This document shows, piece after piece, positions 1 through 33,681 of a stretch of 33,681 nucleotides of DNA. The stretch is from Bacteroidales bacterium (GTDB lineage: Bacteria; Bacteroidota; Bacteroidia; Bacteroidales; UBA932), in NCBI GenBank assembly GCA_017429765.1, contig JAFROJ010000004.1:1-33681 (forward strand). The letters are read 5' to 3'. Every line of letters begins with the position of its first letter. Position 1 is the stretch's first letter. The notes below the pieces were generated by a model. That model had not been told where the DNA came from. It searched no databases and was given only the letters and a program-made list of their open reading frames with translations. The translations under genes were made by a program, and so were the position numbers.

Positions 1-45
1 CCCGTCGCTTGCGACGGGAGGGGCCGCGAAGCGGCGGCCGGGAAG
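1..45. other. Hairpin-dense GC-rich edge sequence
   Basis: Bases 1-18 form a near-perfect hairpin (CCCGTCG / CGACGGG around CTTG). Directly after it lies a second short stem, GCCGC GAA GCGGC. No convincing coding sequence covers this stretch, and its left side is cut by the window edge. It could be the transcription end of an upstream gene or a dispersed intergenic repeat; I cannot tell which. Confidence 0.35.
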
Positions 46-64
46 GCGATCCCCCCTGAACGAC

Positions 65-94
65 AAAAAAATGTCCGGCCCGAAGGCCAGACAT
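65..94 (-). terminator. Rho-independent terminator of the secG operon
   Basis: The stem ATGTC-C-GGCC pairs with GGCC-A-GACAT around a CGAA loop, with one C/A mismatch. Read on the minus strand it is followed by a run of seven T (65-71). It lies about 50 nt beyond the secG stop and would end the regulator-lptE-TPR-secG transcript. Confidence 0.8.
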
Positions 95-144
95 CTAGAG
101 GTCAAAATATGTTCCAGCGGACCGGAACTGACAGATTGTCAGGA

Positions 145-504
145 CTAGTTGGTGGGAACCTCAGTGGCGGGAGCCTCAGTCGCGGGGGCGGACTGCTGGA
201 TCGGGGCTGAAGGGAAAGCGGGCTGCTCCTCGACATTCTCGATGAGATTGTCCACATCGATGCCGGAGACCTGGTTCCTGATGGTGAAGGAGGTTATGAT
301 GGAGACCAGAAGGATGAAGGTCACAAGGCCCCAGGAGACTTTCTCGAGGATGTCGGCGGTCTGCCTGACTCCCAGTGTCTGATTGGCCGAAGTGAAGTTG
401 CTGGCCATACCCTCACCTTTACCGTTCTGCAGAAGCACGACAGCTATAAGCAGGATAGCGGCGATTACAATCAGGATTGTAAGGATTGTGAAAAGGGTGT
501 TCAT
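145..504 (-). CDS. secG: SecG, preprotein translocase subunit
   Basis: Small inner-membrane subunit of the SecYEG channel that helps move preproteins across the membrane. The 119-residue protein has two hydrophobic segments, near residues 3-26 and 55-75. Between them is the conserved loop with LLQNGKGEG and the region after it (SANQTLGVRQTADILEK), typical of SecG. A Pro/Ala/Thr-rich C-terminal tail (about 90-119) is low-complexity, as often seen in Bacteroidetes SecG. It starts 5 nt after the TPR-like gene and is the last gene before the terminator at 65-94. Its partner secY lies elsewhere in this window, in the ribosomal cluster. Confidence 0.93.
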   Translation of the reverse strand: MNTLFTILTILIVIAAILLIAVVLLQNGKGEGMASNFTSANQTLGVRQTADILEKVSWGLVTFILLVSIITSFTIRNQVSGIDVDNLIENVEEQPAFPSAPIQQSAPATEAPATEVPTN

Positions 505-509
505 ATTCG

Positions 510-1175
510 TTATTTTTTAATTTTCTCGTCCAATTTCTCAATAAGGGTTGCAAAGTAAGTTATTTTTTCCGGATATCGCAACATTAACCGGGAATAAATC
601 TTCTTCGCCTCAGCGGGATAGCCCTGGCTGGCGTAGATCCAGGCGAGTGTCTCGGTGCAGAACCCGACCTCGGGATCCTCCCATTTCCTGCCGTCGCTCT
701 CGTCCGATCTCTCGACTTTATACTTGGAGAAATAGTTGTCCTCCTCAGTCTTGACCTCATCGTACTGCTCGGAGGAGAAGAAGTCCCCTCCGGCGACTTT
801 GACGACGCGGCGATAGGGGCGCGGCCCTTCGACCGGCTCAGGGACCGGAATATGGCCGGTTGGTGAGCTTGCCGGCCCTTCGACCGGCTCAGGGACCGGT
901 GAGGGCTGGGGGGCGATTAGGCGCTGGAGGAGGGACTCGACATCCTTGTCGGAATAGTCCTCCTTGCGGGTCGAGCGGGCGATGTCGGATATGATGGACC
1001 TGGAGGAGATGTACATGGCGGCCTCGGCGTAGCGTTCCTTGCCCCACTCGTTCCCGCCGACCTTGGACATCCTCTCGCAAAGCTCCCGACGGGCCGCGCC
1101 GAACCAGGGGTAGATGTTGATCACCCTGGTCAGCTCGTCCATTGTCAAGGACTTGAGATTGCCCGCTCCTTCCAT
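510..1175 (-). CDS. TPR-like protein of the lptE-secG operon, with in-frame palindromic repeats
   Basis: A soluble protein of 221 residues with no signal peptide. The N-terminal part (about 1-85) looks helical. The C-terminal part (about 165-221), with FCTETLAWIYASQGYPAEAKKIYSRL and then YPEKITYFATLIEKL, is a TPR-like repeat followed by a conserved tail that I recall from Bacteroidetes proteins encoded between lptE and secG. Function unknown; a scaffold role is inference. I chose ATG 1175 because it lies 7 nt after the lptE stop; the longer reading frame to 1223 would overlap lptE. Residues about 93-118 are encoded by one and a half copies of a palindromic repeat and give PVPEPVEG twice, 17 residues apart. 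This falls in the low-complexity linker between the two halves and is unlikely to belong to the ancestral fold. Confidence 0.75.
   Translation of the reverse strand: MEGAGNLKSLTMDELTRVINIYPWFGAARRELCERMSKVGGNEWGKERYAEAAMYISSRSIISDIARSTRKEDYSDKDVESLLQRLIAPQPSPVPEPVEGPASSPTGHIPVPEPVEGPRPYRRVVKVAGGDFFSSEQYDEVKTEEDNYFSKYKVERSDESDGRKWEDPEVGFCTETLAWIYASQGYPAEAKKIYSRLMLRYPEKITYFATLIEKLDEKIKK
823..899 (-). repeat. Palindromic repeat inside a coding sequence: one full and one half copy
   Basis: A full 44-bp copy occupies 856-899. A 26-bp half copy occupies 823-848 and repeats the left arm exactly at a 51-bp (17-codon) period. The arms are imperfect inverted repeats: CCGGT...TGAGC..GTCGA against its partner ending CTCACCAACCGG. 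Read on minus, the full copy encodes PVPEPVEGPASSPTG in frame. It matches the copy in uppP (13125-13168) at 39 of 44 bases, in the same reading frame. This points to a mobile or dispersed palindromic element that tolerates insertion in genes. Confidence 0.8.
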
Positions 1176-1182
1176 GCTTACC

Positions 1183-1692
1183 TTACCATTGGGCCACGCT
1201 GGCGTTGAACATGTCCTCCACAAGTTTCTCGACGATCTCGTCGCAAAGTGAGGCCTCCACGGCGTCGAGGGAGTTGGTGGAGTCGTAGTCGGAATAGGCC
1301 GAGAAACTCTTCTCGAAATCCTCCTCCGGGTACTTCCTGTTTGTGAATTTCAGGGAGGCCGTGACGGTCAGACGGTTCATCGCCGCCACCTCGTCGGCGG
1401 TCACGGCGGCGGCCCTGACCTCGTAGCCGGTGATGGCTCCGGAGAGCTCGAGATCCCCGTCCATGTCGACCTGCTCAAGCTTCGTGAGCTTGCGGAACTT
1501 GTCCTTCATGGCCTCGGTGAGGCTGTTGCTGAGGGTGGGGTTGACTTTCAGGGCCTTGTATTCGAAATAGTTGATAGTCACGGTCTTGACGTCAGGTTGG
1601 ATGGAAGTGCCTGAGAACGAGTACTTCACGAATGAGCACCCCCCGAGCGTGAGGGCGGCTGTCAGAACCGACAATATGGCGAACTTTCTCAT
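1183..1692 (-). CDS. lptE: LptE, LPS-assembly outer-membrane lipoprotein
   Basis: LptE plugs the LptD barrel in the outer membrane and helps insert lipopolysaccharide on the surface. The 169-residue protein has a lipoprotein signal peptide ending LTLGGC (Cys19). Next comes a segment typical of the Bacteroidetes LptE family: KYSFSGTSIQPDVKTVTINYF, then a stretch with SNSLTEAMKDKF. The rest is the expected alpha/beta domain with alternating strands (about 75-125). Length is normal for the family. It follows the sigma-54 regulator gene by 2 nt and precedes the TPR-like gene by 7 nt, so it sits inside an envelope operon. Assignment rests on motifs and gene order. Confidence 0.88.
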   Translation of the reverse strand: MRKFAILSVLTAALTLGGCSFVKYSFSGTSIQPDVKTVTINYFEYKALKVNPTLSNSLTEAMKDKFRKLTKLEQVDMDGDLELSGAITGYEVRAAAVTADEVAAMNRLTVTASLKFTNRKYPEEDFEKSFSAYSDYDSTNSLDAVEASLCDEIVEKLVEDMFNASVAQW

Positions 1693-1694
1693 AT

Positions 1695-2924
1695 TCAGTC
1701 AAGATGATACTTCTCGATCCAACGGTAAAGGGTCCTCTCCGAGATGCCCATCTCCTGGGCCGCGAGTTTCCTGTTGCCGTGATGCTTCTCCAGGGCCTTG
1801 GTGATGATCTCGAGGTTCGACTTCCTCAACGACAGGTCCCGGGCCGCGGTCTCTTGCGTGTTGATGTCCACGACCTTCCCGATGTCCCCGCTTGAGACAG
1901 GGGCTCCGGTTCCCTGCCACTCGGCCTCCTCGGCCTCCTCGACAGGGTTCAGGGCGGGATTCCGCGCGGCTCCGGCTCCGGCCATCCCTGCCTTCAGCTC
2001 GTCCACCTCCCTCTTCAAGTCCAGGATGGCCTTGATGATCATCTGCCTGTCGGAGTCCGGCATGGACTCGCTCCGGGACTCATGTGCGATGGCGGGGAGC
2101 AGGTTGGCCTCGTCTTTGGGCATGTAGAGGGAGAGGGTCGCGGCGTTCACCACGCAGCGTCCGGACGTGGGGGTCAGCCTCTCTGACTCGAGGGCTGTCA
2201 CGGTCTCGGCCACATTCTTGAGCTGACGGATATTCCCGGGCCAGCGGTAATTGATCAACAGGTCGATGGCGTCGTTGGTCAGGGTCACTTTCCCCATCCC
2301 GTATTTCTCGGAGAAATCCGTCGAGAACTTCCTGAAAAAGAGATAGATGTCCTCTTTGCGCTCCCTGAGGGCCGGCATTCGGATCTGAATGGCGTTCAGC
2401 CTGTAATAGAGATCCTCCCTGAACTTGCCTTTGCCGACCTGGTGGAGCAAGTCGTTGTTGGTGGCGGCTATGACCCTGACATCGGTTTTTTCGACCTTGG
2501 AGGAGCCCACCTTTATGAATTCGCCGCTTTGCAGCACCCTCAGGAGCTTCGCCTGGGAGGGGAGGGGCAGCTCGCCGATCTCGTCGAGGAACAGGGTCCC
2601 GCCGTTGGCCTCCTCAAAGTAGCCTTTACGGGTCTCGATGGCCCCGGTGAAGGAGCCTTTCTCGTGGCCGAAAAGCTCAGAGTCGATAGTTCCCTCGGGG
2701 ATGGCCCCGCAGTTGACGGCGAAGTACTTGCCGTTCTTCCGGAGGCTGTTCTGGTGTATGATCTTGGGAATATTCTCCTTACCGACACCGCTTTCCCCCG
2801 TGACAAGGACTGTCAGGTCGGTCGGGGCTATGGTCACGGCTGTCTCAAGCGCGCGGTTGATAGCGGCGTCATTACCAATGATGTCGTACTTGTTTTTCAG
2901 CCTCTGCAACTCTTGTGAATCCAT
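1695..2924 (-). CDS. Sigma-54 interaction domain transcriptional activator (Fis-type HTH)
   Basis: An enhancer-binding protein of 409 residues. The AAA+ domain begins almost at the N-terminus: Walker A GESGVGKE (43-50), the sigma-54 contact loop GSFTGA (90-95, a common variant of GAFTGA), Walker B GGTLFLDE (D114, E115), then the arginine-finger and sensor regions. The C-terminus is a Fis-type helix-turn-helix ending KLAAQEMGISERTLYRWIEKYHLD. There is no receiver, PAS or GAF domain, so activity must be controlled by level or by a partner. A linker of about 60 residues rich in Ala and Glu precedes the HTH. I chose ATG 2924, because upstream in-frame codons run through a perfect TAACTTTG promoter element. 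It is the first gene of the lptE-secG operon, an order I recall in many Bacteroidetes. Confidence 0.88.
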   Translation of the reverse strand: MDSQELQRLKNKYDIIGNDAAINRALETAVTIAPTDLTVLVTGESGVGKENIPKIIHQNSLRKNGKYFAVNCGAIPEGTIDSELFGHEKGSFTGAIETRKGYFEEANGGTLFLDEIGELPLPSQAKLLRVLQSGEFIKVGSSKVEKTDVRVIAATNNDLLHQVGKGKFREDLYYRLNAIQIRMPALRERKEDIYLFFRKFSTDFSEKYGMGKVTLTNDAIDLLINYRWPGNIRQLKNVAETVTALESERLTPTSGRCVVNAATLSLYMPKDEANLLPAIAHESRSESMPDSDRQMIIKAILDLKREVDELKAGMAGAGAARNPALNPVEEAEEAEWQGTGAPVSSGDIGKVVDINTQETAARDLSLRKSNLEIITKALEKHHGNRKLAAQEMGISERTLYRWIEKYHLD

Positions 2925-2951
2925 ACAAAAATGTCCGCTATGTAGAATCTC

Positions 2952-2985
2952 TTTGGCAAAGTTAAGAAAATAATAGTTATATTTG
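2952..2985 (+). promoter_or_regulatory. Promoter of the OmpA/TPR lipoprotein gene
   Basis: TTTG at 2952-2955 and TATATTTG at 2978-2985 are separated by 22 nt, matching the Bacteroidetes -33/-7 pattern. The predicted leader before ATG 3050 is about 55-60 nt. The promoter interleaves with the minus-strand one at 2957-2964. Confidence 0.7.
2957..2964 (-). promoter_or_regulatory. -7 promoter element of the regulator-lptE-secG operon
   Basis: Minus strand TAACTTTG is a perfect match to the Bacteroidetes -7 consensus TAnnTTTG, 32 nt before ATG 2924. No clear -33 TTTG was found at the right distance. It overlaps the spacer of the divergent promoter that reads toward 3050. Confidence 0.65.
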
Positions 2986-3049
2986 CCTACTGTAGTAATA
3001 GGCTTAATAGGCATTTTCAAAATTTTCAACTAACTAATAATTTCTGAAC

Positions 3050-4699
3050 ATGAAGAAAACAATCAAGATTCTGGCCGCCGCGGCTCTCATCCTATCTGTG
3101 GCGGCTTGCTCCTCGGTCAAGAAGATGGCCGAGCTTGCCGAGAACGTGATCGTGTCTTGTGATCCCGCCGTGCTGGAGTGCGTCGCCGGTAACGTCGATC
3201 CCGCCGTCTCCGTGACCTATCCCGCCAACTATTTCAACCCCAAGGCCATCCTTGAGGTCACTCCCGTCATTGTCTATGAGGGCGGCGAGTCCAAGATGGC
3301 TCCCCTGATGTATCAGGGCGAGAAGGTTAAGGACAACTACAAAGTCGTCCCCAAGGCCGGTGGCACCGTGACCGAGAAACTCCACTTCCCCTTCGTCGAG
3401 GGTATGGAGAAGTCTTATCTCGAGCTCCGCGCCGTCGCCAAGTATAAGGGCAAATCCATCGCCCTTCCGACCAAGAAGGTCGCCGATGGTGTGAACACCA
3501 CCTATCAGCTGCTCGACGCCGCCGGTCTTGTCCCTATGAAGGCCGATGGTTACGAGGCTATCCTCAAGCAGACCGCCGAGGGACAGATCCTCTACAGGAT
3601 CAACTCCGCCGATGTCCAGAGCAAGCAGCTCAACGGACAGTCCATCAAGAACTTCCAGGCCGCCCTCGACGAGATCGCCGCTAACGAGAGGAAGACTCTT
3701 GTCGGTACCGAGGTCGTCGCCTACGCCTCCCCGGACGGTGGTGAGAAGCTCAACCAGAAACTCTCCGACAATCGTTCCAAGACCGCTGACAAGGCCTGGA
3801 CAAAGGTTGTCAAGGGCAAGGAGGTCACCGACCCTGAGGTCAAGAGTATCGGTCAGGACTGGGAAGGCTTCCAGGAGCTTGTCCAGAATTCCGACATCCG
3901 CGACAAGGACCTGATTCTCCGCGTCCTCTCCATGTACAGCGACCCGGCTGTCCGCGAGAGCGAGATCAAGAACATGTCCTCGATCTACACCGAGCTTAAG
4001 AACGACATCCTCCCCGAGCTGCGCCGCGCCAGGTTCATCGCGAACGTCGAGTTCAAGAACTACACCGCCGACGAGCTTCTTGAGATGATCAACAACAACA
4101 GCGATGTCCTCGACGAGCCCGCTCTCCTGCACGCCGCCACCCTCGTCAAGGATCTTGACAGCAAGGTCAAGCTCTACAACAAGGCCATCTCCAAGTTTGA
4201 CAGCGACGCCGCCAGGTTCAATCTCGCGACCTCTTACATGAACGCCGGCGACCTCAAGAACGCCGCCAAGGCTTTCGCCGCCGTCGAGACCAAGGACGCC
4301 GACCTTGACAACGCTCTTGGCGTCCTCGCTCTCCGCCAGGGTGACCTCAAGAACGCCGCCAGCTACTTCAAGAAGTCCGGCAACGCCTACGCCAAGGCCA
4401 ACCAGGGAGTCGTCGACCTCCTTACCGGTGACTACGCCAAGGCTGTCGAGGATCTGAAGGACGCTCCCGGATGCTGCAACAACACCGTCCTCGCCCTCAT
4501 CCTCACCAACCAGCTTGACGCGGCCAAGAAGGCTGCTCACTGCGGGAAGCCTAAGGTGACCTACCTCAGGGCCATCATCGCCGCCCGCCAGGGCAAGATG
4601 GACCAGGTCAAGACTCTGCTTGACGAGATCGCCAAGGCTGACAAGGGTCTCGCCGAGAGGGCTACCAAGGATGTCGAGTTCGCCGAGTACTACAAGTAG
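3050..4699 (+). CDS. Lipoprotein with OmpA-like and tetratricopeptide regions, probably abundant
   Basis: A 549-residue exported lipoprotein: signal peptide with lipobox VAAC (Cys20). An N-terminal beta-rich region (about 40-165) contains PANYFNPKAILEVTPVIVYEGG. The OmpA-like region (about 195-260) has AYASPDGGEKLNQKLSDNR, the typical peptidoglycan-binding-like turn. After a helical linker, TPR-like helices follow (about 355-545: ARFNLATSYMNAGDLKNAAKAF, then a similar LRQGDLKNAASYFKKSG unit). I recall related Bacteroides envelope proteins of this design but no proven function. Codon choice is extreme, with GCC, AAG, AAC and CTC dominating as in the ribosomal genes here, so it is probably made in large amounts. 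It is monocistronic, with its own promoter and a strong terminator at 4725-4760. Confidence 0.8.
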   Translation: MKKTIKILAAAALILSVAACSSVKKMAELAENVIVSCDPAVLECVAGNVDPAVSVTYPANYFNPKAILEVTPVIVYEGGESKMAPLMYQGEKVKDNYKVVPKAGGTVTEKLHFPFVEGMEKSYLELRAVAKYKGKSIALPTKKVADGVNTTYQLLDAAGLVPMKADGYEAILKQTAEGQILYRINSADVQSKQLNGQSIKNFQAALDEIAANERKTLVGTEVVAYASPDGGEKLNQKLSDNRSKTADKAWTKVVKGKEVTDPEVKSIGQDWEGFQELVQNSDIRDKDLILRVLSMYSDPAVRESEIKNMSSIYTELKNDILPELRRARFIANVEFKNYTADELLEMINNNSDVLDEPALLHAATLVKDLDSKVKLYNKAISKFDSDAARFNLATSYMNAGDLKNAAKAFAAVETKDADLDNALGVLALRQGDLKNAASYFKKSGNAYAKANQGVVDLLTGDYAKAVEDLKDAPGCCNNTVLALILTNQLDAAKKAAHCGKPKVTYLRAIIAARQGKMDQVKTLLDEIAKADKGLAERATKDVEFAEYYK

Positions 4700-4724
4700 G
4701 AACTTGTTGAACCCCAGACAAATG

Positions 4725-4760
4725 AATAATCCGGAGGCGCCTGCCCCCGGATTATTTTTT
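4725..4760 (+). terminator. Rho-independent terminator of the lipoprotein gene
   Basis: A perfect 10-bp stem, AATAATCCGG with CCGGATTATT, encloses a 12-nt GC-rich loop and is followed by TTTT. It starts 25 nt after the stop at 4699. The reverse strand lacks a T run, so it probably acts only on plus transcripts. Confidence 0.85.
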
Positions 4761-4777
4761 CACCCTGTCAGATATTC

Positions 4778-5605
4778 TTAATAGACGGCCTTGACCCAGG
4801 GGGCCTTGGCCTCCATGTAGGTCTTGACCTCGACGGGGATGTCGGTGCATAGGAAGTCGGCCCCGAGGTAGATCCCGAGCATGGCGTCGGCGACGCTTTG
4901 GCCGGGCCACAGGCTGACGATGAGCCCTTGCTCATGGGCTTTCTTCACGGCGGCCCTGGAGGTGCCGTCCATCGTGGCTCCCAGCCTGTCTATCCCCATG
5001 GCCTTGCAGAGGGCTATGGTCTCGTCGTTACAAGGTTTCCCGGTGATGAGGAGCATCTGGACCCCGGGATATTTCTGCTGGAGATACCTGAGGCCACGGT
5101 AGTCGCTGGAGGTGAACAGGTAGGTGGCGCCCTTAGGCTGGTTCCGGGTGACTCGCTCGTGGAGCTTGTCGCAATATTCCCTGAGCCTCTCCTCGGGATA
5201 GAGTTCCACCGGCGAGGTCTTCAACTCGAACTCGACATAGGTCACGTCGCCCTTCGAGTCAAGCCAGTCCATCAACTCGTCCAGGAACAAGACCTTGTTG
5301 CCCTTCTTCGTCCTGGCTTGACGGATCTGGGCCTCGGTCATCTGCTCCACAACGCCTTCCGTGTCGGTCGTGCGGACCAGGTTGGAGTCGTGGAGGATGA
5401 CCAGCTTGCCGTCCTTGGTCATCCTGATGTCAGTCTCGTAGCCGCGGTAGCCGGCCTTGTAGCTGGCCTCGAAAGCGGAGACGGTGTTCTCGTCGTACTC
5501 CATGCGACCTCCCCTGTGGGAGAAGAAACGGACCTCCTGGCTCTGCGCCAAGGCGGCCGCGCCCGTCAAAAGGGCGATGATGATTGATAGTGATAGCTTT
5601 CTCAT
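4778..5605 (-). CDS. Secreted glycerophosphodiester phosphodiesterase
   Basis: Hydrolyses glycerophosphodiesters to an alcohol and glycerol 3-phosphate, here in the periplasm or outside. The 275-residue protein has a signal peptide ending ALAQ (residue 21). The catalytic set of the GDPD TIM barrel is visible: H30-R31 in SHRGG, E39-N40, E57 and D59 in YETDIRMTKDG, and H72-D73. Later conserved strands include YVEFELK, and ADFLCTDIP near the end. The shorter call at ATG 5605 is supported by the promoter only 5 nt upstream. It is divergent from a secreted histidine acid phosphatase, with a 47-nt shared promoter region, so the pair may together scavenge phosphate from organic esters. That role is inference. 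Confidence 0.88.
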   Translation of the reverse strand: MRKLSLSIIIALLTGAAALAQSQEVRFFSHRGGRMEYDENTVSAFEASYKAGYRGYETDIRMTKDGKLVILHDSNLVRTTDTEGVVEQMTEAQIRQARTKKGNKVLFLDELMDWLDSKGDVTYVEFELKTSPVELYPEERLREYCDKLHERVTRNQPKGATYLFTSSDYRGLRYLQQKYPGVQMLLITGKPCNDETIALCKAMGIDRLGATMDGTSRAAVKKAHEQGLIVSLWPGQSVADAMLGIYLGADFLCTDIPVEVKTYMEAKAPWVKAVY

Positions 5606-5610
5606 AGCCG

Positions 5611-5618
5611 CGAATTTA
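5611..5618 (-). promoter_or_regulatory. -7 element of the glycerophosphodiesterase gene
   Basis: Minus strand TAAATTCG is one base from TAnnTTTG. Only 5 nt (CGGCT) separate it from ATG 5605, so the transcript would begin at or next to the start codon. No -33 TTTG is evident. Confidence 0.5.
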
Positions 5619-5639
5619 AAATAATGGAGGAATAATTCC

Positions 5640-5647
5640 TATCTTTG
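5640..5647 (+). promoter_or_regulatory. -7 element of the histidine phosphatase gene
   Basis: TATCTTTG matches TAnnTTTG exactly and ends 5 nt before ATG 5653. This predicts a leaderless mRNA and excludes the upstream GTG at 5647 as a start, since that codon overlaps the promoter element. Confidence 0.65.
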
Positions 5648-5652
5648 TGTTC

Positions 5653-6945
5653 ATGGAAAAGACTAAACGACTTATCATTATCGTGTCGGCCCTCGCGCTG
5701 ACCCTTCTCTCAGGATCAATCAACGCCCAGACCCGCGATGTCATGGACATCGTGGCCGCCGACCGCGACAAGATAGCGGGGGTCGAGGGCCCCTACAGGT
5801 TCGACCCGGCTCCCCAGACGCCGGCCCCCAAGGGGTACACTCCTTTCTACATAAGCCATTACGGCCGCCACGGCTCCCGCTACGCCTGGAACTCGAACAC
5901 CTATTCCCTCGTTAAGAAGGTGCTGGACGCCGCCGCAGAGGCCGGCTCCCTGACCCCGAGGGGTGAGAGGCTGCTCAAGGATTTCAACGAGTTCTATCAG
6001 ATTCCCCTGATCAACACCGGGGATCTATCCGGGCTGGGGATGGAGCAGCACAAGAGGATAGCCGAGATCATGTGCGGGGAGTTCCCCGAGGTTTTCAAGG
6101 ACGGGGGAGAGGTCCTGGCGATGGCCTCCACGTCCCAGAGGGCGATTGTGAGCATGAACGCTTTCACTGTCAGCTTGCAGAAGAACGCCCCCAAAGTCAA
6201 CATAGAGATGAACTCGCTCCACACCAACCTGCTGTACACGAATCCGGGAGGCGCCCCGAGGGAGATAGCCAGGTACTATAAGGGCGACCTGATCGTCCCC
6301 GAGAGCACCACGGAGTTCAGGGACCGGATGACTGATTACGACGCCATCCTCGGGAACTTATTCACCGACAGGGGGTTCCTTGAGGAAATCGGTGGCCGGA
6401 GGGATTTCGTCTACGAGCTTTTCAACCTCTGGGCAGGCTATCATAACTACTCGGACGGCGACTGGCTGGAGGACATATTCACGAAAGAGCAGCTCCTCGC
6501 GCAGTGGGAGTGCGAGAATTACCTGCACTATGTCGGGCACTCAAGGAACCGTTACCGCATGATCCCCATCCTCGAGAACATCATCAACAACGCCGACGAG
6601 GCGATCGCCACGGGGGTCTATAAAGGACATTTCCGGTTCGGCCATGACACTGTCTTCAACGCGCTCTGCCCGCTTCTGAATATCAACGGGGGCGGATTCC
6701 AGCCCGACAAGGTTGAGGATGTCAAATATTGGTTCCAGAACTACAACACCCCGAAGGCGGCGAACCTGCAACTCGTCTTCTTCCGCTCCAAGAAGAGCCC
6801 GGTCATCCTGTTCAAGGCGTTGCTGAACGGCCAGGAGGCGACTCTCCCTCAACTCCACGCGGTCCAGGGTCCCTATTACGACTGGGACGAGTTTAAAAAA
6901 TGGGCCGCTTCCGAGATAGCGGCCCACCCTCAAGTCCAGAGATAG
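5653..6945 (+). CDS. Secreted histidine-type acid phosphatase (MINPP/phytase-like)
   Basis: Histidine phosphatase superfamily, branch 2, which removes phosphate from inositol phosphates or other phosphomonoesters through a phosphohistidine. The 430-residue protein has a signal peptide ending SINAQ (about residue 26). The catalytic motif RHGSR is at R72-R76, with H73 as the expected nucleophile, and the proton-donor motif HD is at H331-D332 (FRFGHDTVF). Length suits the phytase/MINPP group. I chose ATG 5653 over GTG 5647 because the latter lies in the -7 element. It is divergent from a glycerophosphodiesterase, which suggests phosphate acquisition. Its 3' end carries, on the other strand, the terminator of the convergent DUF1080 gene. 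The substrate cannot be read from sequence alone. Confidence 0.88.
   Translation: MEKTKRLIIIVSALALTLLSGSINAQTRDVMDIVAADRDKIAGVEGPYRFDPAPQTPAPKGYTPFYISHYGRHGSRYAWNSNTYSLVKKVLDAAAEAGSLTPRGERLLKDFNEFYQIPLINTGDLSGLGMEQHKRIAEIMCGEFPEVFKDGGEVLAMASTSQRAIVSMNAFTVSLQKNAPKVNIEMNSLHTNLLYTNPGGAPREIARYYKGDLIVPESTTEFRDRMTDYDAILGNLFTDRGFLEEIGGRRDFVYELFNLWAGYHNYSDGDWLEDIFTKEQLLAQWECENYLHYVGHSRNRYRMIPILENIINNADEAIATGVYKGHFRFGHDTVFNALCPLLNINGGGFQPDKVEDVKYWFQNYNTPKAANLQLVFFRSKKSPVILFKALLNGQEATLPQLHAVQGPYYDWDEFKKWAASEIAAHPQVQR
6895..6926 (-). terminator. Terminator of the DUF1080 gene, embedded in the opposite coding sequence
   Basis: A perfect 9-bp stem, TGGGCCGCT (6901-6909) with AGCGGCCCA (6918-6926), has an 8-nt loop. 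On minus it is followed by six T (6900-6895). The DUF1080 stop is at 6957-6959, about 30 nt upstream on that strand. The whole hairpin lies in the last codons of the plus-strand phosphatase (KKWAASEIAAHP). Confidence 0.8.
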
Positions 6946-6956
6946 CCTGGATAGCC

Positions 6957-7724
6957 TTACATTTTCCTCAGCCAGATATTCCTGAAGCTGATCGGCTCGC
7001 TGCGGTCTCCGTGAGACTGGAGGCGGATGGGGCCGTCTCCATGGGGGACGACCTTCGGATGGCCGATGTACTCGGTCGTGCCGCGGATGGTGAAGTTATT
7101 CAGGAGCACGATGCCGTTCTGGATCACGGTCACAGTGGGGGCCACCCTGTAGGTTCCGTCCTCGTTGAACACCGGGGCGCTGTAGATGATGTCGTAGACA
7201 TTCCACTCGCCGGGCTTGCGCATGGCGTTGGCGAGAGGGACAACCTGCTTGTAGACACTTCCGGTCATCCCGTTGACGTAAGTCTCGTTCTGATAGCAGT
7301 CGAGGATCTGGATCTCGTACTTGTCCTGGAGGTAGACGCCGCTGTTGCCCCTGGCCTGGCTCTCTCCGGTGATGTTCTCGGGAACACACCATTCGAGATG
7401 GAGCTGGAAGCTGCCGAAGCTCTCCTTGGTGACGATGTCGCCGGACCTCTTGTTGACGGTGACGACTCCGTCATGGACGGTCCAACCGGCCTCTCCGCCC
7501 CTGCCGGACACCCAGGCGTCCAGATTCTTGCCGTCGAACAGCACGATGGCGTCCGAGGGAGCAGAGTTGGTGAGGATGTCGCCGGGGGTCACCACTTTGG
7601 GCTGGGGTGTCCAGAACTCGGTCATTCCGGGGGTCATCCGCTCGGGCTCGGGATAGGTCTTTTCCTGCGCGGTGGCCATGACGGCGGGGATAAGGGCGAT
7701 CAAAATCGCTGATAATCTTTTCAT
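6957..7724 (-). CDS. Secreted DUF1080 protein (3-keto-disaccharide hydrolase family)
   Basis: A 255-residue exported protein with a signal peptide, MKRLSAILIALIPAVMATAQ. After a short linker comes the DUF1080 concanavalin-like sandwich, starting DAIVLFDGKNLDAW. Other family hallmarks are GWTVHDGVVTV, the segment FGSFQLHLEWCVPE, RGNSGVYLQDKYEIQILD, then GEWNVYDIIYSAP and the C-terminal PISFRNIWLRK. Members of this Pfam family cleave 3-keto-glycosides or bind glycans; the substrate here is unknown. ATG 7724 is used because it opens a clean signal peptide; a longer frame to 7757 adds only unlikely residues. The gene converges on the phosphatase with 11 nt between stops. Confidence 0.85.
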   Translation of the reverse strand: MKRLSAILIALIPAVMATAQEKTYPEPERMTPGMTEFWTPQPKVVTPGDILTNSAPSDAIVLFDGKNLDAWVSGRGGEAGWTVHDGVVTVNKRSGDIVTKESFGSFQLHLEWCVPENITGESQARGNSGVYLQDKYEIQILDCYQNETYVNGMTGSVYKQVVPLANAMRKPGEWNVYDIIYSAPVFNEDGTYRVAPTVTVIQNGIVLLNNFTIRGTTEYIGHPKVVPHGDGPIRLQSHGDRSEPISFRNIWLRKM

Positions 7725-7776
7725 GATATTTGTGATTAAATGATTGTGAATTGGCAAAAATCGAGAATCTCACTTA

Positions 7777-7816
7777 CGCGAATATATAAAAAAATGGACG
7801 AATCGCTATATTCGCG
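7777..7816. promoter_or_regulatory. Inverted repeat with divergent -7-like elements between DUF1080 and pnuC
   Basis: CGCGAATATA (7777-7786) and TATATTCGCG (7807-7816) are a perfect 10-bp inverted repeat with a 20-nt spacer. Each arm contains TATATTCG, a one-mismatch form of TAnnTTTG, pointing outwards toward pnuC (ATG 8 nt after the element) and toward DUF1080. It may be a divergent promoter pair, an operator, or both. Confidence 0.5.
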
Positions 7817-7822
7817 GACATA

Positions 7823-8623
7823 ATGGATAAAGCTACAGAGAAAAGGTTCAACCTGGCGTTCAACATCTTCCTCGTCACGGGGATGATAGTCGCCGTCACC
7901 ATCACCACGGTGTTCAAGCTCCAGCAGCCCGGGGTCAAGACTTTCATTCTGCTTCTGGCGGCTTTCGGCTCCGTCATGGGGGTCGTCAACACGGTCCTGT
8001 CGGCCAACGGCCACATTCTCACTTTCGTTTTCGGCTTTCTGGATGTCCTGGCGGCGACTGTCGTGTATCTCGACAACGGGATCATGGGCAACTTCGCCCT
8101 CCACGCGTTCTATTTCCTGCCGATGCAGTTCGTCGGCTTCTGGCAGTGGAGCAAGAGGGGAGCGAAGGTCAAAAGCGGGGAGGAGGACAGCCATCTCAAG
8201 GCGAGGAGATTGACCGGGAGGCAGTGGGCCTGGCTGGTGGCCGGAATAGTGGCCGGTGTCGCCGCGACGTACCTTATCCTCTATCTTGTCGATTCAGCCC
8301 AGCTTGGCGCCGGCAAGATCGACTCCATCAACAAGCCGAAGATCCTTCTGGACGCCACGGTGATGACGCTCAATATCGCCGGACAGGTTCTCCTGAGCTT
8401 CGCTTTCATGGAGCAGTGGTACATATGGATCCTTGTGAATATATCCTCGATATCATTGTGGACAGTCGCCCTGGTCGGGGGGACCGGATCCGGAAACGCG
8501 GCCGTGATGCTCATCAAGTACATCTTCTATCTGCTCAACTCGCTGAACGGTCTCAGGATCTGGCTCAAACTTTGCAAAGAACCGAATCGCCCTCTGGCCC
8601 TCGAGGCGGATTTGGATAATTAA
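7823..8623 (+). CDS. pnuC: PnuC-family vitamin precursor transporter
   Basis: Integral membrane facilitator of the PnuC family, which takes up nicotinamide riboside; close relatives carry thiamine or riboflavin. The 266-residue protein has about seven hydrophobic segments. Family marks include LPMQFVGFWQWSKR (about 97-110) and, near the end, FMEQWYIWILVNISSISLW. A loop of about 25 charged residues separates these halves. There is no thiamine or flavin riboswitch in the short upstream region, so nicotinamide riboside is the default guess. The start is only 8 nt after a -7-like element. Its stop lies inside the acpP promoter, so read-through into acpP is possible. Confidence 0.82.
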   Translation: MDKATEKRFNLAFNIFLVTGMIVAVTITTVFKLQQPGVKTFILLLAAFGSVMGVVNTVLSANGHILTFVFGFLDVLAATVVYLDNGIMGNFALHAFYFLPMQFVGFWQWSKRGAKVKSGEEDSHLKARRLTGRQWAWLVAGIVAGVAATYLILYLVDSAQLGAGKIDSINKPKILLDATVMTLNIAGQVLLSFAFMEQWYIWILVNISSISLWTVALVGGTGSGNAAVMLIKYIFYLLNSLNGLRIWLKLCKEPNRPLALEADLDN

Positions 8624-8642
8624 GGTTTTTTTATTTACTTTG
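8611..8642 (+). promoter_or_regulatory. Promoter of acpP
   Basis: TTTG at 8611-8614 and TTACTTTG at 8635-8642 (one mismatch to TAnnTTTG) are 20 nt apart. The -33 element lies in the last codons of pnuC. The leader before ATG 8696 is roughly 45-50 nt. Confidence 0.65.
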
Positions 8643-8695
8643 CACAGCTATATCGTTTAACGTTTGATAGAGACAACTATTTAATTATAATAATC

Positions 8696-8953
8696 ATGAC
8701 TGAAGAAGAAATCGTAAAACAAGTCAAAGCGATCATCGTTGACAAGCTCGGCGTCGAGGAGTCTGAAGTGACTGAGACCGCCAATTTCACAAATGACCTG
8801 GGAGCTGATTCCCTCGACACTGTTGAGCTTCTCATGGAGTTCGAGAGGGTTTTCGGCATAAAGATTCCCGACGAGGAGACCAGCACCATCGCCACCGTCA
8901 AGGACGCGATCGACAAGGTCCAGGAGAAGATCGCGGGCAAGGAGGAGGCTTAA
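8696..8953 (+). CDS. acpP: Acyl carrier protein
   Basis: Carries growing acyl chains as thioesters on a phosphopantetheine arm for fatty acid and lipid A synthesis. The 85-residue acidic protein has the four-helix ACP pattern and the attachment motif GADSLDTVE with Ser39. Helix II/III residues ([18 protein letters not shown]) are canonical. The tail IAGKEEA is a few residues longer than in E. coli. It has its own promoter and a palindromic terminator, so it stands alone; fabF, the usual next gene in Bacteroidetes as I recall, does not follow here. Confidence 0.96.
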
Positions 8954-8976
8954 TCCACTTGTTTGACTTTCAAACT

Positions 8977-9004
8977 AAAAGCCCCGGCTCGAGCCGGGGC
9001 TTTT
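8977..9004. terminator. Bidirectional terminator between acpP and the DUF4270 gene
   Basis: A perfect 28-bp palindrome: AAAAGCCCCGGCTC followed by its exact reverse complement ending CTTTT. It forms a GC-rich stem with T runs on both strands. It lies 23 nt after acpP and 22 nt beyond the end of the minus-strand DUF4270 gene, so it can end both transcripts. Confidence 0.92.
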
Positions 9005-9026
9005 CATATTCGTTCAACCCTCGATG

Positions 9027-10652
9027 TCACTCCTTAGGGAGGGCGTAGGTGATCTTCAGCCTGGGCCTGTTGCCGTCGGCGCCGGGGCCGCGGAGCCAGC
9101 ATTTGTAGAAGCGGTCCAGGTCAAGCTCGGCGCTGGTGGATGTCGAGGAGGCCGCCGAGGAGGCGTACTGGGCCATCATCATGTAGTTGTAGTAGTTGCT
9201 GTAGCCGTAGCCACCGTAGCCACCGTAACCGCCATAGCCGCCGCCGTAGTAGCTGCCATAGCCGCCGTAACCGCCGCCGTAGAGCTGGTTGTAGTAGGAA
9301 TAGTAGGCGAGCTGCTGGTAGTACTGGGCCATCTCGCTGGCCTCGGAGTTGGTGGTCGTGGTGGTCTCGTTGTGCATGATCAGGAGCCAGATGTCGTAGG
9401 CGGTCAGGTCGTCGGACTCGTCCTTCCTGATTATCTGCTGCACGTGGTGGGTGATGTCCGGGGCGTACACGCAAAGCGAGCGGTTGACATCCCCCTGGTT
9501 CTCAGTCGAGACACTGGCGTCCGTCAGGCCCGCGAAAGCCACGGCGTTGTTTGAGGATATCTTGATGGTCGGGCTGAGGACGTCGGGGAAGAGATACATG
9601 TCCCTGTAGTCCTCGGGGAAGTCGAACGGCAACTCGATGGTGGCCTTGCTGATCAGCGCGGTGGTCGGGTTCCCGCCCTGGCGGGCGATCTCGGCCGTGA
9701 CAAGGCGGTAGATCTCAGACGCCGGGATCACGGGCTTGAGGCCGCTGCCTCCCTCGATGTAGATCTTGTCGTCCGCCTTGCCGGCCATATGGTCAGTCTC
9801 GTGGGAGTCCACGTTGAAGACATATTGGTCGGGGAGCGCGACCGCCGTCACGAGGGAGTCGAGATTCTGGAAATCAAGGGGACTGAAGTAGAACATGAGA
9901 CTGGAGTCCCTTCTCTCCCCGTCGTACACTCCGCTGTAATAGAGGATGGCGTAGTTGTCAGTCCTGGTGACATAAGAGGAGGAGACGTTCTCCAGGATGT
10001 CCAGCTGGAACATGTTGAAACGTCCGCCCTCGCCGACAGGATCGTTGGTGGTGAGATAGATCCCGGGGAATTTCTCGCGGTACTTGTCGAAGTCCTCCAT
10101 GTAGTCTTGGGTGAGCTCCAGGTACTTCCGGCCGAACTCGGCGTTGAAGTCGAAGGAGAGGGAGTCGGACCCGTTGACGACCGGGACGCCCTTGGTGATC
10201 CTCTTGGAGCCATGCTTGACCTCAGTCCTGGAGAAATACTCCTCGTCCTTGAGCGGCTCCGTGAGCTCGTACACGTTGACGTTCTGGAGAATGTTCATCT
10301 GGCTGGGGTCGGAGACGGAGACCGTGTCGAAAACAGCCTGGAAGCGGAATCTCTTGAACTGGGGATTCTCCCCGAGGTAGACAGAATCGAGGACGGGGAC
10401 AAGGGTGATGGCGCAACCTCTCTTGAAGAGGCCGTAGGTCTCGTCCTTGATCGACCCGAAGTTGATCCTCCGGGACGAGTACCCCGAAAGGCTGTCGGCG
10501 GACTTCATCCACACCTCGTCAAGGTCGAACTCGATGGTGTGGAAATCATATTTCATGTTGGTGGGGATGAATTCCCCGCCAATCCCTTGGTTAGTGTTGA
10601 CACAAGACATCAGGGCCGTCGCCAGGACGAACGCCGCGAGAATCTTCTTCAT
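9027..10652 (-). CDS. DUF4270 lipoprotein with a Gly/Tyr-rich insert
   Basis: A 541-residue exported lipoprotein: lipobox ALMSC (Cys17), then GGEFIPTNMKYDF, typical of the Bacteroidetes DUF4270 family, whose function is unknown. The body is beta-rich. Family-like stretches include TNDPVGEGGRFNMFQLDI and, near the C-terminus, KCWLRGPGADGNRPRLKITYALP. Residues about 456-484 are a low-complexity insert built from GGYGGYG units, flanked by Tyr/Gln/Asn and Ser/Ala/Thr-rich sequence. That insert makes the protein longer than most family members I recall. It starts directly after the stop of the GT5-like gene with no gap, so the two are co-transcribed and probably coupled. Confidence 0.82.
   Translation of the reverse strand: MKKILAAFVLATALMSCVNTNQGIGGEFIPTNMKYDFHTIEFDLDEVWMKSADSLSGYSSRRINFGSIKDETYGLFKRGCAITLVPVLDSVYLGENPQFKRFRFQAVFDTVSVSDPSQMNILQNVNVYELTEPLKDEEYFSRTEVKHGSKRITKGVPVVNGSDSLSFDFNAEFGRKYLELTQDYMEDFDKYREKFPGIYLTTNDPVGEGGRFNMFQLDILENVSSSYVTRTDNYAILYYSGVYDGERRDSSLMFYFSPLDFQNLDSLVTAVALPDQYVFNVDSHETDHMAGKADDKIYIEGGSGLKPVIPASEIYRLVTAEIARQGGNPTTALISKATIELPFDFPEDYRDMYLFPDVLSPTIKISSNNAVAFAGLTDASVSTENQGDVNRSLCVYAPDITHHVQQIIRKDESDDLTAYDIWLLIMHNETTTTTNSEASEMAQYYQQLAYYSYYNQLYGGGYGGYGSYYGGGYGGYGGYGGYGYSNYYNYMMMAQYASSAASSTSTSAELDLDRFYKCWLRGPGADGNRPRLKITYALPKE
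9201..9284 (-). repeat. Degenerate triplet repeat coding for GGY units
   Basis: An array of CCGCCGTAG/CCACCGTAG/CCGCCATAG-like 9-bp units on plus, read on minus as Tyr-Gly-Gly codons of the DUF4270 protein. Units vary mainly at third positions. Since all units are multiples of three, slippage would change length without breaking the frame. Confidence 0.75.
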
Positions 10653-11474
10653 TTACCGCAACTGTTGATAAAACCTGTCGTACTCATCGATGTAACTTCC
10701 GTCCTCGAGCGATTTCTCGTCGTAGGGGAGAGTCGGTACTTTCAGTCCTTCACAGAACTTGACAAGTCCCTCATCCACATCGGGGGCGCCGAATATCACG
10801 CCGTCAGAGTACAAGGCAGCCAATTCCGCAAGATTTGTGCCAGTGGGGCTGTCCAGAAGCGACACGTCCGAAGGCTTGACGCCTCCGAAAAGGACAGAGT
10901 CCTTGAAGGCCGGAGAGAAACTCTCGGAGGATATGTCGTTGTAAAGAGAGGTCACGACCTTGCTGCCCGCGAAAATGGGGTCCCCGTTGTAGACTTTTTT
11001 GAGATAGAGCGGGACGAGATGGGAGATCCAACCCTGGCAGTGGATGACGTCGGGGGACCAGCGGAGTTTCTTGACAGTCTCCAGGACACCCCTGGCGAAG
11101 AACACCGCCCTCTGCCCGTTGTCCTCGAAGAACTTCCCGTCGGCGTCGAAAGCTGTCTGCTTGCGGCGGAAGAAGTCGTCGTTGTCAATGAAATAGACCT
11201 GGATCCTGGCGGCGGCGATGGAGGCGACCTTGATGACAAGGGTCCTGTCCACGTCGCTGATGATGATGTTCATCCCGGAGAGCCGGATCACCTCGTGCAA
11301 CTGGTTCTTTCTCTCGTTGATGCAGCCATAGCGAGGCATGAACGCCCTGATCTGCCTCTTCCTGTCCTGGATGCCCTGCGGAAGGAAACGACCGATCCTG
11401 GAGATGGTGGTCTCCGGGAGGAACGGCATGATCTCCGAGCTGATGAAGAGAACTTTGTTGACGGGATTTCCCAT
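10653..11474 (-). CDS. Half-length glycogen/starch synthase-like protein (GT5 N-terminal domain)
   Basis: A cytoplasmic protein of 273 residues resembling only the N-terminal Rossmann half of GT5 glycogen synthases: VNKVLFISSEIMPFLPE at the start, RQIRAFMPRYG, VYFIDNDDFFRRK, FFARGVLETVKKL and DVIHCQGWISHLVPLYLK. The donor-binding KxGGL motif expected near residue 15 and the whole C-terminal nucleotide-sugar domain are absent, so glycogen synthesis is doubtful. The length looks intact, with no frameshift, and Bacteroidetes carry this short form next to DUF4270, as I recall. Databases name such proteins glycogen/starch synthase; I treat the activity as unproven. It is preceded by TACCTTTG and followed without a gap by the DUF4270 gene. 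Confidence 0.78.
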   Translation of the reverse strand: MGNPVNKVLFISSEIMPFLPETTISRIGRFLPQGIQDRKRQIRAFMPRYGCINERKNQLHEVIRLSGMNIIISDVDRTLVIKVASIAAARIQVYFIDNDDFFRRKQTAFDADGKFFEDNGQRAVFFARGVLETVKKLRWSPDVIHCQGWISHLVPLYLKKVYNGDPIFAGSKVVTSLYNDISSESFSPAFKDSVLFGGVKPSDVSLLDSPTGTNLAELAALYSDGVIFGAPDVDEGLVKFCEGLKVPTLPYDEKSLEDGSYIDEYDRFYQQLR

Positions 11475-11491
11475 ATTAATTAATTGTCTCG

Positions 11492-11499
11492 CAAAGGTA
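11492..11499 (-). promoter_or_regulatory. -7 element of the GT5-like/DUF4270 operon
   Basis: Minus strand TACCTTTG matches TAnnTTTG exactly, 17 nt before ATG 11474, giving a leader of about 10 nt. A matching -33 was not seen. The divergent ftsX promoter is about 30 nt away. Confidence 0.65.
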
Positions 11500-11529
11500 A
11501 TAAATTTTTTTCAATTATTGATAATTCAC

Positions 11530-11537
11530 TATATTTG
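11530..11537 (+). promoter_or_regulatory. -7 element of the ftsX-lpxH operon
   Basis: TATATTTG is an exact match to the Bacteroidetes -7 consensus, 24 nt before ATG 11562. It lies inside the upstream extension of the ftsX reading frame, which supports the shorter start. Confidence 0.7.
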
Positions 11538-11561
11538 AACTCTGTTTGGAGGATTTCGAAG

Positions 11562-12440
11562 ATGTCGTCAGGCGAGAACAAAATGATCCGCAGAAGGCTC
11601 GCCGGAGCCTGGGTCTCCAGTGTCATCAGCATCACTCTGGTGCTCTTTCTCGTGGGTGTGGCCAGCATGCTCCTGGTCAATGCGAAAGGGCTGTCCGACT
11701 ATTTCAAGGAGAACGTCCAGGTGTCGGTCATGATGAGGCAGGAGGTCAGCGAGGAGTCGGCCATGGACTACGCCGCCTCCCTTGACTCCAAGCCTTTCGT
11801 CAAGGCCACGAGGGTCGTCTCCAAGGCCGAGGGCGTCAAGGAGATGACCGAGATGCTGGGCGAGGATTTCCTGAAGGTTTTCGAGTCAGCCCCGATCCCG
11901 GTCTCCGTCGACGTCACCTTGAGGGCGGAATATGTCACCGCGGACAGCCTGGGCCTCGTGAGGGAGGAGATCTCGGCGTCCCCGCTCGTCGAGGAGGTGG
12001 TGTACCAGCAGTCCCTGGTGGAGAAACTGAACACCAACCTCGCCAAGATCTCCCTGATCCTCGGGGTCTTCGTGCTCCTGCTCCTGTTCATCTCTTTCGT
12101 CCTGATCAACAACACGGTCAGGCTCAACGTGTACTCCAAGAGGTTCACCATCCACACGATGAAGCTCGTGGGCGCCACCAAGTCTTTCATCAGGGGGCCT
12201 TTCCTCGGACAGTCTGTCTTTCAGGGGCTCCTGGCGGCCTTCCTCGCGATCCTCGCCCTGCTCGGGGCCCTCTTCTTCGTGAGGAGGGAGTTCTCCAGGC
12301 TCTTCGAGGTGTTCAGCCTTGACCTTCTCCTCATGGTGATGGGCATAGTGGTCGTCTCGGGAGTGGCCATCTGCCTCGTGAGCACTTACCTCGTGGTCGG
12401 GAGGCTGGTCTCCTTGCCGAAAGACGATCTGTATTACTGA
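11562..12440 (+). CDS. ftsX: FtsX, cell division ABC transporter permease-like subunit
   Basis: With FtsE, FtsX links cell division to activation of periplasmic peptidoglycan hydrolases. The 292-residue protein has the FtsX layout: a cytoplasmic N-terminus, TM1 (about 18-40, ISITLVLFLVGVASMLLV), a periplasmic domain (about 45-160), then three TMs beginning ISLILGVFVLLLLFISFVL. The conserved cytoplasmic loop has the motif MKLVGATKSFIRGPFLGQS. I chose ATG 11562 (MSSGENKMIRRR) because the longer frame to 11484 runs through the promoter. ftsE is not adjacent in this window. The gene leads a four-gene run with DUF3098, uppP and lpxH. Confidence 0.93.
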   Translation: MSSGENKMIRRRLAGAWVSSVISITLVLFLVGVASMLLVNAKGLSDYFKENVQVSVMMRQEVSEESAMDYAASLDSKPFVKATRVVSKAEGVKEMTEMLGEDFLKVFESAPIPVSVDVTLRAEYVTADSLGLVREEISASPLVEEVVYQQSLVEKLNTNLAKISLILGVFVLLLLFISFVLINNTVRLNVYSKRFTIHTMKLVGATKSFIRGPFLGQSVFQGLLAAFLAILALLGALFFVRREFSRLFEVFSLDLLLMVMGIVVVSGVAICLVSTYLVVGRLVSLPKDDLYY

Positions 12441-12460
12441 TTCCTGAATATTCGAATATC

Positions 12461-12709
12461 ATGTCTGATAACACAAAAATGGCGATCACCCGCAAGGGTT
12501 TGAAATGGATTCTGATGGGCTTCCTCGTCATGGTGGCCGGATTCATCCTGATGATGGGAGGCGGGGTCAAGGATCCCCAGGTGTTCAACTGGGCGATGTT
12601 TGATTTCCGCAGGCTCGTGGCCGCCCCCGTGGTCATCATCTGCGGGGTGGTCATAGTGATCATAGCGATCATGAGGCGTCCCGCCAAGGGAGAAGAGACA
12701 GGCAAGTGA
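12461..12709 (+). CDS. DUF3098 small membrane protein
   Basis: An 82-residue protein with two transmembrane segments: GLKWILMGFLVMVAGFILMMGGG (about 13-34) and, later, AAPVVIICGVVIVIIAIM. Between them is the signature region DPQVFNWAMFDFRRL of DUF3098, a Bacteroidetes family of unknown function usually found between ftsX and uppP. The stop is 1 nt before uppP. A role near the division or undecaprenyl machinery is inferred only from this context. Confidence 0.87.
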   Translation: MSDNTKMAITRKGLKWILMGFLVMVAGFILMMGGGVKDPQVFNWAMFDFRRLVAAPVVIICGVVIVIIAIMRRPAKGEETGK

Positions 12710-12710
12710 G

Positions 12711-13562
12711 ATGGATTGGTTGCAGGCTCTTTTCCTCGGCTTGGTCCAGGGGCTCACAGAGTTCCTGCCGGTCAGCTCCAGCGGACATCTGCTTATAGCC
12801 AGGGAACTCCTCGGGGTTGACGCCGAGGGCTTCCTCGATTTCACCGTGACGGTCCATATGGCGACTGTCCTCAGCACCATCGTGGTGTTCTGGAAGCCTA
12901 TTCTCCGTCTTCTGTCCGGCTTTTTCAAGTTCAAGTACAACGACGAGACCGACTATGTCCTCAAGATTCTGGTGTCGATGATTCCGGTGTCGCTGGTGGG
13001 TCTTCTTCTCAAGGATAAGGTCGAGGCCCTTTTCGGCGACTCGCTGACCACTGTCGCGGTCTTCCTGGCAGTGACCGCCGCCCTGCTGTTCTTCTCGGAC
13101 ATGTTCGGGAAGCCGGTGGTTCGGCCGGTCCCTGAGCCAGTCGATGGTTCGACAAGCTCACCAACCGGAGGGCCTCGGAACGGTATCAAGTTCTGGCAGG
13201 CGCTCCTGGTCGGAGCCGGCCAGGCCTTGGCGGTGGCCCCCGGCCTGTCCCGCTCCGGGACCACGATCTCCGTGGGCTTGTGCGCCGGGGTGCGCCGGGA
13301 TGTCATGGCCCAGTTCTCTTTCCTGATGGTGCTCATCCCCATCATCGGCGAGCAGGCCCTGGATGTCCTCAAGGCCGTCACAGGCCATGCCGCCATGGGC
13401 GGCGGGATCAGTCCTGTCTGCCTGGCCGTGGGCTTCATCGCCGCGTTCGCGGCCGGCCTTCTCGCCTGCAAAGCCATGGTCGCCCTCGTCAGGAGGGCCA
13501 GGCTCAGCTGGTTCGCCCTCTATTGCCTCGCCGTGGCGGTGTTGATATTCATATTCGCCTGA
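12711..13562 (+). CDS. uppP: UppP, undecaprenyl-diphosphatase, with an inserted repeat
   Basis: Inner-membrane enzyme that removes one phosphate from undecaprenyl diphosphate, recycling the lipid carrier for peptidoglycan and O-antigen; it also gives bacitracin resistance. Both BacA motifs are present: GLVQGLTEFLPVSSSGHL (about 10-27) and PGLSRSGTTIS (about 175-185). The 283-residue protein has the expected multiple TMs. Residues about 139-153 (PVPEPVDGSTSSPTG) are encoded by a 44-bp palindromic repeat and sit in the loop between DMFGKP and FWQALLVGAGQAL, just before the second motif. The frame is kept and both motifs are intact, so the enzyme is probably active. It follows DUF3098 by 1 nt, and lpxH starts 1 nt after its stop. 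Confidence 0.93.
   Translation: MDWLQALFLGLVQGLTEFLPVSSSGHLLIARELLGVDAEGFLDFTVTVHMATVLSTIVVFWKPILRLLSGFFKFKYNDETDYVLKILVSMIPVSLVGLLLKDKVEALFGDSLTTVAVFLAVTAALLFFSDMFGKPVVRPVPEPVDGSTSSPTGGPRNGIKFWQALLVGAGQALAVAPGLSRSGTTISVGLCAGVRRDVMAQFSFLMVLIPIIGEQALDVLKAVTGHAAMGGGISPVCLAVGFIAAFAAGLLACKAMVALVRRARLSWFALYCLAVAVLIFIFA
13125..13168 (+). repeat. Palindromic repeat inserted in frame in uppP
   Basis: A 44-bp imperfect palindrome: left arm CCGGTCCCTGAGCCAGTCGA, a TGG centre, right arm ending CTCACCAACCGG. The arms pair at 15 of 20 aligned positions. It matches the copy at 856-899 at 39 of 44 bases and is read in the same frame, giving PVPEPVDGSTSSPTG. Confidence 0.82.
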
Positions 13563-13563
13563 C

Positions 13564-14319
13564 ATGCCCGACAGACACCTCATCTACTTCGTCTCTGACG
13601 TCCACCTGGGTTTGGACGTGGCCGATCCCGCCGGCAGGGAGGCCCGCTTCGTCCGTTTCCTGGAGTCGATCCCGAAGGACGCCGCGGCCCTGTACATGCT
13701 CGGGGACATCTGGGATTTCTGGTACGAGTACAGGGATCTTGTCCCTAAGGGATATGTCCGGGTGTTCGCCGCTCTCATGGACCTGATCGAGGCCGGGGTC
13801 AAGGTGTATTTCTTCCAGGGCAACCACGACATCTGGTGCTACCACTACTTCTCCGACATGGGCATCGAGATCCTCCAGCAGCCTTATGTGATGGAAGCCG
13901 GAGGAAAGACATTCTGCCTCGGTCACGGGGACGGGCTCGGCCCGGGCCATTTCTGGTACAAGGTGATGAGGAAGACTTTCCGCTGCAAGTTCTGCCAGAG
14001 GATGTTCAGCGCCCTGCTGCACCCCACGCTCGCTTTCACTATCGGGAAAGGATGGTCAAGGAAGAGCCGCGTGGCCAGGAGTGAGGAATATGTGTTCAAG
14101 GGCGAGTCCGAGCCCCTGTACAAGTTCGCCGTTGATTTCTCGCGAGACAGGAAGGTGGATTATCTGGTGTTCGGGCACTTCCACACCTCTGTCGACATGA
14201 CTCTGCCGGACGGCGCCAGGCTGATCGTGCTGAAGGACTGGATGGATCCTCAGTCCTCGAGTTTCATGGTCTTCGACCTGATGTCCGGCCGTGTCGGCAT
14301 CTCCCAGAATATCGAGTAA
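13564..14319 (+). CDS. lpxH: LpxH-type UDP-2,3-diacylglucosamine diphosphatase
   Basis: Metallophosphoesterase of lipid A synthesis that splits UDP-2,3-diacylglucosamine to lipid X and UMP at the inner membrane. The 251-residue protein has the full metal-binding set: SDVHLG (D12, H14), GDIWDFW (D48), GNHD (N87, H88), GHGDG and, near 206, GHFHT. The insert between about 132 and 185 is rich in Lys, Arg and aromatic residues, as in the membrane-binding cap of LpxH. It starts 1 nt after uppP. Its last 70 nt overlap the convergent DUF4294 gene, and no terminator lies just after it. Confidence 0.88.
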   Translation: MPDRHLIYFVSDVHLGLDVADPAGREARFVRFLESIPKDAAALYMLGDIWDFWYEYRDLVPKGYVRVFAALMDLIEAGVKVYFFQGNHDIWCYHYFSDMGIEILQQPYVMEAGGKTFCLGHGDGLGPGHFWYKVMRKTFRCKFCQRMFSALLHPTLAFTIGKGWSRKSRVARSEEYVFKGESEPLYKFAVDFSRDRKVDYLVFGHFHTSVDMTLPDGARLIVLKDWMDPQSSSFMVFDLMSGRVGISQNIE

Positions 14320-14957
14320 TACAGGGCGTCGAACTCGCCGCTCTGCCACTTCTCGACAAGATACTCGGTCATCTTGTCATCCCCTTTCGGGTCGTAGCCG
14401 CTTTTGAGGTCGTTCCCGAAGATCTTCGCCACTCCCTGCCAGAAACCGGCGGTGATCCCGCTCTTGTAGCCCTTGATGATCATGTACGAGGATCGTCCTA
14501 TCTCCCTGTCTATCAATTTAATCAGAAGACGTCCCTGGGAGATGCTCATGCTCTTGAGAGGTTTCTCGTAGGCCTCGAACAACTCGCTTTGCATCTGGCC
14601 GATGTATTTCTCTTTCTGCCTTCTTCGGAGGCTGTTGGCGGCTATGTGGTGGTCGACCTGGACTGTCAGGTCCTTGGCGAGCAGGGCGTAGGGATAGACC
14701 TTGTTGAAATTGTACACCAGGCGGTAGTAATTCTTCAGGTCGCTCTTGCCCCTCCGGCCGCGGGGAAATACCCAGATGGGGTTGATGCTGTCGTAATAGA
14801 CCGTGTCTCCTTTCTCGACCCGGTAGCCCATGTAGGCGGCACCCTCCCTCCTTACGGAGAGCGGGGCCTCGGGCTCTTCCTGGGCGGCGAGAGGCGCCGC
14901 GGCCAGGAGGCACGCGAGGGCGATCATCAGAAGAGAGACAGGCTTGGTCTTATTCAT
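14250..14957 (-). CDS. Exported DUF4294 protein
   Basis: A 235-residue protein with a signal peptide (MNKTKPVSLLMIALACLLAAAPLAAQ). The body shows the DUF4294 pattern: GYRVEKGDTVYYDSINPIWVFPR, then KNYYRLVYNFNKVYPYA, a helical stretch with LLIKLIDREIGRSSYMIIKGYK, and GFWQGVAKIFGNDLKSGYDP. This Bacteroidetes family has no known function. I chose ATG 14957 because it opens the signal peptide; the longer frame to 15005 starts with a charged, non-signal segment. The last 70 nt overlap lpxH on the other strand. TATCTTTA at 15005-15012 on minus is a possible -7 element. Confidence 0.78.
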   Translation of the reverse strand: MNKTKPVSLLMIALACLLAAAPLAAQEEPEAPLSVRREGAAYMGYRVEKGDTVYYDSINPIWVFPRGRRGKSDLKNYYRLVYNFNKVYPYALLAKDLTVQVDHHIAANSLRRRQKEKYIGQMQSELFEAYEKPLKSMSISQGRLLIKLIDREIGRSSYMIIKGYKSGITAGFWQGVAKIFGNDLKSGYDPKGDDKMTEYLVEKWQSGEFDALYYSIFWEMPTRPDIRSKTMKLED

Positions 14958-15255
14958 GGCGTCCGATCGGTCTGATCCGGTTTTTCGCCGAAAAAAACGT
15001 GCCATAAAGATAGGTTCTCGCGTGAGATGTCGAAACTGAAGGATATTTTTTTCAGGCCAAAGTCATAAATCGTTGAGAATGACTGATTTTGTCGTCAATT
15101 TTCATGGTCGAAAAAGTTAAAAAATTTTTGAGATTATGTTTGAAATCCAATATTTTTCGCTAAATTTGCAGTCCCAAAATCCGGGGATTATTGGATTAAG
15201 CCGCTGATAATCAATGATTTGGGAAAGTTTGAATGTTTTTTAAAGTTATACGGCA
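14958..15255. other. AT-rich divergent intergenic region before rplP
   Basis: About 300 nt without a gene between DUF4294 and rplP. It holds the putative DUF4294 -7 element (15005-15012), an AT-rich block from about 15040, the strong rplP promoter (15139-15168) and a leader of about 80 nt. I see no remnant of rpsC or other S10-operon genes. Confidence 0.7.
15139..15168 (+). promoter_or_regulatory. Promoter of the rplP-rplQ ribosomal operon
   Basis: TTTG at 15139-15142 and TAAATTTG at 15161-15168, 18 nt apart, match the Bacteroidetes consensus fully, within an AT-rich stretch. The leader to ATG 15256 is about 80 nt. It shows that rplP is the first gene of its transcript here. Confidence 0.82.
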
Positions 15256-15675
15256 ATGTTACAACCAAAGAAAACCAAGTTCAGAAGGGAACAGAAGAAC
15301 GTGATGAAGGGAATGGCCCAGAGGGGCAATCAGCTCGCGTTCGGTTCCTTCGGCCTCAAGACCCTCGAGAACTGCTGGATCACCGCCCAGCAGATCGAGT
15401 CCGCCCGTCAGGCCATCTCTCGTCGCATGAATCGTGAGGGACAGATATGGATCAGGATATTCCCGGTCAAGCCCTTTACCAAGAAGCCTCTCGACACCCG
15501 TATGGGTAAAGGTAAGGGTGATCCCCAGGGCTTTGTCGCCCCTGTGACCCCCGGCAGGATCATTTTCGAGGCCGACGGAGTCTCTCTCGCCACAGCCAAG
15601 GAGGCGATGCGCCTCGCTTCCCACAAGCTCCCTATCGCGACCAAGTTCGTCGTCCGCAGGGATTATGTTGAATAA
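15256..15675 (+). CDS. rplP: Ribosomal protein uL16
   Basis: Large-subunit protein near the peptidyl transferase centre and the A-site tRNA. The 139 residues are full length and canonical: [15 protein letters not shown] at the start, [21 protein letters not shown], then the tRNA-facing loop with [20 protein letters not shown] (about 80-100). Normally rpsC precedes it in the S10 operon. Here it follows a promoter and a leader of about 80 nt, and starts the run of ribosomal genes. Confidence 0.98.
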
Positions 15676-15695
15676 TTAAATGGAGTAGATAAGAA

Positions 15696-15893
15696 ATGAA
15701 ATCATCTGAAGTTCGTGAGATGTCAGTCGCCGACCTGCGTGACCGCATCCAGGTTGAAAGGAAGAGGCTCGAGACCATGAAGCTCAACCACGCCATCTCT
15801 CCATTGGAGAACACATCCGAGTTTAAGAAAGTCAGGAAGGATATCGCTCGTATGATCACTATCCTCGCTGAGAAAGAAAAAGACCAGAAATAA
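15696..15893 (+). CDS. rpmC: Ribosomal protein uL29
   Basis: Small two-helix protein near the peptide exit tunnel, part of the docking site for trigger factor and SRP. The 65-residue sequence, with SVADLRDRIQVERKRLETMKLNH and a later ISPLENTSEFKKVRKDIARM, fits the family. It lies 20 nt after rplP and 7 nt before rpsQ, so it is co-transcribed with them. Confidence 0.97.
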   Translation: MKSSEVREMSVADLRDRIQVERKRLETMKLNHAISPLENTSEFKKVRKDIARMITILAEKEKDQK

Positions 15894-15900
15894 TTAAGTC

Positions 15901-16161
15901 ATGGAAGAAATCAGGAATCTTCGTAAAGAGAGGATCGGCGTAGTGGTCAGCAATAAGATGGACAAGACCATCGTGGTCAAGGTTGAGACCAGGAAGAAGC
16001 ACCCCCTCTACGGAAAGTTCATCAAGCAGTCCACCAAGTTCGTCGCCCAGGACGACAAGAATGAGTGCGACGAGGGCGATACCGTGCGCATCATGGAGAC
16101 CCGTCCTTTGAGCAAGACCAAGAGGTGGAGATTAGTTGAAATCGTTGAAAAAGTCAAATAG
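15901..16161 (+). CDS. rpsQ: Ribosomal protein uS17
   Basis: Early-assembling small-subunit OB-fold protein that binds helix 11 of 16S rRNA. The 86 residues contain [38 protein letters not shown] and the signature [18 protein letters not shown]. It is followed after 2 nt by rplN, which suggests translational coupling. Confidence 0.98.
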
Positions 16162-16163
16162 TT

Positions 16164-16529
<366 letters not shown>

Positions 16530-16543
16530 TATCCGGAAGAATC

Positions 16544-16861
16544 ATGAAAAAGTTACATATCAAGAAAGGTGACACTGTGTATGTCAACGCCGGCAACGAC
16601 AAGGGTAAGACCGGAAAGGTCTTGTCCGTGTTCCCCGCCAAGGATCGCGTGATCGTCGAGGGTGTCAACATCGTCAGCAAGCACTCAAAGCCCAGCGCCG
16701 CCCATCCGCAGGGTGGTATCATCAAGCAGGAGGCGGGGATCCACATCTCCAACCTTCAGCTCATTGACCCGACGACCAACAAGCCCACCAGGGTCGGCTA
16801 CAAGTTCGTCGATGGCAAGAAGATCCGTTACGCTAAGAAATCAGGAGAGGAGATCAAATAA
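16544..16861 (+). CDS. rplX: Ribosomal protein uL24
   Basis: KOW-domain assembly initiator of the large subunit, located near the tunnel exit. The 105 residues include the KOW core [20 protein letters not shown] (about 6-25) and [17 protein letters not shown]. The stop is 2 nt before rplE. Confidence 0.98.
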
Positions 16862-16863
16862 TC

Positions 16864-17463
16864 ATGGCAAAGAAAGCAGCGAAACCCGTGGAAGCGCAGG
16901 CGCTTCCGAAGGATTATGTCCCTTCCCTCAAGAAGGTTTACAAAGAGGAGATCGTCGACCAGCTCATGAAGCGGTTCTCCTACACCACAGTCATGCAGGT
17001 TCCCAAGCTCGTGAAGATCACGATCAACGAGGGCATCGGTGACGCCACTTCCGACAAGAAACTCGTCGAGGAGGCCGCCGAGGAGCTCGCCAAGATCGTC
17101 GGCCAGAAGGCTGTCCTCACCACTTCCAAGAAGGACGTCTCCAACTTCCGTCTCCGTAAGGGTATGCCCATCGGTGTGAAGGTCACCCTGCGCGATGTCA
17201 AGATGTACGAGTTCCTCGAGAGGCTCGTCCGCGTCTCCCTCCCTCGTATCAGGGATTTCAACGGCATCGCCGCCAAGATGGACGGAAGGGGCAACTACAC
17301 CCTCGGTCTCAAGGAGCAGATCATCTTCCCTGAGGTTGACATCGACAAGAACCCCCGTATCCACGGAATGGAGATCACTTTCGTCACGACGGCCAAGACT
17401 GACGAGGAGGCCCACGCCCTTCTCTCCGCTTTCGGCCTTCCTTTCAAGAAACATAACAATTAA
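16864..17463 (+). CDS. rplE: Ribosomal protein uL5
   Basis: Binds 5S rRNA and contacts the P-site tRNA in the central protuberance. The 199 residues include the typical [20 protein letters not shown], the loop [13 protein letters not shown] and [20 protein letters not shown]. The N-terminal 15 residues ([15 protein letters not shown]) form a short basic/Ala-rich extension beyond the usual start of the fold; a downstream start is not suggested by any obvious signal. The stop is 5 nt before rpsN. Confidence 0.97.
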
Positions 17464-17468
17464 GGAAT

Positions 17469-17738
17469 ATGGCAAAAGAATCAATGAAAGCCCGCGAAGT
17501 TAAGCGCGCGAAGCTGGTCGCCAAGTATGCCGAGAAGAGGCAGGCTCTCAAGGAGGCTGGTGATTGGGCCGCTCTCGACAAGCTCCCCAAGAACTCCTCT
17601 CCTGTCCGTCTGCACAACCGTTGCTCCCTCACCGGCCGTCCCAAAGGCTACATGAGGAAGTTCGGACTCAGCAGGATCCAGTTCCGTGAGATGGCCAGCA
17701 ACGGTCTGATCCCGGGTGTCAAGAAGGCGAGTTGGTAG
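17469..17738 (+). CDS. rpsN: Ribosomal protein uS14, zinc-independent form
   Basis: Small-subunit head protein. The 89-residue long form has only one Cys ([21 protein letters not shown]), so it lacks the CxxC zinc site of the short S14 type. The C-terminus [15 protein letters not shown] is standard. An 81-nt gap follows before rpsH, the largest inside the cluster. Confidence 0.97.
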
Positions 17739-17819
17739 AGTATTTTATCACAACTTATATATTAACAATCGGATATCGGGCGTTCCGTCAAGGACGTCGA
17801 TCTAAAAACAAAAGAAAAA
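17739..17819 (+). promoter_or_regulatory. 81-nt untranslated gap between rpsN and rpsH
   Basis: Elsewhere in this operon gaps are 1-37 nt. This one ends in an A-rich stretch before ATG 17820 and contains a weak hairpin (CGTTCC / GGACG around GTCAA, about 17781-17796). No TAnnTTTG promoter was found. It could be a site for autoregulation or RNA processing, but this is only position-based. Confidence 0.3.
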
Positions 17820-18215
17820 ATGACTGATCCAATTGCAGATTATCTTACCAGGATCCGCAACGCCTACATGGCGGGGAAGAAGGTCGTGGAAATCCCTTCA
17901 TCCAAGATGAAGCTCGCCATAACCAAGATCCTGTGCGAGAAGGGCTACATCCTCAGCTACAAGGTGGTCGAGGGTACCCCGTACAACACGATTAAAATCG
18001 CTCTGAAGTATCACCCTCAGACCAAGATGGCCGCCATCAAGAAGATCCAGCGCGTCTCCACTCCCGGTCTGCGTGTCTACGCCGATGTGGAGAACATGCC
18101 GAGGGTACTCAACGGATTGGGCATCGCCGTCCTCTCCACCTCCAAGGGAGTCATCACCGACAAGGAGGCCAAGAACCTTAACGTCGGCGGCGAGGTCATC
18201 TGCTATGTTTATTAA
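17820..18215 (+). CDS. rpsH: Ribosomal protein uS8
   Basis: Small-subunit central-domain protein; in E. coli it also represses the spc operon by binding its mRNA. The 131 residues begin MTDPIADYLTRIRNAYMAGKK and end with the signature STSKGVITDKEAKNLNVGGEVICYVY. The unusual gap before it is noted separately. rplF follows after 17 nt. Confidence 0.98.
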   Translation: MTDPIADYLTRIRNAYMAGKKVVEIPSSKMKLAITKILCEKGYILSYKVVEGTPYNTIKIALKYHPQTKMAAIKKIQRVSTPGLRVYADVENMPRVLNGLGIAVLSTSKGVITDKEAKNLNVGGEVICYVY

Positions 18216-18232
18216 TATTAAAGGAAAGAATA

Positions 18233-18793
18233 ATGTCAAGAATTGGTAAATTGCCTGTAAGCCTTCCGGAGAAAGTGAGCGTCGAGATGCTCCCTGGCAA
18301 CGTGTTGAAGGTTAAAGGCCCCCTCGGTGAGCTGAGCCAGAAGGTCGATCCCGACATCAAGGTCACCGTTGAGGACAATGAAATCAAGTTCGAGCGTCCG
18401 ACGGATCAGCCGAGGCACCGCTCCATGCACGGTCTCTACCGCGCTCTCGTTCACAACATGGTGGAAGGCGTGTCCAAAGGCTTCGAGACGAGGCAGGAGC
18501 TGGTCGGCGTGGGTTACCGCGTGGCCGCTCAGGGACAGCTCCTTACCTTCTCTCTCGGTTACTCCCACGAGATCCAGCTCATGCTCGCTCCCGAGGTGAC
18601 CGCCGAGGTTCCCAACGTGAAGAAGGGCGAGAACCCCGTCCTCATCCTCAGGAGCAACGACAAGCAGCTCCTCGGTCAGGTCGCGGCCAAGGTCCGTTCT
18701 CTCCGCAAGCCGGAGCCTTATAAGGGTAAGGGTATCAAGTTCGTCGGCGAGCAGCTCCGCCGCAAGGCCGGTAAGACAGCCGCCGCTAAATAG
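18233..18793 (+). CDS. rplF: Ribosomal protein uL6
   Basis: Large-subunit protein near the factor-binding region and the sarcin-ricin loop. The 186 residues start MSRIGKLPVSLPEKVSVEML. They include VGVGYRVAAQGQLLTFSLGYSHE and the C-terminal signature KPEPYKGKGIKFVGEQLRRKAGK. The following rplR has a strong Shine-Dalgarno sequence in the gap. Confidence 0.98.
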   Translation: MSRIGKLPVSLPEKVSVEMLPGNVLKVKGPLGELSQKVDPDIKVTVEDNEIKFERPTDQPRHRSMHGLYRALVHNMVEGVSKGFETRQELVGVGYRVAAQGQLLTFSLGYSHEIQLMLAPEVTAEVPNVKKGENPVLILRSNDKQLLGQVAAKVRSLRKPEPYKGKGIKFVGEQLRRKAGKTAAAK

Positions 18794-18795
18794 TT

Positions 18796-18801
18796 AGGAG
18801 G
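18796..18801 (+). promoter_or_regulatory. Strong Shine-Dalgarno sequence before rplR
   Basis: AGGAGG ends 8 nt before ATG 18810, an ideal spacing. Most genes in this window, like most Bacteroidetes genes, have no such motif. Confidence 0.7.
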
Positions 18802-18809
18802 ACACAGAT

Positions 18810-19172
18810 ATGGCATTGAGTAAAGTAGAAAGAAGAAAAAGGATCCATTACCGCATCCGTAAGCATGTCAATGGAACCGCCGAGAGGCCTAGGCTGTTTG
18901 TCTTCAGAAGCAACAAGCAGATCTATGCCCAGATTATTGATGATGAGAAGGGCGTGACCCTCGCGGCCGCCGCTTCCAACGACAAGGTCCTCGCCGCCGA
19001 GTGCAAGGGCAAGACCGGCATCGAGGCCGCCGCCATCGTCGGCAAGGCCGTCGCCGAGCGCGCCAAGGAGAAGGGGATCGATAAGGTCTGTTTCGATCGT
19101 GGAGGTTATCTCTATCACGGCAGGGTCAAGAGTTTGGCCGACGGTGCCCGTGAAGGTGGACTTGTTTTCTAA
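18810..19172 (+). CDS. rplR: Ribosomal protein uL18
   Basis: Binds 5S rRNA with uL5 in the central protuberance. The 120 residues begin [20 protein letters not shown]. They contain [20 protein letters not shown] and the C-terminal region with [28 protein letters not shown]. One of three consecutive genes here with a clear Shine-Dalgarno motif. Confidence 0.98.
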
Positions 19173-19184
19173 TTGGTAAAGACT

Positions 19185-19703
19185 ATGGCAAATACAAATG
19201 TTAAAAGAGTAAAGACCTCTGACCTTGAGCTTAAGGACAGGTTGGTCGCCATCCAGAGAGTGACCAAGGTCACTAAGGGTGGTCGTCACTTCCGCTTCGC
19301 CGCTATCGTGGTGGTGGGTGACGAGAACGGCGTTGTTGGTTATGGTCTTGGAAAAGCCAACGAGGTTACCGCCGCTATCGCCAAGGGTGTCGAGGACGCC
19401 AAGAAGAACCTTGTGAGGATCCCGGTCATCAACTCGACCATCCCTCACGAGCAGGTCGCCAAGTACGGCGGCGCCGAGGTGTTCATGAAGCCCGCGGCTC
19501 CCGGTACCGGTGTGAAGGCCGGAGGCGCCATGCGCGCTGTCTTCGAGTCGGCTGGCATCCAGAACGTTCTGGCGAAGAGCAAGGGTTCTTCCAACCCTCA
19601 CAACCTCGTCAAAGCCACCGTCACCGCTCTCACCGAGATGAGGGACGCCTACACAGTGGCCGGTCTCCGCGGTATCCCCATGAGTAAAGTTTTTAACGGA
19701 TAG
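19185..19703 (+). CDS. rpsE: Ribosomal protein uS5
   Basis: Small-subunit protein at the mRNA entry site, important for helicase activity and fidelity. The 172 residues contain the double-stranded RNA-binding start [19 protein letters not shown], then [21 protein letters not shown] and [20 protein letters not shown] chose ATG 19185 rather than TTG 19173, since [10 protein letters not shown] fits the family and leaves 12 nt after rplR. Confidence 0.97.
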
Positions 19704-19706
19704 GAG
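19702..19706 (+). promoter_or_regulatory. Shine-Dalgarno sequence before rpmD
   Basis: AGGAG overlaps the rpsE stop codon (TAG at 19701-19703) and lies 8 nt before ATG 19715. This decides for the ATG start over the TTG at 19709 and suggests coupling with rpsE. Confidence 0.6.
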
Positions 19707-19714
19707 ACTTGAAT

Positions 19715-19897
19715 ATGGCAAAGCTTAAGATAACACAGGTCAAGAGCAAGAACGGGTCCACCCAGAGGCAGAAGGACAATCTCCGCTCCCTCGGGATCCG
19801 CAGGATTGGCCAGACCGTCGAGGTCGAGAAGAATCCGGTGACAGAAGGCCAGCTCGCCAAGATCCGTCACCTTGTGGTTGTTGAAGAAGTAGATTAA
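19715..19897 (+). CDS. rpmD: Ribosomal protein uL30
   Basis: Small large-subunit protein of 60 residues: MAKLKITQVKSKNGSTQRQ, then LRSLGIRRIGQTVEVEKNP, the family signature. The ATG at 19715 follows a good Shine-Dalgarno motif. The tail VVVEEVD is typical. rplO follows after 12 nt. Confidence 0.96.
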   Translation: MAKLKITQVKSKNGSTQRQKDNLRSLGIRRIGQTVEVEKNPVTEGQLAKIRHLVVVEEVD

Positions 19898-19902
19898 GGA
19901 GG
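19896..19902 (+). promoter_or_regulatory. Strong Shine-Dalgarno sequence before rplO
   Basis: AAGGAGG overlaps the end of the rpmD stop codon and lies 7 nt before ATG 19910. It is the third consecutive well-placed motif of this kind in the cluster. Confidence 0.7.
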
Positions 19903-19909
19903 AAAGGAG

Positions 19910-20362
19910 ATGAAACTATCAGAATTGAAACCCGCGAAAGGCGCGACACATAAGAGCAAACGTATAGGCCGTGGCGAAGGTTCCGGAAGAGGCGGCACAG
20001 CCACCCGTGGAACCAAGGGCGCCCAGGCCCGCGCCGGATACGAGCACAAGATCGGCTTCGAGGGTGGCCAGATGCCCCTTCAGAGACGTCTTCCCAAGTT
20101 CGGATTCAAGAACCCCACCAGGGTCGAGTACAAGGCGGTCAACGTCTCCGCTCTTCAGGCTCTCTCCGAGATGCTCGGGAAGCCCGAGATCGATCTCGAT
20201 GACATCAAGTTCGCCGGCCTCGCCGACTCCAAGGAGCTTGTGAAGATCCTCGGTAACGGTGAGATCACCTCCGCCCTCACAGTGACAGCCGACGCTTTCA
20301 GCGCGTCAGCCAAGTCCAAGATCGAGGCCGCCGGTGGCAAGGCAATCGTAATCGAAAAGTAA
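19910..20362 (+). CDS. rplO: Ribosomal protein uL15
   Basis: Late-assembling large-subunit protein with a long glycine/arginine-rich N-terminal extension that threads into 23S rRNA (about 10-55: KSKRIGRGEGSGRGG and later QARAGYEHKIGFEGGQMP). The 150 residues end with the globular part ASAKSKIEAAGGKAIVIEK. secY starts 10 nt later. Confidence 0.98.
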   Translation: MKLSELKPAKGATHKSKRIGRGEGSGRGGTATRGTKGAQARAGYEHKIGFEGGQMPLQRRLPKFGFKNPTRVEYKAVNVSALQALSEMLGKPEIDLDDIKFAGLADSKELVKILGNGEITSALTVTADAFSASAKSKIEAAGGKAIVIEK

Positions 20363-20372
20363 TCCAGGAGAG

Positions 20373-21713
20373 ATGAAGAAGTTTATTGAGACAATAAAGA
20401 ACATCTTCAAGATCGAGGAGCTTCGCACGAGGCTCGGCTACACCTTCCTTCTCATCCTCATCTACAGGTTGGGATGCTTCATCGTGTTGCCGGGTATCGA
20501 CACCACCATGCTGGCCCAGCTCAAGAACACGACCCAGCAGGGACTCGTCGGTCTGTTGAACATGTTCTCCGGAGGAGCGTTCGGTAACGCCTCGGTCTTC
20601 GCGCTGGGTGTGATGCCGTACATCTCCGCTTCCATCGTGGTCCAGCTCCTCGGGATGTTCGTCCCCTACTTCCGGAAACTCCAGATGGAAGGAGAGAGCG
20701 GCCGCAGGAAGATGAACCAGATCACCAGGTACCTCACCGTCCTCATCCTCTGCATCCAGGGCCCGGCCTACATCGCCTCGATCCACAGCCAGATCCCCGG
20801 CGCCGCTTTCGTCGCCGAGACCCAGCTCGGATGGAGCCGTTTCGCCTACAACCTCGTGGCCACCATCATCCTTATGTCCGGCTCGTTGTTCGTGATGTGG
20901 CTCGGTGAGAGGATCACCGACAGGGGTATCGGTAACGGTATCTCCCTCCTCATCATGATCGGTATCGTGGCCCGTCTGCCTTACGCTCTCGTGGCCGAGG
21001 TCGGTACCAAGATCACCACCACCACCGGTGGAGGCCCCATCGCCCTCATCGTCGAGCTCATCGTCTGGTTCCTCGTGATTGTCGCCACGATCGCCCTTGT
21101 CCAGGCTGTCAGGAAGGTTCCTGTGCAGTACGCCAAGAGGGTCATCGGCAACAGGCAGTACGGCGGAGTCCGCCAGTACATCCCCCTGAAGATGAACGCG
21201 GCCGGTGTCATGCCTATCATCTTCGCCCAGGCGCTGATGCTGTTCCCGCTTCTCTTCTCCCGTTTCGATGCGACCAGGGGTATCGCGGCCAGCCTGAGCA
21301 ATTACACCGGTTTCTGGTACAACCTGATATTCGGCCTTCTCGTTGTGATATTCACTTACTTCTACACCGCGGTCACGGTCAACCCGACCATGATGGCCGA
21401 GGACATGAAGAAGAATGGCGGGTTCATCCCCGGAGTCAAGCCTGGAAAGGCCACGGTCAACTACCTTGACGACATCATGTCCAAGGTGACCCTCCCCGGA
21501 TCCATATTCCTCGCCATCATAGCGATCCTCCCGGCTTTCGCCAGGATCGCCGGTATCAACGACTCGTTCGCCGGGTTCTACGGGGGAACCTCCCTCCTGA
21601 TTCTTGTGGGTGTCGTCCTTGACACTTTGCAGCAGGTCGAGAGTTATCTCCTCATGCGTCACTATGACGGTCTGATGAAGACCGGGCGTCTGTCCGGACG
21701 TTCCGGAATGTAA
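20373..21713 (+). CDS. secY: SecY, preprotein translocase channel subunit
   Basis: Central pore of the Sec translocon. The 446-residue protein has ten predicted TMs. Recognisable parts are the plug/TM2 region with GGAFGNASVFALGVMPYISASI (about 67-88), GIGNGISLLIMIGIVARLP (about 185-203), the cytoplasmic loop IGNRQYGGVRQYIPLKMNAAGVMP, and the tail GLMKTGRLSGRSG. It sits between rplO and map as in most bacteria. GGAGAG directly before the start is too close to act as a good ribosome binding site. Confidence 0.98.
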   Translation: MKKFIETIKNIFKIEELRTRLGYTFLLILIYRLGCFIVLPGIDTTMLAQLKNTTQQGLVGLLNMFSGGAFGNASVFALGVMPYISASIVVQLLGMFVPYFRKLQMEGESGRRKMNQITRYLTVLILCIQGPAYIASIHSQIPGAAFVAETQLGWSRFAYNLVATIILMSGSLFVMWLGERITDRGIGNGISLLIMIGIVARLPYALVAEVGTKITTTTGGGPIALIVELIVWFLVIVATIALVQAVRKVPVQYAKRVIGNRQYGGVRQYIPLKMNAAGVMPIIFAQALMLFPLLFSRFDATRGIAASLSNYTGFWYNLIFGLLVVIFTYFYTAVTVNPTMMAEDMKKNGGFIPGVKPGKATVNYLDDIMSKVTLPGSIFLAIIAILPAFARIAGINDSFAGFYGGTSLLILVGVVLDTLQQVESYLLMRHYDGLMKTGRLSGRSGM

Positions 21714-21733
21714 TATTGGTAATTTAAGGTTCG

Positions 21734-22504
21734 ATGGTTAAGCCCAAGACAGAAGAAGAGATCGCCCTGTTGCGCGAGAATGCCATTATCGTCTCGAAGA
21801 CGTTGGCGGAAGTCGGTAAGTGGGTCGCCCCTGGTGTGACAACCGCGAGGTTGAATGAGGTGGCCGAGACTTTCATCCGCGACAACGGCGCCGTTCCAAG
21901 CTTCCTTGGTTTCGAGGGCTTCCCCGCCGCCACCTGCATGTCTGTCAACGACGTTGTCGTCCACGGATTCCCGTCGGACTATGTCCTCAAGGAGGGTGAC
22001 ATCGTCAGTTGCGACATCGGGACGCTGTACAAGGGCTATAACGGTGACTCGGCGTACACCTTCCCCGTCGGGGAGGTGGACGCCGCCACCCAAAAGCTCC
22101 TTGATGTCACGAAGGCCTCTCTTTACAAAGGTATCGAGGCGGCCGTGGCGGGGGCCAGGACCGGCGACATAGGACACGCGGTGCAAACGTACGCCGAGTC
22201 ATTCGGTTTCTCAGTGGTTCGTGAGCTGGAAGGCCACGGGCTGGGAAAGGAGATGCACGAGGCTCCCGGAATCCCGAATTTCGGGCGCAGGGGCCACGGC
22301 GCCAAGCTCCCTGAGGGACTGGTGATCTGCATCGAGCCGATGATCAACGCCGGAGGAAGAGGAGTGTACCTGGCCAGGAACGGCTGGGCTGTCCACACCT
22401 CCGACCACAAGAAATCGGCCCATTTCGAGCTTACGGTTGTTGTCCGTCGCGGGAAAGCCGAGCGGTTGTCGACCTTTGATTATATAGAAAGTACTGGCAA
22501 GTAG
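21734..22504 (+). CDS. map: Methionine aminopeptidase, type I
   Basis: Removes the N-terminal methionine from new proteins, using two metal ions. The 256-residue protein has all five expected ligands: D94 (CDIGTLYKGYNGD), D105, H168 (EGHGLG), E201 (CIEPM) and E232 (AHFELTVVV). H77 (NDVVVHG) and H175 (MHEAP) in the active site are also kept. The usual His after the last ligand (FEHT) is Leu here. It lacks an SH3-type N-terminal extension. It is 20 nt after secY and 20 nt before infA. Confidence 0.96.
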   Translation: MVKPKTEEEIALLRENAIIVSKTLAEVGKWVAPGVTTARLNEVAETFIRDNGAVPSFLGFEGFPAATCMSVNDVVVHGFPSDYVLKEGDIVSCDIGTLYKGYNGDSAYTFPVGEVDAATQKLLDVTKASLYKGIEAAVAGARTGDIGHAVQTYAESFGFSVVRELEGHGLGKEMHEAPGIPNFGRRGHGAKLPEGLVICIEPMINAGGRGVYLARNGWAVHTSDHKKSAHFELTVVVRRGKAERLSTFDYIESTGK

Positions 22505-22524
22505 AATTTTAAAGTGTTTTTTCA

Positions 22525-22743
22525 ATGTCCAAACAAGTAGCGATAGAACAAGACGGGAAAGTTATCGAGACTCTCCCGAACGCGATGTTCAAGGTGGAGC
22601 TCGAGAACGGCCACGTCCTTCTTTGCAATATCTCGGGGAAGATGAGGATGAATTTCATCCACATCCTGCTCGGGGACAGGGTGCGGGTTGAAATTTCACC
22701 TTATGATTTGACTAAGGGAAGGATATCTTTCAGGTACAAATAA
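22525..22743 (+). CDS. infA: Translation initiation factor IF-1
   Basis: OB-fold factor that occupies the A site of the 30S subunit during initiation. The 72 residues ([19 protein letters not shown] at the start, then [20 protein letters not shown] and [23 protein letters not shown]) are canonical and full length. It is placed between map and rpmJ as usual. Confidence 0.98.
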
Positions 22744-22757
22744 AACAAACACTCGAT

Positions 22758-22874
22758 ATGAAAGTCAAAACATCCATCAAGAAGCGCAGTGATGATTGCA
22801 AGATCGTCAGACGCAAAGGCCGTCTCTATGTCATCTGCAAGAAGAACCCCAAGTTCAAGATGCGCCAGGGATAA
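22758..22874 (+). CDS. rpmJ: Ribosomal protein bL36
   Basis: A 38-residue protein, [20 protein letters not shown] and then [18 protein letters not shown], binding 23S rRNA near the factor-binding site. The zinc ribbon ligands are incomplete: only Cys14 and Cys27 remain, the first Cys is Asp and the His is Phe. This is the zinc-independent form. It lies 14 nt after infA and 37 nt before rpsM. Confidence 0.95.
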
Positions 22875-22911
22875 CAGCGGTTTGTAAAACAAATAAAGAC
22901 AAAGATAAATT

Positions 22912-23289
22912 ATGGCAAGAATAGCCGGTGTTGATTTACCTAACAACAAAAGGGGTGAGATAGGTCTCACTTACATTTTCGGTATCGGCCGCAGCAGCGC
23001 GAGGGAGATCCTCGACAAGTGCGGTATCGACTACGACATCAAGGTCGGTGAATGGAATGACGAGCAGGTCGCCCTGATCCGTAACCTCATCAACGAGGAG
23101 TACAAGATCGAGGGTGAGCTCCGTTCCTCCGTCCAGATGAACATCAAGCGACTGATGGACATCGGTTGCTATCGCGGTATCCGTCATCGTATCGGCCTCC
23201 CTGTCCGCGGACAGAGCACCAAGAACAACGCCCGTACGAGGAAGGGTAAGAAGAAGACTGTCGCGAACAAGAAGAAGGCGACCAAGTAA
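22912..23289 (+). CDS. rpsM: Ribosomal protein uS13
   Basis: Head protein of the small subunit that contacts the large subunit and the P-site tRNA. The 125 residues start [20 protein letters not shown], include [12 protein letters not shown], and end with the basic tail [19 protein letters not shown]. It starts the alpha-operon part of the cluster. Confidence 0.98.
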
Positions 23290-23302
23290 AATCTGATGAA
23301 TC

Positions 23303-23689
23303 ATGGCAAAGAAAACAACATCATCCAAGAGAGTCGTCAAGGTTGAGGCCGCGGGCCAGGCCCACATCTCCTCCACCTTCAACAACGTGATCGTTTCCCT
23401 GACCAACAACCAGGGTCAGGTCATCAGTTGGTCTTCCGCTGGCAAGTGCGGTTTCCGCGGCTCCAAGAAGAACACTCCTTACGCCGCCCAGATGGCCGCC
23501 GAGGACGCTTCCAAGACCGCTTACGACGCTGGTCTCCGCAAGGTTAAGGTCTATGTGAAGGGCCCCGGCGCCGGCCGCGAGTCCGCCATCAGGACCATCA
23601 ATAACGCTGGCATCGTCGTCACCGAGATCATCGACGTGACCCCTATGCCTCACAACGGTTGCAGACCGAAGGGCCGCCGTAAAGTTTAA
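23303..23689 (+). CDS. rpsK: Ribosomal protein uS11
   Basis: Platform protein of the small subunit near the mRNA exit. The 128 residues show [34 protein letters not shown] and the signature region with [17 protein letters not shown]. The Asn-Gly pair known to form isoaspartate in E. coli is kept (HNG). 13 nt follow rpsM. Confidence 0.98.
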
Positions 23690-23710
23690 TCACATTAATC
23701 AGAGTTTATC

Positions 23711-24313
23711 ATGGCAAGATACACTGGTCCTACCACCAAGATCGCCCGTAAGTTCGGCGAGCCTATATTCGGAAGCGACAAGGATTTCGAGAAGAGGAAC
23801 TATCCTCCCGGACAGCATGGTCTGGCCTCCAAGCGCAAGAAGCAGAAGGAGTACGGCACCCAGCTGAAGGAGAAGCAGAAGGTGCGCTACATGTACGGCC
23901 TCCTCGAGCGTCAGTTCCACAACACCTATCTCAAGGCCACCCGCATGAGCGGACAGAGGGGTGAGAACCTCCTCTTCCTCCTCGAGTCAAGGCTTGACAA
24001 TGTCGTCTACAGGATGGGAGTGGCTCCCTCAAGGGCCGCCGCGAGGCAGCTCGTGTCCCACGCCCACATCACCCTCAACGGTGAGGTTTGCGACATTCCC
24101 TCATGCCAGGTCAAGCCCGGAGACGTCGTCGCGGTCAGGGAGCGTTCCAAGAGCCTGGAGGTTATCCAGAAGAGCGTCGCTTCCGCCTCTAAATATTCAT
24201 GGATCGAGTTCGACCCCAAGGCGCTGTCAGGCAAGTTCCTGAACGTCCCCACGAGGGCTGACATCCCTGAAAACATCAACGAGCAGCTCATAGTTGACCT
24301 GTACTCCAAGTAA
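23711..24313 (+). CDS. rpsD: Ribosomal protein uS4
   Basis: Primary 16S rRNA binder and, in E. coli, repressor of the alpha operon. The 200 residues begin [20 protein letters not shown] and lack the N-terminal zinc-binding cysteines of some S4 types. The S4 RNA-binding domain is at about 93-155 ([20 protein letters not shown]). 24 nt separate it from rpoA. Confidence 0.98.
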
Positions 24314-24337
24314 TCGTAAACACCAAAAAGAATAATC

Positions 24338-25348
24338 ATGGCAATCTTGGCATTTCAGAAACCTGACAAGGTGATAATGCTTGAAGGAACCGACACTGTC
24401 GGCCGTTTCGAGTTCAGGCCTCTCGAGCCTGGCTACGGCCAGACGATCGGCAACGCCCTGAGGCGTATCCTTCTCGCGTCGCTCGAGGGTTTCGCTATCA
24501 GTCAGATCAAGATCTCCGGCGTGGACCAGGAGTTCGCGACGATCACGGGAGTGATCGAGGGGATGCAGGACATCATCCTTAACCTCAAGCAAGTGAGATT
24601 CAAGAGGATGGTGGAGTCTGTCGACACCGAGGTCGCGAATATCGTCATCAGCGGGAAGAATGAGTTCACCGCCGAGGATATCTCCAAAGGATTGTCTTCT
24701 TTCAAGGTGTTGAATCCCGAGCAGCATATCTGCTCGCTCGAACCGTCTGTCACTCTCGAGATGACCCTGACCATCACCAAGGGCCGCGGCTTCGTGCCCG
24801 CCGAGGAGATGAGGGATGAGAACACGCCCATCGCCACTATTCCGGTGGACGCTGTCTACACCCCTATCAGGAAGGTCAACTGGACAGTAGAGAACTGGCG
24901 CGTCGAGCAGAAGACCGACTACGAGAAGCTCAACCTCGAGATCATCACGGATGGATCGATCTCGCCCAACCAGGCTTTGCAGGAGGCCGCCAATATCCTT
25001 ATCTACCACTTCAAGCTTTTCACCGACGACAAGAAGATCTCCCTGGAGAACACTCCGGAGTCGGATTCCAAGGAGCTTGACGAGGAAAGTCTCAGGATGA
25101 GGCATCTCCTCCTCACCAAGCTTTCTGACATGGGCCTGTCCGTGAGGGCTTACAACTGCCTTAAGGCGGCCGACATCGACACGTTCGCCGATCTTGTCTC
25201 CTATTCCAGGAACGAGCTCATGAAGTTCAGGAATTTCGGCAAGAAGTCGCTCAACGAGATCGACCTACTGGTTGAGAGGATGAAGCTCCAGTTCGGCATG
25301 GATGTCAGAAAGTATAATATTGAACCTAAGAAAAAGACCGTAGAATAA
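24338..25348 (+). CDS. rpoA: RNA polymerase alpha subunit
   Basis: Assembles the polymerase core and contacts upstream DNA and activators. The 336-residue protein has the N-terminal dimerisation domain ([20 protein letters not shown], then [10 protein letters not shown], about 24-55) and the C-terminal domain (about 258-322: [20 protein letters not shown] and later [12 protein letters not shown]). Its TAA stop overlaps the ATG of rplQ by one base, so the two are translationally coupled. Confidence 0.98.
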
Positions 25349-25827
25349 TGAGGCACAATAAAGCAATCAATCACCTGGGCCGTAAGAGCAGCCATCGCAA
25401 GGCTATGCTGGCGAACATGGCTACCTCTCTGATCCTTCACAAGAGAATCACCACCACCGTCGCCAAGGCCAAGGCCCTGAAGAGTTATGTGGAACCGCTC
25501 ATCACCAAGTCAAAGGAGGACTCCACCCACTCCCGCCGTATGGTATTCAGCTATCTGAAGAACAAGGAGGCTATCAAGGAGTTGTTCGGAGTCATCGCCC
25601 CGAAGATCGCTGATCGTCCCGGCGGATACACCCGCGTGCTCCACACCGGTTTCCGTCTCGGTGACGGCGCCGACATGGCTCTGATCGAGCTTGTCGATTT
25701 CAACGAGGCCGCTCTCGCCGCCGATAAGAAGGAAGTCAAGAAGTCAACCCGCCGCAGCCGCGCCAAGAAGGCCGCCCCTGCCGCCGAGATTCCCGCTCCC
25801 GAGGCTCCCGAGACCCCCGAGGCTTAG
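25348..25827 (+). CDS. rplQ: Ribosomal protein bL17
   Basis: Large-subunit protein near the tunnel exit. The 159 residues begin [20 protein letters not shown]. The conserved core runs to about residue 120 ([20 protein letters not shown], then [10 protein letters not shown]). A C-terminal extension of about 35 residues is first basic, then rich in Ala, Pro and Glu, as in other Bacteroidetes. It is the last gene of the cluster and is followed by a terminator. Confidence 0.98.
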
Positions 25828-25848
25828 CGCGATATCAACAAGTTAAAG

Positions 25849-25889
25849 TTTCCGGAACGGAGGTTAATTTTCCGTCCCGGAAATTTTTT
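25849..25889 (+). terminator. Rho-independent terminator of the ribosomal cluster
   Basis: The stem TTTCCGG-A-ACGGA pairs with TCCGT-C-CCGGAAA (12 pairs, one mismatch) around a 9-nt loop and is followed by six T. It begins 22 nt after the rplQ stop. Confidence 0.88.
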
Positions 25890-25913
25890 ATATAAGAATA
25901 ACCCGCCTTTTCT

Positions 25914-25921
25914 TATATTTG
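25914..25921 (+). promoter_or_regulatory. -7 element of the EEP/GH127 operon
   Basis: TATATTTG matches the consensus exactly and ends only 4 nt before ATG 25926. The mRNA is predicted to be leaderless. No clear -33 TTTG was seen, so activity may need an activator. Confidence 0.65.
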
Positions 25922-25925
25922 TTAT

Positions 25926-26801
25926 ATGAGAAATCGTTTTACTATTCTTCCGGTCCTTCTTCTCTCGCTCCTCTGCTCTTGCGGGTCAGGGGATAATTCC
26001 GGCGAGAGCCCTGTCAAGTCCTATTACCCCAAGGCCAAAGGCACCTTCCGCGTCATGTCCTACAATGTCGGTGCGATGCACAAATTCATTCCCGACCTGC
26101 GGGACAATGTCGACATGATCGCCGCGATGATCCGGGAGACCCAGCCGGATGTCGTGGGGCTCAGCGAGCTTGACAGCTGCAACCAGCGGCACAATGTGAA
26201 CCAGGTCGCCATGCTGACCGAGGCCATCGGCAAATGGAGCTGGTACTTCGGGAAAGCCCTCGACTACAGGGGCGGATCCTATGGCAACGGAATCATAGTC
26301 CCCTCGAAAACGAAGGTGGTGAACCAGTACTCCCATCGTTACCCGAACCCGACCCTTGAGGAGGAGAACCCCCGGGAGACCCGATCGGTCATAGTCCTGG
26401 AGACAGACAAATACATCCTGCTCGCCACCCATCTCGGGGGTGGCACCTACAACCTTCCGGACGGTGGCAAGGCCAATTACATGCTGCTCCAGATCGAGGA
26501 CCTGAACAAGCTTGCCCTTGAGAAGTACAAGGGCTCCCGTGTCCCGGTCTTCCTGTGCGGTGACATGAACGCGACCCCTGGCTCGGAGCCAATCCAGGCC
26601 TTGGAACAGTACTGGGAAGTCATCTCCAACCAGGATGAGATGACGACGGTCAACACCCACCGCACAATCGACTTCATATTCCATCTCAAGGACTCCGCCC
26701 CGGTCGAGGTCATCGGGGCCCACACCCTGCTCAAGTTCTACGACGGGGATTCCGAGAAGGCCTCGGACCATTTCCCGATCTACGCCGACGTGAAATTCTA
26801 G
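25926..26801 (+). CDS. EEP-fold lipoprotein 1 (endonuclease/exonuclease/phosphatase family)
   Basis: A 291-residue lipoprotein with lipobox LLCSC (Cys19). The EEP fold follows: FRVMSYNVGAM (metal-ligand Asn), DVVGLSELDSCNQRHNVNQ (metal-ligand Glu), THLGG, FLCGDMNATPGSEP (catalytic Asp and Asn), TIDFIF, and the C-terminal SDHFPIYADV with the catalytic Asp-His pair. All catalytic positions appear intact, so it is probably a phosphoesterase. The family cleaves DNA, inositol phosphates, sphingomyelin or sugar phosphates, so the substrate cannot be named. It is a paralogue of the next gene (shared ELDSCN.RH..NQ, Y.G..YG.G..VP). Gene order with two arabinofuranosidase-like enzymes suggests a phosphorylated or phosphodiester-linked glycan; this is inference. 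Confidence 0.8.
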   Translation: MRNRFTILPVLLLSLLCSCGSGDNSGESPVKSYYPKAKGTFRVMSYNVGAMHKFIPDLRDNVDMIAAMIRETQPDVVGLSELDSCNQRHNVNQVAMLTEAIGKWSWYFGKALDYRGGSYGNGIIVPSKTKVVNQYSHRYPNPTLEEENPRETRSVIVLETDKYILLATHLGGGTYNLPDGGKANYMLLQIEDLNKLALEKYKGSRVPVFLCGDMNATPGSEPIQALEQYWEVISNQDEMTTVNTHRTIDFIFHLKDSAPVEVIGAHTLLKFYDGDSEKASDHFPIYADVKF

Positions 26802-26810
26802 TTATTCATC

Positions 26811-27608
26811 ATGAGAAACAAAGCCATACTCATCGCCTGCCTGGCCCTTCTGGCCGCAGGTTGCGAAGACAAGGGGAACTTCCCCAAAGACAAGGGTGTC
26901 CTCAGGATAGTCCAGTACAACGTCGGCGTCTTCTCGAAAGAGATCGACAACAGCGTCCCGATGGTCGCCGACATGATGAAAGAGCTCAAGGCGGACGCCG
27001 TCTCCGTCAACGAGCTGGACAGTTGCAACACCCGTCACATGAACAACCAGCTCTCCGACTTCGCCGAGGCGATGGGCGGATGGAATTTCCGTTTCAGCAG
27101 GGCTATGCCCTATCGTGAAGGTGCCTACGGGGTCGGCGTGACTGTCCCGGACGAGATCGTCGACGCCATGACTGTCGCCCTGCCTAAAGACTCGGGTTCC
27201 GAGCCGAGAGCCTGCGGAGTGGTCGAGACTCCCTGTTACGTCCTGGCCACCACCCACCTCGACCATCGCTCGCGGGAGGCCGCTGTCCTTCAGGCCAAGA
27301 CCCTCACGGCCGCCATCAAGGCCAAGTACGGCGAGACGGACAAGCCCGTGTTCCTTGCCGGCGACATGAACTCCAAGCCCGAGAGCGAGGTTCTCACCGA
27401 GCTTGCCAAGGACTGGACGGTGATCTCGGTCCAGGACAACACCTACCCCTCCAACGGGGGCAAGGCCTGCATCGATTACATCCTTGTCCTCAATAACAAG
27501 GCGAAAGTCAAGGTGATAGGCTCCGGCGTCCCCGTCAAGTTCGAGACCGGCGACGTGGCCATAGCCTCCGACCACCTCCCCATCTATGTCGATGTGAAAA
27601 TCAAATAA
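26811..27608 (+). CDS. EEP-fold lipoprotein 2 (paralogue)
   Basis: A 265-residue lipoprotein (lipobox LLAAGC, Cys18), followed by acidic residues (EDK), a pattern seen in surface-exported Bacteroidetes lipoproteins. EEP motifs are YNVGVF, AVSVNELDSCNTRHMNNQ, ATTHLD, FLAGDMNSKPESE, CIDYILV and SDHLPIYVDV. It starts 9 nt after its paralogue and 9 nt before the GH127 gene. The two EEP proteins look like an old tandem duplication: motif spacing is the same, but most other positions differ. They may therefore have different substrates. Confidence 0.8.
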   Translation: MRNKAILIACLALLAAGCEDKGNFPKDKGVLRIVQYNVGVFSKEIDNSVPMVADMMKELKADAVSVNELDSCNTRHMNNQLSDFAEAMGGWNFRFSRAMPYREGAYGVGVTVPDEIVDAMTVALPKDSGSEPRACGVVETPCYVLATTHLDHRSREAAVLQAKTLTAAIKAKYGETDKPVFLAGDMNSKPESEVLTELAKDWTVISVQDNTYPSNGGKACIDYILVLNNKAKVKVIGSGVPVKFETGDVAIASDHLPIYVDVKIK

Positions 27609-27617
27609 TCCGAGAAT

Positions 27618-29474
27618 ATGAGAAGAGCAGTTATTCCTCTGGCCCTCACCGTCCTCCTCGCCGCCTCATGCGGAGGCGGGAAAGACGCCGGCATGAAGAT
27701 GATCACCCCGGTGAAGTTCTCCGACGTCAAGATCGAGGACAGTTTCTGGGGCCCCAGGCTGCAGAGCCATAAAGACGTCACCCTCAATGTCTGCATCGAC
27801 CAGATCGAGAACCAGACCGGAAGGATCCGGAATTTCGAGAACGCCGCCAAGGGCGAAGGGGAGCATTCGGGAATATTCTTTGACGACTCGGATGTCTACA
27901 AGGCCCTCGAGGGCATGGCGTATTCCCTCCAGAACAACCCGGACCCGGCCCTGGAGGCCAAATGCGACGAGTGGATAGCGAAGTTCGCCGCCGCCCAGCA
28001 AGAGGACGGCTACATCAACACCTACTACACCCTGACCGGCCTGGAGAACCGCTGGGACTACATGGACAAGCACGAGATGTACTGCGCCGGCCACATGATC
28101 GAGGCTGGCGTGGCTTATTACAACGTGACCGGGAAGCGTGAGCTCCTGGATGTCTGCGTCCGTATGGCCGACCACATGATGACCGTCTTCGGCCCCGGGA
28201 AGCGCGACTGGGTACCAGGCCACGAGGAGATCGAGCTCGCCCTCGTGAAGCTCTACCAGACCACAGGCGAGAGGAAGTATCTTGAGTTCGCCGACTGGCT
28301 TCTCGGAGAGCGCGGCCACGGCCACGGCTCCTACGGCAAGCTCATCAACCGTCCCTGGCCGCCACAATACTATCAAGACGAGGTTCCCGTCCGGGAGATG
28401 ACCGACATCTCCGGACACGCCGTCCGCTCGATGTACCTCTACTGCGGCATGGCCGACGTCGCGGCCTACACCGGCGACAAGGGCTACACAGAGGCCCTGG
28501 ACAGGCTCTGGGACGATGTCGTCTTGAGGAACATGTACATCACCGGCGGAATAGGCCAGAGCGCCAGCAACGAGGGTTTCACGAATGACTACTCCCTTCC
28601 TAACCTCACCGCTTATTGCGAGACCTGCGCCTCGGTGGGCATGGTGCTCTGGAACTGGAGGATGGGCCAGTTCACCGGCGACGGCAAGTACGCCGATGTC
28701 ATGGAGCGCTCGATGTACAACGGCGCCTTGGCTGGAATATCTCTCGAAGGCGACAAGTTCTTCTATGTCAACCCTTTGGAGTCGCTCGGGAATCATCACC
28801 GCCAGGAATGGTACGGATGCGCCTGCTGCCCCAGCCAGATCTGCCGCTTCCTCCCTTCCATCGGCAACTACATCTACGGGGTGTCCGCCGACGCCGTCTG
28901 GGTCAACCTCTACATCGGCGACACCGCCTCGTTCAAGGTCGGACGCAAGGACGTGACCCTCACACAGGAGACCAACTATCCCTGGGAGGGAGCCGTGGCC
29001 ATCACAGTCGGCGTCAAGGGCTCTCTCAACACCCAGATCAGGCTCCGCGTCCCCGGCTGGTGCGACAACTATTCCATCGCCGTCAATGGTGAGAAAGTCG
29101 AGGCGCCCGTCGAGAAGGGTTACGCCGTGATCGACCGTAAATGGAAGGACGGCGACAAGATCGAGCTCAACCTCGACATGCCCGTCAAGGTCGTCGCCGC
29201 CGATCCCAGAGTCAAGGAGGACGAGGGGCTCAGGGCCGTCCAGAGAGGACCGATTGTCTATTGCATAGAGGAGGCCGACAACAAGGAAGGATTCGATGAC
29301 CTGAGAATAGCCGAGGACGCCTCTTTCAAGGCGGCGTTCATCCCCGACAAGCTTCGGGGAATCGTGGAACTGAACACCGAGGTCGAGGGGAAGAACCTGA
29401 CCTACATCCCTTACTACGCCTGGGATAACCGCGAGGCCGGCAAGATGAAGGTCTGGGTTCCCCTGGCTGATTAA
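27618..29474 (+). CDS. Lipoprotein of glycoside hydrolase family GH127 (beta-L-arabinofuranosidase type)
   Basis: A 618-residue lipoprotein (lipobox LAASC, Cys18). The DUF1680/GH127 catalytic (alpha/alpha)6 barrel has the cysteine-zinc site of the characterised HypBA1 enzyme: E335 and C337 in YCETCASVG, and C401, C403, C404 in GCACCPSQ. By homology, C403 is the nucleophile and E335, C337, C403 and C404 hold the zinc. Other family marks are SFWGPRLQSHK, AAQQEDGYINTYYTL, GHMIEAGVAYY and DISGHAVRSMY. Two beta-sandwich regions follow from about residue 440. Likely activity is release of beta-L-arabinofuranose from glycans or glycopeptides. 12 nt separate it from the next DUF1680 gene. Confidence 0.87.
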   Translation: MRRAVIPLALTVLLAASCGGGKDAGMKMITPVKFSDVKIEDSFWGPRLQSHKDVTLNVCIDQIENQTGRIRNFENAAKGEGEHSGIFFDDSDVYKALEGMAYSLQNNPDPALEAKCDEWIAKFAAAQQEDGYINTYYTLTGLENRWDYMDKHEMYCAGHMIEAGVAYYNVTGKRELLDVCVRMADHMMTVFGPGKRDWVPGHEEIELALVKLYQTTGERKYLEFADWLLGERGHGHGSYGKLINRPWPPQYYQDEVPVREMTDISGHAVRSMYLYCGMADVAAYTGDKGYTEALDRLWDDVVLRNMYITGGIGQSASNEGFTNDYSLPNLTAYCETCASVGMVLWNWRMGQFTGDGKYADVMERSMYNGALAGISLEGDKFFYVNPLESLGNHHRQEWYGCACCPSQICRFLPSIGNYIYGVSADAVWVNLYIGDTASFKVGRKDVTLTQETNYPWEGAVAITVGVKGSLNTQIRLRVPGWCDNYSIAVNGEKVEAPVEKGYAVIDRKWKDGDKIELNLDMPVKVVAADPRVKEDEGLRAVQRGPIVYCIEEADNKEGFDDLRIAEDASFKAAFIPDKLRGIVELNTEVEGKNLTYIPYYAWDNREAGKMKVWVPLAD

Positions 29475-29486
29475 TATTCATTGAAT

Positions 29487-31502
29487 ATGAGAAGGTTATT
29501 GACCATTCTGGGGGTCATCCTGGCGATGGCTCCCGTTCACTCGCAAGCGTACATCCCGAACCGCGCGCCCCTTTTGGATAGCCGCTACTTGGAGCTGCCC
29601 CTGGGGGCGATCAAGCCGGAGGGCTGGCTGCGTCTTCAACTCCAGGCCCAGGTCACCGGCCTGACAGGCCATCTCGACGAGGCTTATCCTAATGTCGTCG
29701 GGCCTCGCAACGCCTGGCTCGGCGGGGACGGGGACGCCTGGGAAAGAGGCCCTTACTGGATCGACGGCTTGCTGCCGCTCGCTTTCATCCTCGACGACGA
29801 GGCCTTGAAGGCCAAGGCCATGGTCTGGGTTGAGGCCATCCTAGGCTCCCAGAAGGAGGACGGCTATTTCGGGCCGGACACCGACCGCGGGCCCGAACCC
29901 GGGCTCCAGAGGAACAACTCCCACGACTGGTGGCCGAAGATGGTCGCCCTGAAGATCATCAAGCAGTACTACATGGCGACCCGGGACGAGAGGGTTATCC
30001 CCTTCCTGGACAAGTACTTCCGCTACCAGCTTAAGACGCTCCCCGAATATCCCCTCGGCCATTGGACCTTCTGGGGCCAGCAGCGGGGAGGGGACAACCT
30101 CGAGGTGGTCCTCTGGCTGTATAACCTCACCGGGGAGTCCTATCTTCTCGACCTCGCCGACCTTATCCACAAGCAGAGCACTGACTGGAGCGGGATATTC
30201 CTGGACGGCACCATGCTCCGCACCCAGAACAGCATGCACTGCGTGAACCTCGGCCAGGGTTTCAAGGAGCCGGTGGTATATTACCAGAAGAGCAAGGACC
30301 CGGTCATGCTTGAGGCCATGCGAAACGGCGAGAAGACCATCCGGGATTATCTCGGCATGCCCACCGGCCTCTGGGCCGGCGACGAGCTGATACATTTCGG
30401 CGAGCCGACCCGCGGCTCGGAGCTTTGCACCGCCGTGGAGATGATGTTCTCCCTTGAGGAGATGTTGAGGATAACGGGAGACACCCACTGGGCCGACTAT
30501 CTCGAGAGAGTGGCTTACAACGCCCTCCCGACCCAGATCACCGACGATTTCACCGCCCGCCAGTATTACCAGCAGACCAACCAGGTGGAGTGCGCCAGGG
30601 GATATGACAGGGATTTTTCCACGCCGCACGATGACACCGATGTTGTCTATGGTGTCCTGAACGGGTATCCCTGCTGCACCACGAACATGCACCAGGGCTG
30701 GCCGAAATTCACCCAGAACCTTTGGTACGCGACCGACGACGGCGGTCTCGCCGCACTCGTGTTCGCCCCCTCGTCAGTCGAGGCCGTGGTGGCCGGGGGA
30801 GTTAAAGTCAGGGTCAAGGAGGAGACATTCTATCCTTTCGACGAGAATGTCAAGATGACCGTTTCCTTCCTGGACAAGAAGGTCAAAGGAGCTTGGTTCC
30901 CGATCAAGTTCCGTGTTCCCGCCTGGTGCCCCGAGCCGGTGGTGAAGGTGAACGGGGAGAAGGTGGACCAGACTCTCGCCGCCGGCGGAACCGTCTCTCT
31001 CAGAAGAAATTGGAGCAACGGTGACGTGATCAGTGTGGAGCTTCCAATGGAGATCATCTCCGGGGAGTGGTATGACCGCGCGGCCGTCATCGAGAGGGGA
31101 CCGCTGGTCTACGCGCTCAGGCTTGAGGAGAACTGGACCAAGAAGGAGTTCAAGCCCGAGGAGAGGGTCCGGTACGGCGAGTGGTACTATGAGGTCAAGA
31201 CCCCGTCCAAATGGAACTACTGCCTGTCCCGCCAGGACATCGCCCCCAGGAACATCAAGGAGAGGTTCACCTTGGAGCGTCTGGAGACCGACAGGGAGGC
31301 CTATCCTTGGAATATCGTGAACGCCCCTCTCGCCATCAAATGTAAGGCGAGGGAGGTTCTTGACTGGACGGCCTACAGGGGCTCGGCCGGGAGGATCGCG
31401 TTCTACACCCAGCAGGGCGGGAACATCGGCCCCGAGGAGGAGATCACACTCATCCCCTACGGTTGCACGACTTTGAGGATAACCGAGTTCCCCGTCCGGT
31501 GA
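29487..31502 (+). CDS. Secreted DUF1680 protein, divergent beta-L-arabinofuranosidase-like
   Basis: A 671-residue protein with a signal peptide ending VHSQA (about residue 20), not a lipoprotein. It keeps the DUF1680 barrel (LGAIKPEGWLRLQLQAQVTG, then SQKEDGYFGPD and SELCTAVEMMFSLEEML). The catalytic cysteines are changed compared with its neighbour: E312 and C314 (ELC) and C396-C397 (YPCCTTNMHQGWPKF) are present, but the Cys two residues before the pair is Tyr394. Such DUF1680 branches are only distantly related to proven GH127 enzymes; a different furanoside or another linkage is possible. The start is ATG 29487 (MRRLLTILG) rather than TTG 29481. The following gene hppA has its own promoter. 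Confidence 0.8.
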   Translation: MRRLLTILGVILAMAPVHSQAYIPNRAPLLDSRYLELPLGAIKPEGWLRLQLQAQVTGLTGHLDEAYPNVVGPRNAWLGGDGDAWERGPYWIDGLLPLAFILDDEALKAKAMVWVEAILGSQKEDGYFGPDTDRGPEPGLQRNNSHDWWPKMVALKIIKQYYMATRDERVIPFLDKYFRYQLKTLPEYPLGHWTFWGQQRGGDNLEVVLWLYNLTGESYLLDLADLIHKQSTDWSGIFLDGTMLRTQNSMHCVNLGQGFKEPVVYYQKSKDPVMLEAMRNGEKTIRDYLGMPTGLWAGDELIHFGEPTRGSELCTAVEMMFSLEEMLRITGDTHWADYLERVAYNALPTQITDDFTARQYYQQTNQVECARGYDRDFSTPHDDTDVVYGVLNGYPCCTTNMHQGWPKFTQNLWYATDDGGLAALVFAPSSVEAVVAGGVKVRVKEETFYPFDENVKMTVSFLDKKVKGAWFPIKFRVPAWCPEPVVKVNGEKVDQTLAAGGTVSLRRNWSNGDVISVELPMEIISGEWYDRAAVIERGPLVYALRLEENWTKKEFKPEERVRYGEWYYEVKTPSKWNYCLSRQDIAPRNIKERFTLERLETDREAYPWNIVNAPLAIKCKAREVLDWTAYRGSAGRIAFYTQQGGNIGPEEEITLIPYGCTTLRITEFPVR

Positions 31503-31533
31503 TTGACAATCAAAACGATTTTTTCTATATTTG
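31500..31533 (+). promoter_or_regulatory. Promoter and palindrome before hppA
   Basis: TTG at 31503-31505 and TATATTTG at 31526-31533 are 20 nt apart, a full Bacteroidetes promoter. The -33 element sits in a perfect 13-nt palindrome, TGATTG-A-CAATCA (31500-31512), whose first bases are the stop codon of the previous gene. This may be an operator. Confidence 0.7.
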
Positions 31534-31554
31534 CTATTTGGTAAACACGATGGT

Positions 31555-33681
31555 ATGAACAATTTATTTTATCTGGTGCCCGCCGCTTCCTTGCTCGCGC
31601 TTTTCTTCGCGTGGCACTTCTATCATCAGATGAAGAAGGAGAGCGAAGGGACCCCGACAATGAAGGAAATCGCCCAGTATGTAAGGGAGGGCGCGATGGC
31701 CTATCTCAAGCAGCAGTACAAAGTCGTTTTGGTGGTCTTTATCGTCCTGGCCCTTCTGTTCGCGTTCATGGCCTATGTCCTTCACGTGCAGAACGGTTGG
31801 GTCCCGTTCGCCTTCCTGACGGGCGGTTTCTTCTCGGCTCTCGCCGGCTACATCGGCATGAGGACGGCCACGTACGCCTCGGCCCGCACAGCGAACGCGG
31901 TGAGCCGCTCCCTGAACTCCGGCCTTAAACTGGCTTTCCGTTCAGGAGCTGTCATGGGACTTACCGTCGTGGGTCTCGGCCTTCTCGATATCTCGATTTG
32001 GTGGCTGATACTCAACGCCTGCGTTGATAATCCCGACATGTCCCAGAAGCTTGTGGTCATCACCACGACCATGCTCACCTTCGGAATGGGAGCATCCACC
32101 CAGGCCCTGTTCGCCAGGGTGGGCGGCGGTATCTACACCAAGGCCGCTGATGTGGGAGCCGATATTGTCGGTAAAGTCGAGCAGGATATTCCTGAGGACG
32201 ATCCCCGCAACCCCGCCACCATCGCCGATAACGTGGGCGACAATGTGGGAGACGTCGCCGGAATGGGCGCCGACCTTTACGAGTCTTACTGCGGCTCGAT
32301 CCTCGCCACAATGGCCCTCGGAGCCTCCGCTTTCTTCAGCGCCGGGGTCGAGAGCCAGATGAAAGCCATCCTGGCCCCCATGATGATAGCCGCCATCGGA
32401 GTCGTACTGTCGATTATTGGAATATACGCCGTCCGCACCAAGGAAGGGGCTGGCTTGAAGCAGCTTCTGAACTCCCTGAGCGTCGGGACCAACCTTTCCG
32501 CGGTCCTGATCGCGGCCGTCACTTTCTGCGTGTTCTATTCACTGGGCTTCCCCAACTGGTGGCAGCTCAGCCTCTCCGTGATCTCCGGTCTTCTGGCGGG
32601 AGTCATCATCGGCAAGGCCACCGAATATTACACCTCGCACTCTTACAAGCCGACCCAGAAACTCGCCGAGAGTTCCCAGACAGGTCCCGCCACAGTGATC
32701 ATCCAAGGCATCGGCCTCGGAATGGTCTCGACTTGCATCCCCGTGGTGACAATAGTCGTGGCGATCCTCCTGTCTTACCTATTCGCCACCGGCTTCTCCT
32801 TCGACCCGTCCAAGATCGGCTACGGTCTCTACGGCATCAGCATCGCCGCCGTGGGCATGCTCTCAACCCTCGGAATCACCTTGGCCACAGACGCTTACGG
32901 CCCCATCGCCGACAACGCCGGCGGCAACGCCCAGATGAGTGAGCTGGACCCTGAGGTCCGCCACCGCACCGACACCCTCGACGCTCTCGGCAACACCACC
33001 GCCGCCACCGGAAAGGGATTCGCCATCGGCTCCGCCGCCCTCACCGCCCTGGCCTTGCTCGCCTCATACATCGAAGAGATCAAGATAGGCCTGCAGCATG
33101 TCGGCGTCAAGGCCCTGACCATAGGCGACAAGGTTGTGGATGTGGCGAAGGCCAGTATTCCCGACCTTGTCCAATATTACCAAGTCAACCTCATGAATCC
33201 CCGTGTCCTCTGCGGAGTGTTCATCGGAGCGATGATGGCCTTCCTCTTCTGCGGGATGACCATGAACGCCGTGGGACGCGCCGCCGAGAAGATGGTCGTC
33301 GAGGTGCGCCGCCAGTTCCGCGAGATCGCCGGTATCCTCGAGGGGAAACAACGTCCCGACTACAAGCGCTGTGTGGAGATCTCCACGAAGGCGGCCCAGC
33401 ATGAGATGATCACCCCGGCGCTCACAGCTATCATAGTCCCCATTTTGGTAGGAGTCGTCCTCGGTGAGGCTGGTGTCATGGGTCTGTTGATCGGAGGTCT
33501 CGGCGCCGGATTCATCCTTGCCATATTCCTCGCCAATTCCGGAGGAGCCTGGGACAACGCGAAGAAGTATGTGGAGGACGGTCATTTCGGCGGTAAGAAC
33601 TCCGTCAACCACCACGCCACTGTCGTGGGCGACACTGTGGGTGACCCGTTCAAGGACACCTACGGCCCGTCACTGAACATC
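31555..33681 (+). CDS. hppA: Membrane-bound pyrophosphatase, ion-pumping (3' end cut by the window)
   Basis: Integral membrane enzyme that couples PPi hydrolysis to Na+ and/or H+ export. 709 codons are present, with no stop before the edge. The PPi/Mg2+ motifs are intact: DVGADIVGKVE, GDNVGDVAGMGADLYESY, DAYGPIADNAGGNAQM, and GDTVGDPFKDTYGPSLNI at the edge. The K+-dependence position is Ala483 (GNTTAATGKG), where K+-independent enzymes have Lys, so K+ dependence is expected. Na+ or combined Na+/H+ pumping, as in Bacteroides, is inference. Only the last C-terminal part seems missing. Start ATG 31555 opens the first TM (NNLFYLVPAASLLALFFAW) and lies 21 nt after the -7 element. Confidence 0.96.
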   Translation, partial: MNNLFYLVPAASLLALFFAWHFYHQMKKESEGTPTMKEIAQYVREGAMAYLKQQYKVVLVVFIVLALLFAFMAYVLHVQNGWVPFAFLTGGFFSALAGYIGMRTATYASARTANAVSRSLNSGLKLAFRSGAVMGLTVVGLGLLDISIWWLILNACVDNPDMSQKLVVITTTMLTFGMGASTQALFARVGGGIYTKAADVGADIVGKVEQDIPEDDPRNPATIADNVGDNVGDVAGMGADLYESYCGSILATMALGASAFFSAGVESQMKAILAPMMIAAIGVVLSIIGIYAVRTKEGAGLKQLLNSLSVGTNLSAVLIAAVTFCVFYSLGFPNWWQLSLSVISGLLAGVIIGKATEYYTSHSYKPTQKLAESSQTGPATVIIQGIGLGMVSTCIPVVTIVVAILLSYLFATGFSFDPSKIGYGLYGISIAAVGMLSTLGITLATDAYGPIADNAGGNAQMSELDPEVRHRTDTLDALGNTTAATGKGFAIGSAALTALALLASYIEEIKIGLQHVGVKALTIGDKVVDVAKASIPDLVQYYQVNLMNPRVLCGVFIGAMMAFLFCGMTMNAVGRAAEKMVVEVRRQFREIAGILEGKQRPDYKRCVEISTKAAQHEMITPALTAIIVPILVGVVLGEAGVMGLLIGGLGAGFILAIFLANSGGAWDNAKKYVEDGHFGGKNSVNHHATVVGDTVGDPFKDTYGPSLNI

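Follow-up and report, generated by a model that had tools for sequence, protein, structure and literature searches.

Genes and element copies in the window

The window, i.e. the whole stretch of 33,681 nucleotides from a Bacteroidales genome that was analysed, contains two protein genes with a short palindromic insertion. The relevant features are the following:

510..1166, minus strand: TPR-like gene, host of the element
822..848, minus strand: 27 bp repeating the A arm exactly, displaced by 51 bp (17 codons) along the TPR-like gene
856..899, minus strand: 44-bp imperfect palindrome in frame with the TPR-like gene, built from an A arm and an inverted B arm that is decayed
873..899, minus strand: A arm belonging to the 44-bp copy; all 27 bp are the same as at 822-848
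12711..13562, plus strand: uppP gene (Pfam BacA), with the element inside the Pfam domain
13125..13168, plus strand: second 44-bp copy, composed of an A arm and an inverted B arm, in uppP

The minus strand of 856-899 reads CCGGTCCCTGAGCCGGTCGAAGGGCCGGCAAGCTCACCAACCGG, and the uppP copy (13125-13168, plus strand) reads CCGGTCCCTGAGCCAGTCGATGGTTCGACAAGCTCACCAACCGG. Identification of UppP is backed by Pfam BacA with an E-value of 2e-68. An imperfect palindrome in frame in the TPR-like gene and a match to uppP at 39 of 44 bases had been described in the initial annotation, and both are present; the two genes use one and the same frame of the element (PVPEPVEG / PVPEPVDG). The additional half copy is likewise exact and in frame at a period of 17 codons, and its length is 27 bp (822-848 and 873-899) instead of the 26 bp first given. 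Self-complementary positions amount to 26/44 in the TPR copy and 30/44 in the uppP copy (window mean 11.2, sd 4.3); among all 44-mers of the window, 53 reach the former value and five the latter. In the TPR copy the far arm has decayed and differs from the B arm at three positions; folded as a single strand, this copy does only modestly better than shuffled sequences (z -1.65), whereas the fold of the uppP copy is clear (z -4.0; 0/200 shuffles equal it).

A dispersed family of hairpin units

The element is a short hairpin-forming DNA repeat dispersed across the genome, and the copies in the window belong to a family of the repetitive extragenic palindrome (REP) type. In the assembly to which the window belongs (2.36 Mb, 75 contigs) the exact 17-mer CCTTCGACNRGCTCAGG occurs at 53 sites versus none in the reversed control, and the core TTCGACNNGCTCA at 89 versus three, so that the copies of the window are not the only ones. 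The unit analysis covers 83 of the 89 cores, located in the window and in 45 stretches fetched around cores and transposase genes. Six cores (C4, C29, C52, C55, C61, C67) were left out on account of two middle bases that look chance-like; at least one of them, C29, is a true unit since GGTCCCTGAGC overlaps it.

A unit is built as GGTC + CCTGAGC-NN-GTCGAAGG + GCC and forms a short hairpin. The consensus of the 83 units is CCGGTCCCTGAGC. The tag is GGTC (GGTT in the B units), the stem does not start with AT, and the paired core can be read as including a G.A/A.G step. A unit may stand alone or next to another one, inverted or in tandem; among the 18 pairs of adjacent units whose cores are exact, five have their tags out, eight have their tags in and five are tandem.

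The bases flanking the core covary: CC/GG is found in 53 units, GG/CC in 17, CG/CG in seven, GC/GC in three and other combinations in three (n=83). Watson-Crick pairs are formed at the middle stem position in 83/83, at the inner in 81/83 and at the outer in 74/83 units, compared with shuffled means of 52.6, 46.1 and 49.7, respectively, and with a maximum of 67 for the middle pair in 2000 shuffles. The arms of the stem covary, and the conserved entity is the hairpin and not the peptide. By folding energy (DNA energy model) a single arm cannot be told from shuffled sequences (z -0.59), and of five longer folds one is strong (the uppP copy mentioned above) and four are weak (z -1.4 to -2.0). The element thus has the size and copy number of REPs (imperfect palindromes of 20-40 bp with many copies per genome) and, as in these, a stem kept by compensatory changes; it departs from them in its location, with 43 coding and 16 probably coding units among 83.

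Residence inside genes

REP elements are usually called extragenic. Most copies of the REP-type family described here are situated in protein genes, many of them conserved, and five open frames are used. Each unit was classified by a codon model trained on 32 genes of the window, the TPR-like gene and uppP being excluded, with thresholds for the coding classes that were fixed once and applied alike to units and controls. Accordingly, 43 of the 83 units have a coding frame on both sides, 16 are probably coding and 24 are not. Shifted control positions in the same loci gave 301 coding, 102 probable and 39 non-coding cases (n=442). Coding or probable are therefore 59/83 units versus 403/442 controls (odds ratio 0.24, p 3e-6): the element is depleted from coding DNA, though most of its copies sit there. 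The earlier proposal of an element adapted to coding regions is not supported by these numbers, and the in-frame copies look like survivors, not targets.

Of the six frames of the consensus unit, one is closed by a single stop codon (TGA). The 59 coding or probable units make use of all the other five and encode peptides of the type PVPEPVEG (23), GPSTGSGTG (14), ALRQAQGP/VVRQAHQP (14), RSLSLSKG (5) and PFDRLRDR (3); the absence of the TGA frame among them is built into the test and is no evidence, as the sixth frame is uncountable by this method.

A Pfam scan of 40 out of 42 candidate ORFs (all except L040 and L078:8588) assigned a family at E 0.001 to 37 host ORFs, and in 36/40 the curated cut-off was exceeded. 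With gene names inferred from Pfam, the host families include IspF, UvrB, RelA/SpoT, FtsA, Mur ligases, DnaX, RadA, phosphoglucose isomerase, S-adenosylhomocysteine hydrolase, Sua5 and GH92. In 22/40 ORFs the element lies within a domain or separates two domains of its host protein (coordinates read by eye); in the remainder it lies towards an end or is not bracketed by domains. Dozens of natural insertions that are tolerated thus raise the question of where proteins accept extra residues.

Half copies and possible growth of units

GGTCCCTGAGC is present at 63 sites of the genome versus six in the control. Among 56 of these sites in fetched loci, 40 belong to full or nearly full units and 16 to half or decayed ones. 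Where half and full units are neighbours, the half copy is located 5' of the full one in 11 of 12 cases. The suggestion that the half copy in the TPR-like gene may show how copies grow is in line with this recurrence, which fits partial duplication. All 14 same-strand spacings of GGTCCCTGAGC up to 120 bp are multiples of three (18, 21, 30, 42, 45, 51); this rule may stem partly from the build of the unit, because some of the loci concerned are not coding. Tandem copies of the right half, GTCGAAGGG, were observed in eight cases in fetched loci, e.g. in the RelA/SpoT gene (L049:6393-6470), and suggest growth of units by slippage.

Sites with and without the element in related species

Comparison of orthologous loci had been proposed as a check, and occupied as well as empty sites were found. 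The TPR gene of genome G017 (77 % protein identity) is without the element, while that of G033 (73 % identity) contains a differently built copy in the same linker. Parsing by script of the TPR linkers at 8/14 loci, own included, further revealed a hairpin of the companion type described below in G096 (ATCTTGAGCGAAGCGAAAGAT) and, in G114, another repeat and possibly a decayed unit. In an alignment of uppP from 12 genomes only the own gene has the element; in G033 and G020 a different insert occupies the same linker.

Nine sites are comparable between the own genome and G033, the comparison including 20 of the 33 G033 sites, which are in or near fetched stretches, and omitting L154:2835, which falls between aligned blocks. 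Five sites are shared; they lie in the TPR gene, in dnaX and in genes for a Mur ligase, a RelA/SpoT protein and an FAD oxidase. In an rRNA dimethylase gene a pair of units in the own genome corresponds to a half unit only (GCTCAGGGACC) in G033. Three sites are species-specific: uppP has the element in the own genome only, and G033 alone has it at another FAD oxidase site and in a TonB-receptor gene, where the net difference is 45 bp. The units of dnaX have opposite orientations in the two species, so that a single tolerant linker has probably been hit more than once at some of the shared sites. In the Mur ligase gene 23/23 bases of the unit are identical, and the flanks differ. With a nucleotide identity of roughly 70-80 % between the own genome and G033, neither a target-site duplication, the mark of MITEs, nor a sharp boundary could be read. 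Presence and absence between species, together with the covarying stems and the five frames, bear out the original view of a dispersed hairpin DNA element and not of a converged peptide.

Distribution in the genus, the phylum and beyond

Within the genus the 17-mer was detected in 12/61 genomes; two are rich in it (53 and 33 copies), and six of the 12 have a single match. In a sample of the phylum CCTGAGCNNNNCGAAGG occurs in 64/198 genomes, compared with one match each in 14 genomes for the reversed control. GTDB contigs contain the exact 24-mer GGTCCCTGAGCYTGTCGAAGGGCC in at least 120 stretches, and among the 80 matches listed the hosts are Bacteroidales, Microbacterium, Plantibacter, Treponema, one Fibrobacter, one member of the Gemmatimonadota and others. 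The records of Microbacterium and Plantibacter include isolates. Those of Treponema and Fibrobacter are metagenome-assembled, and for this reason their 24-mers possibly derive from misbinned contigs. Three plasmid records have partial matches (two of Microbacterium, one of Roseomonas).

In these 80 listed loci, with units up to 200 bases from the end of a locus dropped, coding or probable are 42/64 units versus 179/202 controls in Bacteroidia, 54/95 versus 269/272 in Actinomycetota, 5/14 versus 40/48 in Treponema and 2/6 versus 14/14 in the others. Hence also in other taxa the units of the listed loci are often coding or probable, but less so than the controls. Given an exact 24-mer in records from several phyla, one may ask by what route such a short element passes from one to another. 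It might be that a hairpin with an invariant 24-bp core passes between phyla which share a habitat (rumen Bacteroidales, Treponema and Fibrobacter; also Actinomycetota) and generally makes new linkers in conserved proteins, its spread inside genes being due to a unit that is open in 5/6 frames; taken as a whole, this extended reading is doubtful.

Relationship to known repeat families

PMC3733652 describes REPs as mostly intergenic, distinguishes the GTAG and CGTC superfamilies and mentions REP copies entirely within ORFs. As described there, the CGTC superfamily resembles the element in several respects: short hairpin units occur as singletons and dimers, including heterodimers with different stems; copies lie inside conserved genes and in several phyla, Bacteroidetes among them; and a transposase gene is not flanked by the repeat, which here holds for three own genes. 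In contrast, the own tag is GGTC and not CGTC, TGTC or CCTC, AT is missing at the first stem positions, and 59/83 units are coding or probable (compared by description). A further mark of the CGTC superfamily is a predominance of head-to-head dimers, to be set beside the 18 neighbour pairs counted above. Among 21 units from stretches of four further genomes of the phylum, about half carry TGTC, the most frequent tag there. Since TGTC is also the tag of the companion repeat, kinship with the CGTC REPs is likely; given that its own tag differs, the element is filed as a variant of intragenic REP elements and not as a CGTC member.

A comparison with Rickettsia palindromic elements (RPEs) had been drawn at the outset and is supported. 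According to PMC2229807, RPEs are palindromic DNA in frame in genes of conserved proteins and apparently tolerated there, and RPE-4 and RPE-6 of Rickettsia conorii are given as CGTC REP repeats in the REP survey (Di Nocera 2013, PMC3733652). However, the RPEs of PMC2229807 have a length of 105-146 bp, whereas a unit of the element has about 24-28 bp, or 44 bp when paired, and the element occurs in several phyla and is not restricted to Rickettsia.

REPINs and GTAG REPs with a REP-associated tyrosine transposase (RAYT), as described in PMC3116915 and PMC6006769, have inverted doublets, compensatory stem changes and RAYT-like genes in the genome in common with the element. Unlike these, the element has no GTAG/GTGG tag, its transposase genes are unflanked, also in distinction from classical REPtrons, and it is not confined to extragenic space. 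For a subclass of tnpA-REP genes that is abundant in Cyanobacteria and Bacteroidetes, PMC6006769 reports REP insertions in frame within the genes. In the PMC papers searched, no mention was found of the core DNA of the element or of the encoded peptides.

RAYT-like genes

The own genome has three matches to PF01797 (C17:27703-28584, C56, C14), two of them over the cut-off. Against the NCBIfam model REP_Tyr_transpos the three proteins reach E-values of 2e-13, 5e-6 and 3e-6, all below the curated cut-off, and HUH-like motifs and a tyrosine are readable in their sequences. The element flanks none of the three genes: the closest exact core lies 3.0 kb from the C17 gene and more than 34 kb from the C56 gene, and no exact core exists anywhere on the 13-kb contig of C14. 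In three G033 loci with RAYT-like genes, about 3 to 6 kb separate the gene from the closest exact unit.

The clade of the C17 gene co-occurs with the element. At 200 bits, a threshold drawn after the scores were seen, it is present in 11/12 element-bearing versus 16/49 element-free genomes of the genus (p 2.6e-4), and at E 1e-30 in 12/12 versus 29/49 (p 0.006). Restricted to the 26 genomes that are at least 90 % complete, the numbers are 8/8 versus 6/18 (p 0.002) at 200 bits and 8/8 versus 12/18 (p 0.13) at E 1e-30. Any PF01797 match is found in 12/12 element-bearing versus 34/49 element-free genomes of the genus (p 0.03), and in the phylum in 20/20 element-rich genomes (all those with at least five matches, own genome excluded) versus 15/21 element-free ones (p 0.02), the latter hand-picked from the families of the former. 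All of these statistics ignore shared ancestry, and half of the element-bearing genomes of the genus (6/12) contribute a single 17-mer.

A tblastn search with five RAYT-like proteins against the 80 listed 24-mer loci yielded one match (L182), about 2.9 kb from the nearest 24-mer. In G335, G380 and G477, REP clusters spaced by about 1 kb resembled repeat-flanked RAYT genes; this reading was rejected, as a motif scan of the fetched stretches found no such gene there, and the PF01797 matches of G335 and G380 are located away from the clusters (G477 was not in the search).

Origin and spread of the element

The data are best explained, with a probability of roughly two in three, by a REP-type family whose DNA copies are inserted blind to frame, filtered by selection and enlarged by half units, and which may be moved by a RAYT-like enzyme. 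The data establish the dispersal, the covariation of the hairpin, the residence in frame in conserved genes, the use of all five open frames, the differences in occupancy between species and the half copies. Copies would be placed in the genome as DNA regardless of frame, and selection would then have purged most of the harmful ones. Survivors within genes would be those with a net length that is a multiple of three, a frame avoiding the TGA of the unit and a position in a tolerant loop or linker, and the inserts are probably neutral for the host proteins. Duplication of half units may add further growth. As to the mover, a RAYT-like HUH/Y1 transposase acting in trans on single-stranded hairpin DNA is our best single guess, at about even odds. 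The element also offers a case for asking if such elements can be moved by RAYT-like enzymes whose genes have no flanking repeats.

The same REP-type element might also spread without a dedicated transposase, by template switching, gene conversion or an unrelated hairpin-recognising nuclease. The unflanked RAYT genes of the own genome and the distances of about 3 to 6 kb in G033 would agree with such a mode, and CGTC repeats are reported not to be associated with transposase genes (PMC3733652); the exact 24-mer in Actinomycetota and Treponema moreover suggests a mechanism beyond one enzyme clade. Yet the RAYT-like clade co-occurs with the element in the genus, as does any Y1 transposase in the phylum sample, and we regard spread without a dedicated transposase as less likely.

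Far less probable is selection at the level of the peptide, i.e. PVPEPVEG as a useful proline-rich linker spread by duplication or convergence. That this is the commonest frame (23/59) and that the TPR and uppP copies are situated in variable linkers would be expected of such a peptide, but 36/59 coding or probable units encode unrelated peptides in four other frames, 24/83 units are not coding, and the arms covary as DNA. Similarly, a functional DNA word kept by selection at each site (protein-binding, chromosome-organising or an uptake signal) would account for the exact 24-mer in several phyla and for a Mur ligase unit unchanged at 23/23 bases between differing flanks. Such a word should hardly be missing from 49/61 genomes of a genus in which one member has 53 copies of the 17-mer, nor should three of nine sites be species-specific and one be full versus half; this explanation has next to no probability.

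Other repeats near the element

Several other repeats were noticed in the neighbourhood of the element. A companion REP-like repeat, TGTCATTCTGAGCGAAGCGAAGAATCT, is interleaved with it in the own genome at L069:2943-3010, L069:3303-3370 and L077:7086-7170, and copies of GGTCCCTGAGC are 45 bp apart where it interleaves. The tag of this companion (TGTC) fits the CGTC superfamily. The core TGAGCNNNGCGAA has 14 units in the fetched loci, not all of the TGTCATTCTGAGCGAAGCGAAGAATCT type. A third repeat-like insert (GCGACCATTTACCCG...GCGAAGCGCAG) is that of the uppP linkers of G033 and G020 (L111, L112), and a stretch related to it is found in the TPR linker of G114 (L135). Finally, a GC-rich repeat around ggggccgcgaagcggcgg, apparently intergenic, occurs at positions 1-60 of the window and at L061:4340-4392, L078:4310-4387 and L047:2846-2880.
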